A DNA stretch of 64,000 bases from Sulfuritalea sp. Lineage in GTDB: Bacteria; Pseudomonadota; Gammaproteobacteria; Burkholderiales; Rhodocyclaceae. Below, piece after piece: positions 1 to 64,000 of the stretch. The stretch lies in NCBI GenBank assembly GCA_022842325.1, contig JALHPU010000007.1:1-64000 (forward strand). The letters run 5' to 3'. A program made the translations under genes and the position numbers. The first letter of the stretch is position 1, and every line of letters begins with the position of its first letter. Under the pieces are notes generated by a model, which saw only the letters and a list, made by a program, of their open reading frames with translations, had not been told where the DNA came from and made no database searches.

Positions 1-659
1 TGCCGGCGCAGTCCTGGCCGCGCGATCCGGCCTGGCGCGAAAGTCTGGCGCAGATCATCGCCGGCATTTCCGCGGCGGCACCCGAACCCGCCCGCAAGGA
101 CCTGGCCCGGCTCGCCGGCTTCGATGCCGAGCGCATCGAGGCGCTGGCCGAACGTGTGCTGCACACCGAACTTTATGGCGACGATGCCGCCCTGCTGCCT
201 TACGTTGCTGCCGCCCTGCAGGTGCTGTGGACCGCCGGCGCGGCGCGCCTCGGCGTCGCCGAAATCGCCGCGCTCGACGTGCCCGGCGTCTGCCCCTGCT
301 GCGGTTTCCTGCCGGTGGCCAGCGTGGTGCGCGGCGGCGGCGAAGTCGGCAACCTGCGCTATCTGCACTGCGCGTTGTGCAATACCGAGTGGAATCTGGT
401 GCGCGTCAGATGCAGCAGCTGCGACGCCACCGAAGGCGTCAGCTACCGCCATCTCGAATCGGAAGGCCTGCAAGGCGCCGATGCCGTGCGCGCCGAAACC
501 TGCGATTCCTGCAAGAGCTACCTCAAGATCATCTATACGGAAAAGGGCGCGGTCGACCCGGTGGCCGACGACCTAGCCACGCTGGCGCTCGACATCCTGG
601 TCGACGAGGCCGGCTACGCGCGCAGCGGGCCCAACCTGCTGCTGGTGCCCGGGGGCTGA
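1..659 (+). CDS. fdhE: FdhE-like formate dehydrogenase accessory protein, 5' partial
   Basis: The reading frame is open from base 3 to the stop at 657-659, so the gene begins upstream of the window. The C-terminal half carries four CxxC pairs (CPCC, CALC, CSSC, CDSC) in the arrangement of FdhE, a cytoplasmic protein needed for maturation or activity of molybdenum/tungsten formate dehydrogenases. FdhE binds the catalytic subunit, and the cysteines hold a metal. The neighbouring selA, selB and selC fit, because many FdhE client enzymes carry selenocysteine. No frameshift is visible in the part seen. Confidence 0.9.
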   Translation, partial: PAQSWPRDPAWRESLAQIIAGISAAAPEPARKDLARLAGFDAERIEALAERVLHTELYGDDAALLPYVAAALQVLWTAGAARLGVAEIAALDVPGVCPCCGFLPVASVVRGGGEVGNLRYLHCALCNTEWNLVRVRCSSCDATEGVSYRHLESEGLQGADAVRAETCDSCKSYLKIIYTEKGAVDPVADDLATLALDILVDEAGYARSGPNLLLVPGG

Positions 660-665
660 ATCTGA

Positions 666-690
666 AGAGTCGGCGCTGGGCGAAGCGGGG
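666..690 (+). repeat. Dispersed 24-bp motif, copy 1 (intergenic, imperfect)
   Basis: This copy has the core GTCGGCGCTGG followed by a tail with a one-base insertion relative to the other copies. It lies 7 bp after the fdhE stop. See the finding on the dispersed motif. Confidence 0.55.
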
Positions 691-694
691 GTTT

Positions 695-758
695 CGCGGA
701 GCATTGCTCCGCGCCCGCGTAGCCGGCCGGCTGTGCAAAGCCGGCCGAGGAGGCTACG
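695..758. repeat. Stacked inverted repeats downstream of fdhE
   Basis: Two hairpins sit side by side. CGCGGAGC (695-702) pairs with GCTCCGCG (706-713). GGCCGGCT (725-732) pairs with AGCCGGCC (739-746) and is enclosed by CGTAGCC (718-724) and GGCTACG (752-758). There is no T-run, so this is not a classic intrinsic terminator. It may stabilise the fdhE mRNA 3' end or be a REP-like sequence. Confidence 0.55.
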
Positions 759-883
759 GCGCCGGCCCGCTCTGCGCGCCTTGGCTTGGAGTGACGGTGG
801 TTCCAACCGATTCGCGGAACCAGATCCTGAACTAAACTGTCTGCCGACCTGTCAGATCACCGCAGACAACCCAGGAGACCCCG

Positions 884-1384
884 ATGAGACGCCTGCTTTA
901 CCTTTTCAGTTTTTTGCTTGCCGCCGCCTTCAGCCTGCCGGCCGCGGCCGACCGCCTGGACGGCGTGGTGCCGCTGGCGAAGGACGACTTCGCCGCCGTG
1001 GCCCAAATCAAGGCCACCCCCGAACGCCACGTCCTGTTGTACTTCGGCGATCATCTGAACTGAGGGGCCTGCCGCTACACCGTGAGTGTGCTAAGCAAGC
1101 CTGAAGTCAGCGCGAAGTTCATCAAGCATTACGTCGGCGCCCATGCCGATTTCGGCGAACTGGAAATGGATGACGATGATCCGCGGCACGCCATGGTCAA
1201 GCGCCACAACCCGCGCAAGCTGCGGCCGGTGCTGGTCTTTCTCGACGGCCAGGGCAAGGAAGTGGCGCGCCTGACCGGGGGTTTGCGGAGCGTCGAAGAC
1301 GCCCTGCTGCTGGATCGCTTCGTCACCGGGAAGCATTACCGCAAGTCGGATTTCTCGGCCTTCAAGGCGGCGCAGCGCGGTTGA
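884..1384 (+). CDS. Predicted periplasmic thioredoxin-like selenoprotein (UGAC motif, in-frame TGA)
   Basis: An ATG at 884 with AGGAG at 873-877 opens a frame that meets TGA at 1061-1063 and then continues open in the same frame to the stop ending at 1384, giving 166 codons. The N-terminus is a clear signal peptide (cleavage near residue 22, LPAAAD). TGA is codon 60, in HLN-U-G-A-C, exactly where a thioredoxin-fold CxxC would lie, after the strand HVLLYFGDH. The downstream part keeps thioredoxin features such as the strand LRPVLVFLDGQGKEV. A hairpin fitting a bacterial SECIS follows the TGA. selA, selB and selC lie within 6.5 kb. I infer that TGA encodes selenocysteine and that the protein is a periplasmic thiol/selenol oxidoreductase. 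An ordinary annotation would split it into a 59-aa fragment and a 100-aa ORF. The 3' end overlaps the convergent hpp gene by 23 bp. Confidence 0.8.
1064..1102 (+). promoter_or_regulatory. Candidate bacterial SECIS hairpin
   Basis: The RNA directly after the TGA can fold. A lower stem pairs 1065-1072 with 1095-1102, with one C/A mismatch and one G/U pair. After an internal loop an upper stem pairs 1076-1080 with 1086-1090, closing on the five-base loop CGUGA (1081-1085). The loop starts 17 nt after the TGA and has G as its second base, which fits the published bacterial SECIS rule of a loop 16-37 nt away with G among its first two bases. The fold was made by eye and no energy was calculated. 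Confidence 0.55.
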
Positions 1385-2120
1385 TGCCGCCGGCCGCTGC
1401 CGCGGCGGCCAGCGCTTCGCTGTGGCGACCGGTAGCCAGACTGTAGATGCGCAGCAGGTCCTCCTCGGAAATGTCGATGAAGGAATCCATCTGCGACAGG
1501 GCGAAGACGAAGTCCTCGTGCGAAATGGCCTCGTAACCGGCGGCTACCGGGGCCGGTGCCATGCCCCGGCGCACCAGCGCGGCCGGGTAGCGCCGCCACG
1601 GAAACAGGGCGTTGAAGGCGACGCCAATCACCAGGATGACCAGGACGTTGAGCAGCAGCGGGGCGAGCACGAAACCGAAGCCCATGGCTTGCACCGACGC
1701 GTTGCCCAGCGCGGCGGCCAGCGCGGTGGCCCCCGCGGGCGGATGGATGCAGCGCAGGTAGTGCATGGCGCCGACCGCCAGGCCCGTGGCGAGGCTGGCC
1801 GCCAGCATCGGATCGGGCACGTAAAGCAGGCAGGCGATGCCGATCAGTCCCGACACCAGGTGGCCGCCGAACAGCGGCCAGGGCTGGGAAAGTGCGCTGT
1901 GCGGCACGGCGAACAGCAAGGCGGCGGTGGATCCCATCGACAGCATGAGGATCGGCGAGGCGGTGCTGCCCAGCGTAAAGCGGCTGATCCAGTAAACCGC
2001 GAAGATGCCGACGAAGCCGCCGAGCGCCGAAACCAGCCGCTCGCGATGGCTGACCGGACTCAGTTCGATGCCCAGCATTTTCTGCCACGGCGACTGCGTC
2101 GCCAGATCCCGTGAATTCAT
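1362..2120 (-). CDS. HPP family membrane protein
   Basis: The 252-aa protein has several hydrophobic segments and the family signature RCIHPPAGATALAAALG, the HPP motif that names the family. HPP proteins are integral membrane proteins, and some act as nitrite transporters in chloroplasts and cyanobacteria. The start at 2120 follows GGGGAGAAAA; a longer frame reaches 2234 without a better ribosome site. The C-terminal 60 residues after the membrane domain are acidic and soluble (SQMDSFIDISEEDLLRIYSLATG), an extension missing from the second HPP gene at 46252. It converges on the selenoprotein gene. Substrate unknown. Confidence 0.8.
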   Translation of the reverse strand: MNSRDLATQSPWQKMLGIELSPVSHRERLVSALGGFVGIFAVYWISRFTLGSTASPILMLSMGSTAALLFAVPHSALSQPWPLFGGHLVSGLIGIACLLYVPDPMLAASLATGLAVGAMHYLRCIHPPAGATALAAALGNASVQAMGFGFVLAPLLLNVLVILVIGVAFNALFPWRRYPAALVRRGMAPAPVAAGYEAISHEDFVFALSQMDSFIDISEEDLLRIYSLATGRHSEALAAAAAAGGINRAAPP

Positions 2121-2306
2121 TTTTCTCCCCCGATGCTGTCCGTTCTTGTCTACTGCCTGCACCCAATACAGCGCATAGCTTTGCATGCGCCGCCGCAAAA
2201 TGGAATGATCGGTATCAAGCAGTTCCAGCTTCAATTTTTCCTGTCCGCCGCGCGCCGGATGGCTTAGAATATTTTCATCTCGTTTCTGCCCGGTTCGGGT
2301 GAAATC

Positions 2307-3737
2307 ATGAATCCACTCTCCCAGCTTCCGTCCGTCGACCGCCTGCTATCCGCCCCGGCGCTCGTCGCGCTGGTTGACGCCCATGGCCGCGCGGTCGTTA
2401 CCGGCATGGTGCGCGATGCGCTGGCCGCAACGCGCGGCGCCGTGAAGGCCGGCGCCGCGCCGCCCGACGAAGCCGCGCTGATCGCCGAATTGATCAATGA
2501 GGTCGGCGCTGGCGTCACGGCGAAAATGCAGCCGAAGCTGCGCCCCGTATTCAACCTGACCGGCACCGTGCTGCACACCAACCTTGGTCGCGCGCCGCTG
2601 CCCGAAGAGGCCGTGCAGGCCCTGGTCGCCGCCGCGCGTTCGCCCTGCGCGCTGGAATATGACATCGAGTCCGGCGGTCGCGGCGACCGCGATGACATCG
2701 TCAGCGAGTTGCTCTGCGAACTGACCGGCGCCGAAGCCGCGACGGTGGTGAACAACAACGCCGCCGCCGTGTTCCTGCTGCTCAACACCCTGGCGCAGAA
2801 GAAGCAAGCCATCGTCTCGCGCGGCGAACTGATCGAGATCGGCGGCGCCTTTCGCGTGCCGGACATCATGAGTCGCGCCGGCGCCAAGCTGGTCGAGGTC
2901 GGCACCACCAATCGCACCCACCTCAGGGATTTCGCCGAAGCCATCAGCCCGCGCACGGCGCTGCTGATGAAGGTGCATGCCAGCAACTACGCGATCCACG
3001 GCTTCACCCATGCCGTGCCCGAAGCCGAACTCGCGGCGCTGGCGCACCAGCACAATCTTCCCTTCGTCATCGACCTCGGCAGCGGCACGCTGGCCGATCT
3101 GGCCGCCTACGGCCTGCCGCACGAGCCGACACCGGCCGAGGCGATCGCCGCCGGTGCCGATCTGGTCACCTTCTCCGGCGACAAGCTGCTGGGCGGGCCG
3201 CAGGCCGGCCTGCTGGTGGGGCGCCGCGACCTGATCGCGAGGATCAAGAAGAATCCGCTGAAGCGCGCGCTGCGTGTCGGCAAGCTGACGCTGGCGGCGC
3301 TCGAAGCGGTGCTGGCGCTCTATCGAGATCCCGACCGGCTGCACCTGCGCGTCACTGCCGTGCGTCAATTGACGCGCCCCGAGGCCGAGATCGCGGCGCA
3401 GGCCGTGCGTCTGCTGCCGGCGCTGCGGGCGGCCTTGAGCGGACTGCCGGTGATGGCGGAAATCGTCGCGCTTAAGTCGCAGATCGGCTCCGGCTCGCTG
3501 CCGGTCGACCGCCTGCCCTCGGCCGGCTTTGCCATTAAGCCGCAGGGCAGGCGCAGTGGCGTACTGAATCGCATCGAACGGGGTCTGCGCGCTCTGCCCA
3601 AGCCGGTCATCGGCCGCATCGAGGACGGCGCGCTGCTGCTCGACCTGCGTTGCCTGCAAGCTGAGGAGGAATTCGAATTCGGCGCGGCGCTGGCGGGCCT
3701 GCCCGTGGCGCTTGCAGGACCGGCGGCGGCAGCATGA
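2307..3737 (+). CDS. selA: L-seryl-tRNA(Sec) selenium transferase SelA
   Basis: SelA is a PLP enzyme that converts Ser-tRNA(Sec) to Sec-tRNA(Sec) using selenophosphate. The 476-aa length is normal. The PLP lysine is seen as K293 in [14 protein letters not shown] (E. coli K295), and the N-terminal [19 protein letters not shown] block is typical. It heads an operon: its stop overlaps the start of the TlpA-like gene by 4 bp, and that chain continues through the transglutaminase-like gene to selB. A copy of the dispersed 24-bp motif is embedded in frame at 2499-2522 (NEVGAGVTA). Confidence 0.97.
2499..2522 (+). repeat. Dispersed 24-bp motif, copy 2 (inside selA)
   Basis: The core GTCGGCGCTGGCG is followed by TCACGGCG and is read as EVGAGVTA in SelA. 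It matches the intergenic copies at all but about three positions. Confidence 0.6.
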
Positions 3738-4261
3738 AGCGACGCGGCTTTTTCCGCCATGCGCTAGTGCCGCCGCTGCTCTGGCTGCTGCTGCAGCCTA
3801 TGGCGTTTGCCGCCGCCGATGCCGCAGTGCTCAAACCGGTCATACCGCAAAGCGCGCCAGCCGGCGAGGACCGGCGCCTTGCGCAGCTATTGGCGCGGCA
3901 CAAGGGCCAGCCCGTGGTGATCAACTTCTGGGCCACCTGGTGCGAACCCTGCCGCGAGGAAATGCCCTCGCTGGCGCGCCTCGCCACGCGCTGGCAGGCG
4001 AAGGGCCTGACCGTGCTGACCGTTGCCGTCGCCGACAATGACAAGCGGGTCGCGGAATTCCTCTGGGAAACCCTGCCCGAGAAGCAGACCCTGGCGGTGC
4101 TGCACGACCGTGAGCAGACCATCAGCCGCGCCTGGGGCGCACGCGTGCTGCCGACTACCGTCGTCCTCGATCGCCGCCATCGGATAGTCCTGCGCGGCAT
4201 GGGCGCCATCGACTGGGATGCGCCTGCCATAGAAAAGCAAATTAAAAAACTCACCAACTAA
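3734..4261 (+). CDS. TlpA-like thiol:disulfide oxidoreductase
   Basis: This 175-aa protein has an N-terminal hydrophobic export segment (residues 10-28) and a thioredoxin fold with active site WCEPC (C70, C73) in [17 protein letters not shown], and a cis-Pro region VLPTTVVLD. Such proteins are periplasmic thiol reductases, acting for example in cytochrome c maturation. The ATG overlaps the selA stop (ATGA), so it is translationally coupled to selenocysteine synthesis. A possible role is to keep the nearby periplasmic selenoprotein reduced; this is inference from position only. Confidence 0.88.
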
Positions 4262-4276
4262 CCCCCGGAGAAAACC

Positions 4277-5380
4277 ATGGACCGTCGCACATTCATAAAG
4301 ACCGCCACACTTTCCGCCGCCGCGCTTTCCGCACCACGCTTCGCCTTTGCTGCCGAGGGCGGCGGCTTTAATCCCTCTCCCGCCAACGGCTGGCGTGTGT
4401 TCGAAGTCACCAGCCGTCTCGAACTCTCGGCCGCCAGCGGCGCGCCGCGCGCCTGGCTGCCGCTGCCTGCCGTCGAGGATGCGGCCTGGATCAGGCCGAT
4501 GGGTAACCTCTGGCAGGGCAACGCCGCCGCCGTTCAGCAAGTGCGCGACCCGGCCTATGGCGCACAGATGCTGGTTGCGCAGTGGGATGCCGGCGAGCCG
4601 GCGCCGGTGCTGGAAGTGGTGAGCCGCTTCGCCACGCGCGATCGCGCCATCGATTTCGCGCAGCCGGGCAAGGTGGCCCCGCTCGACAGCGCCACGCGCC
4701 AGCTCTACACCAAGGCCACCGAACTGCTGCCGACCGACGGCATCGTCAGGAAAACCGCGCTGGAAATCACCAGGGGTGCCCGGACCGACATCGACAAGGG
4801 CCGCGCCATCTACGAATGGGTGGTAGACAACACCGAGCGCAACCCGAAAACCAAAGGCTGCGGCACCGGCGACATTCGCGGCATGCTCGAAACGGGCAAT
4901 CTCAACGGCAAGTGCGCCGACCTCAATGCCTTGTACGTGGGTCTGGCCCGCGCCGTCGGCTTGCCGGCGCGCGACGTGTATGGCGTGCGCGTCGCCGATT
5001 CGAAGTTCGGCTACAAGAGCTTGGGCAAGAGCGGCGACATCAGCAAGGCGCAGCACTGCCGCGCCGAGGTTTGGCTGGCGAACTTCGGCTGGGTGCCGGT
5101 GGATCCGGCCGACGTGCGCAAGGTGGTGCTCGAGGAAAAACCCGGCCTTACGCTGAAGGACGAGGTGGTGGTCGCGGCGCGGCAGAAACTGTTCGGCGCC
5201 TGGGAGATGAACTGGCTGGCCTACAACTTCGCCCACGACCTAAAGCTGCCGGGTTCGAGCGGTGCGAAGATTCCGTTCCTGATGTATCCGCAGGCCGAGA
5301 ACAACACGGGCCGGCTCGACAGCCTCGACCCCGCGAGCTTTGTCTACAAGCTGAGCTCGAAGGAAATCAGCGCCGCATGA
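4277..5380 (+). CDS. Tat-exported transglutaminase-like domain protein
   Basis: The 367-aa protein starts with a twin-arginine signal ([18 protein letters not shown]) and carries a transglutaminase/protease-like core with the catalytic triad C213 ([15 protein letters not shown]), H260 ([10 protein letters not shown]) and D276 (WVPVDPAD). Family members hydrolyse or modify peptides and amides. The start lies 15 bp after the TlpA-like stop with GGAG upstream, and the stop overlaps the selB start. Its placement inside the sel operon is unusual, and its substrate is unknown. Residues 295-367 may bind a partner. Confidence 0.83.
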
Positions 5381-7311
5381 TCATCGGCACCGCGGGCCAC
5401 ATCGACCACGGCAAGACGACGCTGGTCAAGGCGCTCACCGGCGTCGATGCCGATCGCCTGCCGGAGGAAAAGGCGCGCGGCATCACGCTCGACCTTGGCT
5501 ATGCCTATGTGCCGCAGGCCGACGGTTCGGTGCTCGGCTTCATCGACGTGCCGGGCCACGAGAAGCTGATCCACAACATGCTGGCCGGCGCCACCGGCAT
5601 CGACTTCGTGCTGCTGGTGATTGCCGCCGACGACGGCCCGATGCCGCAGACGCGCGAGCACCTGGAACTGCTCGAACTGCTCGGCCTCGATCGCGGTGCG
5701 GTGGCCCTGACCAAGTGCGACGCGGTCGATGCGACGCGCATAGCTGCGGCGCGCGCGGAGATCGCTGCCCTGCTGGCCGGCACGCGCCTGCAAGGCAGCC
5801 CGCTGTTCGCCCTGTCGGCGACGACCGGCGCCGGCGTCGCGGAGTTGCGCGCCCACCTCGACGCGGTGGCGGCCACACACACGGCGCGCAGCGCCGCAGG
5901 CCGCTTCCGCCTTGCCATCGACCGCTGCTTCACGCTGTCGGGCATCGGCACGGTGGTCACCGGCACGGCCTTCTCGGGAAGAGTCGGCGCTGGCGATACG
6001 GTGGTGATCGCCCCCACGCAACGCGGCAGCCATGGCGGAATCAGGGCGCGGGTCAAAAGCCTGCACGTGCAGGACCGCCCCGCGCAACACGGCCAGGCCG
6101 GCGAGCGCTGCGCGCTGGCGCTGACCGGCGACTTCGAGAAGCAGGACGTCGAACGCGGCATGTGGCTGGTCGAACCCGCGGCGGCCCGCCCCTTGACCCG
6201 GTTCCAGGCCGAACTGCATGTGCCGGCGACGCAGGCCGCGCTGAAGCACTGGACGTCCGTGCATCTGCATTTGGGCGCGGCCGACATCACCGGCCGCGTT
6301 GCCGTGCTGGAGGGCGACCAGATCGCGCCGGGCGCCACGGCCCTGGCGGAAATCCTGCTCGACCGCGAAACCCTCGCGGTGCGCGGCGACCGCTTCGTGC
6401 TGCGCGACGCCTCGGCCCGGCGCAGCATTGCCGGCGGCCGCGTGCTCGACTGCTTTCCGCCGACGCGCCACAAGCGCAGTCCGGCCCGGCTGGCCCTGCT
6501 CGCCGCCCTGCGCGACGACGATCCGGCGATCAGCCTGCGCCTGCTGGCGGGACAAGCCACGGCGGGCATCGATCTCTGCCGCTTCGCCGCCAACTGGAAT
6601 CTGACCGAGGATGCGGCGACGGCGCTGTGGCAGGCCGCCGCCTTGCGCGTGGTGCGCAGCGGCGAGCAGCAGATCGGCTTTGCCGCGGCCGGCTGGCAGG
6701 CCCTCGGCGAGCGCCTGCTGGCCGCACTTGCGACGGAGCACCAGCGCGCCCCGGACATGGTCGGCGTCGAGCGCGAACGGCTGCGCCGACTGACGCTGCC
6801 GACGCTGGAACGCGCCGCCTTCGATGCGCTGGTGGCCGAACTGCTCGCCGCCGGCCGCCTCGCCGCCTCGCGCGCCTGGCTGCATCTGCCCGAGCACCAG
6901 GCCAGCCTCGCCGCCGGCGACCGCGACCTGTTCGCCGTGCTGCAGCCGCTGCTCGATGCGCAAGCCTTCGGCCCGCCGCGCGTACGCGACATCGGCAAGG
7001 CCTCGGGTACCGCCGAGGACGCGGTGCGGCAATTATTCCGTCGCGTCGCCCGCGCCGGCGAACTCTATCCGGTGGCGCACGATCACTACTTCACGGCGCA
7101 GGCCGTGGCGCAACTGGCGGCCATCGTCGCCGAGCTCGATGCCGCGCACGGTGCGGCCCGCGCCGCCGACCTGCGCGACCGCATCGGCGGCGGGCGCAAG
7201 GTGGCGATCCACATCCTCGAGTTCTTCGACCGCATCGGCTACACTCGCCGCGTGCGTGACGAGCACATAGTGCGCAGCACCGGCGCGACCCACGCATGGC
7301 TGAATAACTAG
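5377..7311 (+). CDS. selB: Selenocysteine-specific elongation factor SelB
   Basis: SelB is a GTPase that carries Sec-tRNA(Sec) to UGA codons by binding SECIS hairpins. The 644-aa protein shows G1 GHIDHGKT (7-14), switch II DVPGHE (57-62) and G4 TKCD (112-115, where many GTPases have NKxD), then EF-Tu-like domains and C-terminal winged helices ending [18 protein letters not shown]. The true start is ATG 5377, overlapping the upstream stop; the frame stays open further upstream but only as a shadow of the transglutaminase-like gene. A copy of the 24-bp motif encodes RVGAGDTV in domain II. tRNA-Sec follows 8 bp later. Confidence 0.97.
5980..6003 (+). repeat. Dispersed 24-bp motif, copy 3 (inside selB)
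   Basis: The sequence reads AGAGTCGGCGCTGG then CGATACGGTG. In SelB it falls on the naturally conserved domain II turn ([10 protein letters not shown]), so it is accommodated by the protein rather than inserted into it. Confidence 0.6.
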
Positions 7312-7318
7312 ACAACAC

Positions 7319-7414
7319 GGAAGAGAACGTTCCCCGGTGGGGCGGCCGGTCTTCAAAACCGGCAGGGGTCGCCATGCGGTCCCTGGTGGGTTCGACTCCC
7401 GCTCTCTTCCGCCA
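7319..7414 (+). tRNA. selC: tRNA-Sec (UCA anticodon)
   Basis: The 96-nt gene includes an encoded GCCA end. It has the 8-bp acceptor stem typical of bacterial tRNA-Sec (GGAAGAGA with TCTCTTCC), the anticodon loop CTTCAAA with UCA at 7353-7355, a long variable arm and a GGTTCGACTCC T-arm. It closely resembles E. coli selC. It sits directly after selB, so selA, selB and selC form one locus. sodC starts 22 nt downstream. Confidence 0.98.
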
Positions 7415-7435
7415 CCCAACGCGAGGAGATCATTC

Positions 7436-7984
7436 ATGCAAACCAACAGAACTCTGGACCATGCCGTACGCATCGTCGGTATCGCCGCAGCGGGCAGCCT
7501 GCTCGCCGCCTGCGCCGGCATGGAGGCGGCCGGACCGCGGGCCTCGGCCACGCTCGAGCCGCGTTCCGGCAGCAGCGTCAGCGGCACGGTGAACTTTCAG
7601 ACCGTCGGCCAGAAGCTGCGCGTCGAGGCACGCATCGCCGGGCTGACGCCGGGCGAGCACGGCTTCCATGTGCACGAAGCCGGCGATTGCAGCGCGGCCG
7701 ATGCGACCAGCGCCAAGGGCCACTTCAATCCGGCGGCCAAGCCGCACGGGCACCATGGTGACGCCGAACGCCATGCCGGCGACATGCCGAACCTGGTCGC
7801 CGACAGCCAAGGCAACGCAACGGTCAGCGGCGAGGTCAGCATGCTCACGCTCGGCAGCGACGCCAACAGCATCATGAATCGTAGCGTGGTGATCCATGCC
7901 GACCCGGACGACTACAAGTCGCAGCCGGCCGGCAATTCGGGCAAGCGCGTGGCCTGCGGCGTGATCCGTGCCGCCGGCCGCTGA
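7436..7984 (+). CDS. sodC: Cu/Zn superoxide dismutase lipoprotein
   Basis: The 182-aa protein has a lipoprotein signal with lipobox LAAC (C26) and the full SodC ligand set: HGFHVHEAGDC, GHFNP, HGHHGD, DMPNL, VVIHADPDDY and the C-terminal RVACGVI. It dismutates superoxide in the periplasm. The start at 7436 follows GAGGAG and lies 21 nt after the tRNA-Sec 3' end, so a shared transcript with selC is plausible. It has no obvious functional link to selenium except protection of oxygen-sensitive selenols. Confidence 0.93.
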   Translation: MQTNRTLDHAVRIVGIAAAGSLLAACAGMEAAGPRASATLEPRSGSSVSGTVNFQTVGQKLRVEARIAGLTPGEHGFHVHEAGDCSAADATSAKGHFNPAAKPHGHHGDAERHAGDMPNLVADSQGNATVSGEVSMLTLGSDANSIMNRSVVIHADPDDYKSQPAGNSGKRVACGVIRAAGR

Positions 7985-7993
7985 CGGCAGCAT

Positions 7994-8105
7994 GAGCGTC
8001 CCCCGCCGGGCCGTCCCAAGGGGGCGCAGCCAACATTTGGAGCCGCGTAGCGGCGAACCACTGTCACCCCCTGCCTTGGGCAGGGGGCCGGGGGGAGGGT
8101 AGTCC
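7994..8105 (+). repeat. Long intergenic repeat, copy 1, ending in a Shine-Dalgarno
   Basis: About 112 bp fills the gap before the GcvH-like gene and matches the reverse complement of 62468-62579 almost throughout, with indels of one or two bases. It contains internal inverted repeats: GAGCCGCG with a partner around AGCGGCGAACCA, and CCCCCTGCC with GGCAGGGGG. It ends in GGGGGGAGG just before the ATG at 8106, and the other copy ends the same way before mnhD. Confidence 0.8.
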
Positions 8106-8537
8106 ATGAGCCGCACACCCTTCCGCGGCGCCGTGCCCGACGGCCTGCGCTACGACCCGGAGCACGACATGTGGGTGCGGGGTGGCGAGGATGAAGTGCT
8201 GATCGGCGCCACGGCGTTCGGCACCTTCCTTGCCGGCGAGATCATTGCCTTCACCGCCAAGCCGAACGGTGCCGAGGTCGAGCTGGGCCGCGGCCTGGGC
8301 ACGGTCGAATGTGCCAAGACCGTGCTCGCCGTGCATGCGCCGCTCTCCTTCGTGCTGCTGGAAGGCAACGAGGCCGTCGAGGAACGCCCGGCCATGCTCA
8401 ACCGCGATCCCTACCATGCCGGCTGGATGGTGCGCGGCCGGCCCACGGCCTGGGCGGCGGAGAGCGGGCGGCTGGTGGATGCGGCGAGCTATCGACTGCA
8501 CATTAAACGCATCGAACCTGAAGCGGAGTTCCTGTGA
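8106..8537 (+). CDS. GcvH-like lipoyl-carrier protein
   Basis: The 143-aa protein has the H-protein fold signature RYDPEHDMWVR and a lipoylation lysine K71 in GTVECAKTV. No gcvT or gcvP lies nearby. Instead a DsrE-like protein follows with a GTGA overlap. Standalone GcvH-like proteins in sulfur-oxidising bacteria serve as lipoate-binding carriers (LbpA) for the sHdr system, and others carry moonlighting roles. Which applies here cannot be read from the sequence. The start is preceded by the GGGGGGAGG end of the long intergenic repeat. Confidence 0.82.
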   Translation: MSRTPFRGAVPDGLRYDPEHDMWVRGGEDEVLIGATAFGTFLAGEIIAFTAKPNGAEVELGRGLGTVECAKTVLAVHAPLSFVLLEGNEAVEERPAMLNRDPYHAGWMVRGRPTAWAAESGRLVDAASYRLHIKRIEPEAEFL

Positions 8538-8920
8538 GCGGGCAGCGCAGCAAGCTCGCCATCCTGCTCTGGTCGGCCACGCCGGAGCGGCCCCAGCTCT
8601 GCGCCACGCCCTTCGTGCACGCCGCGGCGGCGGCGGCCTTCGATTGCGAAGTGGAGATTCACTTCGCCGGCCCGGCCGTGCGCCTGCTGGTGGCCGGCGT
8701 TGCCGAATCCCTGCGGCCCTGGCCTGGCGTCGACACCTCGATCTACCAGATGATGCGTCAGGCGGCCAATCTCGATGTCAGCTTCCGTGCCTGCGCCATG
8801 GCCATGGGCGCGCTGGTCGGCCCGGACGAGGCGCTGATTCCCGAATACTCCGGTACGGTCGCCGCCAGCGTTTTTGTTCAACGCGCGCTCGATCCGGAAT
8901 GGGCGACGCTGGTGTTCTGA
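8534..8920 (+). CDS. DsrE/DsrF-like small protein
   Basis: This 128-aa protein resembles the DsrE fold: LAILLWSATPERPQLCATPFVHAAAAAAFDCEVEIHFAGPAVRLL and a C-terminal half containing FRACAMAMGAL with a cysteine at the position often used for sulfur transfer. DsrE-type proteins carry persulfide sulfur in tRNA thiolation or sulfur oxidation. GTG at 8534 overlaps the GcvH-like stop, so the two are coupled, suggesting that a lipoyl dithiol and a persulfide carrier work together. The sulfur role is inferred. Confidence 0.7.
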   Translation: MSGQRSKLAILLWSATPERPQLCATPFVHAAAAAAFDCEVEIHFAGPAVRLLVAGVAESLRPWPGVDTSIYQMMRQAANLDVSFRACAMAMGALVGPDEALIPEYSGTVAASVFVQRALDPEWATLVF

Positions 8921-8937
8921 AAACTCGTCCGAACTCA

Positions 8938-9654
8938 ATGCCTGCCACCCCAATCACCTCCTGCCCGTCCTGTCGGGCGCCGATGAGTGCGCACCGCTTC
9001 CCGCGCAAGCTCAACGGCGATGTGGAACTCGACCTTTGCTTCGCCTGCCAGGGCATCTGGTTCGACGAGTACGAGAGCCTGCGCCTGGCGCCGGCGGGCG
9101 TGATCGAACTGTTCAAACTGATCCACGAACATCGCGACGACCAGCGCCTGCCGCTGGCCAGTCCCTTGCGCTGTCCGCGCTGCGACGAGCGCCTGATCCA
9201 TTCGCAGGATCGCGTCAAGAGCGGGTTGTTCAACTACCTGCGTTGCGGCCAGCACGGCCGCTTCATCACTTTTGCCCAGTTCATGATCGAGAAGGGCTTC
9301 GTGCGCCAGCTGAGCGGCGCCGAGATCAACGAACTCAAGGTCCGCATCGGCGTGGTGCGCTGTACGGGTTGCGGGGCTGCAGTGGATATCCGCAAGGAGA
9401 GTGCCTGCAGCCATTGCCGCGCGCCGATTGCGATCCTCGACCCGCAGGCAGTCGAACGGGCGCTGGCCGGCTATCACCAGGTCGCACTGAAGCAGGCCGC
9501 CCCGCCCGATCCGGCGCTGCTGGCGGAGACGATCCTGTCCAGCGAGCGCGAACGCAGCCGGCGCCAGCGAGAACGCGGCACTGTGCTGGATGCCGACATC
9601 GGCGACCTGCTGCTGGACGGCGTGTCCATGGTCTGGAACCTGGTGCGGCGATGA
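8938..9654 (+). CDS. Zinc-ribbon (TFIIB-type) protein
   Basis: The 238-aa protein has three CxxC zinc-binding modules: CPSC with CFAC (residues 9-40, the zf-TFIIB pattern ending GIWFDEYE), CPRC (around 80), and CTGC with CSHC (around 140-162). No enzyme domain is visible. It lies in the GcvH-like/DsrE-like operon, and its stop overlaps mobA (ATGA). It may be a metal-binding or nucleic-acid-binding helper. Function unknown. Confidence 0.7.
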   Translation: MPATPITSCPSCRAPMSAHRFPRKLNGDVELDLCFACQGIWFDEYESLRLAPAGVIELFKLIHEHRDDQRLPLASPLRCPRCDERLIHSQDRVKSGLFNYLRCGQHGRFITFAQFMIEKGFVRQLSGAEINELKVRIGVVRCTGCGAAVDIRKESACSHCRAPIAILDPQAVERALAGYHQVALKQAAPPDPALLAETILSSERERSRRQRERGTVLDADIGDLLLDGVSMVWNLVRR

Positions 9655-10244
9655 GGGAACAAATCACCGGTGTGATCCTCGCCGGCGGCCAGGGACGGCG
9701 CATGGGTGGCATCGACAAGGGTCTGCAGGAGTTGCAGGGGCGACCCATGACGCAATGGGTGCTCGAGCGCCTGGCACCGCAGGTGGGCAGCGTGTTGATC
9801 AATGCCAACCGGAATCTCGAGCGCTATGCCGAATTCGGCTGCGAGGTGTTGCCCGACCGGATTGCCGGTTTCGCCGGTCCGCTGGCCGGACTGCAGGCGG
9901 CACTGGCGCATGCCACGACGCCGCTGCTGGTGACGGCGCCCTGCGATTCCCCCTTGTTGCCGGCCGACCTGGTAGCGCGACTGCATGCCGCGCTGACCGC
10001 GGGCAACGCGCAACTTGCCGTTGCTCGCACCGGCGAGCGGGTGCATCGCGCGTTCTGCCTGGTGCGGCGCGAACTGCTGCCGCAACTCGACGCCTTTCTG
10101 GCGGCCGGCGAGCGCAAGGTCGGCCTCTGGCACGCCTCCCTGAAAGTCGCCGAGGTAGCCTTCGACCATGAAGCCGATGCCTTCAGCAACGTCAACAGCG
10201 CAGAAGAGTTGCTGGCGCTCCAGAATAAAGGCCGGCGGCAATGA
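9651..10244 (+). CDS. mobA: Molybdenum cofactor guanylyltransferase MobA
   Basis: The 197-aa protein starts with the nucleotidyltransferase signature VILAGGQGRRMGGIDKGL (8-25) and has the catalytic CDSPLLPADLV region. MobA attaches GMP to molybdopterin to make the bis-MGD cofactor used by DMSO-reductase-family enzymes, including formate dehydrogenases. This fits fdhE and the sel genes in the same region. Its ATG overlaps the zinc-ribbon gene stop. Confidence 0.93.
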   Translation: MREQITGVILAGGQGRRMGGIDKGLQELQGRPMTQWVLERLAPQVGSVLINANRNLERYAEFGCEVLPDRIAGFAGPLAGLQAALAHATTPLLVTAPCDSPLLPADLVARLHAALTAGNAQLAVARTGERVHRAFCLVRRELLPQLDAFLAAGERKVGLWHASLKVAEVAFDHEADAFSNVNSAEELLALQNKGRRQ

Positions 10245-10424
10245 TGCGGCTATGACAAAATCACAATTCTGAGCATTCGATCGAGCTTCAGGGGCCCGGC
10301 AGTCCGGCCAAGCCCGCGTGGCGGAATGGATTTTGCGGAAAATAGCCAAAAATCGCACAGACGCCGGGCCATCCTTGTGCTTGAATAAAAGTATCTATCT
10401 TTGGATTTTCAGAAGGAGCGCATC

Positions 10425-11666
10425 ATGAAATGGTCATTCAATCGTGCAAGATTCGGTGCCATCCTGGGCAGCCTGGGTCTTTGCCTCTTCCTCATGGGTG
10501 GGCCGAGTCAGGCAGCGCCCACGGAAAATTCTGCGTCCGCCGCCGTGCCCGGCGGAACTCGATTCGCCATCGTCTGGCGGCTGCGTGGCGACGTCACCGC
10601 GGCGCCCAGCAATGGCAGCAACCCCCGCAAGCTGCGTGAAGGCGATCCGGTTTTCGTCGGCGAACGGGTGCGTGCAGCGGCCCAGGCCGAGGCCGTGCTG
10701 AAGACCGAGGATGCCGGCGTGGTGGCGATTCGTCCCGGCACCGAGTTCGTCGCCGAGCGTTTTTCCGCCGAGGACAAGCCGACCGACAGCTTCACAGTGC
10801 GCCTGGTCACCGGTTCCCTGCGGGTCATCAGCGGCTGGATTGGCCAGACCAACCGGTCCGGCCAGAACATCGTCACCGCCTCTGCCACCATCGGCATTCG
10901 CGGCACCGACCACGAACCCTATGTGCTGTCGCCCGAGCTCGCCAGGACCACGTCCAACCCGGAGGGTACCTACGACAAGGTCAATCGCGGTGGAACCACC
11001 ATGCAGGTGGGTGACAACAAGCTCGATATCGATCCGGGCAAGGTCGGCTTCGTGCGTGCGCCGAGCAGGACCAAGGACCGCGCCCTGCTGACCATCCTGT
11101 TGCCGGTATTGCTGGACAAGGTGCCGAACTTCTATGTTGCCGGCGAATTCGACGCCGAACTCGACCGCTACTCGGCGACGGCAGATCAGGACAGCAAGCG
11201 CCAGCTCGAACAACGGCGCAAGTCGCCCGCTGCGGCTGCCGTGGCCCAATGCGCGCCGACCGACGTGGCCAAGGCATGGCTGGCCGATCTGGACGGGGCG
11301 ATCGCCAGGAACGACGCGCAGGCGATCATCGCCATGTTCGCGCCCGACGTCGCCGTGCGCGCTACCGTGAAGGACAAGGACGGCAAAACGACCAATGTCG
11401 ATCTCGGGCGCGACGAACTGGCCCAAAGCACCATTGCCGCCATGAAGGCGCTCAAGGACTACAAGCAGCGGCGTGTATGGACCGACGCCCGGCTGACGGA
11501 ACTTGCTGGCGGTCCGGCCTGCGATCGCATCAGTCTGCGCTCGGTAGTGGTCGAGCAGGGCAAGCTGGGCGGCAAGCCTTATCGCTTCGAATCGCTCGAG
11601 CAGTATGTGATTGAACTGCGTTCCGGCAAGTGGATCGCGGTCAAGGCGGAGACGGCCCAGCAGTAA
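10425..11666 (+). CDS. FecR-domain secreted protein with C-terminal SnoaL-like domain
   Basis: The 413-aa protein has a signal peptide (residues 8-30), then a FecR-type domain (RGDVTAAPSNGSNPRKLREGDPVFVGERVRAA; ITASATIGIRGTDH-like segment), then a C-terminal domain (around 290-413) resembling NTF2/SnoaL folds that bind small molecules. There is no partner sigma factor or TonB receptor nearby, so it is not a classical FecR. The start at 10425 follows AAGGAG. A strong hairpin ends the unit at 11730. Confidence 0.65.
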   Translation: MKWSFNRARFGAILGSLGLCLFLMGGPSQAAPTENSASAAVPGGTRFAIVWRLRGDVTAAPSNGSNPRKLREGDPVFVGERVRAAAQAEAVLKTEDAGVVAIRPGTEFVAERFSAEDKPTDSFTVRLVTGSLRVISGWIGQTNRSGQNIVTASATIGIRGTDHEPYVLSPELARTTSNPEGTYDKVNRGGTTMQVGDNKLDIDPGKVGFVRAPSRTKDRALLTILLPVLLDKVPNFYVAGEFDAELDRYSATADQDSKRQLEQRRKSPAAAAVAQCAPTDVAKAWLADLDGAIARNDAQAIIAMFAPDVAVRATVKDKDGKTTNVDLGRDELAQSTIAAMKALKDYKQRRVWTDARLTELAGGPACDRISLRSVVVEQGKLGGKPYRFESLEQYVIELRSGKWIAVKAETAQQ

Positions 11667-11729
11667 GCAGCCGGAGGCCTCGCACCAAGGCCCTCCTCGT
11701 TGCTGCAGGCCCGGGGCAGTCCAGATCCG

Positions 11730-11762
11730 ACGCGGCATCAAGGCATTGCCTTGATGCCGCGT
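11730..11762. terminator. Strong hairpin between convergent genes
   Basis: Perfect 16-bp arms (11730-11745 and 11747-11762) surround a single central T, making a 33-bp palindrome followed by GTTTGCCGTT. It lies between the FecR-domain gene (+) and the tetrahaem cytochrome gene (-) and probably stops transcription in both directions. Confidence 0.75.
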
Positions 11763-11893
11763 TTGCCGTTAATGGCCGCCGCCGGAACGGCCGATCACGT
11801 CCGTAAGGTCAAGCGAACGGCGCACATCGATTGGTCAGGGATATCGCCGCCCCACCAGCGCAGTGGAACTCTCAGCGCGACCGTCCTGCCGGA

Positions 11894-13195
11894 CTAGCGT
11901 CGATCCGGCAATGCCTGTACGTGCGCCAGGATGTCCATGATGGTTTTCTGGTCGATCTCCCGCAGGGCGGGCATGGTGTCGTCGGGATGGCCGTTAAGCA
12001 TGGCGTGCAGGCTGGCCCACGGGTCCTCCTTGGCGACGCGGCCGACATGGCGCTTGGCGATGGAGCGGCCTTCCAGTCCATGGCAGCCGGCGCAGATGCT
12101 GCGATAGTGCGCCGCGCCACGCGTCGCATCGCCGCGCGAAAGGCGGGTGCGGGGGTCGATCATGGCGTCCATGTCGACCTGTCCGTAACTGATGAAATTC
12201 GCCAGGTCCTGCAGGTCGCGGTATTTCAGTACCGCACCGTAGAGGTGGGTGCTGTTGCGCAGGATCGTCATGATCCGATCCGGCTCGACGCCGATCATGG
12301 CCCGGATGCCCTTGATTCCGGTTGCATGGTGACCGCTGGCAAACTGGCCCTGGCTGCCCTTGTAGTCCCAGCCGTGGCATTCCTTGCAGCGCCAGGTCAG
12401 CGCGGCGACGTCGGCGTAATAGGCTTTGCGCGGATAGGCCGGATGCGGCAAGGCCTGACGCTGCCCGTCGGCCAGCACCTGCCAGTCGTCATAGAGCCGG
12501 CCGCCGTTGGCGATCGAGGCTGCCAAATTGACGCTCGGCAGCGTCTGCAGGTAGGCCAGCATTTTTGCCACGACGTCTTCCCCCAGGGTTCTGAGGGCGG
12601 GCATGTTGCCGCCGGGATGGCCGTTGAGGACGACGTGCAAAACTTCGTAGGGGCGCTGCCGCGCCGAATCGCCGAGAGGCGCCACTTCGCGCAGGCGCGT
12701 GCCGTCCGTGCCGTGACAGGCGGCGCAAACCGTGGCGAAGATCTTCTCCGAAGTGCCCAGGGCAGTTTTGGCACGACGCGCTGACTCGACCAGTTTTTGC
12801 ATGTCGGTCTGGCCGTGGGTGATGAAGTTGGCGAGGTCGATCCGGTCGCCTTCGTGCAGGAGTTCCTCATAGCCGTGATTGGCGTCGCCCAGCAGCTTGA
12901 CGATGGCATTGGCATCACCGTTCTGCCGGCCGCGGATGCCGACGATGCCATGATTTCCCTTGTAGTCCCAGCCGTGGCATTCGACGCAGCGCCAGGTATC
13001 GGCTGCGGCGATGCGCACCTGTTTGGTCTTGAATGCCGGATTGGGGTGAGGTGGCTGCCGCTCCTTCGACTCGTGGCTCCAGTTGTCGTAGAGCCGACCG
13101 CCGCGCACGATCGATGCGGGGTCGGCAGCAAGCACCGGCGCCGCCGTGAGGCCCGCCATCATCGCCGCCAGCGCGGCCAACACAACCCGTTTCAT
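11894..13195 (-). CDS. Tandemly duplicated tetrahaem c-type cytochrome
   Basis: The 433-aa protein has a signal peptide (1-23) and four CxxCH haem sites: CVECH (70-74), CAACH (157-161), CKECH and CAGCH. The two halves repeat each other: NGGRLYDDW / RGGRLYDNW, CHGWDYKG twice, LANFI and ITHGQ/ISYGQ, then a class I cytochrome c domain with GHPGGNMPALR / GHPDDTMPALR (methionine ligand). It probably carries electrons in the periplasm to or from the porin-cytochrome conduit encoded upstream. Confidence 0.88.
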   Translation of the reverse strand: MKRVVLAALAAMMAGLTAAPVLAADPASIVRGGRLYDNWSHESKERQPPHPNPAFKTKQVRIAAADTWRCVECHGWDYKGNHGIVGIRGRQNGDANAIVKLLGDANHGYEELLHEGDRIDLANFITHGQTDMQKLVESARRAKTALGTSEKIFATVCAACHGTDGTRLREVAPLGDSARQRPYEVLHVVLNGHPGGNMPALRTLGEDVVAKMLAYLQTLPSVNLAASIANGGRLYDDWQVLADGQRQALPHPAYPRKAYYADVAALTWRCKECHGWDYKGSQGQFASGHHATGIKGIRAMIGVEPDRIMTILRNSTHLYGAVLKYRDLQDLANFISYGQVDMDAMIDPRTRLSRGDATRGAAHYRSICAGCHGLEGRSIAKRHVGRVAKEDPWASLHAMLNGHPDDTMPALREIDQKTIMDILAHVQALPDRR

Positions 13196-13349
13196 TTCCG
13201 TCTCCCTTCGAGTGTCCTGATTTCAGACAGCTCGCTACTGACTGGTGGCCGGAAAACCGCTTTCTGCGCCCTGTTTTCCAGTACTGCCGGACTGCGGCAT
13301 CTTGGGTCGGCGCGATGTCGGGAGGCATCGCCGGGAAATTCCCGGCGAC

Positions 13350-13373
13350 CGCCGTGTCGCCAGCGCCGACTGT
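13350..13373 (-). repeat. Dispersed 24-bp motif, copy 4 (intergenic)
   Basis: Reverse-orientation copy (CGCCGTGTCGCCAGCG then CCGACTGT), located 2 bp beyond a perfect 10-bp-arm palindrome at 13328-13348. Confidence 0.6.
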
Positions 13374-13429
13374 TGCGTTTGGAACCAGGAGGACCGGGAC
13401 CGATCCAGCCCTCCTGGTCTGCCCGCGGA

Positions 13430-15586
13430 TCAGAAGCCGAACGAAACTCCGAGCATGAGGCTGTTCACGCCGCCGGTCAGGGTACTGTAAATCCTGTCAT
13501 CATAATAATCGTAGCTGTATGCCGCCTTGAGTTTCATGTTTTTCTTCAACTCGTAGTCGACGCCCAACGCCAGGGAATGCACGGTGTTGTTGATCCTGCC
13601 GTCGATACTGCCGGCGGTGGCCGTCAGCGCGCTGCCGACATAGCCGCTCGACGTGTCGCCTTTCGAGGCGGAGTAGGTGTAGCCGCCGTTCCAGCGCAGT
13701 TCGTCGCTGACCTGCCAATCTCCGGCAAGCGAGAAGACATAGGTGTCGACACTGTAGTTGGGCCGATCGACACTGAGGAAACTCAAGGCGTTGCCGGGCG
13801 CCTCGAAGCGTCGCCTGTCACTGCGCAGGAAGTAGGTACTGAAGTCGTCGTTGTGCCAGGACAGGCTGGCCGTCGTATTGATCCACTCCGACGGCTTCAT
13901 GCTCAGCGACACACCGGCGGCCTGCAGCTTCTTGTCGACATCCTGGGTCACCGTGCCGATCGACAGCAGGCTGGCCGCAGCATTGCCGCTAAGCGTGTTG
14001 TTCGCATTCTTGATGCTCTTGTAGTCGTAGTAGCCGCTGACCAGGGTGTCCTTGTCCATCGCGTAGCTGAGCTTGGCCTTCAGGCCGGCCGACTTTTCCG
14101 GTTCGGTGACCTGTCCGGTGTCGCTGGCCCATTGGTAGAAGGGCGTTATTCTCAGCGTCATGCCCGGCATCGGCCGTGCAATGATCTTGAGGTATAGCTC
14201 GTCGGATTTCGTGCTGTCGCGATAAAGCGAACGCTGCGGGGCGATCGCATTCAAGGCAGGGGCCAGCACGGATGCCGCCGACCACGTCAGGTCGCGGTCC
14301 TTGTCCTCATGCTTCCATCCGGCCGTCAGCGAGGACTTGAGTGCGCTGGCGCGGAAAGATGCCGCCAGACCATAATTGAGGATATTGATGCGGTCGATAC
14401 GTACGCCGAGCTGCTCGCCGACTGTCGGATTGATCAGGCCAACCGCAGGGAAGGTCGAGTCGTTCTTGCGATCGTTGTACTTGACGAAGCCCTCGACGCC
14501 GATGCCGCCCGACAGATTGGTATTGACCGTGAGGAACGCGCTGTTGGTCGTGATCTTGCCGGTCGAGTAGCCAAATTGCTGCTGCCGTTGGGCGAATGAG
14601 TCCTGATCGAGTACGGAATGCCCGTAGCCAGCCGCAAAAGCCGTGGTGCCGTAGTTCTTGGCCATGCGGAAGTTGTTCGAGATCAGGGTGCTGTCGGGGA
14701 TGAAGTGGATGGGCTTGTTGCTGGTCACGCCGAATCCGGCCATCAGGGGGATGAAGTCGGCAACCGTGTATTCCCTCGCCTTGTTGTCGAATTTTTCCAC
14801 CGATCCGTCATAGGAAAGCACAAAGCCGCCGGGCGCGCCAGTCACGTTCAGGGTGACGCGATTCATTCTTTCGTCGACCGGCATGTCGGTGCCCCGCCAG
14901 CGCTGCAGGACTCGGGCTGCGCCGCCGGCGACGTCGCTGCCGCCGAGGACGAAGCTGCCGAAGCGGTTGCCGTCGCGTTTGTAGCCGTCATAGTTCAGGG
15001 CAACCGAAGCGGCATTGCCCAGCAGCACGGGTTTCAGCGCCAGCCCGAGGCCATAGGTGGTGCGGTCGATCTTGTACAGCCGCTGCCCGCCGGAGTCGTC
15101 GTTGAATTGCGCCACGAATCCGGAATTGGTATTCGCCGGGACGTTGTTGGCGGGATTGGTACCGCCGGGTACCTGACTCGGGCCGTAGAGGAAATTGAAA
15201 CCCCCGGTGGTCGAGCGGTAATTGGTGTAATAACCACCGAAACCCATCGTGTTGGAATCGGCCTTCACCGTTCCGCGATGGTTGTACGCACCGAAGCCCT
15301 GGCGTTCAAGGCGAAATGTCTCGCGCTCGGCATTCTTGCCGACAACGCTCAGATCGACGTCGGGATAGACACCGCCGCGGGTGTCGCTGCCCTTCTGCAC
15401 GTCGTAACGCTCCAGGAACTGGGTACTGGCGGTACCCGCGCCCTTGAAGTAGTCGAAGTAAATGAGTTTCGGCGTGACTTCGCCGGAGAACACCGTCGCT
15501 GCGGCCGGTTCCGCAGCGAGCGCAGTGGAGCCGAAGATCGCCGCCATTGCGGCACATAGCGTTTTGATTCGCGTATTTGCGTTCAT
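13430..15586 (-). CDS. MtrB/PioB-family outer membrane beta-barrel porin
   Basis: The 718-aa protein has a signal peptide (1-24), then alternating beta-strand sequence rich in Tyr, Asn and Gly, and ends in aromatic FGF, the usual barrel terminus. The family forms the sheath around a decahaem cytochrome that carries electrons across the outer membrane (MtrAB, PioAB). No N-terminal CxxC is seen, unlike Shewanella MtrB, which brings it closer to PioB-like forms. It follows the decahaem gene by 19 bp on the same strand. Confidence 0.85.
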   Translation of the reverse strand: MNANTRIKTLCAAMAAIFGSTALAAEPAAATVFSGEVTPKLIYFDYFKGAGTASTQFLERYDVQKGSDTRGGVYPDVDLSVVGKNAERETFRLERQGFGAYNHRGTVKADSNTMGFGGYYTNYRSTTGGFNFLYGPSQVPGGTNPANNVPANTNSGFVAQFNDDSGGQRLYKIDRTTYGLGLALKPVLLGNAASVALNYDGYKRDGNRFGSFVLGGSDVAGGAARVLQRWRGTDMPVDERMNRVTLNVTGAPGGFVLSYDGSVEKFDNKAREYTVADFIPLMAGFGVTSNKPIHFIPDSTLISNNFRMAKNYGTTAFAAGYGHSVLDQDSFAQRQQQFGYSTGKITTNSAFLTVNTNLSGGIGVEGFVKYNDRKNDSTFPAVGLINPTVGEQLGVRIDRINILNYGLAASFRASALKSSLTAGWKHEDKDRDLTWSAASVLAPALNAIAPQRSLYRDSTKSDELYLKIIARPMPGMTLRITPFYQWASDTGQVTEPEKSAGLKAKLSYAMDKDTLVSGYYDYKSIKNANNTLSGNAAASLLSIGTVTQDVDKKLQAAGVSLSMKPSEWINTTASLSWHNDDFSTYFLRSDRRRFEAPGNALSFLSVDRPNYSVDTYVFSLAGDWQVSDELRWNGGYTYSASKGDTSSGYVGSALTATAGSIDGRINNTVHSLALGVDYELKKNMKLKAAYSYDYYDDRIYSTLTGGVNSLMLGVSFGF

Positions 15587-15605
15587 GATTTTTGTCCCCT
15601 TATGC

Positions 15606-16472
15606 TCAGTGTCTCAAGTGCTGGTCGACTGCGCTGCCATGTACCGCGCCATGGCAACTGGCGCAGTCCCTGAACACCGCACCGCTGATCGCCTGCGTAT
15701 TGTTGTTGGCACCTGTCTGGCCATGCCGGTTGCTGGCGATGGCGTGGCACTGCAGACACTGCATCGGCTGTGCCAGCGTCAGCAGTCGCTTGTTCGGCGA
15801 GCCATGCGGATCGTGGCAGGTGGTGCAATCTTCGGCGACCGGCGGGTGCTCGAAGGTATGCGGGCCGCGGATGGCCTGGTGGCAGGAAGTGCAGGTTGCC
15901 GTCCGGGCACCCAGCGTGGCCTGCTTCGAGGCGTGCGGATCATGGCAGCCGGTGCAGGTGGCGCCGCCTTCCTTGACCGGGTGGTGCGAGACCATGCTGA
16001 ACTTGGCCAGCACGTCCTGGTGGCAGGTCGCGCACAGCGCCGTTGTCTTGCCGCCCTTTTCCATTCCGGCGTTGAGCGTCTTGACCTTCGGCGTGTGATT
16101 GCCGTGACAGTCGCGGCACTGGACGCCAGCCTTGTTGTGCTCGGCGATGGCGAAGTGCATGCGGCGCTTGTCGCTTTCGTGGCAGGCGAGGCATTCGGCC
16201 GATTCGGGCTTGGTGGCGACCACCTTGGGCGGCTTCGCGTTGCCTTTGGCCTTTTCACGTGCTTCGTGGGCCTTGGCATGGTCTCCCGCATTGACGTGGC
16301 AACTGTTGCATTCGCCGTGAAAGGCGTGGGATGTCGTCGCCTCGGTTTTGTGACATTCGACACACTGGTCACCCTTGATCGGTGCAGCCTTGGCCGCCGT
16401 GGGCGCAGCCCACGCGCCGGCATGCAAGGCGCCCCCCAGAATAACCGCCAGCAACACGGCAAGACGTCTCAT
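15606..16472 (-). CDS. Decahaem c-type cytochrome (MtrA/PioA/DmsE-like)
   Basis: The 288-aa protein has a signal peptide (1-22) and exactly ten CxxCH motifs: CVECH, CNSCH, CLACH, CRDCH, CATCH, CTGCH, CTSCH, CTTCH, CLQCH, CASCH. Length and haem number match MtrA and DmsE. It should fill the porin and bridge the outer membrane. It lies between the CymA-like and porin genes, the usual order of an electron conduit. Confidence 0.92.
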   Translation of the reverse strand: MRRLAVLLAVILGGALHAGAWAAPTAAKAAPIKGDQCVECHKTEATTSHAFHGECNSCHVNAGDHAKAHEAREKAKGNAKPPKVVATKPESAECLACHESDKRRMHFAIAEHNKAGVQCRDCHGNHTPKVKTLNAGMEKGGKTTALCATCHQDVLAKFSMVSHHPVKEGGATCTGCHDPHASKQATLGARTATCTSCHQAIRGPHTFEHPPVAEDCTTCHDPHGSPNKRLLTLAQPMQCLQCHAIASNRHGQTGANNNTQAISGAVFRDCASCHGAVHGSAVDQHLRH

Positions 16473-16572
16473 GGCTTACTCCTCCTGATTAAGTTCAAAT
16501 CGTTCAAAACCGTAAAGCCCTTGCCGCATCGCGGCGCCAACCAAGCCCATAAATCACTTCCCAGAATCCAGG

Positions 16573-17187
16573 TCATTTCTTTGACAGCAGTTTCGCCTTC
16601 AGCTCCGAAGGCCCATCCGGACCCACCGGTTCCTTGTGCGCAATACCGAAGTGGCATTCGATGCAGGTCATGCCTTCGGTTTTCCCCTTGGCGTGGCGCC
16701 GTTGTGCCTTCTCGGTCTGCAGATCCGACGACATGGCCTCCAGGGTGTGGCAATTGCGGCACTCGATCGAGTCGGTGGCCAGCATGCGCGTCCACTCGCG
16801 CGTCGCCATTGCGTAGCGATGGGCTTCGAACTTCTCCGGCGTGTCGATGACGCCGGTGAGCTTGCCCCAGACTTCCTTGCTCGCCTGGATCTTGCGCACC
16901 ATCTTGTGTGTCCAGTCCTTTGGCACGTGGCAATCGGAGCAGCTGGCGCGGACACCGGTGCGATTCGAGTAGTGGATGGTCTTCTTGTATTCCTGATAGA
17001 CGTTGTCGCGCATCTCGTGACAACCGGTACAGAAGACCATGGTGTTGGTGGCTTCGAGGCCGGTATTGAAGCCGCCCCAGAAGATGATGCCGCCGATGAA
17101 GAAGAAGCTGCCCACCGTGAGCAGCGAGTACTTGACGCACGGGGTGCGCAGTGTGGCCCAGAAGCGGGCCGGCCATGCGATCTGCAT
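16573..17187 (-). CDS. NapC/NirT (CymA-like) membrane-anchored tetrahaem cytochrome
   Basis: The 204-aa protein has one N-terminal transmembrane anchor (residues 20-40) and four CxxCH sites (CTGCH, CSDCH, CRNCH, CIECH). This is the NapC/NirT pattern of quinol dehydrogenases that pass electrons from the inner-membrane quinone pool to periplasmic cytochromes. In this cluster it would link the quinone pool to the decahaem conduit, in either direction. Confidence 0.92.
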   Translation of the reverse strand: MQIAWPARFWATLRTPCVKYSLLTVGSFFFIGGIIFWGGFNTGLEATNTMVFCTGCHEMRDNVYQEYKKTIHYSNRTGVRASCSDCHVPKDWTHKMVRKIQASKEVWGKLTGVIDTPEKFEAHRYAMATREWTRMLATDSIECRNCHTLEAMSSDLQTEKAQRRHAKGKTEGMTCIECHFGIAHKEPVGPDGPSELKAKLLSKK

Positions 17188-17205
17188 GATCTATTCAGGC
17201 GCCGC

Positions 17206-17529
17206 TCAGCGCGAGAGGATCCATTGCACCAGGTTCCTGACCTTCTCCGCGTCGCGGGTCTTGACGGCGCCGTGGTCTTCTTCCACGCCGTCGATCTTGA
17301 CCTTGCTCGGCACGGTGACGTGCTTGGTCAGCTTGGCCTCCGCCTCCGCCTTGCCCTTGTACTTGGCGGCAGTTTCCTTGTAGGACGGGCCGTCCTTCTT
17401 CTTGTCGACGCTATGGCACTTGAGGCACTTGCTGTCTTCCAGCAGCTTCATCGCGGCGGCATCGTCAATCGCATACGCAGGAACGGCAACAGCCAGACAA
17501 ACAACTAGACCTGCTAGGCGGCTTTTCAT
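17206..17529 (-). CDS. Small monohaem c-type cytochrome
   Basis: The 107-aa protein has a signal peptide (1-20), one CLKCH haem site and a short cytochrome c fold (GPSYKETAAKYKGK; C-terminal VRNLVQWILSR). There is no clear methionine ligand near the C-terminus. The start at 17529 follows GAGGG; the frame runs further upstream without a better site. It heads the electron-transfer operon and ends 18 bp before the NapC-like gene. Confidence 0.88.
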   Translation of the reverse strand: MKSRLAGLVVCLAVAVPAYAIDDAAAMKLLEDSKCLKCHSVDKKKDGPSYKETAAKYKGKAEAEAKLTKHVTVPSKVKIDGVEEDHGAVKTRDAEKVRNLVQWILSR

Positions 17530-17676
17530 GATTTGAATACCCTCATTTGAATTGCATTTGCCTGGGCTCGCCGCACCAGATTCCCTGGTGGGCAGTGCTT
17601 CAGCATTGACATTGACATTGAGGGTGATTCTGAACTTTTTTGGCACTGCACCATATCGGCGAGCGCTTAAAGTTCT

Positions 17677-17694
17677 TGTAGGAAATGTCCTACA
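17677..17694. promoter_or_regulatory. GacA-box-like palindrome upstream of the cytochrome operon
   Basis: TGTAGGA (17677-17683), AATG, TCCTACA (17688-17694): an 18-bp perfect palindrome, TGTAGG-N6-CCTACA. It has the same half-site spacing as GacA-type NarL-family boxes (TGTAAG-N6-CTTACA). It lies about 157 bp upstream of the small cytochrome ATG and just behind the response regulator gene. It is the predicted binding site of that regulator. Confidence 0.5.
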
Positions 17695-17719
17695 GACGCC
17701 GAGGCAATTCAGGTGCGCA

Positions 17720-18367
17720 TCAGTCCGACAGCGAACTCAGGCCGTGGGCAATCGCGTAACGCACCAGTTCCGAGCTTGTCGCCAGCTCCATCTTTTGCAT
17801 GATGCGGGTCTTGTGCGTACTGACGGTCTTGACGCTGAGCGAAAGCGCGACGCCGATCTCAGTGAGTCCCTGACCCGCCACCAGCATTTCGAACACCTGG
17901 TACTCCCGATTCGAGAGCAGCGTATGCGGCAGCGCATTGCTGTCGGTGCCGATCTGCCGCGCCATGAGTTCGGCCACATGCGCGCTGACCTGGATGCCGC
18001 CGGCCGCCACCTTGCGGATCGCCGCCACCAGCAACTCCGCGTCGCTCTCCTTGGTTATGTAGCCGGCCGCGCCCGCACGAAAGGCCCGCAAGGCGTACTG
18101 GTCTTCGTGATGCATGCTGAGGATCAGGATCGGCAGATGGGGATGATCGCGATGCACCAGCTTGATCAGCTCCAGGCCGCTCTTGCCGGGCATCGAGATA
18201 TCCAGTACCAGGACATCGCACTCCAGATTCTGCAGCCGCGACAGCAACTCGATGCCGTTGGCCGCTTCGCCGACCACCGTCAGGTCCTCGGTTTCAGTCA
18301 GGATCTGCTTCAAGCCATCACGAATGATGGAATGGTCGTCGGCGAGAAAGACGCGGGTCATGTTCAC
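17720..18367 (-). CDS. NarL/FixJ-family response regulator
   Basis: The 215-aa protein has a receiver domain with D10, D11 and phosphoacceptor D56 (VLVLDISMPGKSG) and a LuxR-type helix-turn-helix (LSNREYQVFEMLVAGQGLTEIGVALSLSVKTVSTHKTRI, split here only by family knowledge). Its start overlaps the kinase stop by 4 bp, so it is the partner of that kinase. It probably controls the adjacent cytochrome operon through the palindrome at 17677. Confidence 0.92.
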   Translation of the reverse strand: MNMTRVFLADDHSIIRDGLKQILTETEDLTVVGEAANGIELLSRLQNLECDVLVLDISMPGKSGLELIKLVHRDHPHLPILILSMHHEDQYALRAFRAGAAGYITKESDAELLVAAIRKVAAGGIQVSAHVAELMARQIGTDSNALPHTLLSNREYQVFEMLVAGQGLTEIGVALSLSVKTVSTHKTRIMQKMELATSSELVRYAIAHGLSSLSD

Positions 18368-20457
18368 GTTTCCTCCGTGAATTGGGCGCCGGCTGCGGAG
18401 TCGGATTCCGTGGCGATGGAATGCTGCCCGAGCGGCAAGTGCACTTCGATCCGCACGCCGCCGGAGCTGGAGCGACCGACGTCGAGTCGTCCGCTGAACA
18501 TGTGCACGCGCTCGCGCATGCCGACCAGGCCATTGCCGGCACTGACGACCGGATCGGCGGCCGGATGCATGTCATGGCCGTTGTCCTCGATCGCAAGATA
18601 CAGGACGTCGTTCTCCATCTGCAGCGTCACGGATACCCGGCTTGCCGCCGCATGACGCGCGACATTGGTCAGGGCCTCCTGCAGGATGCGATAAACGGCA
18701 GTGGCCATGTCGGTATCGCATTCGGTGGCTGTCGGATCGATGTCGACATCGACGGCGATGTTGCTGCGCTGCGAAAAATCATCGACCAGCCATTCGGCTG
18801 CGGCCACCAGGCCGAGATCGTCGAGCATGGGGGGGCGCAATTCGGTGGTGATGCGCCTGACCGATGCCACCGTGTCGGCGAGCAGGGCTTTCATGACCGT
18901 GATCTTGTGCTCCAGTTCCGGCTGCGATGCATGCAGGCGCCCGGACAGCGACGACAGGTCGAGGCGCAGGCGCAATAGTTGCTGCCCCAGTTCGTCGTGC
19001 AATTCGCGCGCGATGCGGGTGCGCTCCGACTCGCGAACCATGATCAGCGACTCGGACAGCCTGCGCAATTCGGCATTGGTGGCGCTGACGGTGGCCTCTG
19101 CGCGACGCCGTTCCGAGATGTCGCGCAGCACGGCGGTAAATAGCGTGCGGCCGCCCACCGTAACCTGCGAGATGGTCGACTCGACCGGGAATTCCTCGCC
19201 GTTCGAGCGCAGGCCGAAAACCTCGGCGGCGATTGCCCGTGGAGGGCTGCGACTTTCGTGAAACCCGTCGACATGGCGCTCATGGGATGAACGATAACGC
19301 TGCGGCAAAAACCGGGTGAGCGATGCGCCGATCGCTTCACCGACGCTGCAGCCGAACATTTTTTCCGCAGCCGGATTGAAGAGGACCACACGTTGATCCA
19401 TATCAACGGTGACGATGGCATCCATCGCCGTGTCGACCAGTGCGCGCAGGGTCTCGCCGGTCTGCGTCAGGTTGTCGGCGAGGACCTGCTCCCGCTTCAG
19501 TTCGCGGACCAGCAGCAGCGTGATCAGGGCGATGAAGGTCGCCATGGCGCCGGCACCACTCCATAAGGTGACCGCATTGTGGCGCCAGGAGGTGAGCGCG
19601 GCGGCGTCCAGGGTCGATACCGCCAGCGTCAGGGGGAATCCGGCGATATCGCGATAGATCACCATACCGGATGTATCGCCGCCGACGCGTTCGCTGCGCA
19701 AGCCATCCGTGGACCCGGCGGGCGTGGCCAGCAGCGGGAAGGCACGGCCGATCATGTCTTCGTCGCGCGGGGTCCGCGTCAGCAGGCGCCCGTCCTTCAG
19801 GTACAAGGCGATCGGGCTGATGTATTCGAGCTTGAGATTATGCAGCTGCTCGAAATAGTCGAGATTCAGGGCCGCGACGACGACTCCGGCAAAGCGCCCA
19901 TCGCGGCGGTCGATGCGGCGGCTCATGTGCACGGTCCATTCGCCGCCCATCCGGTTCACCAGTGGCCGGCCGATGAACACCTCGCCTTTGGTGTTGCTGC
20001 GGTGAAACTGGAAATAGTCGCGATCGGCCACTGCAACCTGGGGGATCGGAAAATCGGCAGAGGCATTGATCACCGTGCCCTCGGCATCGACCAGGAACAG
20101 TGCGGCGATATGCGGCATGCCGGCGATGCGCGATTTGAGCATGGTATGAACCAGGAAGTCGGTGGCGGCCAGCTGGTTTTGCTCCAGGCTGCCGATCCGT
20201 TCCGCAACGCCGCTGACTACCAGGTCGACGCCCTGCAGGGCGCGGGTAGTCTGGTCGCCGATGATCTGGCTGACGCTGGTCGCCTCCTCGACGGCATGAC
20301 GGAGTTCATGCCGCTTCAGGTCGAGCAGGTATATCTCGGTCGCAAACAGCACCATGCCCACGGCGATGGCGCCCAGCAGCAGCACGGCGCGCACCGGGCT
20401 TTGCACCCAGTGCCGCACCCGCGCCAGGGTTGCATTCATGGTGCCGGTGGGAGCCAT
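18364..20457 (-). CDS. Hybrid-free sensor histidine kinase (CACHE-PAS-HisKA_3)
   Basis: The 697-aa protein has a transmembrane segment at about 16-38, a large periplasmic double-CACHE-like sensor (to about 300), a second membrane segment, a PAS domain (LVDTAMDAIVTVDMDQRVVLFNPAAEKMFG), and a HisKA_3 box with phospho-His in RIARELHDELGQQL plus an ATPase domain (GNGLVGMRERV). It senses an extracytoplasmic signal or redox-linked state. The start is either 20457 or 20439; neither has a strong ribosome site. Confidence 0.9.
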   Translation of the reverse strand: MAPTGTMNATLARVRHWVQSPVRAVLLLGAIAVGMVLFATEIYLLDLKRHELRHAVEEATSVSQIIGDQTTRALQGVDLVVSGVAERIGSLEQNQLAATDFLVHTMLKSRIAGMPHIAALFLVDAEGTVINASADFPIPQVAVADRDYFQFHRSNTKGEVFIGRPLVNRMGGEWTVHMSRRIDRRDGRFAGVVVAALNLDYFEQLHNLKLEYISPIALYLKDGRLLTRTPRDEDMIGRAFPLLATPAGSTDGLRSERVGGDTSGMVIYRDIAGFPLTLAVSTLDAAALTSWRHNAVTLWSGAGAMATFIALITLLLVRELKREQVLADNLTQTGETLRALVDTAMDAIVTVDMDQRVVLFNPAAEKMFGCSVGEAIGASLTRFLPQRYRSSHERHVDGFHESRSPPRAIAAEVFGLRSNGEEFPVESTISQVTVGGRTLFTAVLRDISERRRAEATVSATNAELRRLSESLIMVRESERTRIARELHDELGQQLLRLRLDLSSLSGRLHASQPELEHKITVMKALLADTVASVRRITTELRPPMLDDLGLVAAAEWLVDDFSQRSNIAVDVDIDPTATECDTDMATAVYRILQEALTNVARHAAASRVSVTLQMENDVLYLAIEDNGHDMHPAADPVVSAGNGLVGMRERVHMFSGRLDVGRSSSGGVRIEVHLPLGQHSIATESDSAAGAQFTEET

Positions 20458-20592
20458 CGATCGGCGCTGCGGAGCTGACGTGAGCCGCTGAGCCGATTGC
20501 CGGCGTCAGCTGAAGATTCGCTATGGCGCATGTTGATCCCGTCGTTGTCGAAAGGCGAAAGTGCTGTGTACAAAGCAATAGCAGCTTGCATG

Positions 20593-20991
20593 TCAGCCAG
20601 TAGCGTTCACCACCGTGATCTGGTCGTTGAGCGTCCAAAAATCGTAGAGGTAGCCGATTCCGAGAAAGCCGAGCGTGCAGAGGTAAAGGATGCCGGTGAT
20701 CCACTTGCCCATGTACATCCGATGCACGCCGAAAAATCCGAGGAAGGCCAGCAGTATCCAGGCGACCGAATAGTCGATCCTGCCCGAGCGGAATCTGAGA
20801 TCGGCCTGGCGGTCCATGGACGGTATCAGGAACAGGTCGATCAGCCAGCCCAGCCCCAGCAGGCCCAGCGTGAAGAACCAGAGGGTGCCGGTCACCGGCT
20901 TGCCGTAATAAAAACGGTGTGCGCCGGTAAAGCCGAACAGCCAGAGCACATAGCCGACGGTCTTTGAATGGGTATTGTTTGCTTGCGTCAT
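20593..20991 (-). CDS. Duplicated TM2-domain membrane protein
   Basis: The 132-aa protein contains two TM2-type modules, each with two hydrophobic helices and the signature GFTGAHRFYYGK / GFFGVHRMYMGKWITG. The TM2 family is widespread, with no firm bacterial function. It is probably monocistronic and is divergent from the metalloprotease gene. Confidence 0.85.
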   Translation of the reverse strand: MTQANNTHSKTVGYVLWLFGFTGAHRFYYGKPVTGTLWFFTLGLLGLGWLIDLFLIPSMDRQADLRFRSGRIDYSVAWILLAFLGFFGVHRMYMGKWITGILYLCTLGFLGIGYLYDFWTLNDQITVVNATG

Positions 20992-21098
20992 CGCCTGATT
21001 CCCGGGTTGGCTCGATATCGATCGAGCATCGGCATTCTACCGCCCGCTCCTTCGAATGCCGCCGGCGCCTGGCGACGGCGGCCGTGTGCGCGGCCCAT

Positions 21099-21122
21099 CG
21101 GCGTGCCGCCAGCGCCGACTTT
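21099..21122 (-). repeat. Dispersed 24-bp motif, copy 5 (intergenic)
   Basis: Reverse-orientation copy ending GCCAGCGCCGACTTT, in the gap between the TM2 gene and the metalloprotease gene. Confidence 0.6.
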
Positions 21123-21237
21123 CCGGCAGGGATTCGATGTTCCAACTCGATGCGGACGACCGCTGCGCTCCCGGCGCGTTACCATGGAAGCCGGCCGGGT
21201 TCGATCCCATAGCGAACCGCTGTCAGCGGAGGCACAC

Positions 21238-22305
21238 ATGAAGCTTGCAGGATGTCTCGCCGTCGCCGCCATGCTCGTGGTGCAAATGCCCCTGGCGCAG
21301 GACGTCCCCGGGTTGCCCTGCGCCGGGGCCGACAAGGAATGTGCGCAGCAGGCGATGAAAAGCCATGCTGCGACCCGCATAGCCACCTGGGCCGCCGCGC
21401 TGTCCTTGCCGGTTGCCGAGCGCATCGGCCCGGCGCCGCCGCAACTGGTCGAATACATCAATCTCGACAACATCCTCAACGGCTATCCCGAACGGCCGCG
21501 CGCCGCGACGCTCGATGCCGGCCTGCTGGCGGATGTCCGGGGCGCGATGACCGACCTGCCTGCCGAGATCTGGAAGCTGGTCGGCGACCGCCTGGTCGGC
21601 GTGTATTTCGTCGAGGGCCTGGGCGGCACCGGCTACACCGATTACGTATTCGATGCGCAGGGCAGGCCGACCAGGGGCTTTGTCGTGCTCGATGCCGCCG
21701 TGCTGGCGCCGCAGCGCGCCAACGCCTGGGCGACGTGGAAAGAGAACACGCCCTTCGCGCCAGGTGCCGGTTACCGGCTCGAAGCGCGCATCGAAGCGGA
21801 CGGCAACGACAACCGCCGCAATGCGATCCAGTACATCCTGCTGCACGAACTGGGTCACGTGCTCTCGATCGGCGCCGATATCCACCCGCCGTGGAACCTG
21901 GCCCCGAAGGAGATCGACAGCGCTGCCAGGTATCCCTTCTTCGATCTCTCGTGGACCGTCGACCGCGCGGCCGACAAATACGGCAGCCGTTTCGATGCGC
22001 ACTTTCCGCAACGTACGAGCACGGTCTATTACTTCGGCGCCAAGCTTGCAGCGGCCGACATGGAGGCAACCTATGCCAGCCTGAAGTCGACCAATTTCCC
22101 GTCGCTCTATGCCGCCACCGCGCCGGCCGACGATTTCGCCGAAAGTTTCGCCAGCTACGTGCACGTGGTGCTGATGCGGCGACCGTGGCAGATCACGATC
22201 CGGCACCAGGGCAAACCCGTCGCCAGTTTGCGCGCCTGCTGGGGCGAGCCGCGCTGTGCAGAAAAGCAGGAACTGCTGGAGCGGCTCGTCAAGCGCGCTT
22301 ACTAG
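21238..22305 (+). CDS. Exported zinc-metalloprotease-like protein
   Basis: The 355-aa protein has a short signal peptide (1-20) and a zincin motif HELGH (203-207) in QYILLHELGHVLS, with further acidic and His residues downstream (DDFAESFASYVH), so a metallohydrolase is likely. I do not recognise the family; it resembles uncharacterised lipoprotein peptidases. The start at 21238 follows AGCGGAGG. It converges on the DUF3616-like gene, with 6 bp between stops. Confidence 0.65.
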   Translation: MKLAGCLAVAAMLVVQMPLAQDVPGLPCAGADKECAQQAMKSHAATRIATWAAALSLPVAERIGPAPPQLVEYINLDNILNGYPERPRAATLDAGLLADVRGAMTDLPAEIWKLVGDRLVGVYFVEGLGGTGYTDYVFDAQGRPTRGFVVLDAAVLAPQRANAWATWKENTPFAPGAGYRLEARIEADGNDNRRNAIQYILLHELGHVLSIGADIHPPWNLAPKEIDSAARYPFFDLSWTVDRAADKYGSRFDAHFPQRTSTVYYFGAKLAAADMEATYASLKSTNFPSLYAATAPADDFAESFASYVHVVLMRRPWQITIRHQGKPVASLRACWGEPRCAEKQELLERLVKRAY

Positions 22306-22311
22306 GCCAGG

Positions 22312-23214
22312 TCAGGCTGCAATTTTCAGTTGCGCGGGATCGAGCAGCAGGTAATGGGCGCAGAGCCCCTGCTTGCGGTTGCCGTCATCGCTGACGAAGA
22401 TGATCTGCTGCCGGCCATCGATCAGCGCCGGGCTGACGCCCTCGGCATGCTCGAAGCCGGGCAGGCCCGAAACCGTGACGGGCCGCGCCGGCCGATCTGA
22501 CTGACCGCACCAGAACCAGAGCCGGAACTGGACCTGCTGGCGGGCGACCGGCCCGCTGATCAGCAGCCAGCCGTCGAGCGCGGGGATGAAGGACATGCCG
22601 CGGATCCCGTCGCCGCCGAGGTCCAGGGTTGTCAGGGTGGCGGCAATGCGCGGCGGCTCGCCGGCTTCGAACATCGCCGATGGGTTGTCGATGCTGGCGA
22701 TGATGGCGCGGGCGTCGAGCAGGGGACTGCGAAAGCCGACCAGCAGGCGCTGCTGGTCGGGACTCATTTCCAGTGCCTCGATATTGAGCCCGGCGTCGGA
22801 CTTGACGTCGCGTATCGCGGCCGCAGTAGCCAGCACCGGATGCGCCGCGGTCAAGGCCGGCTTGATGCCCATGACCACTTTTGGCGCGACTGCGCGATCG
22901 CCCTCGATGCGGAAGCGGACCAGCTTGTCGCGGGACTTCTTTTCGTCGCCGTCGTCGTCGCGCGAGTGGGACGTGATGGCATAAATGTAGCCCGCCCGAT
23001 CGGACGCAATTCCTTCGAGGTCATCCAGCTTGGCGAAGGCATCGCCCGCTGCCAGGGATTCCATGCGCAGCGCCGTGCTGCCGACACTGCCGTCGGGGCC
23101 GAGCGTGACCAGGCTGAACGGGTACTTCTTTTCGTCTTCGACGACGAGGAAGCGCCCGTCTTCAAGCTGCTGGATGGCGGAAGGCTCATGGATGCCGGTC
23201 AATTCGAGGAACAT
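22312..23214 (-). CDS. DUF3616-like beta-propeller protein
   Basis: The 300-aa protein has repeated strand motifs (LDDLEGIASDRAGYIYAITSHS, then LNIEALEMSPDQQRLLVGFRSPL) as in DUF3616 and related esterase/phytase-like propellers. No signal peptide is visible, so it is probably cytoplasmic. Function unknown. Confidence 0.65.
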   Translation of the reverse strand: MFLELTGIHEPSAIQQLEDGRFLVVEDEKKYPFSLVTLGPDGSVGSTALRMESLAAGDAFAKLDDLEGIASDRAGYIYAITSHSRDDDGDEKKSRDKLVRFRIEGDRAVAPKVVMGIKPALTAAHPVLATAAAIRDVKSDAGLNIEALEMSPDQQRLLVGFRSPLLDARAIIASIDNPSAMFEAGEPPRIAATLTTLDLGGDGIRGMSFIPALDGWLLISGPVARQQVQFRLWFWCGQSDRPARPVTVSGLPGFEHAEGVSPALIDGRQQIIFVSDDGNRKQGLCAHYLLLDPAQLKIAA

Positions 23215-23454
23215 GGGATCTTCATCCTGTGGCGTGGGCAGTAGTTACTGCGTGGACAGTTTATCCATCGCAGCCGGGCGTTTGTGTATGTCAGCGCACA
23301 GAGGCGTAACGCAGGGTGCCTGCGCGGCGTGCTTCGGGGCAGCGGGCCTTTCTGCTAGGATATTTCGACACAGCGAGGCGCAACCCCTGCCTTGCCTGCC
23401 TGTCCGTGCATTCCCCCGCACGGTGTCCTGTACAACCCACGCAGGAGCACGCTC

Positions 23455-23913
23455 ATGATCCAGCTCAATGTCAATGGCAAGCCTCACTCCGTCGATGTAT
23501 CTCCCGATACGCCGCTACTCTGGGTCCTGCGCGACACGCTGGGCCTGACCGGCACCAAGTACGGCTGTGGCCAGGCGTTGTGCGGTGCGTGCACGGTGCA
23601 TGTCGATGGCGCGCCGCTGCGCTCCTGCGTGACTCCGGTGTCGGCCGTGGCGGGGCGCAAGATCAGCACCATCGAAACAGCAGACCAGTCGCGCGTCGGC
23701 AAGGCCGTGCAGGAGGCGTGGCGCAAGCTCGACGTGGTGCAGTGCGGTTTCTGCCAGTCGGGACAGATCATGGGCGCCATCGCGCTGCTGAGCCAGAACC
23801 GCAAGCCGACCGACGCCGACATCGACAATGCCCTGTCGGGCAACCTGTGCCGTTGCGCGACCTATGTGCGCATTCGTGCCGCCGTGCACCTCGCGGCCAA
23901 GTCCCTCGCCTAG
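23455..23913 (+). CDS. Molybdenum hydroxylase 2Fe-2S small subunit (IorA/CoxS-like)
   Basis: The 152-aa protein has an N-terminal plant-type ferredoxin domain ([18 protein letters not shown]) and a second all-helical 2Fe-2S domain ([24 protein letters not shown]). It passes electrons from the molybdenum subunit encoded next. The start at 23455 follows CAGGAG. The pair resembles isoquinoline 1-oxidoreductase and related aldehyde oxidases that lack a FAD subunit. Confidence 0.92.
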
Positions 23914-23921
23914 GAGCCGCC

Positions 23922-26114
23922 ATGTCCACCATGACCATCGAGAACGTGAGCCGGCGCGGTTTCCTGCAGGGCGCCGCCGGTTTGACCCTGAGCTTCTGCC
24001 TGCCGGCGTTTGCCGCACCGGCCGTGGCGGGCAGGATGGCCGCCGCGGCGGCGCCGTTCGAACCGAATGCCTTCCTGCGCATCGGCAGCGACAACAGCGT
24101 GACGGTGATCGCCAAGCACCTGGAGATGGGGCAGGGCAGCTACACCGGACTGGGCACCATCCTCGCCGAGGAACTCGACGCCGACTGGAAGTCCGTCCGC
24201 ATCGAAGGCGCGGCGGCCGACGCAACGCGCTACAACAACCTGTTCTGGGGCCCGACGCAGGGTACCGGCGGCAGCACCGCGATGGCCAATTCCTGGGACC
24301 AGTTGCGCAACGCCGGTGGCAGCGCGAGGGCAATGCTGGTCGGTGCGGCGGCGAAGCGCTGGCAGGTCGCGGCGGCCGAAATCACCGTGCGCGACGGCGT
24401 CGTCAGCCATGCGCCGTCGAAGCGCAAGCTGCGCTTCGGCGAGCTGGCCGCGGATGCCGCGAAGGAAGCCGTGCCGGCGAACGTGGTACTCAAAGAGCCG
24501 AAGGATTTCCGCCTGGTCGGCAGGCATGCGCCGCGCAAGGACAGCGCCGACAAGACCAATGGCCGTGCGATCTTCACCCAGGACATCCGCCTGCCCGGCA
24601 TGCTGGTGGCGATGGTCGCACATCCGCCGCGCTTCGGCGCCACGGTAAAAAGCTTCGATGCCGCTGCGGCAAAGCGGGTCAAGGGCGTGGTCGACGTGGT
24701 GCAGATTCCCTCGGGCGTCGCGGTGCTGGCGAAGGACACCTGGAGCGCGAAGAAGGGGCGCGACGCGCTGACGGTTGACTGGGATGAAAGCCGGGCCTTC
24801 AAGCTCGGCAGCGAAGCCATCATGGCGCGCTATCGCGAGCTGGCGAAGCAGCCGGGTCTGGTGGCGCACCAGGCGGGCGATACGGACAAGGCCTTCGCCG
24901 CCGCGGCAAAAGTCGTCACGGCGAGCTATGACTTTCCCTACCTCGCCCATGCGGCGATGGAGCCGATGAATTGCGTGATCCGGCTGAGTGCCGAAGGCTG
25001 CGAGGTGTGGAACGGCGAACAGCTCCACACCGGCGACCAGCACCAGCTCGCCGGCATTTTCGGCCTCAAGCCGGAACAGGTGAAGATCAACATGCTGTAT
25101 GCCGGCGGCAGCTTCGGCCGCCGCGCCAGCACCAGTTCGGACTACGTGGTCGAGGTTGCGCAGATCGTCAAGGCCAGTGGCGGCAAGGCGCCGGTCAAGC
25201 TGGTCTGGCTGCGCGAGGACGACATGCGCGGGGGCTTCTACCGCCCGATGTTCCATCATGTGCTCGAAGCCGCGCTCGACGCGAGCGGCAAGCCGACGGC
25301 CTGGCGCCACCGCCTGGTCGGCCAGTCGATCCTGACCGGTTCGCCCTTCGCGGGCATGGTCAAGAACGGCATCGATGCGGTCTCGGTCGAAGGCGCGGCC
25401 AATCTGCCGTATGCGATTCCCAACATGCGGGTGGACCTGCATACGCCGCAGGACATCGGCGTGCCGGTGCTCTGGTGGCGCTCGGTAGGTTCGTCCCACA
25501 CGGCCTATTCGACCGAGGTCTTCCTCGACCTCGTGGCCAAGGCGGGCAACCGGGATCCGGTGGCCCTGCGCCTCGAATTGCTGGCCGGCAAGCCGCGTCA
25601 CAGCGGCGTACTCCGGCTCGCCGCCGAGAAGGCCGGCTGGGGCAAGCCGCTGCCGCCGGGCGCGGCGGGCACACGGCGCGGGCGCGGGGTCGCGGTGCAT
25701 GAGTCCTTCCACAGCTATGTGGCGCAGGTGGCCGAGGTGACGGTGGCGGCGGACGGCTCGGTCAAGGTCGATCGCGTCGTCTGCGCCGTCGACTGCGGCA
25801 TCGCGATCAATCCCGACAATGTGCGCTCGCAGGTTGAAGGCGCCGTGGGCTTCGCCCTGTCGGCGGCCCTGTACGGCGAAATCACGTTGAAGGACGGCGC
25901 CGTGGTGCAGGGCAACTTCGACGGCTTTCCGCTGTTGCGCATAGCCGAGATGCCGCGGGTCGAGGTGCACATCCTGCCGTCCACGGCCAAGCCGACGGGC
26001 ATCGGCGAACCAGGGGTGCCGCCGCTGGCGCCGGCGGTGGCCAACGCCATCGGCGCCGCGACCGGAAAATACCTCGGCCGCCTGCCCTTCAATACGGCGG
26101 AGCTGCGCGCCTGA
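23922..26114 (+). CDS. Molybdenum hydroxylase large subunit (IorB-like), Tat-exported
   Basis: The 730-aa protein starts with a twin-arginine signal ([16 protein letters not shown]) and has the xanthine-oxidase-family molybdopterin-binding segments, including [21 protein letters not shown] and the C-terminal catalytic glutamate in [13 protein letters not shown]. It is an IorB-like periplasmic hydroxylase or aldehyde oxidase; the substrate is unknown. Electrons would go to cytochromes. It follows the small subunit by 8 bp. Confidence 0.92.
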
Positions 26115-26213
26115 AGCATCTCATGGGATTTTTTGCAGCAAGGCAACTCATGCGAATTGCGTCAAGTTGTACCTGACTTGACAAATCCGTTTGGCGGATC
26201 GCCGCTTGCGGAG

Positions 26214-26287
26214 TGGAGCGGGTGAAGGGAGTCGAACCCTCTTCATCAGCTTGGGAAGCTGAGGTAATGCCGTTATACGACACCCGC
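26214..26287 (-). tRNA. tRNA-Gly (CCC anticodon)
   Basis: The 74-nt gene has an encoded CCA, a 7-bp acceptor stem GCGGGTG/CACCCGC, the T-arm GGGTTCGACTCCC and the anticodon loop TTCCCAA with CCC. It resembles E. coli glyU. It lies between the molybdenum hydroxylase and the rng operon. Confidence 0.96.
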
Positions 26288-26306
26288 GTCGGGCCAAATT
26301 TTAGCG

Positions 26307-27776
26307 CTACATCAGAACGATGTCGAATTGCTCCTGGGTGTAGCCGCTCTCGGCGTGCAGCGAAATCGGCAGGCCGATGAACTCGGAGAGCATGGCCAGC
26401 GCCTGCGATTCCTCTTCGAGGAACAGGTCGATCACGCTCGGTGCCGCCAGCACTCGCATTTCGCGCGCGGTGAACTGGCGCGCCTCGCGCAGCAGTTCGC
26501 GCAGCACCTCGTAGCAGACCGTCTGCGCGGTCTTCACCTCGCCGCGCCCGCCGCAGGTGGGGCAGGGTTCGCACAGCACGTGGGCCAGGCTTTCGCGGGT
26601 GCGCTTGCGCGTCATCTCGACCAGGCCGAGCTGGGTGAAGCCGGATACGGTGATCCGGGTGTGGTCGCGGGCCAGGGCCTTGTTGAACTCGACCAGCACT
26701 GCCGCCTTGTGCTCCTCATCTTCCATGTCGATGAAGTCGGCGATGATGATGCCGCCCAGGTTGCGCAGCCTGAGCTGGCGCGCGATGGTCTGCGCGGCTT
26801 CGAGATTGGTCTTGAAGATGGTGTCGTCGAAGTTGCGCGAGCCGACGTAACCGCCGGTATTCACATCGACCGTGGTCATCGCCTCGGTCTGGTCGAAGAT
26901 CAGGTAGCCGCCCGACTTCAGGTCGACGCGGCGCGCCAGCGCCTTCTGGATTTCATCCTCGACGCCATGCAGGTCGAACAGCGGCCGTTCGCCGGTGTAG
27001 TGCGCCAGGCGGTCGTTCACCTGCGGCACGTATTCCTGGGCGAAGTGCTGCAGCTTCTGGAAGTTCTCGCGCGAATCGATGATGACGCCGGTGGTTTCGC
27101 TGGTCACCAGGTCGCGCAGCACGCGCTGCGCCAGCGTCAGGTCGTGATGCAGCAGCATCGGCGGCAGGGCGCCGACGCTGCGGCTCTTGATTTCGCGCCA
27201 GATGCGGCGCAGGTAGGCGATGTCGGCGGCGAGTTCCTCGTCGCCGGCGTCGGCCGCCACCGTGCGCAGGATGTAGCCGCCGGGCTGGTCGGCCGGCAGC
27301 AGGGTCTGGATCCGGGCGCGCAGCTTTTCGCGCTCGACCTCCTCGCCGATGCGCTGCGAAATGCCGATGTGGCTGTCCTGCGGCAGGTGCACCAGCAGCC
27401 GCCCGGCGATGGAAATCTGCGTGGTCAGGCGCGCGCCCTTGGTGCCGATCGGGTCCTTTTGCACCTGCACCATCAGCGACTGCCCCTCGCTGAGAATGCG
27501 CTCGATCGGGCGCGTCTCGTGGCTGGCGAAACCATTGCCGGCCGGACGCTCGCTCCAGATGTCGGCGACATGCAGGAACGCGGTGCGTTCGAGGCCGATT
27601 TCGATGAATGCCGATTGCATGCCGGGCAGCACCCGCACCACGCGCCCGAGATAGACGTTGCCGACGATGCCGCGGCCGTTGGTGCGCTCGATGTGCAGTT
27701 CCTGCACCACACCCTGCTGCAGCAGGGCGACGCGGGTCTCCTGCGGCGTGAAGTTGATCAGGAACTGTTCAGTCAT
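26307..27776 (-). CDS. rng: Ribonuclease G
   Basis: The 489-aa length and start (MTEQFLINFTPQETRVALL) match RNase G/CafA. S1 domain region and the DNase I-like catalytic segment GGIIIADFIDMEDEEHKAAV are present, then the Zn-link CEPCPTCGGRG. It processes 16S rRNA and certain mRNAs. It heads the downstream end of a minus-strand housekeeping run that follows maf. Confidence 0.96.
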   Translation of the reverse strand: MTEQFLINFTPQETRVALLQQGVVQELHIERTNGRGIVGNVYLGRVVRVLPGMQSAFIEIGLERTAFLHVADIWSERPAGNGFASHETRPIERILSEGQSLMVQVQKDPIGTKGARLTTQISIAGRLLVHLPQDSHIGISQRIGEEVEREKLRARIQTLLPADQPGGYILRTVAADAGDEELAADIAYLRRIWREIKSRSVGALPPMLLHHDLTLAQRVLRDLVTSETTGVIIDSRENFQKLQHFAQEYVPQVNDRLAHYTGERPLFDLHGVEDEIQKALARRVDLKSGGYLIFDQTEAMTTVDVNTGGYVGSRNFDDTIFKTNLEAAQTIARQLRLRNLGGIIIADFIDMEDEEHKAAVLVEFNKALARDHTRITVSGFTQLGLVEMTRKRTRESLAHVLCEPCPTCGGRGEVKTAQTVCYEVLRELLREARQFTAREMRVLAAPSVIDLFLEEESQALAMLSEFIGLPISLHAESGYTQEQFDIVLM

Positions 27777-27791
27777 GGTGTGGTGCCGGGA

Positions 27792-28403
27792 TCACAATGG
27801 ATAGCCAAACTCGCGCAACAGCAGCGCGGTTTCGCACAAGGGCAGGCCGACCACGCCGGAGTGCGAACCGCGGATTTCCTCGACGAAGATCGCGGCGCGA
27901 CCCTGGATGCCGTAGGCGCCGGCCTTGTCCATCGGTTCGCCGCTTTGCACATAGCGGCGGATTTCCGCCGTGCTGATGGTCCGAAAGCGCACCTCGCTGA
28001 CCGACAGGCGGTGTTCGAGGCGATCGCCGCGGGCCACGGCGATTGCCGTCAGCACGCGATGGCTGCGCCCGGAGAGGCGGCCGAGGATGCCCGCGGCTTC
28101 CGCTTCATCGCGCGGCTTGCCGATGATCTCGCCATCCACATCGAGCGTCGTGTCGGCCGCCAGCACCGGATGCGCGACCAGCGGCCGGCGCGCCAGCAAG
28201 CCGGCGGCGAACGCCGCCTTGGCCCGCGCCACGCGTTGCACGTAGTCATCCGCGCTCTCCCCGGGCAGCCAGTCCTCGTTGACTTCCTGGTCTTCGCGCG
28301 ATCCGCTGCGGAACAGCAACAGGTCGAAGCGGACGCCGATCTGGGTCAGCAATTCGCGGCGGCGCGGACTTCTGGAAGCAAGGTAGATGCGCGGATCCAT
28401 CAT
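27792..28403 (-). CDS. Maf family nucleotide pyrophosphatase
   Basis: The 203-aa protein has the Maf signature LASRSPRRRELL and LAADTTLDVDGEIIGKPRDEAEA. These enzymes hydrolyse non-canonical or d(U)TTP-type nucleotides; the yhdE-like form acts on dTTP and UTP. The gene order maf-rng-type (with rlmH, rsfS and nadD upstream) is common in betaproteobacteria. Confidence 0.93.
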   Translation of the reverse strand: MMDPRIYLASRSPRRRELLTQIGVRFDLLLFRSGSREDQEVNEDWLPGESADDYVQRVARAKAAFAAGLLARRPLVAHPVLAADTTLDVDGEIIGKPRDEAEAAGILGRLSGRSHRVLTAIAVARGDRLEHRLSVSEVRFRTISTAEIRRYVQSGEPMDKAGAYGIQGRAAIFVEEIRGSHSGVVGLPLCETALLLREFGYPL

Positions 28404-28442
28404 GTTTGAACGGTCGTGGTGGAAAGACTCGCGAGCATAGCT

Positions 28443-28913
28443 TCAGTCACGATGATAGGGATGGCCTTTTATCACGCTCGCGGCGCGATACAGCGCCTCG
28501 GCGAGGATCACGCGGACCAGGGCATGCGGCAGGGTCAGGCTGGAAAGGCGCATGGTCTCGTGGGCGCTGCCCTTGATCCGCGGGTCGAGTCCGTCGGGGC
28601 CGCCGATGATGAAGGCCACGTCGCTGCCGCCGGCCATCCATTTCGTCAGGCGCTCGGCCAGTTGCTGCGTGGTCGGCGCATCGCCGCGCTCGTCGAGCGC
28701 GATGCGCCGGCAGGCGGCCGGCAGCTGTGCGTCGATACGCGCGGCCTCCAGCGCCATCATGGCCTCGGCGGTCCTGCCGGTGGTGCGCGCTTCGGGTTTG
28801 ATCTCCAGCAGTTCCAGCGGCAGTTCCCGCGGCATGCGTTTCGCATACTCGGTCCAGCCGGCCGCCACCCATGCCGGCGGTCTGGCCGCTACCGCCGCGA
28901 CGATCAACTTCAT
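28443..28913 (-). CDS. rlmH: 23S rRNA pseudouridine1915 N3-methyltransferase RlmH
   Basis: The 156-aa protein has the SPOUT knot [16 protein letters not shown] and the C-terminal [21 protein letters not shown] typical of RlmH. The start at 28913 overlaps the rsfS stop by 4 bp; a longer frame to 29051 exists but is rsfS shadow. It methylates pseudouridine 1915. Confidence 0.95.
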
Positions 28914-29278
28914 TCGTCGGCGTCGGCGTCGGCGGCTTTCTTGCGCGGACGCTTGGGCACGACCTTCCACAGCTCCTCGAGGTTGTAGTAGGCGCGCACG
29001 GCCGGCTGCATGACATGCACCACGATGTCGCCGAGATCGACCAGCACCCATTCGCCGGTTTCCTCGCCCTCGATGCCGATCACCTGCACATCGGCTTCCC
29101 TGGCCTTGTCATGGACGCTGCGCGCCAGGGACTTGACGTGCCGATTGGAGTCGCCGGTGGCGATGATGACGCGATCGAACAGCGCCGACAGCTTGCTGGT
29201 GTTGATGACCTCGATATCCTTGGCCTTGACGTCCTCGAGCGCGGCGACGGCGATTTTCTGCAGTTTTCTAATGTCCAT
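28910..29278 (-). CDS. rsfS: Ribosomal silencing factor RsfS
   Basis: The 122-aa protein has the Iojap/RsfS core [31 protein letters not shown] and [17 protein letters not shown]. It binds L14 and blocks subunit joining in starvation. The start is [10 protein letters not shown] at 29278; the frame is open upstream but is shadow of nadD. The C-terminus has a basic/acidic tail. Confidence 0.95.
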
Positions 29279-29951
29279 GCGATGTCCGGTAGATCTGATG
29301 GGATTCAATATAGTCGAGAACGGCGTCGGGAACCAGATAGCGCACGGAAAGCCCGCGCGCCAGCCGTTCCCGGATGGCGCTGGCGGAGATCTCCAGTGCG
29401 GTGATGGCAAACGGCACGATACGCCCGGCCGAGGCGCCGGCGAGATCGGCCGGCGCACCAAGACGAGCTGAAAATTCGTGGTCAAGCGCCGTATCGCCGG
29501 CGCCGACTGTCAACTCGTGTCCCGGCCGCGTGGCCACGGCGATGTGCGCCAGCCCGAACAAATCGCGCCAGCGATGCCAGGATTCCAGGCGGGCGAAGGC
29601 ATCGGCGCCCAGCAGCAGCACCAGCGGCCGCTGCGGGCCGTGCCGGCGGCGCTGGCGTTCGAGCGTCGCCACGGTGTAGCTCGGCGCCGCGCTGTCCGCC
29701 GCGGCCAGCACTTCGCCGGGATCGACGCTGAACCCGGGCAGGGTGGCGAGCGCCTGCTCGACCATCGCCAGGCGATGGCTTGCGGCGCATCGCGGTGCTG
29801 CGCGCAGGGGCGGGCTGCCGGCTGGGATCAGGCACACCTCGGTGAGGGCGAGGGCTTCGCGCGCTTCGAGGCCGAGGCGCAGGTGCGCGACATGCAGCGG
29901 ATCGAAGGTGCCGCCGAAGAGGCCGAGAACCCCGCCTTTGGCGTCACTCAT
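29268..29951 (-). CDS. nadD: Nicotinate-nucleotide adenylyltransferase NadD
   Basis: The 227-aa protein has GLFGGTFDPLHVAHL (10-24) and ISASAIRERLARG, the nucleotidyltransferase motifs of NadD (NAD synthesis). The 24-bp dispersed motif falls inside and encodes TVGAGDTAL. Its 3' end overlaps rsfS by 11 bp and its 5' end overlaps the membrane-protein gene by 8 bp. Confidence 0.95.
   Translation of the reverse strand: MSDAKGGVLGLFGGTFDPLHVAHLRLGLEAREALALTEVCLIPAGSPPLRAAPRCAASHRLAMVEQALATLPGFSVDPGEVLAAADSAAPSYTVATLERQRRRHGPQRPLVLLLGADAFARLESWHRWRDLFGLAHIAVATRPGHELTVGAGDTALDHEFSARLGAPADLAGASAGRIVPFAITALEISASAIRERLARGLSVRYLVPDAVLDYIESHQIYRTSHGH
29487..29510 (-). repeat. Dispersed 24-bp motif, copy 6 (inside nadD)
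   Basis: Reverse-orientation copy; on the coding strand it reads as VGAGDTAL in NadD, the same peptide as in SelB copy 3. Confidence 0.6.
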
Positions 29952-30720
29952 CAGGCGGCGGCTCCGGCACCACGGCGTCGCGCGTTTCGAACACGTCGCG
30001 GTAGGAAAGATATACGGTGGCCACCATGGTCGGCGCCAGGATGAAAATCAGCAGCATGCGCAGGGCGACGGAGAGGATGCTCAGCAGGGACTGCGAGATG
30101 AATCCGGCGATGATCAGGATCAATCCCGGCAGCACGGCGCCGACCAGAACCAATGCCAGGCCGTACATGGTGAAGGCGCGCCAGTTGCGCCAGCAGGCGA
30201 CAAAGCTGAAGAACAGCGATTTGGCAGCACTGACGGCATTCCAGGCGGTCAGCAGCGGCGCGAACCAGAAGGCCATCAAGAGCGGCGAGGCCAGCACCAG
30301 CAGGATGCCGAGATCGGTGACCAGCGTCACTGCCTCTTCCTGGCTCATGCCGTCATTGATGTTGATCGGCTCGCCGAGTGCCGCGCTGCCCATGACCAGC
30401 AGGGCGGATCCCAGCAGGTGCAGGCCGCCCAGGCGCGCTAGCCCGGCACGCTGGGCGCTGATACCGGAGGTCAGGGTTTCGCTGGCGAAGCTCTGGCCGC
30501 GCTCGATCGCACGGCAGCCATTGGCCAGCATCACGGTCAGGGTCGGCAGCAACAGCGGCAGGATGAAGGGGCCGATTTTGGGAACCAGATTCACCACGAC
30601 CACGGTCAGCAGGTAACCGAAGGTCAGCGCCGTCATCAGCGGCGGATGGCGGCGAAACAGCGCGAAGCCGGCCAGCAGCCAGAGGATGCCGTGGCGGGCA
30701 GGGAGGCGGCGCGCGTCCAT
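29944..30720 (-). CDS. BPSS1780-like multi-pass membrane protein
   Basis: The 258-aa protein has at least six hydrophobic segments and resembles the BPSS1780 family of Burkholderiales/Rhodocyclales membrane proteins. The start [11 protein letters not shown] at 30720 overlaps the ttcA stop (TGATG), coupling them. Function unknown. Confidence 0.75.
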   Translation of the reverse strand: MDARRLPARHGILWLLAGFALFRRHPPLMTALTFGYLLTVVVVNLVPKIGPFILPLLLPTLTVMLANGCRAIERGQSFASETLTSGISAQRAGLARLGGLHLLGSALLVMGSAALGEPININDGMSQEEAVTLVTDLGILLVLASPLLMAFWFAPLLTAWNAVSAAKSLFFSFVACWRNWRAFTMYGLALVLVGAVLPGLILIIAGFISQSLLSILSVALRMLLIFILAPTMVATVYLSYRDVFETRDAVVPEPPPDE

Positions 30721-31643
30721 CAGTCTTCCTGCGCCCGGAAGCTGACGGTTTGCGCTGCGTCCGTGGCCAGCACGGGTGCGTCGAAGGCGATGTCGCCCTC
30801 CGGGTCGGGCGTGCCGGTCGCCTGCAGGCCGGCGAAGTCGAACAGGCGGGCATCGAGCAGGTGCGAAGGCACGACATTGGAGAGGCTCCTGAACATGGTC
30901 TCGATCCGCCCCGGGAAACGCCGCTCCCAGTCGTTGAGCATCTGCTTGACCTGCTGGCGCTGCAGGTTCGGCTGCGAACCGCACAGGTTGCAGGGAATGA
31001 TCGGGAAGGCACGCGCTGCGGCCCACGCCTCGAGATCGCTTTCGCGGCAATAGGCCAGCGGCCGGATCACGATGTTGCGGCCGTCGTCCGACACCAGCTT
31101 GGGCGGCATGGATTTCAGCTTGCCGGCGAAGAACATGTTGAGCAGCAGCGTCTGCAGGATGTCGTCGCGATGATGGCCGAGGGCGATCTTGGTCGCGCCC
31201 AGTTCGCCGGCGACGCGATACAGCACGCCGCGGCGCAGGCGCGAACACAGCGAACAGGTGGTCTTGCCTTCCGGGATCACGCGCTTGACGATGGAATAAG
31301 TGTCCTCGTTCTCGATGTGGAAGGGCACATCGATCGAGCGCAGGTAGTCGGGCAGCACCTCGGCCGGAAAGCCGGGCTGCTTCTGGTCGAGGTTGACCGC
31401 GACGATGTCGAAGGCGATCGGCGCGTGCTCGCGCAGGAACAGCAGGACATCGAGCAGGGCGAAGGAATCCTTGCCGCCGGACAGGCAGACCATGACCTTG
31501 TCGCCGGCTTCGATCATGTTGAAGTCGGCGATCGCCTGGCCGACCTCACGGCGTAAACGTTTGGCCAGCTTGTTCGCCTCGAAGGCGGTTTTCTGGGCCT
31601 GGCGCGCGGTGGGTGCCGGATTGGCGGGAAGCGGAGCGTTCAT
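30720..31643 (-). CDS. ttcA: tRNA 2-thiocytidine(32) synthetase TtcA
   Basis: The 307-aa protein has the PP-loop SGGKDS (55-60) and iron-sulfur cysteine pairs CSLC and CNLC. It thiolates C32 in tRNAs. It overlaps folM upstream by 4 bp. Confidence 0.96.
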
Positions 31644-32392
31644 AAATGGGCGGTACGACCGCCGTCCACATTGATCACCTGCCCGGTGACATAGGGTGCG
31701 TCGAAGACGAGGAATTTTACGGTGCGGGCGATGTCGGCGGGTGAGCCGATGCGCTGCAACAGGGTGTGCCCAATGATAGCCGCACGCTCGGTTGGCGAAA
31801 AGTCACTGGTGCCTTGGGGCCATTCGATGGCGCCGGGCGCCACCGCGTTGACCCGCACCCGCGGTCCGAGTTCGAGCGCCAGCGCCCGGGTCAGCCCGAG
31901 CAGGCCGGCTTTCGCCGCGCAGTACAGCGGGTAGCCCTTGAGCGGACGTTCGGCATGGATGTCGGTGATGTTCACGATGCAGCCGCCGCTGGCTTCGAGA
32001 TGCGCCGCCGCCGCCTGGGACAGGAACAGCGGCGCCTTGAGGTTGGAGCCCATCAGGTCGTCCCAGGCCGCCGTGTCGACAGCGCCGACTTTCGTGGCGT
32101 AGAAGGACGAGGCGTTGTTCACCAGCGCATCGAGCCGGCCGAAGCGCGCCACGACCGATGCGACAAGGGCGGGCAAGGCGGCGGTGTCGAGCAGGTCGGC
32201 GGCAAACGCCGCCGCACTGTCCGGCCGCTCTGTATTCAGGGTCGCCGCCAGTTCGGTCGCCGCCGCGGCCGAGGAGCGGTAATGAATCGCCACGCAGGCA
32301 CCCGCGCCGTGCAGCGTGCGTGCGATCTCGGCGCCGACGCGGCGGGCAGCGCCGGTGACCAGGACGACGGGGATGGGCGTGGGATTCGTCAT
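31640..32392 (-). CDS. Pteridine reductase-type SDR (FolM-like)
   Basis: The 250-aa short-chain dehydrogenase has [11 protein letters not shown] (the R-rich glycine loop of pteridine reductases), the catalytic YCAAK motif and [12 protein letters not shown]. It probably reduces dihydrobiopterin or dihydromonapterin. The 24-bp motif lies inside ([10 protein letters not shown]). Confidence 0.88.
32069..32092 (-). repeat. Dispersed 24-bp motif, copy 7 (inside the FolM-like gene)
   Basis: Reverse-orientation copy, read as KVGAVDTAA in the FolM-like protein. Confidence 0.55.
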
Positions 32393-33240
32393 GCCGGAAG
32401 TATACCGGCGAGCACCCGTGCCGCGGCGGCGAAACCGAAGCTGGCGGTGACCGCCACCGACGAGCCGTAGCCCGCACAGTTGAGCCCGGCCGTGGGGTCG
32501 ATCGGAATCCCGGCCGCTGCGCCGTCTATTTCACAGGAGTTATGCGCAGCGGTATCCCCGGGGACGGCGCTGGCTCGCTCTGCGTCCCTGGGATTCCGCT
32601 TCGCGGGCAGGGAACGCCGCACCTGCTCCGGCGAATACACGCAATCGACGCCGAATTTCTTCTTCGGCTCGCGCGGGAAACCGTAGTCCTTGCGCAATTG
32701 CGCCCGGACTTTCGATGCCAGCGCATCCTGCGTAGTGCGCGACAAGTCGATGACCTCGATCCGCGTCGGGTCGCTGCGGCCGCCGGCGGCGCCGGTGGTC
32801 ACGACGCGGATGCCGGCACGCCGGCAATGCGCGATCAGCGCCGCCTTGGCGCGGACGTGGTCGATGGCATCGATCACCGCATCGCAGGGCGGGATCAGGA
32901 CCGCCGGATTGCGCTCGTCGATGAACTCCTCCACCGGATGGACCACGCAGTCCGGATTGATCGCCGCGATGCGTTGCTGCATCGCCAGCACCTTGGACGC
33001 GCCCAGCGTCGAGTCCAGGGCGTGGATCTGCCGGTTGATGTTGGATTCCGCCAGGTGGTCGAGATCGATCAGGGTCAGGCGGCCAATGCCGGAACGCGCC
33101 AGCGCCTCCACTGCCCAGGAACCGACGCCGCCGATGCCGACCACCACCACATGCGCCGCCCTGGCGCGGGCCAGCGCGCCGGCGCCGTAGAGGCGCTCGA
33201 CCCCGCCGAAGCGGCGCGCGTAATCGGGAGTGGCAGTCAC
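32389..33240 (-). CDS. tcdA: tRNA threonylcarbamoyladenosine dehydratase TcdA
   Basis: The 283-aa E1-like protein has GIGGVGSWAVEALARSGIGRLTLIDLD and CDAVIDAIDHVRAKAAL. It cyclises t6A37 of tRNAs to ct6A. Its 3' end overlaps the folM-like start. Confidence 0.94.
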   Translation of the reverse strand: MTATPDYARRFGGVERLYGAGALARARAAHVVVVGIGGVGSWAVEALARSGIGRLTLIDLDHLAESNINRQIHALDSTLGASKVLAMQQRIAAINPDCVVHPVEEFIDERNPAVLIPPCDAVIDAIDHVRAKAALIAHCRRAGIRVVTTGAAGGRSDPTRIEVIDLSRTTQDALASKVRAQLRKDYGFPREPKKKFGVDCVYSPEQVRRSLPAKRNPRDAERASAVPGDTAAHNSCEIDGAAAGIPIDPTAGLNCAGYGSSVAVTASFGFAAAARVLAGILPA

Positions 33241-33249
33241 GCGGCGATT

Positions 33250-33432
33250 CTAGCGGTGCGGGCTGCTGTGGTGGCTGGCCGCGCGACGATTGAATTCCTT
33301 GCGGATCAGCAGGTCGACCTCGCGTATCCATTCATGCAGCTTAAGCACTGCGGGCGGCGACCACTGGCCGAGGTCGCCAATCTCCGCGTTGAGTTTGTCG
33401 ATTACGCCATCCATCTCTTCCACGCTCTTCAT
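33250..33432 (-). CDS. Small hypothetical protein (60 aa)
   Basis: The start at 33432 follows AGGAGA 7 nt upstream. The predicted protein (MKSVEEMDGVIDKLNAEIG...) is helical, with a basic, His-rich tail RRAASHHSSPHR. No known domain. It ends 9 bp before tcdA. Confidence 0.5.
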   Translation of the reverse strand: MKSVEEMDGVIDKLNAEIGDLGQWSPPAVLKLHEWIREVDLLIRKEFNRRAASHHSSPHR

Positions 33433-33657
33433 GGGGTCTCTCCTGAAACGGACTATTGCGCCGGGGATCCGGTCCGCTGCCGAGAATACACTTTGCCGCG
33501 GGCGCCGGCTGCGGGAAGCGCAAGTCGCCCCGAGGCAATCCGGGACGTGGCGCAGCGCCGCTATTGCCACCGCGTCGAATCGCCGGGATACCGTCCGCGC
33601 CTCTGGCGCAGACATAAAAGCGAACGGCCCTCCCGCAGGAGAGCCGTTCCGTGATTC

Positions 33658-33733
33658 TGGTGGCCAGGGGCAGAATCGAACTGCCGACACACGGATTTTC
33701 AATCCGTTGCTCTACCAACTGAGCTACCTAGCC
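33658..33733 (-). tRNA. tRNA-Phe (GAA anticodon)
   Basis: The 76-nt gene has an encoded CCA, acceptor GGCTAGG/CCTGGCC and anticodon loop with GAA. Its 5' 45 bases (33689-33733) plus one flanking base are duplicated at 39515-39560, so an element is inserted at its 5' side. The tRNA gene is intact, but the 5' half was supplied by the element and the original promoter is now at 39573-39601. Confidence 0.96.
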
Positions 33734-33734
33734 G
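33689..33734. other. attL: 46-bp direct repeat in tRNA-Phe
   Basis: Identical to 39515-39560. The block covers the tRNA from its 5' end to the anticodon stem. Recombination between the copies would excise about 5.8 kb. Confidence 0.85.
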
Positions 33735-33788
33735 TTATTGATTTAACTCAACATTTTCTGAACAGCCCACCGAATATCGTTGGGCAAT

Positions 33789-33817
33789 TTGAGCATCCGT
33801 TGAGCACAGGTTGAGCA
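33789..33817 (+). repeat. Three phased TTGAGCA repeats (arm-type sites)
   Basis: TTGAGCA at 33789, 33800 and 33811, exactly 11 bp apart, starting 54 bp inside attL. Two more at 39442 and 39453 have the same 11-bp phase and end 55 bp inside attR. This symmetry fits arm-type integrase sites. Confidence 0.6.
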
Positions 33818-33854
33818 AACTTGCTAGCTCGCGCTGCGTTTGGAACAGCGCTGC

Positions 33855-33884
33855 ATTATAGCAAAGTGTCGTCAGTGCGGCCAA
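33855..33884 (-). promoter_or_regulatory. Promoter-like pair facing tRNA-Phe, inside the element
   Basis: On the minus strand TTGGCC (33879-33884), an 18-bp spacer and a perfect TATAAT (33855-33860). It could replace the tRNA promoter lost on insertion. It would give a leader of roughly 115 nt before the tRNA. Confidence 0.4.
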
Positions 33885-33917
33885 CTGCGTTGCCCTTGTT
33901 CGCACATGGGATGTGCT

Positions 33918-33940
33918 TTCGATTCTGCCCCTGGCCACCA
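33918..33940 (+). repeat. Inverted 23-bp copy of the tRNA-Phe 3' end
   Basis: Begins TTCGATTCTGCCC and ends with the CCA; identical to the last 23 nt of the tRNA-Phe gene but on the opposite strand. It may be a remnant of another integration or of an inversion. Confidence 0.65.
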
Positions 33941-34156
33941 GTACAACCCGACGAAGAGGGGGGGTGGGGGAAAAGATGTGGGTTTCGGTTATAGAGAGAA
34001 TCAGCTTGCTACGGCGCTGATAGTTTTCTGAACCTTGGGGGTATTATCAGTAGTGCATCTAGTGAGCCATCTAGCATTCATACTGAAAAACCTAGGACTA
34101 GTTCCCAACGGGAATCTGGATTCAATCTGCAAGAAACAGATGTCTTCGGAGGGTCA

Positions 34157-34723
34157 ATGGAAGCGAAGAATCCAAAACGAGCAATAAATCTCAAACTAGC
34201 CGCTGCATTTATAGCAGGAATAGTTGTCGCCGGTTTTCTGCCGTTCTATGAATACAGCAATCTGGTTGAAAAAAATGGTGCTTCTTACCCCGTGCGCACT
34301 CACAGAATTACGGGGCGAGCAGAAATCTTCGGTGGGGAGTGGAACGTAGCAAACAAGGGATGGGTTGCCGAACTGATTGAGAACACCCAACCAAGCTCGA
34401 CGGTAGAGAGCACTGCAGACAAGACCTTGCCGCCTGAAGAGATTTCTAAATTGGCAGGAGAGTTCGTCTTAACGAATACGGGGTTCATTGAGGCGGAAAT
34501 TTACAATGGAACTAACCACGCGATCCGCAGCGTCGTCATTGGCCTCTCGGTGATAAACGATGGGGACAACGCGCCGACCACGCGCCGATACAAGCTGACA
34601 CCTAGCTATCCATACGACCAAGCCGATCCTCTGCAGGCTACAAGCTTTAAGGTGAATGCCGGAATTAGGGTAGCAGAGAAGCAAAAAATTAAAGGGAAAA
34701 TTGAATCGGCCACTTTTCGGTAG
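34157..34723 (+). CDS. Single-pass membrane protein of unknown function
   Basis: The 188-aa protein has one N-terminal transmembrane segment (residues 12-29) after a short basic tail and an extracytoplasmic beta-rich domain (FVLTNTGFIEAEIYNGTNHAIRS is the kind of segment seen, cut here to note the N-G-T pattern). It is 3 bp upstream of the polymerase-like gene, so the two probably form a cassette. No family recognised. Confidence 0.55.
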   Translation: MEAKNPKRAINLKLAAAFIAGIVVAGFLPFYEYSNLVEKNGASYPVRTHRITGRAEIFGGEWNVANKGWVAELIENTQPSSTVESTADKTLPPEEISKLAGEFVLTNTGFIEAEIYNGTNHAIRSVVIGLSVINDGDNAPTTRRYKLTPSYPYDQADPLQATSFKVNAGIRVAEKQKIKGKIESATFR

Positions 34724-34726
34724 TCT

Positions 34727-36259
34727 ATGAGCCTATTTAGCAGGTCCAAAGACGGTTCTCGAACCGAGGCAGTTCCGTCTGCTCCGTTAGACGTATATCT
34801 AACGAGCGAAGACGCTGGCCTTCGGACTCGAATAGACCTGCTGATGGAAGATGTTCACTCGACAAGTGGGATTGCCGACGTTTTATCCAAATTCGTTGGA
34901 GAAAAAACGAAAGCAAATTACGTCGAACGCATACGCAGACAGCTAGAAATCATAGTTCTCAACGTAATCCAGACCTACCCAGTTGGGCAAACTATTGGGA
35001 TGCCGAGAGGCAAGAATTCCTATGTCGCCGAAAGCCTGTTTGGCCCATCTGGCGTTACCCGTGAAATCGTCGACGTTGCAGACGCACTGGATGAGTTGGG
35101 CTTGCTTGGGGTCCACACTGATCGTGAGCAGAATTTCGTCTCTCGGATCATTCCTTCTGAAGATTTTATTCGCCTAATTTTTAACCAGAACGATGAGTCC
35201 AACGAGAAGGAAGAACGTCGCTTGGCCTTGTCTTTGAAATCGTCTGAGTGCGGGATAGTTCTCAAGGTTCCAGGGAGAGTTTGGTACATAGACAAAGCTG
35301 GAATGAAGAGACGGAAATCAACCGATGTCAGGGTTCCATTCAAAAAGCTGGTTGAACTTGATTACTATGAAGTCAGGGCAGCTGAGCTCGCCCGTTGGCA
35401 AGAGTTTCTTTGGTCATTTGAAGTGAGCTATGCCGGCCCTGATTACGAAAGAAAGGGACTTGTCCTCAAGTCAGGGATGCAGATTTCACGAACGATAAAG
35501 CGGCATTTCAGAGACACTCTAGAACTCCCACTCCGGTTCTATGGGGCATGGCAGCAACTCCCCGCGCATGATGACGAAAAGAAGAAGACGCAGGACCTTC
35601 GGCGATATATCCAGATAAACGGCCAGAGAACCTTGGAACTTGATTTCGGCTGTTTCTTCCCTGTGCTGATTCTGACCCAGATAGGAATCAACTGGAAAGA
35701 ACGATTTCCATCGAAAGATGCCTACCAGCTGGAACGCCTTCACCACGCTGCGGCTGATCGTCAGGAAAGGCAAGCTCTCAGGGGCTTTCTGAAGACAGTC
35801 TTTGCCAGATACTGCTTCGACTCAATTCATACTCCTGACAATGTGATTCGTCGCCTTGAACTCGATCTCTGTGATTTCGAAGAGTGCGTGAGGTATGGAG
35901 CACCGGAACAGGCAAACGCGCCCGCCTTTGGCATCATTGCCAGACTCAAGAAATTGCCGGTTAGGGAAGCTGTAGATCAGGTCGTTCGTGAATACTGCTC
36001 GATGTTCGATGGCGTCGATGAGTCACTCATGGACTGGAAACTGCTCCAGCAGCAAGAGAGCAAGATCACAGAGCTAGTTCTGGATGCATGCATTAAGAAC
36101 AATATCCCCTGCTTGCCGATTCATGATGGATACCGATTGATCAATGGCCATCATTATCAGGTGATGAACTTCATGAAAGCTGCTTCCGAGGAAGTCACCG
36201 GAACCAAGAATTTCTTCATCAAGCTCGAAGATCCTGAAGGTCCAGAATCAAATACGTAG
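34727..36259 (+). CDS. Polymerase-palm-like protein (degenerate family A motifs)
   Basis: The 510-aa protein shows three motifs in the order and spacing of family A polymerase palms. Motif A-like: TLELDFGCFFPVLIL with D306. Motif B-like: RGFLKTVFARY with R352, K356 and Y362. Motif C-like: CLPIHDGYRL with H466-D467. D306 to K356 is 50 residues and K356 to D467 is 111; in E. coli Pol I the corresponding gaps are 53 and 124. The usual YG after motif B is YC, and the residue after HD is G. No exonuclease or primase domain is recognised. Similar proteins with clearer D-H and P-H-D motifs occur in integrative elements. Enzymatic activity is uncertain. Confidence 0.5.
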   Translation: MSLFSRSKDGSRTEAVPSAPLDVYLTSEDAGLRTRIDLLMEDVHSTSGIADVLSKFVGEKTKANYVERIRRQLEIIVLNVIQTYPVGQTIGMPRGKNSYVAESLFGPSGVTREIVDVADALDELGLLGVHTDREQNFVSRIIPSEDFIRLIFNQNDESNEKEERRLALSLKSSECGIVLKVPGRVWYIDKAGMKRRKSTDVRVPFKKLVELDYYEVRAAELARWQEFLWSFEVSYAGPDYERKGLVLKSGMQISRTIKRHFRDTLELPLRFYGAWQQLPAHDDEKKKTQDLRRYIQINGQRTLELDFGCFFPVLILTQIGINWKERFPSKDAYQLERLHHAAADRQERQALRGFLKTVFARYCFDSIHTPDNVIRRLELDLCDFEECVRYGAPEQANAPAFGIIARLKKLPVREAVDQVVREYCSMFDGVDESLMDWKLLQQQESKITELVLDACIKNNIPCLPIHDGYRLINGHHYQVMNFMKAASEEVTGTKNFFIKLEDPEGPESNT

Positions 36260-36538
36260 AGAGGAGTATTGGACTAGAGAGTATGTCGTTCGAGGGCTGT
36301 ATGGGCATCCCTCTCACTTCTCTTCATATACTGGGGCAAGTTTTTCAGCAACAGAGAAAGCTGAATGCAAACCAGTCGAGTCCGACTACAGCAGGGTAAG
36401 TTTTGCATTGGTATTATCGTGGCATGGCGAGACCAAGTAATTGATTGTGTAAAAATTTAGACAAGCTATGCGACGCTTGCAATATCGAAGTACGGGGGGT
36501 ATTGACAGGTTCATCCAGGCAATTTCAGGGGGAATGCG

Positions 36539-37432
36539 ATGCGAATACTTTTATGCTTGTTAGCGTTGCTTGCAGCTAACATTGCGACCGCAGGTTGGAC
36601 ATTGATCGGTACATCCGATACCGCTTCGCTTTATGTTGATAAGGACAGCGTCCAATTTTCAGGAACGTTTTCCCGTGTTAGTGGATTGGCTGACCTCAAA
36701 TCAAGCAGAAGTGTCATGGGGGTTGCGTATTCCTCCAGCAAAGATATTTTGGAGTTTGATTGCGTACGTAAGGTGTATCGCTATATTGAGCGCATTTATT
36801 ATTCAGGGCCTATGGGGCAGGGAAATCCGGTTTATAAACTTCCTCCAAGAACAGATAGCTCCCCCGCGGATAAAAACGAAACTACACGATCTATTCTTAA
36901 CGTTGCGTGTAATAGCCAGAATCGAGCGGCCTCGGAGAACCGGACAGCCCCAGAGACCAAGGCATCTTCGAGTGATGATCGCTGTGCATCGTGGGGCCTC
37001 AAGCATGGCACAGCGGAATATGCTGATTGCCAAATAAAACTACTTCAAGTGAACAAGGGTGGTTCGTCGGAACCTGCTCGTTCAGCTCCCCCGCAGCAAA
37101 CAAACGTAGCCCCTCCCGTGCGTACCGCAGAGCAAAAGGAACGTGATGTCGAAGAGTGTAAGTTGTATGCCATGACGCAACCGAATCCATTTACTGCCCA
37201 AGTTAAAGAGTCCAGGCAACGTTTATACGGATCGCCAAAGAGCTACACCTACAGCGGCGATAGCGGCTACGGCACGATTACTGAAAATCGAGACCATAGT
37301 GGGCCTTGGGGAGCCTATGCCGGTGCACTACTAGGAGAACTTCAGGCAAAAGAAGAGCAGTTCGTCATGCAAGTAGCAATGCAATGTATGCGATCAAAAG
37401 GGTACAAACCTAACAACGAATATGACCGATAG
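36539..37432 (+). CDS. Secreted protein with surface-adhesin E-like N-terminal domain
   Basis: The 297-aa protein has a signal peptide (1-19) and an N-terminal domain patterned like adhesin E-type proteins: WTLIGTSDTASLYVDKDSV, then a conserved Ser-rich strand and DCVRKVYRYIER. After a Pro/Ser-rich linker, a C-terminal domain with paired cysteines (DVEECKLYAM; MQCMRSKGY) follows. It is cargo of the element, with its own 280-bp upstream gap, and is probably an envelope or surface protein. Not proven. Confidence 0.55.
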   Translation: MRILLCLLALLAANIATAGWTLIGTSDTASLYVDKDSVQFSGTFSRVSGLADLKSSRSVMGVAYSSSKDILEFDCVRKVYRYIERIYYSGPMGQGNPVYKLPPRTDSSPADKNETTRSILNVACNSQNRAASENRTAPETKASSSDDRCASWGLKHGTAEYADCQIKLLQVNKGGSSEPARSAPPQQTNVAPPVRTAEQKERDVEECKLYAMTQPNPFTAQVKESRQRLYGSPKSYTYSGDSGYGTITENRDHSGPWGAYAGALLGELQAKEEQFVMQVAMQCMRSKGYKPNNEYDR

Positions 37433-37894
37433 GGAGCATCTTCGTCTGAAAGCGGAGGATGCCGAGTGATTTGGTTTTTCGTACTCCACATAACGCGTAG
37501 CGCCGAATAAAAATGTAGCCGCATGGCGGCGCTGACATGGCCGTTGCGGTGGAAGGGCGCAAGACATAAACGACCATTACGCGAACCCGAAGGGCGCGAA
37601 GCGGCAGGGGTCAGAAGGGAGCTTGCGGAATGAATGTGCCCCTGCTTTGTGTAATGCGCGGTTATGTTCAATCGCGAAGCGATTTACCCTGGAGCCGCTT
37701 CGTTCATCTAACTTAGAAAGTCGGCGCTGGTGATACGGCGGTTCAGACACCCACAACGTAGCGCCCAGCGAGCCGCAAGCTGGCGAGCGGATTCATTGCT
37801 GGCCAGCGCAGTGGTGAAGCGGGTGCGGGTGAAGGGACCGGCAATCAACGAAGGCACGAAGCCGTGACGCGGGGTTATCGCGTGACGGCGGGGA
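37433..37894. other. Non-coding stretch inside the element
   Basis: No credible gene. GC content rises here. It contains one perfect copy of the dispersed 24-bp motif (37717-37740) and loosely inverted CATAAC/GTTATG ends at about 37488 and 37662. It could be captured host sequence or an unannotated RNA. Confidence 0.4.
37717..37740 (+). repeat. Dispersed 24-bp motif, copy 8 (inside the integrative element)
   Basis: Forward copy starting AAAGTCGGCGCTGG and ending GATACGGCG. Its presence in mobile DNA suggests either capture of host sequence or active spread. Confidence 0.65.
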
Positions 37895-38470
37895 TCAAAG
37901 TCCGCAATTTAAGCAAGTACCATAGTCGAGCCGTTCGACATACACACGGTGATTGCATCGAGGGCATAAGTAACTTGCATCCAAATATGCAACTAGCTCG
38001 CTAAGCCGAATTTGAGCCTGAATCTTGTCGTTTCGTCGAATGTCGATCTCGGCGGCTTCAAATCCCGACAAGAAGTAGGAAGAGGAGGGGTCGGAGGATT
38101 CGATATCAGAAACCTCAAAATCCGGTGATGCAACCACCAGATCGATGTGGAGTTGATACTCCAATTCCTGCGCTTGCTGAATTAGTGCCCACCTGTCTCC
38201 AGCTATATCCAGGCGACTGAAGAAGTCAGCGATTACGGCCGCATCTTTGAAGGTGACGCCTGGAAATAGCTTTGGGTTTGGCGTCCGTCGCAGCCAGATG
38301 GGAGCCGGTACTCCGGACATGCACCAGAGGTATCCAAGTACCCACGGATCGAGGTACCCGTGATCGCTAATGGCGATCTGGCGGCTAGTCAGGATGGCCG
38401 CAACGTCATCAGCGTAGGCGGCTTGTTTTCTGACGGCTGGACGAGATTGCATTGGAAGATGATAGACCAT
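37895..38470 (-). CDS. Hypothetical protein with C-terminal zinc ribbon
   Basis: The 191-aa protein ends in a CxxC pair arrangement CPRC...CLNC (about 170-189), a zinc ribbon. The rest is helical and acidic with no known family. Its start is 3 bp after the integrase stop, so it is cotranscribed with the integrase and could be a directionality or regulatory factor or independent cargo. Inference. Confidence 0.5.
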   Translation of the reverse strand: MVYHLPMQSRPAVRKQAAYADDVAAILTSRQIAISDHGYLDPWVLGYLWCMSGVPAPIWLRRTPNPKLFPGVTFKDAAVIADFFSRLDIAGDRWALIQQAQELEYQLHIDLVVASPDFEVSDIESSDPSSSYFLSGFEAAEIDIRRNDKIQAQIRLSELVAYLDASYLCPRCNHRVYVERLDYGTCLNCGL

Positions 38471-38473
38471 CGA

Positions 38474-39430
38474 TCACAGACGCAGTGCAAGCGTTTCCAT
38501 ACGCAGATGCGTGTAGCGCTTCAGCATGCTCATGGTGCGGTGTCCGCTGACACTGGCAACCTCCATCGTGTTCAGTCCCTTTTCGAACAACCGGGAAACA
38601 CTCTCATGGCGAAGATCGTGAAAGCGAAGATTCGACAGGCCTGCGCGTTTCGTCGCCCTTCTGAACGCTACGCTAACAGCGTGAGGGGTGATCGGAAAAA
38701 CTTGTCCCGTTTCTTTCTGCATCGTCCGCAGCAACTGAATTGCCGTTCGTGACAACGGAACAAGGCGGGTGTCGCCGTTCTTCGTGTCTGGAAGGGTTGC
38801 GATGGAGCGATCAAGATCGATGTTCTCCCAGCGGAGGCTGACGATTTCGGAAAGCCGCATCGCCGCTTCAACAGCAAGAACCATGATTTCACATAGCGTG
38901 GGTGATTCTGTGGCACTGATTAGCTGGATCAGTTCGCCTGACTCAAGCCGTCTGTCTCTGGCCTTGCCAGGGCTTGGCTTCCTGATCTGCTGAACAGGGT
39001 TGCTGAGTGATGCGAAGCCCCATTCCTTCCGTGCCTGTTGAAATACGACTGATAGCGCAGCAAGCTCAAGCCTTACCGTGTTGTTAGCTACCTGCTTTAG
39101 CCGCTGATCTCTCCAGACAGCAATTTCACTGGCTTTGATGGAGTGAGCATCGCGATTGGCAAAGGAGTGCTTTAGCCAAGCCAGGAGCCGCCGGTCTTCG
39201 GCGTAGGCGCCTTTCTTCAATGGAGTTACGTTAAGCCTGTAGCGGTCGATTAACGAGGCCAACGGTGCACGTTGAGTGCCGACTGCTTCACCGCGTTCTA
39301 ACGCGACCTCAATACGCTTTGCCCATAACCGAGCATCCTTCAAGGCAAGGAAGCTTTTGCACTGCGTGGGGTGGTCTTTGCGGCAAATACGGACTTCGTA
39401 CTTGTTGCCGCGCTTCCTGATTGCTGCCAT
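38474..39430 (-). CDS. Tyrosine recombinase (integrase)
   Basis: The 318-aa protein has an N-terminal SAM-like arm (NNTVRLELAALSVVFQQA) and all catalytic residues: R192 (AAMRLSEIVSL), H271 and R274 (HDLRHES), H297 (SGHRTM) and Y306 (LKRYTH). The start at 39430 follows AGGAGGTG; the frame is open back into the tRNA fragment at 39544 but without a ribosome site. Two phased TTGAGCA sites overlap its ribosome-site region, suggesting autoregulation. The stranded tRNA-Phe promoter points into this gene. Confidence 0.93.
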   Translation of the reverse strand: MAAIRKRGNKYEVRICRKDHPTQCKSFLALKDARLWAKRIEVALERGEAVGTQRAPLASLIDRYRLNVTPLKKGAYAEDRRLLAWLKHSFANRDAHSIKASEIAVWRDQRLKQVANNTVRLELAALSVVFQQARKEWGFASLSNPVQQIRKPSPGKARDRRLESGELIQLISATESPTLCEIMVLAVEAAMRLSEIVSLRWENIDLDRSIATLPDTKNGDTRLVPLSRTAIQLLRTMQKETGQVFPITPHAVSVAFRRATKRAGLSNLRFHDLRHESVSRLFEKGLNTMEVASVSGHRTMSMLKRYTHLRMETLALRL

Positions 39431-39441
39431 CACACCTCCTG

Positions 39442-39459
39442 TTGAGCAGGTGTTGAGCA
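39442..39459 (+). repeat. Two phased TTGAGCA repeats at the right end
   Basis: TTGAGCA at 39442 and 39453, 11 bp apart, ending 55 bp inside attR and just upstream of the integrase ribosome site. Confidence 0.6.
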
Positions 39460-39514
39460 AATCAAGGAACGGTGTCTGGAAACCCTTGCTACTACTGGGT
39501 TTAGGGTCGGACGA

Positions 39515-39560
39515 ACACGGATTTTCAATCCGTTGCTCTACCAACTGAGCTACCTAGCCG
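39515..39560. other. attR: 46-bp direct repeat (tRNA-Phe 5' fragment)
   Basis: Identical to 33689-33734 and includes the 5' half of tRNA-Phe only, with the host's original upstream sequence following it. Confidence 0.85.
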
Positions 39561-39572
39561 CGAAGGCTGCGG

Positions 39573-39601
39573 ATTATAGGGCCTTGGCGTTGCCGCGTCA
39601 A
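39573..39601 (-). promoter_or_regulatory. Stranded tRNA-Phe promoter
   Basis: On the minus strand TTGACG (39596-39601), a 17-bp spacer and a perfect TATAAT (39573-39578), just upstream of the tRNA fragment. Before insertion it would have driven tRNA-Phe. It now faces the integrase gene. Confidence 0.65.
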
Positions 39602-39749
39602 AGACCGCCTTGTCTTGCCGCCGCCTGCTCTGCCTGACTGCCCGCTTACGCCTAGCGTAAGTGCCGCGTAAGAGCCTTTCCCTAGAATGATGCGTTGCAG
39701 AATAACCAATTGTTGTTTAAACAATCCCTTCCATCCTCCGGAGGAAACC

Positions 39750-40064
39750 ATGAAAGACGAAGACATCGTCGCGCGGATTCAACAGAATCCGAAGTTTCTC
39801 AAGTTCGTCAGCATGCGCAACAACTATTCGATCGTATTGTCGATTCTGATGATGATCGTGTATTTCGGCTACATCCTGCTGGTCGCCTTCAACAAGCAGT
39901 TCCTGGCGACCAAGATCAGCGAGGGCGCCGTGACTTCCATTGGGATCCCGATGGGTCTCGGCGTGCTCGTGTTCACCATCGTCATCACCGCCATCTACGT
40001 CCGCCGTGCGAACAGCGAGTTCGACGCGATCAAGGACGACATCGTCAAGGAGGCTTCCAAGTGA
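39750..40064 (+). CDS. DUF485-like membrane protein (YjcH-like)
   Basis: The 104-aa protein has two transmembrane segments and the DUF485 pattern. Such proteins are encoded just upstream of ActP-type symporters. GGAGGAAACC precedes the ATG, and the stop overlaps the symporter GTG (GTGA). Confidence 0.9.
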
Positions 40065-41743
40065 TCAAGCTCAGGCACATTCTCTTCGGCGCGACCGCAA
40101 TCCTCACGGCCGGTTACGTCCTGGCTGCCGGCGCCGACCTCGGTCAGGCGCAGAAGCAGGCGACCAACTGGACCGCCATCGTGATGTTCGCGATCTTCGT
40201 CGGCATCACGCTGTGGATCACCAAGTGGGCCGCTGCCAAGACCAAGACCGCGGCCGATTTCTACACCGCCGGCGGCGGCATCACCGGTTTCCAGAACGGC
40301 CTGGCGATCGCCGGCGACTACATGTCGGCAGCCTCCTTCCTGGGTATCTCCGGGCTGGTGTTCGGTTCCGGTTTCGACGGCCTGATCTTCTCGATCGGCT
40401 GGCTGGTCGGCTGGCCGGTGATCACCTTCCTGATGGCGGAGCGCCTGCGCAACCTGGGCAAGTTCACCTTTGCCGACGTCGCCGGTTACCGCTTCGACGC
40501 GGGTCCGATCCGCACCTTCGCCGCCTGCGGCTCGCTGGTGGTGGTGGCCTTCTACCTGATCGCCCAGATGGTGGGTGCCGGCCAGCTGATCAAGCTGCTG
40601 TTCGGCCTCGACTACATCGTGGCCGTGAGCATGGTTGGCGCGATCATGATGGTCTACGTGCTGTTCGGCGGCATGACCGCAACGACCTGGGTGCAGATCA
40701 TCAAGGCGGTAATGCTGCTGACCGGCGCCACCTTCATGGCTCTGGCGGTGCTGTTCCAGTTCGGCTTCAGCCCCGAGGCGATGTTCAGCAAGGCTGTCGA
40801 AGTGCATTCGAAGCACGATGCGATCATGGGCCCGGGCGGACTGATCAATGATCCGATCTCGGCCATCTCGGTCGGCATGGCGCTGATGTTTGGCACCGCC
40901 GGCCTGCCGCACATCCTGATGCGCTTCTTCACCGTGCCCAGCGCCAAGGAAGCCCGCAAGTCGGTGGGCTGGGCGACGACCTGGATCGGTTACTTTTACA
41001 TCCTGACCTTCATCATCGGCTTCGGCGCCATCACCAACCTGATTCCCAATCCGGCGGAGTACTTCGTCGATGGCGAAATCGCCAAGGGTCTCAAGGGCGG
41101 CGGCAACATGGCGGCGGTGCATCTGGCCAAGGCGGTGGGCGGCGACCTGTTCATGGGCTTCATCTCCGCCGTGGCCTTCGCCACGATTCTGGCGGTGGTG
41201 GCGGGTCTGACGCTGTCCGGCGCATCGGCGGTGTCGCACGACCTGTACGCTTCGGTGTGGCGTCATGGCAATGTCGATTCCGCGACCGAACTGCGCGTCT
41301 CGAAGGTCACGACGGTGTGCCTCGGCATCTTCGCCGTGCTGCTCGGTATCGTGTTCGAGAAGGAAAACGTCGCCTTCATGGTGATGCTGGCCTTCGCCGT
41401 GGCCTGCTCGGCCAACTTCCCGGTGCTGTTCATGTCCGTGTTGTGGAAGGACTGCACCACCAAGGGCGCGGTTGCCGGCGGTACGGTGGGCCTGATTTCC
41501 TCCGTGGCGCTGACCATCATGTCGCCCGCGGTGTGGGAAGTCTCGCTCGGCCATGCCAAGGGTTCGGCATTGTTCCCCTACGCTTCGCCGGCCATCTTCT
41601 CGATGACCGCGGCGTTTGCGGTGATCTGGATCGTGTCCCTGCTCGACAGGAGCGCCCAGGCCGCCAAGGAACGCGCTTTGTTCCCGGCGCAGCTGGTCCG
41701 CTCGGAAACCGGCGTCGGCAGTTCCAGCGCCTCCGGCCACTAA
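40061..41743 (+). CDS. ActP-type acetate/monocarboxylate:sodium symporter
   Basis: The 560-aa protein has about 13 transmembrane segments and matches the SSS family ([40 protein letters not shown]). GTG start overlaps the DUF485 stop, with AAGGAGG upstream. The likely substrate is acetate or a similar carboxylate (pyruvate or propionate are alternatives). Confidence 0.92.
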
Positions 41744-41760
41744 GCAACTCTGCAGTCAGC

Positions 41761-41790
41761 AAAAGGCCAGCCCCGCGGGGCTGGCCTTTT
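41761..41790 (+). terminator. Rho-independent terminator
   Basis: AAAAGGCCAGCCCC (41761-41774) pairs with GGGGCTGGCCTTTT (41777-41790): a 14-bp palindrome with a U-run on either strand. It ends the symporter operon. Confidence 0.85.
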
Positions 41791-41825
41791 GCTTTCTGAC
41801 CCCGCCCAAGCAGGCGGCGACGGTA

Positions 41826-43778
41826 TCAGGATGTTGGCGCGGTAAAGCGCCGCCCGGGGTCGGTTTCGCTGATCCAGTGCTTGCGCCACCAGGCGTCGAT
41901 CTGGGCGCGCGTCCATGGCATGTGCACCAGCACCCCGTCGAGCGCCCCGGCAACTTCGGCGATGGTCTGCGGCCGCGCCGCCGGATCCTTCTCCAGGCAG
42001 CGGCCGATCAGCGCATCGAGTTCCGCCGGCACCGCGAAGGGCGAACATTCCGAAGCGAGTCGGGGCACGGTATGCAGGACCTGATAGGTCAGGTCGTGCT
42101 CGGTCTCGGTTTCGAACAGCCGCTTGCCGGTGAGCAGGAAGAAGCCGACTGCGCCCAGCGCGTAGATGTCGGCGCGCCCGTCCGCATCGCTGGGATTGCG
42201 TATGCGTTCCGGCGACATGTAGAGCGGCGTGCCGAGGATGCGCATGTTGCCGGTCAGGTCGCGCGTCTGCTCGCCGGAGATCTGCTTGACCAGGCCGAAG
42301 TCCAGTACCTTGACGAAGTCCCGCTCGCCGCGGATCTCACAGAGCATGATGTTCTGCGGCTTGATGTCGCGATGCACCAGGCCGCAGGAATGCGCTTCCC
42401 ACAGCGAGGCGCAGGCCTGGCGCAGGATGTAGGCGGTGCGCGCCGGCGGTACCGGTCCGTAGCGCTCGACCAGGTCGGCCAGCGACAGACCCTCGAGGTA
42501 CTCCATGGCATACCAGAACTCGCCACCCGATCCGGTGCCGTAGTCGTAAATGGTGATGGTGTTGGGGTGGTGCAGCATGCTCGACAGCTGGACTTCGCGC
42601 TGGAAACGCGCGGTCCATTCCTCTTTGGTGCTCTGTGTCTTGAGTACCTTGACCGCCGCCGGCCGCTTCAGCATGCGGTGCTGCGCCAGGTAGACGTTGC
42701 TGATGGCGCCCTCGCCGATCTGCCTCAGCAGGCGGTAGGCACCCAGCTGGCGGGTTCCGCCATTGCGCCGCAGCAGCGTGGCCAGGGCGTTGGGCGACAT
42801 GAAGCCGGACAGCCAGACCGCAAAGATCAGCAACAGCACGACGCCGAAGCCGACCTGCAGGTAGGTCAGCGGGGCATAGGCCTCGTCCGCCTCAATCTCG
42901 ATCGCCACGCCGATATCGTGCTGGCGCAGCCAGCGCCAGGCGCCGATCACATCGCGGCCGAGATAGTTCGGGTAAGGCGTCAGCAGGATTCCCTGGCCGC
43001 CCTCGTCGCGCGCCGCCACGGCCTGGATTGCCAGCTGGGTCAGGCGCTCGGATTCGACATCGGGCAATGCCAGCCGCGGCGGCAGGCCGCGCTGTGCCAG
43101 GTCCTCGGCATGGCGGCTGGGCGCCAGCAGCCAGCCCTCGGCATCGAAGGCCAGGGCTTCGCCGCTTTCGCCGGGACGAGCCGCCGCGAACAGGCCGGCG
43201 AATCCCTTGTCCACTTGGGAACCCAGGGCCAGCGCCGCGACAATCCGGCCGTTCGCCGCGTAGATCGGCGTCGCCACCCAGGCGCGGCCGATTTCCCGAA
43301 TTCCGGGGACGCTGCCGGGAGCGCTGTAGGGGCGCAGGAATGTCGACCGTCCGCTGAGGGCCGGCGCGAGATGAGCGAGGAAATCGGGGCTGACGTTGCG
43401 CCCCGTGCGCTGTACCTCGCTGGCAGCGAGAATCCGACCACGCGGGTCGATCACCAGCGCCGCGGTGACGCCGATGCCGCCCGCCTTGCCAAGGATGCTT
43501 TCGATGATGCGGCTGCCCTCGCCGCCACGGCCGGATGCCAGACGAACGATGCCGGCGCTTAGTTCAGCATCGCCAACCAGTTGTTCGGCTTCGTGGCGCC
43601 GCTCCGAGATCCATTGCTCGAGCGTACCGACCTGAGTGTTGAGCAGGGTCTGCATGCCCGTGGCGCGGATTTCGCGCAAGGATTCTGCGGCGCCGCGATA
43701 GGCCCAGACGCCGGCGCCAAGCAGAGCCGCGAGCAGCAGCAGCAGGACGACACGCGTTCGATCGAAGTTGATGTTCAC
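41826..43778 (-). CDS. Transmembrane sensor serine/threonine protein kinase
   Basis: The 650-aa protein has a transmembrane segment at about 8-27, a periplasmic dCACHE-like sensor to about 300, a second transmembrane segment, then a eukaryotic-type kinase: GEGAISNVYLAQ (glycine loop), VKVL (lysine), HRDIKPQN (catalytic loop), DFGLVKQISG (DFG) and PLYMSPERIRNPSD. No PASTA repeats. It should phosphorylate cytoplasmic targets on Ser or Thr. Confidence 0.9.
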   Translation of the reverse strand: MNINFDRTRVVLLLLLAALLGAGVWAYRGAAESLREIRATGMQTLLNTQVGTLEQWISERRHEAEQLVGDAELSAGIVRLASGRGGEGSRIIESILGKAGGIGVTAALVIDPRGRILAASEVQRTGRNVSPDFLAHLAPALSGRSTFLRPYSAPGSVPGIREIGRAWVATPIYAANGRIVAALALGSQVDKGFAGLFAAARPGESGEALAFDAEGWLLAPSRHAEDLAQRGLPPRLALPDVESERLTQLAIQAVAARDEGGQGILLTPYPNYLGRDVIGAWRWLRQHDIGVAIEIEADEAYAPLTYLQVGFGVVLLLIFAVWLSGFMSPNALATLLRRNGGTRQLGAYRLLRQIGEGAISNVYLAQHRMLKRPAAVKVLKTQSTKEEWTARFQREVQLSSMLHHPNTITIYDYGTGSGGEFWYAMEYLEGLSLADLVERYGPVPPARTAYILRQACASLWEAHSCGLVHRDIKPQNIMLCEIRGERDFVKVLDFGLVKQISGEQTRDLTGNMRILGTPLYMSPERIRNPSDADGRADIYALGAVGFFLLTGKRLFETETEHDLTYQVLHTVPRLASECSPFAVPAELDALIGRCLEKDPAARPQTIAEVAGALDGVLVHMPWTRAQIDAWWRKHWISETDPGRRFTAPTS

Positions 43779-43853
43779 AGCCTGCGAGTGTAGATCAGTC
43801 CGGGCGATACCCGATTACGAAAGGAAGCCAACGCGCACCGCGATCAATACGTC

Positions 43854-43893
43854 TGGTGATAGGCCAGGTTGCCGATGTGCACTGGGCCCATGC
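43854..43893 (-). pseudogene. 40-bp remnant resembling the GH15 gene
   Basis: The minus strand reads MGPVHIGNLAYHQ, matching GPVRIGNLAYRQ of the GH15 protein (52433-52472), with 35 of 40 bases identical. It is followed within 2 bp by a 24-bp motif copy. It looks like the end of a lost GH15-like gene. Confidence 0.45.
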
Positions 43894-43894
43894 A

Positions 43895-43918
43895 CGCCGT
43901 CTCGCCAGCGCCGACTCT
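43895..43918 (-). repeat. Dispersed 24-bp motif, copy 9 (intergenic)
   Basis: Reverse copy containing CGCCAGCGCCGACTCT, 2 bp from the GH15 remnant. Confidence 0.6.
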
Positions 43919-44018
43919 TGCGCCACAACTCAAACCATATTGGCTCGGCGGACCTACCCGGTTCGATAACTTCAGAGGCCATCGCGGGTGGCCGGTCGCC
44001 GGTGATGGAACTTCGGTT

Positions 44019-44801
44019 TCACCCGGTGGCGTCGGTCGCCACCAGACGACGGATCTCGCGCAGCTTGGTCTTTACCGTGACAGCGTGATCGCGACCGATA
44101 CGGATCATGATTTTCTGACCGGCGGACCGCGCTTCCAGTTTGGGGTCGGCGAACTCGTAGAGCACCATCGGCTGAACCAGCCTAATCGGCCCTGAAAGTT
44201 CGGGCGCCGCCAGAAGGTCGTCAATCGCCTGGACCAGGCGGTCGTTGAAATAGGCATTCGGAAAGCCAAGTTCCTCATAAGCCCTCTGAAACAGCGGATA
44301 GAAGCGGACATAGATCGCGACCAGTTGCGCCGCATCGATCGCGCCGACCAGCCGCACATACGCCGCATAGCGCGCCGAATTGCGTGCGCCGATAGCCAGC
44401 GCGTCGCCCTTTCCCGTGGTAACGAAGGCCTTTGGCACTCGCTTCAGCGGCATTACCCCGACGGGCAGTCTGTCACGCGGAAGATTGTCCACCGCGGCGA
44501 CGATGCGGTGGATCAGGCCGTCACCAATGATGAAGGCCAGGCCCTTGCGGCCCAGCAATTCGCCCAGCGCCTGCCACATCGGCTCGTCGCCTTTTTCCAG
44601 CTCGGGCAGCGCCGTCGCCCCGACGCCGCGCAGCGGATGCCGTATCGCCGGCGCGGCAACTGCAGGCGGCGCCGACGCGCGGAGTATCGTATGCTGTGGT
44701 GGCGGCGGCGGAACTGGAGGAGCCTCGTCGTGCATGAAGTAATAGGCGGCAACGCCGCCACCGAGCACAATGACCACTGCCGCCCAGACTATTCTTTGCA
44801 T
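44019..44801 (-). CDS. DUF3014-like membrane-anchored protein
   Basis: The 260-aa protein has an N-terminal membrane anchor (5-22), a Pro/Ala-rich linker and a DUF3014-like domain (NRRGVGATALPEL-like linker, then IHRIVAAVDNLPRDRLPVG and FYPLFQRAYEELGFPNAYFNDRLV are the family-like segments). Function unknown. Confidence 0.75.
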   Translation of the reverse strand: MQRIVWAAVVIVLGGGVAAYYFMHDEAPPVPPPPPQHTILRASAPPAVAAPAIRHPLRGVGATALPELEKGDEPMWQALGELLGRKGLAFIIGDGLIHRIVAAVDNLPRDRLPVGVMPLKRVPKAFVTTGKGDALAIGARNSARYAAYVRLVGAIDAAQLVAIYVRFYPLFQRAYEELGFPNAYFNDRLVQAIDDLLAAPELSGPIRLVQPMVLYEFADPKLEARSAGQKIMIRIGRDHAVTVKTKLREIRRLVATDATG

Positions 44802-44978
44802 GGCACGATCTCCTTAACCATTTTCCGGGCAGGCTTCACAGGGAGGCCCCGGTTGCCGGTGCATGATTCAACAGTAGTTCATTTCCGTCCGGTCGGCGAA
44901 TGGCATTCCAGCGAGTCATTTCGGGGCGATGGATTAACGGACCACGTGTCATACGCCATGCATGATCGCACGCCCCAG

Positions 44979-45006
44979 AAAAAAACAGCGGGAATCAACC
45001 CGCTGT
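44979..45006 (-). terminator. Leftward Rho-independent terminator
   Basis: ACAGCGGG (44985-44992) pairs with CCCGCTGT (44999-45006) across a 6-base loop, with seven A residues before it on + (a U-run on the minus transcript). Confidence 0.75.
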
Positions 45007-45172
45007 GAAGATGGCCTGGCTGCTGCCACCAATGGGAGGTCTCTCCTCTCCCCTGTCTCTCAAGTCCGTATCGAAATCGCCCGGTCGGTTCCCGGCCCGG
45101 CACTGCTCCTCATATTCAGGCGCTCTGGGCATTTTCTTGCCCACGTCGACACAGTTCTGTTGTGACACTACC
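44994..45172 (-). ncRNA. Candidate small transcript (sRNA or 45-codon mRNA)
   Basis: A minus promoter-like pair (TTGCAT around 45199-45204, 16-bp spacer, TATAAT at 45177-45182) and the leftward terminator define a transcript of about 185 nt. It contains an ATG-initiated 45-codon frame beginning MPRAPEYEEQC, whose stop lies inside the terminator stem. Whether the RNA or the peptide is the product is unknown. Confidence 0.4.
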
Positions 45173-45178
45173 GTCAAT

Positions 45179-45196
45179 TATATTGACATCAATATA
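45179..45196. promoter_or_regulatory. Predicted MarR operator with divergent promoters
   Basis: TATATTGA (45179-45186), CA, TCAATATA (45189-45196): perfect 18-bp palindrome overlapping the -10 (TATAAT 45195-45200) of the marR promoter and the -10 of the leftward promoter. The size and site fit a MarR-type autorepressor box. Confidence 0.6.
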
Positions 45197-45251
45197 TAAT
45201 GCAAGCAAGCGGGTGGCGGTATGATTTTGGCCCTACCCTGGAGACCTTGCC

Positions 45252-45752
45252 GTGAAACGAAATCCTCGGGCCGCAGATGAGCTGACCGAACTGCAACTGG
45301 AAGTGCTGCGGAAATTCCGTCTTATCTACGGTTCCGTGAAGCAGCACTTCAGGGAGGTTGAAAAGGCCTGCGGCATATCCGGCTCACAGCTCTGGATATT
45401 GCGCGATATTGCCGCATCGCCCGGCACCGGGGTGTCGCGGCTTGCCGAGCGTCTGTCGATACATCAATCCACCTGCAGCTTGCTGGTTGAGAAGCTGGTC
45501 GGCGCGGGACTGGTCAGCAAGACCAGGTCCACCGCGGATCAAAGACGCGTAGGCCTGGAAGTTACAAGGGCCGGAAAGCAGTTGCTCAAAATCGCGCCGG
45601 GACCCGCGGAAGGAATGCTGCCCGATGCCCTGCGGCAACTGCCGGAAGTCGCCCTGAGGACGCTTCAGGTGAATCTCGATCAACTCATCAGTCATCTCAC
45701 GACGCGTAACGAAACCGATGCCGAAAAGCCCTTGGCCGATATGGATTTGTAG
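45252..45752 (+). CDS. MarR family transcriptional regulator
   Basis: The 166-aa protein has a winged helix (ISGSQLWILRDIAASPGTGVSRLAERLSIHQSTCS) and a DQRR wing (STADQRRVGLEVT). GTG start. It likely binds the palindrome upstream. The C-terminal dimer helices are normal. Effector unknown. Confidence 0.9.
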   Translation: MKRNPRAADELTELQLEVLRKFRLIYGSVKQHFREVEKACGISGSQLWILRDIAASPGTGVSRLAERLSIHQSTCSLLVEKLVGAGLVSKTRSTADQRRVGLEVTRAGKQLLKIAPGPAEGMLPDALRQLPEVALRTLQVNLDQLISHLTTRNETDAEKPLADMDL

Positions 45753-45780
45753 TCGCTCGGAAAGTGCGCCCCGCCCAGCC

Positions 45781-46233
45781 GTGGCCCGACTGCGCCGACG
45801 CTTGGCTATGGCTCTTGCTTCGTGTGCGATCATGCCCATCGCCGCCCCGGCTGGACAGAAAGGGATTCAAGGTCTCTCCGACGTCTGGCAGGCACACGCA
45901 TCGATCGACAGCATCTGTTTCGCACGCGGAACGGCGACCCTCGATGAGGTCGCCGAGGAAATTATTCAGCGCCAAGTCGCCAAACTTCGCGGCGCGCCAG
46001 GCGCGTCCGTCACCATCGTTGCCCATACCGAAGATCTGGGAAGCGCATCCTTGGAACTGGCAAGGGGACAGGAGCGGCAGGACGCGGTTCGCAGAAGGCT
46101 CGAGGATTCGGGGATTGCCGCTGGCCGGATACGTTCGCTGAATCACGGAAGCGAAAGCAATTCCGCGCAAGTGTGCGCCGGTGAGGATTGCCGTCGTTTT
46201 CGCCGGCGGGTCGATTCTCTGTTCCAAAACTAG
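45781..46233 (+). CDS. OmpA C-terminal-like periplasmic protein
   Basis: The frame runs from GTG 45781 (signal-like VARLRRRLAMALASCAIMPIAAPAG) with an OmpA-type peptidoglycan-binding region (ICFARGTATLDEVAEEI ... ARGQERQDAVRRRLEDSGI). The ATG at 45808 is an alternative. It overlaps nothing downstream; it starts 28 bp after marR. Probably envelope related. Confidence 0.55.
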   Translation: MARLRRRLAMALASCAIMPIAAPAGQKGIQGLSDVWQAHASIDSICFARGTATLDEVAEEIIQRQVAKLRGAPGASVTIVAHTEDLGSASLELARGQERQDAVRRRLEDSGIAAGRIRSLNHGSESNSAQVCAGEDCRRFRRRVDSLFQN

Positions 46234-46251
46234 CTAGACATACCCGGACCA

Positions 46252-46764
46252 ATGCACCGCAACTCCATAGCCCGTCTTTCCTGGTGTGCACTGGGAATTT
46301 CTCTGGGAATAGCCTTCGCGCTCTACCTGGTTGCGCCGCCGGCCTCGCCCTTTCTCCTGGCATCCCTCGGCGGCTCGGCGATTTTCCTCTTTGGTATGAC
46401 GCGCGCACCGGCCGCGCAGCCGCGCGCGCTGTTCGGCGGCCACTTGGGCTGCGCCTTGATCGGAATACTCTGTTACCAGCTTTTCGGCGATGAGCTTTGG
46501 GTCTATGCGCTGGCCCAGGTGCTTGCGCTCTGCTACATGCTCCTGACCAAGACCGTGCATCCGCCCGCCGGCGCCAACCCACTGATCATGATCCACAGCC
46601 ATGCCGGGATCGCCGGCCTGTGGCAACCGGTACTGGTCGGCGTGCTGGGGCTGACGCTGCTGGCGGCAGCCTGGAGCCGCCTGTATCCGGGTCTCGCGCG
46701 CTACCCGGTGGCGTGGATGGACCGCTCGCCACCGACGACCTTCTGGGGCGGCTGGGGCGACTAG
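46252..46764 (+). CDS. HPP family membrane protein (short form)
   Basis: The 170-aa protein has four or five hydrophobic segments and the motif KTVHPPAGANPLIMI. It lacks the soluble C-terminus of the 1362-2120 protein. Function unknown; possibly ion transport. Confidence 0.8.
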   Translation: MHRNSIARLSWCALGISLGIAFALYLVAPPASPFLLASLGGSAIFLFGMTRAPAAQPRALFGGHLGCALIGILCYQLFGDELWVYALAQVLALCYMLLTKTVHPPAGANPLIMIHSHAGIAGLWQPVLVGVLGLTLLAAAWSRLYPGLARYPVAWMDRSPPTTFWGGWGD

Positions 46765-46831
46765 CGCACAAGCTTTCAGTCGCCGCGCCGTTTCAATCAT
46801 TCCCGACAACTCGCCGCAATCGCCAATCGCA

Positions 46832-47677
46832 ATGAATCAATACTTCGATCGCTTCATGCTCTGGATTCCGGATCACTTCGCCACGCCGGCGCGCATCACG
46901 CTGATAGTGATCCTCGCCATGATCGCGCTGCGCGCAATCCATCGCGTGATGCCGCATCTGCGCGAAACCATCGCCGAGCGCCAGGAGTCGGTCGAGGACA
47001 GCCGGCGCATCCGCACCCTGTCGCGCGTGCTGCGCTATGTCCTGACAGTGGCGATCGCCGTGGTAACGGGCCTGCTGATCCTTGGTGAACTGGGCGTTTC
47101 CGTGGCACCCATCCTGGGGGCCGCCGGAGTAGTTGGCATCGCCATCGGCTTCGGCGCGCAAACGCTGGTCAAGGACTACTTCACGGGCTTCTTCCTGCTG
47201 CTGGAAAACCAAGTCCGTCACGGCGACGTGGTCGAGGCCGGCGGCAAGGCCGGCGTGGTCGAGGAACTGACCTTGCGCTACCTGCGGCTGCGCGACTATT
47301 CGGGTAACGTGCACTTTGTCCCCAACAGCAACATCTCAACCGTTACCAACATGAGCATGGGGTTTGCCTATGCCGTGATCGATGCCGGCGTGGCCTATGG
47401 CGAGAATGTGGAGCGCGTTATCGCCGTGATGCGCGATGTCGGCAGGGCCATGCGTCTGGATGCCCTGTTGGCGCCCAGGATACTCGATGATCTGGAGGTC
47501 GCCGGTGTGGACCAATGGGCCGATTCAGCCGTGGTGATTCGCTGCCGCTTTCGCGTGGCGCCGCTGGAACAGTGGAATGTGCGCCGCGAGTACCTGCAAA
47601 GACTGAAGGAGGCCTTCGATCGCGAAGGCATCGAGATCCCCTATCCACACCGCAAGCTCGTCCAGGCGCAGGCATGA
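46832..47677 (+). CDS. MscS family mechanosensitive ion channel
   Basis: The 281-aa protein has transmembrane helices with the pore-lining TM3 (GAAGVVGIAIGFGAQTLVKDYFTGFF) and the MscS beta domain (GDVVEAGGKAGVVEELTLR, VPNSNI). It releases solute under low osmolarity. Confidence 0.92.
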   Translation: MNQYFDRFMLWIPDHFATPARITLIVILAMIALRAIHRVMPHLRETIAERQESVEDSRRIRTLSRVLRYVLTVAIAVVTGLLILGELGVSVAPILGAAGVVGIAIGFGAQTLVKDYFTGFFLLLENQVRHGDVVEAGGKAGVVEELTLRYLRLRDYSGNVHFVPNSNISTVTNMSMGFAYAVIDAGVAYGENVERVIAVMRDVGRAMRLDALLAPRILDDLEVAGVDQWADSAVVIRCRFRVAPLEQWNVRREYLQRLKEAFDREGIEIPYPHRKLVQAQA

Positions 47678-47877
47678 CCGGGCGGCCAGGTCGATCGAAC
47701 CCACCGAAAAGATTGGATTTGCGGATTTCGCCGATCGACGCAGATCGATCAGCGCCCTGCCCGGCCACACCGCATCTGCTCTCGGGCAAGCCATGAGTGC
47801 CGGCTGCCCCATTGTTATCTCGGCGCAATCTGCGTACTCTGGGATTGAACCTGGATTCTTAGTTTGGAAGGAAAGCC

Positions 47878-48312
47878 ATGCAGCTCATACTGATCCTCGG
47901 CATCATCGTCGCCATCGGCGCGGTCGTCTTTGCCCTGCAGAACATCGCGCCCGTCACCGTGACCCTGGCCTTGTGGACCTTCGAAGGTTCGCTGGCCCTG
48001 GTACTGCTTTTCGCCGTCGGCCTCGGTGCGCTGATCGCGGGCCTGCTGTCCTCGCCGACAGTGATCCGCGGGCAATGGACGATAGGTCGCCAGCGCAGCC
48101 GGATAGCCGAGCTGGAGCGGCAGTTGGCCGCGCTGGAGCAGGGCAGGCGGGAGCTCGAGACTGAACTGGCGCGCCGCTCGACCCTCGACGCAACTCCCGC
48201 GCCGGTGGCAGAGAAGCCCTACGTCGGCTTGCGCGCACTGCTGTCGGCGGCGGATAGGGAAAGGGATTCCCCGGCACAGCCGACACCTCCGCGCGACGAG
48301 GAAAGGCCATGA
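47878..48312 (+). CDS. LapA-domain (DUF1049) membrane protein
   Basis: The 144-aa protein has two N-terminal hydrophobic helices with the LapA-domain pattern, then a charged coiled-coil (RSRIAELERQLAALEQ). These proteins help assemble LPS export in some bacteria (LapA/LapB). GGAAGGAAAG precedes the start. Confidence 0.75.
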   Translation: MQLILILGIIVAIGAVVFALQNIAPVTVTLALWTFEGSLALVLLFAVGLGALIAGLLSSPTVIRGQWTIGRQRSRIAELERQLAALEQGRRELETELARRSTLDATPAPVAEKPYVGLRALLSAADRERDSPAQPTPPRDEERP

Positions 48313-48361
48313 CGCGAAACCGCCAGCGACGTCGCCCAACACCCGATACAGAGATCGCCGC

Positions 48362-49573
48362 ATGAACTTTCCGCTCGCCCTGTCTTTCGAGATCGATGCC
48401 TTCGGTCGCGTCGCCCTGCTGCTGATCGTGTCGATTGCCAGCGCCGAAATCTGCGAGCGCTGGCTGCGCCTGCCACGCCTGATCGGCTACGTGCTCGCCG
48501 GGCTGTTGCTGGGACCGGCGGTGCTTGCCTGGGTGCCGCCAAGCATCACCGGCGACCTGCGCCCGCTGCTGTTGCTGGGCCTTGGGCTGTTGCTGTTCGA
48601 ACTCGGCAGCCGGGTCGACCTGCGCTGGCTGCGCCACAATCCGATGCTGATCGTCAGCAGCCTGGTCGAAAGCGCCCTCACCTTCGCCGCAACGTATATC
48701 TTCCTCGGTTGGTTCGATCTCGCCATGGGAACGCGCGTGGCCGTGGCCGCGATCGCCGTATCGACCAGTCCGGCGGTGGTCATGCGCATCGTCGCCGAGA
48801 ACAACGCGCGCGGACAGCTGACGGAACGCCTGATGCTGATGACGGCGCTCAACAGCCTCTACGCCATCCTGCTGCTGAAGATCAGCGTCGGCGTGGTGCA
48901 CCTCGACCGCAACGCGGGCCTGTTGCAGACGATCGGACATCCCGCCTACATCGCCTTCGGTTCCTTTCTGCTGGGCGCCGCACTGGCCTACGGCATGCAT
49001 CTGGCGCGCTTCTCCCGGCTGAAGCGCGAGAGCGAGCGTTTCACGCTGGTGATCGCCGTCGTCCTGTTTGGCACCACGGCAGCCGACCGGCTCGGCCTCT
49101 CGGTGCCGATGGCCCTGCTCTGCGGCGGCATGATGCTGCGCTCGTTGTCGCAGCGGCTGCATCTCTTCCCCGAGCATTTCGGGGCCGCCGGCGCCCTGCT
49201 GGTGATCATCCTGTTCACGTTGACCGGCGTCGCGCTCGATCCGCGCCACATCGTCGCCGGCGGGCTGATGTCGATCGGCCTGTTGCTGATTCGCGGCCTG
49301 GCGAAATATGTCGGCGCCTACGTTTCGGCGGGCTATGGCGGTCTGGTGCCGAAAAAGGCGGCCTGGCTCGGCGTGGCGCTGTTGCCGATGTCCAGCCTGG
49401 CAGTCTTGCAGGCCCACGACGTCGCCGGACTCTATGCCGACTTCGGCGACGATGTTCTCGCCATCGTGCTCGGTGCCGTGCTGATTATGGAACTGCTGGG
49501 TCCGGTGGCGACCCAGATCGCGTTGCGCCGCAGCGGTGAAGCCATGCCGGACTCCGGCGAAAGCGAGGTTTGA
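48362..49573 (+). CDS. Kef-type cation:proton antiporter
   Basis: The 403-aa protein has about 12 hydrophobic segments and CPA2-family features (LPRLIGYVLAGLLLGPAVL; VAAIAVSTSPAVVMRI). No RCK/TrkA domain follows. It probably exchanges K+ or Na+ for H+. Confidence 0.88.
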   Translation: MNFPLALSFEIDAFGRVALLLIVSIASAEICERWLRLPRLIGYVLAGLLLGPAVLAWVPPSITGDLRPLLLLGLGLLLFELGSRVDLRWLRHNPMLIVSSLVESALTFAATYIFLGWFDLAMGTRVAVAAIAVSTSPAVVMRIVAENNARGQLTERLMLMTALNSLYAILLLKISVGVVHLDRNAGLLQTIGHPAYIAFGSFLLGAALAYGMHLARFSRLKRESERFTLVIAVVLFGTTAADRLGLSVPMALLCGGMMLRSLSQRLHLFPEHFGAAGALLVIILFTLTGVALDPRHIVAGGLMSIGLLLIRGLAKYVGAYVSAGYGGLVPKKAAWLGVALLPMSSLAVLQAHDVAGLYADFGDDVLAIVLGAVLIMELLGPVATQIALRRSGEAMPDSGESEV

Positions 49574-49574
49574 G

Positions 49575-50696
49575 ATGGCGCTCGAAAGCTTCAAGTCCTC
49601 GCGCCCGCTATCGCTCGGCGTCGAACTCGAACTGCAGATCCTCGACACCCACGACTACGCCCTGACGCCGATGGCCAACGATCTGTTGTACTGGGTCGAG
49701 CGCCATTCCGGGCATCCGGGCAACATCGTGCCCGAGATCACCCAGGGCATGATCGAGATCAGCACCGGCATCCATACGACGCACCAGACCCTGAACGCCG
49801 AACTGGGTGAAATCCGCGATTTCCTCTGCCGCGGCGGGCGTGAACTGAATCTCGCCCTCGCCGGCGGCGGCACGCATGCCTTCCAGCACTGGGGCGAGAC
49901 GCGCATTTTCGACAAGGAGCGCTTTCACCAAATTTCCGATCTTTACGGCTATCTCGCCAAGCAATTCACCATCTTCGGCCAGCACATTCATATCGGCTGC
50001 CCGTCGCCCGACGAGGCCCTGTTCCTGCTGCATTCGCTGTCGCGCTACATTCCGCACATGATCGCACTTTCGGGAGCCTCGCCCTATGTGCATGGGCACG
50101 ACACCGGCTTCGCCTCGGCCCGGCTCAATTCCGTGTTTGCCTTTCCGCTCAGCGGGCGCGCGCCGATGGTCGCCACCTGGGAAGAGTTCGGCGACTACTT
50201 CGACAAAATGACCCGTACCGGCGTAGTCATGGGTATGAAGGATTTCTACTGGGACATCCGTCCCAAGCCGGAATTCGGCACCATCGAAATCCGCGTCTGC
50301 GACACTCCGCTGACGGTCGGCCACGCCGCCGACCTGGCGGCCTATCTGCAGGCGCTGTGTCGCTACCTGATGATCGAACGACCGATCGTCCCGGTTGAGG
50401 ACGATTACCTCGTGTATACCTTCAACCGCTTTCAGGCCTGCCGTTTTGGCGCCGAAGGCATCCTGGTCGATCCGAAGAGCGGCGAGCACCGCAGCCTGCG
50501 CGACGACATCCTGCAGACGCTGGTGCGCATCGAGCAGCATGCCATCGAACTGGATGCCGACATCGCCTGCGCCCGTATCAAGGCCCGGGTTGAACGAGGC
50601 GAAAGTGACGCCGCCTGGTGCCGGACCCGCTTCGCCGAACTGGGCTCGGCCGCAGAACTGATGCGGGCACAGGCGATTCGTTGGCAGGGGGCCTGA
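49575..50696 (+). CDS. YbdK-type carboxylate-amine ligase
   Basis: The 373-aa protein has the GCS2/YbdK pattern (LGVELELQILDTHDYALTP; EIRVCDTPLTVGHAADL). YbdK-type enzymes make gamma-glutamyl amide bonds; some have weak glutamate-cysteine ligase activity. The start at 49575 lies 1 bp after the exchanger stop. It is coupled to the hydrolase gene after it. Confidence 0.92.
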   Translation: MALESFKSSRPLSLGVELELQILDTHDYALTPMANDLLYWVERHSGHPGNIVPEITQGMIEISTGIHTTHQTLNAELGEIRDFLCRGGRELNLALAGGGTHAFQHWGETRIFDKERFHQISDLYGYLAKQFTIFGQHIHIGCPSPDEALFLLHSLSRYIPHMIALSGASPYVHGHDTGFASARLNSVFAFPLSGRAPMVATWEEFGDYFDKMTRTGVVMGMKDFYWDIRPKPEFGTIEIRVCDTPLTVGHAADLAAYLQALCRYLMIERPIVPVEDDYLVYTFNRFQACRFGAEGILVDPKSGEHRSLRDDILQTLVRIEQHAIELDADIACARIKARVERGESDAAWCRTRFAELGSAAELMRAQAIRWQGA

Positions 50697-50702
50697 GCGG
50701 CG

Positions 50703-51506
50703 GTGAGTCGCTCGCTGCGCATCGGGCTATCGCCCCGGCTGATGCATCAGGTACCGGCCGAACTCGGCTTCCGCAACAAGAAGCTGCAATACCTCGAACA
50801 GTCGATCGCGCACTGGGTGATGGCCCACGGCGCGCTGGCCTTCATGTTGCCGACGCTGGTCGAGCACGGCGAAGTCGAACGGGGGGCGATCCGCGTCAGC
50901 GACTATGTACGCGAACTCGACGGGCTCATCCTGCAGGGCGGCGCGGATGTTGCGCCGGCCTCCTACGGCGACGAAGCCTTGCGGCCGGAATGGTGCGGCG
51001 ATCGCGTGCGCGACCTTTACGAAATCGAACTGTTCTGGGAATTCATGATCCAGGGCAAGCCGGTGCTCGGCATCTGCCGCGGCTGCCAGCTGATCAACGT
51101 CGCCCTCGGCGGCACCCTCTGGCAGGACCTGCCGAGCCAGACCGAAAGCGCCGGTCGCCACAACGACCCGGCCCACTATGACCAGCTATTGCACGCTGTC
51201 GAATTCGCGTCCGGCGCAAGCCTGCGCGAGATCTACGGCGGGCTGGATGGCGGACAGGTGACCAGCATCCACCACCAGGCCGTGCGCGTCCTCGGCAAGG
51301 ATCTGGTGGTCGAAGCCCGCTCGGCAGGCGATGGCGTCATCGAGGCGATCCGCTGGCGCGGCGCCGGCTTCGTGCTCGGCGTGCAGTGGCATCCGGAGTT
51401 CCATGCGCCGCAGGACGCCCGCCTGTTGCCGCGCGAGCCCCTGATCGAAGCCTTCTTGAGGGCAGTGGCTGTGCGCAAAGCGGAAACGAATAGTCCGTCA
51501 ATGTAA
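50703..51506 (+). CDS. Class I glutamine amidotransferase-type gamma-glutamyl hydrolase
   Basis: The 267-aa protein has the nucleophile C125 in GICRGCQ and the catalytic His/Glu in VQWHPEFH, as in PuuD-like gamma-glutamyl-GABA hydrolases. GTG start, 6 bp after the YbdK-like gene. The pair may make and break a gamma-glutamyl compound. Confidence 0.9.
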   Translation: MSRSLRIGLSPRLMHQVPAELGFRNKKLQYLEQSIAHWVMAHGALAFMLPTLVEHGEVERGAIRVSDYVRELDGLILQGGADVAPASYGDEALRPEWCGDRVRDLYEIELFWEFMIQGKPVLGICRGCQLINVALGGTLWQDLPSQTESAGRHNDPAHYDQLLHAVEFASGASLREIYGGLDGGQVTSIHHQAVRVLGKDLVVEARSAGDGVIEAIRWRGAGFVLGVQWHPEFHAPQDARLLPREPLIEAFLRAVAVRKAETNSPSM

Positions 51507-51669
51507 CGATTACCGAGCAGGCGATGACCTCTTCTTCGAACTCGTTGCTGCACTTGGCCTGAACGGTCTCCAAGGGGATATACGGCTTGGGCGCCCACAG
51601 TAGTTCCTTGGATTCGACCCATGTCGGCGAAAGTTATCGGCCGTGCGTTAACGCCGCCCCCAGCTACAT
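51507..51669. other. Gap with coding-like remnant on the minus strand
   Basis: The minus strand reads a coherent 40-codon stretch around 51507-51630 (ESKELLWAPKPYIPLETVQA is part), ending near 51506 without start or partner. It may be a relic of a lost gene. No other feature. Confidence 0.3.
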
Positions 51670-53448
51670 TCAAAACGCCTGATCCCAGCGCACCGAGAGG
51701 CGGATGGCGGCGTTGATCAGGCCGACCATGCTGTAGGTCTGCACGAAGTTGCCCCACTGCTCGCCGCTCTTCGGATCGATGTGTTCGGCCAGCAGGCCGT
51801 GCCGATTGCGGCAGGCCAGCAGTTTCTCGAACAGCGCCCGCGCTTCGTCGCGGCGGTCCAGCGCGGCCAGCGCATTGACATACCAGAAGGTGCACACCAG
51901 AAAGGCGTTCTCCGGCTCGCCGAAATCGTCCTTTTCGACATAGCGGAAAATGAAGTCGCCATGGCGCAGGTCCTTTTCGACGGCGGCGACCGTGGCGGCG
52001 AAGCGAGGATCGGCGGCGTCGAGGAAGCCGACCTCGGCCAGCAACAGCAGGCTGGCATCCATGGCCTTGCCGTCGAAGGTCGAGACGAAGCTGCCGCGCC
52101 TGCTGTTCCACGCCTTCTTGCTGATCGTCGCGTGCATCTGCGTCGCATGGCCGAACCAGTAGGTCGCGCGTTCGGCCAGTCCGAGCCGATCTGCGATCCG
52201 TCCCAGGCGGTCGCAGGCTGCCCAGCACATCACCGACGAGAAGGTGTGCACCCGGGCGCTGCCGCGTAGTTCCCAGAGCCCGGCATCGGGCTGGTCGTAG
52301 CAGCGCCGGGCCTGTTCGCCGAGGACTTCGAGGCGGTGGAACAGGGCTTGGTCGCCACGCCGGGTCAGCCGCTGGTCGAAGAAGATATGTGTCGCCGCGA
52401 GGATGACGGAACCATAGACATCGTGCTGCACCTGGCGGTAGGCCAGATTGCCGATGCGCACCGGGCCCATGCCGCGATAGCCGGCCAGTGACGGGACTTC
52501 CTTTTCGTCCAATGCCGCTCTGCCGTCGATCCCGTACACGGGTTGCAGCGCTCCGTCGCCGGCGTTGGCGGCGACATTGACGATGTAGCCGAGGTAGCGT
52601 TCCATGGTCCGGGTGGCGCCCAGCCGATTCAGCGCGTTCACCACGAAATAGCCGTCGCGCACCCAGCAATAGCGATAGTCCCAGTTGCGTTCGCTGCCCG
52701 CCGCTTCGGGGATCGAGGTGGTCATGGCGGCGACGATGGCGCCGGTGTCGTCGTAGGCATTCAGCTTGAGCGTGATCGCGGCGCGGATCACGGCTTCCTG
52801 CCACTCGAAGGGGATGCCGAGGAAGCGTACCCATTCGCTCCAGTATTCGGTGGTCTCCGCCAGGAAGCGGCGGCCGACTTCGTTGGCGGCCTCATGCACG
52901 GACTCGTCGGCGCCCAGCAGCAGGGTCACGGTGTCTTCGAGAAAGAAGGCAGTTTCCTGCAGGATCGCGGTCAGCGAGGCATCGGTGGTGAGCCGCAGGG
53001 TCAGCCCTTGCGCCACATAGCGGATATGGTTGCTGCCCCAGGTGACTTCCGGGCGGGCGGCGCCGTCGTTGCAGGCCGGCCGCACGCGCAGCGTCAGGCG
53101 CGGGCTGCCGCCGAGGCGGCGGATGCGGCGCACCAGCATCATCGGCCGGAACATGCGCCCGTACTGGCCGAAGCGCGGCGCGAAATCGGTGACTTCGATG
53201 CCGCCGCCGTGGCAATCATAAAGCCGGGTCACCAGGATTGCCGTGTTCTCCAGATAGTGCTGCTCGGTGCGCTCGCAATCCGCCAGTTCGACCGCGGAGA
53301 AGCCGTAGTCGTCGGCATTCCGTAGCAGCGAGCAGAACACCGGATCGCCGTCGAAGCGCGGGAAGCAGCCCCAGACGATCTTCGCCCGGGCGTCGACCAG
53401 TGCGCCCACGGTGCAATTGCCGATCAAGGCCAGGTCCAGAGTGTTCAT
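51670..53448 (-). CDS. Glycoside hydrolase family 15 (glucoamylase/trehalase-like)
   Basis: The 592-aa protein has the GH15 N-terminal motif GNCTVGALVDARAKIVWGC and (alpha/alpha)6 barrel segments (RNWDYRYCWVRDGYFVVNAL). The nearby otsB and otsA suggest it degrades trehalose or a related alpha-glucan, as GH15 trehalases do. Start at 53448 after AAGGAGCAGG; a longer frame to 53520 is less likely. Cytoplasmic (no signal). Confidence 0.88.
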   Translation of the reverse strand: MNTLDLALIGNCTVGALVDARAKIVWGCFPRFDGDPVFCSLLRNADDYGFSAVELADCERTEQHYLENTAILVTRLYDCHGGGIEVTDFAPRFGQYGRMFRPMMLVRRIRRLGGSPRLTLRVRPACNDGAARPEVTWGSNHIRYVAQGLTLRLTTDASLTAILQETAFFLEDTVTLLLGADESVHEAANEVGRRFLAETTEYWSEWVRFLGIPFEWQEAVIRAAITLKLNAYDDTGAIVAAMTTSIPEAAGSERNWDYRYCWVRDGYFVVNALNRLGATRTMERYLGYIVNVAANAGDGALQPVYGIDGRAALDEKEVPSLAGYRGMGPVRIGNLAYRQVQHDVYGSVILAATHIFFDQRLTRRGDQALFHRLEVLGEQARRCYDQPDAGLWELRGSARVHTFSSVMCWAACDRLGRIADRLGLAERATYWFGHATQMHATISKKAWNSRRGSFVSTFDGKAMDASLLLLAEVGFLDAADPRFAATVAAVEKDLRHGDFIFRYVEKDDFGEPENAFLVCTFWYVNALAALDRRDEARALFEKLLACRNRHGLLAEHIDPKSGEQWGNFVQTYSMVGLINAAIRLSVRWDQAF

Positions 53449-54193
53449 CCTGCTCCTTTCAGTGCGTCGTTCAACCAGTTGCGGACTGCCGCGACGTGCG
53501 GCAGGCGATAACGGGCGCAACTCGCCCCGGGGCCGACCTTGATCGAGATCCCGCCGGCCCGATTCACCTCGGCAAAGCCGTGTTCGTCATTCAGGTCATC
53601 GCCGATGAACACCGGGTGGCGGCCGCGAAAGGGCGATTCCGCAAGATACTCGGCGACCGCCGTGCCCTTGTCGATGCCCGCCGGCTTGATTTCTATCACG
53701 CGCTTGCCCTTCTGCAACTCCAGCCCGTCGCCGGCTTGTTGCATCACCCTCCCCATCAGTCGATGGGCGTAGGCGGCAAGGTGGGGCGCCTGCCGGTAGT
53801 GCAGGGCGAGCGTGAGCCCCTTGTCTTCCAGCAACAGGCCGGGGTGGCGGGCCAGCACCGGCGCCAGCGCCTCCTTGATGGTGCATTTGGCGCCGGGTGG
53901 TGCGGCATGGATCCACAGCCGGCCGGCGGCGTCGCGCCGCTCCAGGCCATGCTGACCGGCCAGCGGCATGCGCCGTGCGCCCAGCAGTTCTTCCAGGTCG
54001 GAAATCGAACGGCCGCTGACCAGGGCCAGCGCGCCGCCGCTGATGCGGGACAGCCTTTCGATCAGCTCCAGCAGTTCCAGGTCCACCCGCACCGCAGAAG
54101 GCGTGTCGGCGATTTCGAGCAGCGTGCCATCGACGTCGAGGAAAAAGGCACACTCGACACAGGCAGCCGGCGGCCGGCGCAGGGGGCCATTCC

Positions 54194-54197
<4 letters not shown>
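53445..54197 (-). CDS. otsB: Trehalose-6-phosphate phosphatase OtsB
   Basis: The 250-aa HAD-type protein has FFLDVDGTLLEIAD (nucleophile DVDGT), LVSGR and FIGDDLNDEHGF. It dephosphorylates trehalose 6-phosphate. The start at 54197 overlaps the otsA stop (ATGA), and the stop overlaps the GH15 start. Confidence 0.95.
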
Positions 54198-56425
<2,228 letters not shown>

Positions 56426-56502
56426 GCAGTGGTCCCTTTTCGTCTGGCGAGGCTCATTGTGCCACGCCGGTTGTGCCGATTCCTGAACGATCCGCCGTGG
56501 AT

Positions 56503-56526
56503 CGCCGTGTCGCCGGCGCCGACTTT
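56503..56526 (-). repeat. Dispersed 24-bp motif, copy 10 (intergenic)
   Basis: Reverse copy reading CGCCGTGTCGCCGGCG then CCGACTTT, upstream of otsA. Confidence 0.6.
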
Positions 56527-56604
56527 TGCTTTCCGGCCCGCCAGGAAAAAAGCGGGCGGCAGCGGGTCGTCCCGGCGCCGCCCGAAGCTCTCCTCCTCCG
56601 GAGA

Positions 56605-57171
56605 TCAGTTCAGGTCAATGCCATTGTCACTGACCGCGATGACGGGAATGTCGCGCTGGCGGCGCCTGACGGCAAGGGCAAGGTCGCGCGAGAAAACGCC
56701 GGAAAGGCCCTTGTTGGGTGGCGGCATGGCGATCTCGTCGCACTCCGTCTCTTCCGCGGTATCGAGGATCGAGAACACCACGTCGCCCTGTCTGAACAGG
56801 CCGCGACAGGGTACGCCGGCGGCCGTCAGCGCTGCGCTCGCCTCCTCGATGAAAGCCTGTGCACGCTCTGCCTGGAATTGCGCAATCTCCTGCTGGGTGC
56901 GAAAGCGCAGCACCTGCCATTGCGTGATCGGCTCGCCGACGTGGAGCAGGATTACTTCCACTTCCCGCCCGGCGCGCTTCTGCCGCAATGCATACTGAAC
57001 GCCCCGGCGCGAATCGTCGTTGGCGTTGATCGGAACCAGGATGCGCAGGAGTTTTTTGTCGCCTCCGGAATCATGTCGTGTCGTCATGGGGGCCACCTTT
57101 CGTGGATGATGTGCCGGGATCGGTCCGCCGCTCCCGGTGCCGGATGAGCCAAGTTGCGGATGCGTATTCAT
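56605..57171 (-). CDS. Universal stress protein-like (UspA domain)
   Basis: The 188-aa protein has the UspA fold (LLRILVPINANDDSRRGVQYAL ... LLHVGEPI; ATP-motif-like GVFSRDLALAV). GGAGGT lies 9 bp before 57171; the inner ATG at 57087 is an alternative giving 160 aa. No ATP GxxGxxS motif is clear, so it may not bind nucleotide. Confidence 0.8.
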   Translation of the reverse strand: MNTHPQLGSSGTGSGGPIPAHHPRKVAPMTTRHDSGGDKKLLRILVPINANDDSRRGVQYALRQKRAGREVEVILLHVGEPITQWQVLRFRTQQEIAQFQAERAQAFIEEASAALTAAGVPCRGLFRQGDVVFSILDTAEETECDEIAMPPPNKGLSGVFSRDLALAVRRRQRDIPVIAVSDNGIDLN

Positions 57172-57178
57172 GGTCGGT

Positions 57179-57556
57179 TTACCTCCGTATTCCGGATGAT
57201 TGAGCCCGGCGCCGGCGCTCGACTTCGAGGTCGAGGCCGCGCAGGGTGCAGCGCAAATAGAAGGGGCCGACGACCAGCAGCAGCAGCGGGGCGGCGGCGA
57301 TGAACTGCGCCAGGTAGAGCAGCGGCAGCGGCAGGCTCGCGGCCTGCGCCGGGTCGAAGCGCAGCAGCCAGGTGACGAACATCACGCCGCCCAGCACGCC
57401 GACCCACTCGATCAAATCGAAGCGGGTCTCGCCCGCGCGCGCCAGCACTTCCCGGCGTTCGGTCTCGGGGAATTCGCCCAGTCGCGGTAGCACCCGCAAC
57501 AGGACGGCCTGGCGGATTCCGCCGGTGAAGAAGGGGCTGCCGTTCGATCTAGGCAT
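57179..57556 (-). CDS. Small membrane protein at the 3' end of the Mrp-like operon
   Basis: The 125-aa protein has two hydrophobic segments and an N-terminal cytoplasmic helix (ETERREVLARAGETRFDLIE). It overlaps the upstream MnhD-like gene by 8 bp, so it belongs to the antiporter operon. Family unknown. Confidence 0.6.
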   Translation of the reverse strand: MPRSNGSPFFTGGIRQAVLLRVLPRLGEFPETERREVLARAGETRFDLIEWVGVLGGVMFVTWLLRFDPAQAASLPLPLLYLAQFIAAAPLLLLVVGPFYLRCTLRGLDLEVERRRRAQSSGIRR

Positions 57557-59255
57557 GACCGTTTCCATTGCCGGTGTAGTACAGCAGCAGGTAGGCAAGC
57601 AGCATGACCATCACCCACAGCGCCATGTTGCCGGTGGGCCAGGAACGCAGCAGCAGGCCGCCCGGCCGGCGCTGGCGCACCACGGCTGCGGCTACCGCTT
57701 GCGCGCGCGCGGCCAGGATTTCGCCGAGGCCCGCACGCGCGATGTGCAGCGCATCGGCCGACACCCTGGCCACGGCCGGCCCGGCCTTGCGCCAGAGCCA
57801 GTCGACGTCCAGCGTGATGGTCGGCGTGCGCTTGAGGTAATCGAGCATGACGAAGAAGGCCAGGCCGGAGAACAGCAGCAACTGCAACTGGGTGATGACG
57901 TGGGCCGCGCTGTAGGGCACGTAGTCGACCGCGTAAGGCAGCAGCGCGTAGAGCGGCTCGGGCCAGACGCCGAGCGCGATACAGAGGAAGGCGAACAGGA
58001 TCATGGCCCAGCGCATCGAGGCCGGCGGGTCGGCGGGGCGCAGCCCCGAGTCCTTCTGGAAGAACACGAACCAGGGAAACTTGATCCCGGCATGGAGGAA
58101 GACGCCGGCCGAGGCGGCGGCGAGCAACAGCCACACGGCCTGCAGGTGACCATCGGCAGCGGCCTGCGTCACCATCGACTTGGAGACGAATCCCGACGTC
58201 AGGGGGAAGGACGAGATCGCCAACGCGCCGATGGTGCCGCAGGTCGTGGTCAGCGGCATGCTGTGGAACAGGCCGCCGAGTTCGGAACATTTGCGCTTGC
58301 CGGTCGCCGCCAGCACGGCGCCGGCCGACATCAGCAGCAGCCCCTTGTAGATGATGTGGGCGAAGGCGTGCGCTGCCGCGCCGTTCAATGCCATCTCGGT
58401 GCCGATGCCGATGCCCACCACCATGAAGCCGACCTGGTTGACGATGGAATAGGCCAGTATCCGGCGCATGTCGTTTTCCAGCAGCGCATAGACGATGCCG
58501 TAGAAGATCATGAACATGCCGATCCAGATCAGGAGCTCGGTGCCGGGGAAGCCGCGCAGCAGCACATACACCGCCGTCTTGGTGGTGAAGGCGGAGAGGA
58601 ACACGGTGCCGCTCCACGAGGCTTCCGGGTAGGCGTCGGGCAGCCAGGCCGCGAGCGGCGGCGCGCCGGCATTGATCAGGAAACCGATCAGGATCAGCCA
58701 GGTGGCGACCGAGTCGGCCTGCATGCGGTCGAAGCCGACCTCGCCGGTGGCGAGGATGTGGCCCGTGATGCCGGCGAACAGGATCACGCCGCCGGCCAGA
58801 TGCACTGCCACATAGCGCCGGCTGGCGGCCCAGGCGCCCGGCGTGGCGGCGCTCCACAGCACCAGCGTGGAGCCGACGGCCATGAATTCCCAGAACAGGA
58901 AGACCGTGACGAGGTCGCCGGCCAGCACCACGCCGATCGCCGCGCCGGCATAGAGGAAGGCGGCGGGAATTTCCATCCTGCTTTCCTGGCGCAGGGCGAA
59001 CAGGCCGCCGGCGAGGGCCATCAGGGCGAAGATGGTGGCGAACAGGCGCGAGAGCTTGTCCACCGCCAGCGGCGCGAGCTGGTAATCGAGCCACTGCACT
59101 TGCCACAGCCGGCCTTCGGGCAGCAGCCACAGGGCGATCAGCGCAAGAGTCGGCGCTGACAGCACGGCGATGCTGCGCGCCGTGCCGCGCAACAGAGGCA
59201 GCAGCAGCGCGCCGGCGATCAGGATCAGGGCCGGATGGAAGATGAGCTCATTCAT
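57549..59255 (-). CDS. MrpD/NuoN-like antiporter subunit (third copy)
   Basis: The 568-aa protein has about 14 transmembrane segments and the complex I antiporter-like pattern with the buried Lys/Glu helices (NAGAPPLAAWLPDAYPEASWSG; ALAISSFPLTSGFVSKSMV). It would move H+ or Na+ as part of the complex. The 24-bp motif is inside (59146). Confidence 0.9.
   Translation of the reverse strand: MNELIFHPALILIAGALLLPLLRGTARSIAVLSAPTLALIALWLLPEGRLWQVQWLDYQLAPLAVDKLSRLFATIFALMALAGGLFALRQESRMEIPAAFLYAGAAIGVVLAGDLVTVFLFWEFMAVGSTLVLWSAATPGAWAASRRYVAVHLAGGVILFAGITGHILATGEVGFDRMQADSVATWLILIGFLINAGAPPLAAWLPDAYPEASWSGTVFLSAFTTKTAVYVLLRGFPGTELLIWIGMFMIFYGIVYALLENDMRRILAYSIVNQVGFMVVGIGIGTEMALNGAAAHAFAHIIYKGLLLMSAGAVLAATGKRKCSELGGLFHSMPLTTTCGTIGALAISSFPLTSGFVSKSMVTQAAADGHLQAVWLLLAAASAGVFLHAGIKFPWFVFFQKDSGLRPADPPASMRWAMILFAFLCIALGVWPEPLYALLPYAVDYVPYSAAHVITQLQLLLFSGLAFFVMLDYLKRTPTITLDVDWLWRKAGPAVARVSADALHIARAGLGEILAARAQAVAAAVVRQRRPGGLLLRSWPTGNMALWVMVMLLAYLLLYYTGNGNGHA
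59146..59169 (+). repeat. Dispersed 24-bp motif, copy 11 (inside the third D-type gene)
   Basis: Forward copy with core GTCGGCGCTGAC and tail GCACGGCG, read on the minus strand as AVLSAPTLA. Confidence 0.5.
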
Positions 59256-59505
59256 CGCGCTGGTCCTCGGCGTAATAGCTGTCGCCGCGCTTGAGGAATA
59301 TGCCCAGCGCCTTGGCGCCGACGATCATCAGCAGGCAGGTGATGAAGCCGTAGGCCGCGTTGAAGCCGGGCCAGCCTTCGATCGCGAAATGCGGATGCAG
59401 ATCGACCACCAGTCCGGCGACCACGGTCAGCGCGAGCAGCACGAGGAAGCCGCGCCAGAGCTTCCTGATGTTGTCGGGATCATCGAGCCAGTGTTCGTGT
59501 TTCAT
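59248..59505 (-). CDS. Small two-TM protein of the Mrp-like operon
   Basis: The 85-aa protein has two hydrophobic segments (WRGFLVLLALTVVAGLVV and ITCLLMIVGAKALGIFL). It overlaps both D-type neighbours by 4-8 bp, suggesting an obligate small subunit of the complex. Confidence 0.75.
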   Translation of the reverse strand: MKHEHWLDDPDNIRKLWRGFLVLLALTVVAGLVVDLHPHFAIEGWPGFNAAYGFITCLLMIVGAKALGIFLKRGDSYYAEDQRDE

Positions 59506-60959
59506 GGCTGCACCAGTTGCCGCGCCAGTGCCAGCGGCACCTCGGGGAAGAAGAACAGCGCCAGCGTGGCGGCGGCGGTAAGCACCAGCGCCAGCACGAT
59601 CGGCAGCGGCGCCTCGCCATGCGGATGGGCGACGGACTCGGCCGAGAGCGGGCGCAGGAAGGCGCGATGCAGGATGGGCAGGAAGTAGCCGGCGTTGAGC
59701 AGGGTGCTGAGCAGCACCACCGCCAGCGCGAACCAGTGGGCCTGCTGGATCGCGCCCGAGACCAGGTACCACTTGCTGACGAAGCCGGCGGCCGGCGGCA
59801 GGCCGATCATCGACAGGGCGCCGATGCCGAAGGCCGCCATGGTCCACGGCATGCGACGGCCGATGCCGTCGAGCTGGCTGACTTCGGTCTTGTGCGCGGC
59901 GGTGTAGATCGACCCGGCGGCAAAGAACAGCGTGATCTTGCCGCAGGCATGGGCGGCGATGTGCAGGGCGGCGCCGACCACGGAAAGCGGGGCGAGGATG
60001 GCGGCGGCGAGGATCACGTAGGACAACTGGCTGACGGTCGAGTAGGCCAGGCGGCGCTTGAGGTTGTCGGCCCTGAGCGCCACGATGGAGGCGGCGACGA
60101 TGGTGAAGCCGGCCATCGCCACCAGCCAGTCGGCGGCGCCGGCGAGCTGGTCGAGGCCAAAGACATAGACCACCACCTTGACCACCGAGAACACCCCGGC
60201 CTTGACCACCGCCACCGCATGCAGCAGTGCCGACACGGGAGTGGGTGCCACCATCGCGGCCGGCAGCCAGCGATGGAAGGGCATCAGCGCCGCCTTGGCC
60301 GTACCGAACATGAACAAGGCCAGCAGCACTGCCACGGCGCCCTTGTCCATGCCGGCGGGCAGGATGCCGCCGGGGCGGAAATCCGTGGTGCCGGCGACGT
60401 GCCAGACATAGATCACCGCCGGCAGCAGGAACAGCACCGAGGTGCCCATCAGGATCGCGAGGTAGGTGCGGCCACCGGCTCGGGCCTTGTCGGTGCCGGC
60501 ATGGGTCACCAGCGGGTAGGTGATCAACGTCAGCACTTCGTAGAAGAGGAACAGCGTCAGCAGGTTGGCGGCGAAGGCGATGGCCAGCGCGGCGGCGATC
60601 GCCAGCGCGAAGCAGACATAGAAGCGGGTCTGGTGCTTCTCGTGATTGCCGCGCATGTAGCCGATCGAATAGACCGAATTGACGATCCACAGACCAGAGG
60701 CGATCAATGCGAAGAGCATTCCCAGCGGCTCGACGCGAAAGGCGATCGGCAGGCCGGGCAGCGGTTCCAGCAGCACCAGTTCGGGGCGCTCGCCGGCCAG
60801 CACCGGCGCCAGCAGCTGTACCACGCAGGCGAACAGCAGTGCCGCCGTGCCCAGCGTGACGGCTTCGCGCAGGTTCGGTGCCTTGCCGGCCAGCGCGATG
60901 CCGACTGCACCCAGCATGGGCAGCAGCAATGCCGCGAGGATGGTGTGCTCGGCGCTCAT
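59502..60959 (-). CDS. MrpD/NuoM-like antiporter subunit (second copy)
   Basis: The 485-aa protein has about 13 transmembrane segments with antiporter signature HRWLPAAMVAPTPVSALLHA and KAALMPFHRWLP. Start at 60959 overlaps the previous D-type stop (ATGA). Confidence 0.92.
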   Translation of the reverse strand: MSAEHTILAALLLPMLGAVGIALAGKAPNLREAVTLGTAALLFACVVQLLAPVLAGERPELVLLEPLPGLPIAFRVEPLGMLFALIASGLWIVNSVYSIGYMRGNHEKHQTRFYVCFALAIAAALAIAFAANLLTLFLFYEVLTLITYPLVTHAGTDKARAGGRTYLAILMGTSVLFLLPAVIYVWHVAGTTDFRPGGILPAGMDKGAVAVLLALFMFGTAKAALMPFHRWLPAAMVAPTPVSALLHAVAVVKAGVFSVVKVVVYVFGLDQLAGAADWLVAMAGFTIVAASIVALRADNLKRRLAYSTVSQLSYVILAAAILAPLSVVGAALHIAAHACGKITLFFAAGSIYTAAHKTEVSQLDGIGRRMPWTMAAFGIGALSMIGLPPAAGFVSKWYLVSGAIQQAHWFALAVVLLSTLLNAGYFLPILHRAFLRPLSAESVAHPHGEAPLPIVLALVLTAAATLALFFFPEVPLALARQLVQP

Positions 60960-62467
60960 CGTCCGCTCCTGACCAGGTGCTGAGCGGCGTCCAGCGCGGA
61001 ACCGACGGTGAGCGAGGTGTCGAGGCCGAACCAGACCGTCGCCGCAACCAGCAGCCAGGCCGGCAGCAGCAGCGCCAGCGGCGCCTCGCAGCGGCCCTCG
61101 CATCCGGCCGGCGGCGCGCGGAAATAGGCGACCTCGACGAAGCGCCAGACATAGGCGACGGCGAGCAGCGAACTCAGCAGGATGGCGCCGACCAGCCACC
61201 ACTGACCCTGTTCCAGCGCGGCGAGGATCAGGTACCACTTGCTGATGAAGCCGGCAGTGCCCGGCACGCCGATCAGCGAGAGGCCGCCGATGACGATGCC
61301 GAAGCTGGTCAGCGGCATGCGCTGCGCCAGACCGGCCAGGTTGGCGAAAGTCGGCGCCGGTGACACGGCGCCCGGCTTCGCCAGCCCCAACACCAGACCG
61401 CCGATCAGCAGGAAGATCGCGCCCTTGGCGATGCCGTGGTTGAACAAATGCACGATCGACGCCGTGAGGCCATGGACCGAATCGAAGGACAGCCCCAGCG
61501 TGATGTAGCCGATCTGGCCGATGCTGGAATAGGCGAACAGGCGCTTCAGGTTATCCTGGAAAATGGCAATGGCGCTGGCGCCGAACATCGCCGCCAGCGA
61601 CAGCCAGAGCATGATCTGCGGCAGCGGCAACTGGCCGAACACCAGGCTTTCGCCGAACACGCTGAAGTAGAAGCGGATCAGCACATAGACCGAAACCTTG
61701 GTCGCCGTCGCGGCAAGGAAGGCCGTGACCGCCGAGGGCGCGTAGGTGTAGGCGTTGGGCAGCCACTGGTGCAGCGGAAACAGCGCAAGCTTGAGCGAGA
61801 TGCCGACCGTAAGGAAGGCCAGCGCCACCAGCACCGGGCGCGAGTTTTCGACATCGCGAATGCGTACAGCCATGTCGGCGAGGTTGAGCGTGCCGGTCAT
61901 CAGGTAGAGGAAGCCGATGCCGATGACGATGAAGGTGGCGCCGATGCTGCCCATGATCAGGTACTGGTAGGCGGCGGTCAGTGCGCGGCGGTCGCGCCCC
62001 AGCGCGATCAGCACGTAGCTCGACAGCGAGGAGATTTCGAGGAAGACGAAAATGTTGAAGGCATCGCCGGTGATGGTGATGCCGAGCAGGCCGGTGAGGC
62101 AGAGGCCGAACATCGCGTAGTAGAGGTAGTGCAGTTCGCGCGGAATTTCACGCGCGATGCTGGCGCGGCTCCAGGGCAGCACCAGCGCGGCCATGCCCGA
62201 GACCAGCAGCAGCACGAAGCTGGACAGGCGGTCGACGCGGTACTCGATGCCCCAGGGCGGCGGCCAGCTGCCGATGTGATAGGAGATGACGCCGCCTTCC
62301 GTTTCGCCGACCTGCAGCCACAATGCGATGGCGCAGGCAAAGGCGGCCCAGGCCCCGGCCGTGACGATGGCGAAGGCCAGCCCGCCGTGGCGCAGCAGCA
62401 CGGCCAGCGGCGCCGAGATCAGCGGCAGCACCACCTGCAGCACGGGCAGATGCAGCGCCAGACTCAT
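60956..62467 (-). CDS. mnhD: MrpD-like antiporter subunit (first copy)
   Basis: The 503-aa protein matches MnhD/MrpD (LKLALFPLHQWLPNAYTYAPSAVTAFLAAT). The 24-bp motif is inside (61349-61372, VSPAPTFA). Its ATG is immediately preceded by the Shine-Dalgarno supplied by copy 2 of the long intergenic repeat. Confidence 0.92.
   Translation of the reverse strand: MSLALHLPVLQVVLPLISAPLAVLLRHGGLAFAIVTAGAWAAFACAIALWLQVGETEGGVISYHIGSWPPPWGIEYRVDRLSSFVLLLVSGMAALVLPWSRASIAREIPRELHYLYYAMFGLCLTGLLGITITGDAFNIFVFLEISSLSSYVLIALGRDRRALTAAYQYLIMGSIGATFIVIGIGFLYLMTGTLNLADMAVRIRDVENSRPVLVALAFLTVGISLKLALFPLHQWLPNAYTYAPSAVTAFLAATATKVSVYVLIRFYFSVFGESLVFGQLPLPQIMLWLSLAAMFGASAIAIFQDNLKRLFAYSSIGQIGYITLGLSFDSVHGLTASIVHLFNHGIAKGAIFLLIGGLVLGLAKPGAVSPAPTFANLAGLAQRMPLTSFGIVIGGLSLIGVPGTAGFISKWYLILAALEQGQWWLVGAILLSSLLAVAYVWRFVEVAYFRAPPAGCEGRCEAPLALLLPAWLLVAATVWFGLDTSLTVGSALDAAQHLVRSGR
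61349..61372 (+). repeat. Dispersed 24-bp motif, copy 12 (inside mnhD)
   Basis: Forward copy AAAGTCGGCGCCGG then TGACACGGCG, in the coding region of mnhD (antisense). Confidence 0.6.
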
Positions 62468-62579
62468 AGGACTCTCCCCCCAGCCCCCTCGCCAAGCGAG
62501 GGGGTGATGGTGGTTCGCCGCTGCGCGGCTCCGTGTTTTGGCTGCGCCCCCCTTGGGGCGGCCCGGCGGGGTGCGCTCA
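62468..62579 (-). repeat. Long intergenic repeat, copy 2, ending in a Shine-Dalgarno
   Basis: Reverse complement matches 7994-8105 nearly end to end. On the minus strand it begins at the mnhC stop and ends GGGGGGAGAGTCCT at the mnhD ATG, interrupting an otherwise overlapping operon. Confidence 0.8.
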
Positions 62580-62933
62580 CGCCGGATCCTCCGCGTGGTC
62601 GAGCGCGAGGATTTCGTCTTCCTCGATGCTGTCGTAGGCTTCGCGGATGCGTACCGCCAGCGCCAGGCCGAGCGCCAGCGTGGCGACGCCGACGACGATG
62701 GCGGTGAGGATCAGCACGTGCGGCAGCGGATTGGAGTACACGCTGAACTGCGGCGCCAGGATCGGCGCGGTGCCGCCCAGCAGCTTGCCCGGCGCTATGT
62801 AGAGCAGGTACACCGAGGTCTGGAAAATCGAGAGGCCGACCAGCTTCTTGATCAGGTTGCCGCGCGCGATGACGATGAACAGGCCGGCGACCAGCAGGAA
62901 CACTGTGACGAAGTGGCTGAAGTGTTCGAGCAT
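62577..62933 (-). CDS. mnhC: MnhC/NuoK-like antiporter subunit
   Basis: The 118-aa protein has three transmembrane segments and the NuoK/MrpC pattern (GNLIKKLVGLSIFQTSVYLLYI). The start at 62933 is 2 bp after the mnhB stop. Confidence 0.9.
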   Translation of the reverse strand: MLEHFSHFVTVFLLVAGLFIVIARGNLIKKLVGLSIFQTSVYLLYIAPGKLLGGTAPILAPQFSVYSNPLPHVLILTAIVVGVATLALGLALAVRIREAYDSIEEDEILALDHAEDPA

Positions 62934-62935
62934 GG

Positions 62936-63373
62936 CTAATCGTCGGACACGCCGTTGGCGTCGCCGCGCGCGGCGAACATGTAGAAGATCTTCAGCATCA
63001 CGCCGGACACCGTGACGGCGACGCCGACTTCGACCCAGAAGATGCCGCGGTGCTGGCCCAGCACCGGATCGGCATCGAGCACGAAATAGTCGAGGAAATT
63101 GCCGCCGAGCAGCAGTCCGGCGATACCGACGCCGGCATACAGCAGCACGCCGGCGGCGAGCATGGCTTCCACCAGCCAGTCGGGCATCACGCGCCGCGTG
63201 GTGCCGACACCGAAGATCAGGGCATGGAATACCAGGGCGGCGGCGAGGATCACGCCTGCCTGAAAGCCGCCGCCGGGGCCGAAGTCGCCGTGGAACTGAA
63301 CGTAGAGCGCGAACAGCAGGATGAAGGGGATCAGCAGCTTGCCGACCACGCGCAGCACCAGGTCGTGCTTCAT
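62936..63373 (-). CDS. mnhB: MnhB-like antiporter subunit
   Basis: The 145-aa protein has four transmembrane segments and the MnhB pattern (FGPGGGFQAGVILAAALVFH). Start overlaps the MbhD-like stop by 4 bp. Confidence 0.9.
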   Translation of the reverse strand: MKHDLVLRVVGKLLIPFILLFALYVQFHGDFGPGGGFQAGVILAAALVFHALIFGVGTTRRVMPDWLVEAMLAAGVLLYAGVGIAGLLLGGNFLDYFVLDADPVLGQHRGIFWVEVGVAVTVSGVMLKIFYMFAARGDANGVSDD

Positions 63374-63912
63374 CGGGCGCCTCCTTCACTGCTGCCGCCG
63401 TTCTTGCGCCGGCGCAGCAGGGCAATGATGCCGGCGCCGGCAGTGAATACCACCGTCGTCTCGCCCAGGGTGTCGAAGCCGCGGAAGCTGGCCAGAACGG
63501 CAGTGACGACGTTCGGTACCTCGATTTCGTTCTGCAGGTAGCGCGGCACCACGTGGGTGTGGATCGGCGAGCGGGGATCGGCAAAATCCGGCAGGCCCAT
63601 GGCGCCGTACATCAGCAGCGCGCCGGTCGACACCGAAACCATGAGCGGCAGCCAGGGACGGTGTGCCGGTCTGGCTTCCTCGCTCTTGCACAAGTGCAGC
63701 GCGCCGAGCAGCAGCACGGTGGACACGCCGGCGCCGACCGCAGCCTCGGTCATCGCCACGTCGACCGCGTCGAGCGCGACCAGCACCGTGGCCATGAGGA
63801 TGCTGTAGATGCCGGAGAGCACGATCACGGCGAACAGGTTGCGCGATCGCGCCAGCATCAGCACGGTCAGCGCCATGAACACCAGCGGCAGGTAGATGGT
63901 CAGGGTTTCGAT
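63370..63912 (-). CDS. MbhD/MbhE-like fused antiporter subunit
   Basis: The protein (180 aa from the proposed start) has an N-terminal DUF4040/MbhD-like part (TEAAVGAGVSTVLLLGALHL) and a C-terminal MbhE-like part (VVTAVLASFRGFDTLGETTVVFTAG) joined in one chain; in archaeal Mbh and Mrp they are often separate. The start is uncertain: an ATC at 63910-63912 has GGAGG 7 bp upstream and gives the family's usual I-E-T-L-T N-terminus, while a GTG at 63880-63882 would cut the first helix. Confidence 0.75.
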   Translation of the reverse strand: METLTIYLPLVFMALTVLMLARSRNLFAVIVLSGIYSILMATVLVALDAVDVAMTEAAVGAGVSTVLLLGALHLCKSEEARPAHRPWLPLMVSVSTGALLMYGAMGLPDFADPRSPIHTHVVPRYLQNEIEVPNVVTAVLASFRGFDTLGETTVVFTAGAGIIALLRRRKNGGSSEGGAR

Positions 63913-64000
63913 GGCGCATCCTCCGTTGCCGCCGGCGCCGCCAGTCGCGGCAGCAGGCCACGCAGCAGCGCGGCCCGCGCCAGCGCGTGGCTGGCGGTCG
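63900..64000 (-). CDS. mnhG: MnhG-like antiporter subunit, partial (cut by window edge)
   Basis: On the minus strand the window edge reads TASHALARAALLRGLLPRL and ends ATEDAPSKP, then TGA at 63900-63902. ASHALARAA matches the C-terminus of MnhG/PhaG. The MbhD-like start lies inside it. Confidence 0.7.
   Translation of the reverse strand, partial: TASHALARAALLRGLLPRLAAPAATEDAPSKP

Follow-up and report, generated by a model that had tools for sequence, protein, structure and literature searches.

A predicted UxxC thioredoxin-fold selenoprotein family in Sulfuritalea and other Rhodocyclaceae

The locus and the gene with an in-frame TGA

On the forward strand of the window (the whole 64,000-nt stretch of Sulfuritalea DNA analysed here), the frame opened by ATG884 reads through 166 codons with a single in-frame TGA (codon 60, 1061–1063) in the motif U-G-A-C, and our sequence analysis confirms it as a predicted selenoprotein gene. 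The N-terminus of its product is a hydrophobic stretch closing with AAA-D, followed further on by YFGDHLN-U-GAC-RYTVSVL. An fdhE gene lies 5′ of the gene, and on the 3′ side follow, in order, a gene for an HPP membrane protein (opposite strand), selA, genes for TlpA-like and transglutaminase-like proteins, selB and selC. The features are as follows.

156–659, + strand: fdhE, C-terminal portion, called from GTG156 (model matches)
873–877, + strand: AGGAG, Shine-Dalgarno-like, 5′ of ATG884 (sequence)
884–1384, + strand: predicted selenoprotein gene with in-frame TGA, 166 codons, stop TGA at 1382–1384
884–949, + strand: putative signal peptide, residues 1–22 (by-eye reading, AAA before D23)
1061–1063, + strand: TGA read as selenocysteine (Sec), residue 60, first position of UxxC (TGA in 34/34 orthologues)
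1070–1072, + strand: Cys63, predicted to act as the resolving cysteine of UxxC (no exceptions in the 23 rows of alignment A1)
1074–1091, + strand: predicted SECIS core hairpin GC-U-ACAC-CGUGA-GUGU-GC, bulged U at 1076, loop 1081–1085 with G1082-U1083
1082–1084, + strand: GTG where database fragment proteins begin (codon 67, within the hairpin loop; database sequences)
1226–1228, + strand: Pro115, candidate for the cis-proline of the thioredoxin fold (same residue in all 23 A1 rows)
1362–2234, − strand: HPP-type membrane protein (PF04982)
2307–3737, + strand: selA (model matches)
3734–4261, + strand: TlpA/ResA-like thioredoxin, CxxC (model matches)
4277–5380, + strand: transglutaminase-like protein (PF01841)
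5377–7311, + strand: selB (model matches)
7319–7414, + strand: selC, tRNA-Sec, anticodon TCA (tRNA call)

The genome holds selA, selB, selC and selD, the set by which a bacterial selenoprotein is judged. The initial annotation had placed the complete Sec machinery within 6.5 kb of the gene, which is correct for selA, selB and selC, while selD is located on another contig. A second SelD-like match over the cut-off (G000:C25:2566-5466) lies in a 757-aa frame, which suggests from its sequence a fusion protein, and a CcdA-like gene is found nearby on that contig.

Conservation of the frame, the TGA and the hairpin

Searches of 31 genus genomes returned matches in 26, with 27 of 27 places at 69–99% identity carrying exactly one in-frame TGA; the other eight places in these genomes are remote proteins (28–31% identity) without stops. 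Matches were found in 48 of 249 family genomes, comprising 11 places at 65–99% identity, all with the TGA (11/11), and further matches, free of stops, that align partly or at full length with 24–42% identity. Of 399 order genomes, 18 contain a match (E ≤ 1e-9), and the only TGA beyond the window is in one genome (G526). At class level, a profile search found matches at the same threshold in 80 of 369 genomes, with a TGA only in the window's own gene. A scan of named GTDB contigs yielded 32 loci, many with Sulfuritalea or Rhodocyclaceae in their titles, 29 of which are the same as loci from the genome searches, giving 34 distinct orthologues including the window.

All 34 of these Rhodocyclaceae orthologues (65–99% identity) have the TGA and, three codons later, a Cys; in none is the TGA itself replaced by Cys, and no second in-frame stop was found in any of them. 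The proposal that the TGA occupies the first Cys position of a thioredoxin CxxC, in a 166-codon frame that continues past it, thus agrees with 34/34 orthologues and with the read-through frame at 884–1381. Among 31 sequences the motif is UGAC in 27, UGTC in three and USAC in one; it is UGAC in L080 and L095 and UPFC in L099. In all 14 orthologues examined for it, GGAG or GGAA stands ahead of the start. Mean dN/dS across the 31 sequences is ~0.31 for codons 24–59 and ~0.29 for codons 61–166, indicating that purifying selection acts on the codons either side of the TGA. Three findings that could have counted against the initial annotation are accordingly absent: residues match on both flanks of the TGA in the orthologues, downstream conservation is strong (dN/dS ~0.29), contrary to a stop without downstream conservation, and an error turning TGC into TGA is excluded by the same TGA in 34 orthologues.

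The predicted SECIS has a stem of two and then four base pairs, separated by a bulged U, and is capped by a five-base loop containing G-U. A SECIS-like hairpin had been described as directly following the TGA; the hairpin itself is upheld, and its core begins 10 nt past the TGA. The arrangement TGA-N10-GCTACACCGTGNGTGTGC is present in 32/32 named loci, so that by design and invariance a predicted SECIS lies shortly after the UGA, as in bacterial selenoproteins. Codons 64–69, which underlie the hairpin, show zero synonymous variation in the 31 sequences and are the only testable run of six to do so; across 92 testable columns, with mean synonymous variation of 0.31, they form the lowest six-column run (0/100,000 permutations). 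Ser68 is replaced by Gly in two sequences and by Arg in one, each through loop base 1085. No covariation was found in the hairpin, because it is invariant, and its lower stem is only partly paired. Rfam gave no SECIS match and one chance match (E 5.8). Fold energy was rejected as proof of a SECIS, since the window hairpin (z −0.73, not significant) is not unusually stable and this value does not discriminate.

The design recurs in the genome's own formate dehydrogenase alpha gene (fdhA, G000:C2), where a single in-frame TGA is followed 11 nt on by GG-U-AUCC-AGUCU-GGGU-CC; the two proteins are unrelated and have the RNA signal alone in common, at 11 vs 10 nt after the UGA. The accessible text of PMC8659212 gives the fixed positions of the bacterial hairpin as U17, G23 and U24, 11 nt from the UGA, to which the fdhA hairpin conforms, whereas the hairpin at 1074–1091 is one base closer. 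A design scan of the 1568 TGA trinucleotides on both window strands found this hairpin as the sole SelB-type match, reached also from an out-of-frame TGA at 1056. The same scan over loci L068 and up (13,049 TGAs) gave 59 matches at the selenoprotein gene, some of them counted from two overlapping TGAs, nine at fdhA and six others. The in-frame TGA exceeds chance, given its presence in 27/27 genus places, the lack of synonymous variation under the hairpin and the single design match in the window.

The gene also co-occurs with selB. A selB over the cut-off is present in 26 of the 31 genus genomes, including 25 of 26 carriers of the gene, and absent in 4 of 5 non-carriers (Fisher p 8e-4); in the family it occurs in 73 of 249 genomes, among them 11/11 with the selenoprotein gene (p 8e-7, from genomes that are not independent). 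The exceptions are G029, an 83% complete genome with the gene and no selB over the cut-off, and G026, with two selB genes over the cut-off (C16, C7) and no selenoprotein gene.

Database entries, known families and a second clade

A protein search returned 226 matches, of whose best 120 none is full length (119 of 98–103 aa and one of 130 aa), and in a profile search the best 120 of 263 are all 97–103 aa save the same 130-aa entry. Of seven database sequences examined, six have their first residue at the codon that follows the first half of the hairpin; the seventh, of 130 aa, is without the UxxC region. The expectation that annotation reduces the gene to a fragment is thus borne out among the best 120 of 226 matches, all of them shortened. 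The 130-aa relative (P0002) equals the protein minus 36 codons, UGA and hairpin included (against window 1043–1158); the window carries TTCGGCGA as a direct repeat of 8 bases, its copies 108 bases apart, exactly at the ends of this gap, which may be either a real deletion or an assembly artefact.

A close Cys form was found neither in the genome searches nor among the best 120 of the 226 database matches; Cys homologues at the Sec position are remote only (~24–42% identity in partial or full-length alignments). Since a Cys orthologue of full length should score above such fragments, its apparent lack among the top matches is informative, if not proof. Methods of discovery that rely on Cys/UGA pairs are described in the accessible parts of PMC12013277 and PMC13188914, the former noting that its own method may drop selenoproteins without Cys homologues; such methods could miss this family because no close Cys form was found.

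In an AlphaFold model the protein takes up a thioredoxin fold close to those of DsbH and of the C-terminal domain of DsbD, while many other thioredoxin folds score too. The modelled fold type appears to be that of DsbH (PDB 2ju5) and the DsbD C-terminal domain (PDB 1uc7, 2fwh), at 17–25% identity in structural alignments, but the window protein differs in having Sec for the first Cys and in not being a domain of a membrane DsbD. The DsbH model NF043050 weakly matches 15 of 23 A1 members (best E 2.2e-4), and the window protein has no match to it at E ≤ 1 and falls short of its cut-off. A PDB sequence search returned nothing convincing (best E 0.29). Table 1 of PMC13188914, in its accessible text, includes thiol:disulfide interchange protein selenoproteins (PF13098, UxxC; representative WP_011366075.1), which are likewise thioredoxin-like with UxxC and whose model matches 9/23 members weakly (best E 3.1e-5); the window protein, in contrast, has no Pfam match at E ≤ 1 and none at the gathering score, a comparison drawn on the PF13098 model and the UxxC motif. 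TsoB, rhodanese/DsbD fusion-like (NF045694), weakly matches 7/23 members (best E 3.1e-6), but its model is a 572-position fusion and the 166-aa window protein does not match it at E ≤ 1. The SelL-related redox protein model (NF040769) matches 15/23 members weakly (best E 0.0097), but the window protein scores 12.3 bits vs a cut-off of 120, and it lies under every NCBIfam cut-off.

The 2026 review PMC13188914 covers 119 selenoprotein families or subfamilies in its Table 1. The accessible text of the literature compared (PMC13188914, PMC9312934, PMC12013277, PMC8659212, PMC5193440) does not list this family in its reviews, that of 2026 among them; Deng et al. 2026 (groundwater MAGs) or PMC12013261 may do so. 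Our literature search found no paper joining Sulfuritalea with a selenoprotein, and none with three of the terms selenoprotein, selenocysteine, Rhodocyclaceae and Rhodocyclales. The best reading of these comparisons is a new UxxC selenoprotein family of a known, thioredoxin-fold kind, predicted to act as a disulfide reductase in the periplasm and linked to selA-selB. It would add a family present only as shortened entries among the database matches listed, and its annotation is mendable with one family model.

A second clade (clade B) in another family of the order comprises four UxxC genes and one partial copy. The G526 gene reads U-AG-C, its relatives (G1066, G1069, G1050) share 47–51% identity, the partial copy in G1072 has two TGAs, and all clade B genes read UxxC. 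Within the 74 genomes of G526's family, four further matches are remote Cys proteins, and querying the database with the clade B protein yielded two entries (87 and 96 aa). The bulged-U design was not found in the five clade B sequences; three of them, when folded, form another hairpin ~10 nt past the UGA (z −2.57, −2.24 and −1.05). A second hairpin, CTCTCCGGSGGAGAG, lies ~30 nt past the UGA and is near-identical in the five sequences (L145–L149). As 67 of these 74 genomes match selB at E ≤ 1e-60 (66 over the cut-off), co-occurrence of gene and selB says little here. A 71-row tree, built after removing 12 Cys rows, the partial clade B copy (L149) and 16 of 31 clade A rows, separates the 19 Sec rows from the others by a single branch (94/82, not starred), with one change between U and C; L054, the neighbour of the Sec branch, is a long branch. 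An earlier tree kept 89 rows and dropped seven Cys rows.

Proposed function and alternatives

We consider it highly probable that 884–1384 is one gene, in which UGA very likely encodes Sec and 1074–1091 is a predicted SelB-binding SECIS, and that its product is a predicted exported, periplasmic UxxC reductase of thioredoxin fold. This explanation is favoured because it accounts for a frame conserved across an invariant UGA, an invariant hairpin, the adjacent selA-selB-selC and the co-occurrence with selB in the family. From these observations we infer SelB binding, Sec insertion, export and cleavage, a redox role and its partners, with export and oxidoreductase function being predictions from the sequence and the structural model. 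Sec60 would attack a substrate disulfide or oxidised thiol, Cys63 would resolve the selenenylsulfide, and re-reduction could proceed via the genome's DsbD or CcdA-like membrane proteins, by analogy with DsbD/DsbH-type reducing pathways.

Rather unlikely, if the strongest of the alternatives, is a selenoprotein that supports the Sec-formate dehydrogenase or the supply of selenium, instead of general disulfide reduction; it might, for instance, maintain envelope thiols or selenium species in the reduced state. The neighbourhood agrees with such a role, as fdhE lies in the upstream flank of 23/32 named loci, selA or selB in the examined flank of 30/32 (selA in 29, selB alone in L076), and in L085 and L090 the gene ends ~50 nt ahead of selA on the same strand; however, this arrangement may merely reflect Sec genes inherited together, L083 and L095 have no sel gene in the examined flank, and the neighbours scanned beside the clade B gene in L136 are unrelated genes.

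Readings in which the UGA is not Sec fare far worse. That it is a true stop, leaving a short exported peptide and either a separate 100-aa gene from GTG1082 or a decaying remnant, would fit the split picked by gene callers and the predominance of 98–103-aa proteins among the database matches listed, but it is very improbable: dN/dS values of 0.31 and 0.29 would not be produced by a true stop or a decaying gene, the 34 orthologues share the TGA and have no other stop, the split would sever the thioredoxin fold ahead of the active-site helix, and GTG1082 lacks a Shine-Dalgarno at normal spacing. We therefore rejected both the true stop and the remnant gene. That the UGA is decoded as a different amino acid, through near-cognate read-through or with a suppressor tRNA, is more improbable still, given that selC and selB adjoin, that the hairpin has the fdhA design and that, across the 249 family genomes, the gene is found only with selB. 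A sequencing or assembly error (TGC or TGT to TGA), for which Cys at this residue in remote relatives might speak, has a negligible probability and is already refuted by the TGA in 34 orthologues from separate assemblies.

Beyond the highly probable reading of the gene as an exported selenoprotein, we propose tentatively, as a possibility we hold to be the less likely outcome, that these proteins are obligate-Sec, DsbH/DsbD-C-like envelope reductases with no close Cys form, that they extend across two families of the same order under two different SECIS designs, and that in Rhodocyclaceae the gene belongs, together with selA-selB, to a selenium island. An obligate-Sec lineage, if true, would mean that Cys enzymes do not take on every redox task of the envelope, and that a gene of this type can contribute, alongside formate dehydrogenase, to retaining the Sec trait in a lineage. 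A small predicted exported enzyme with a Sec codon in 34/34 orthologues offers a clean test case for why a lineage retains selenocysteine.

Two further observations concern the surroundings of the gene. The pair of TlpA-like CxxC and transglutaminase-like genes between selA and selB (3734–5380) is present in 7 of 32 named loci (L068, L079, L081, L086, L088, L089 and L098), most others being without it. GcvH-like and DsrE-like proteins (8106–8920) follow selC and sodC, a position kept in many of the named loci.
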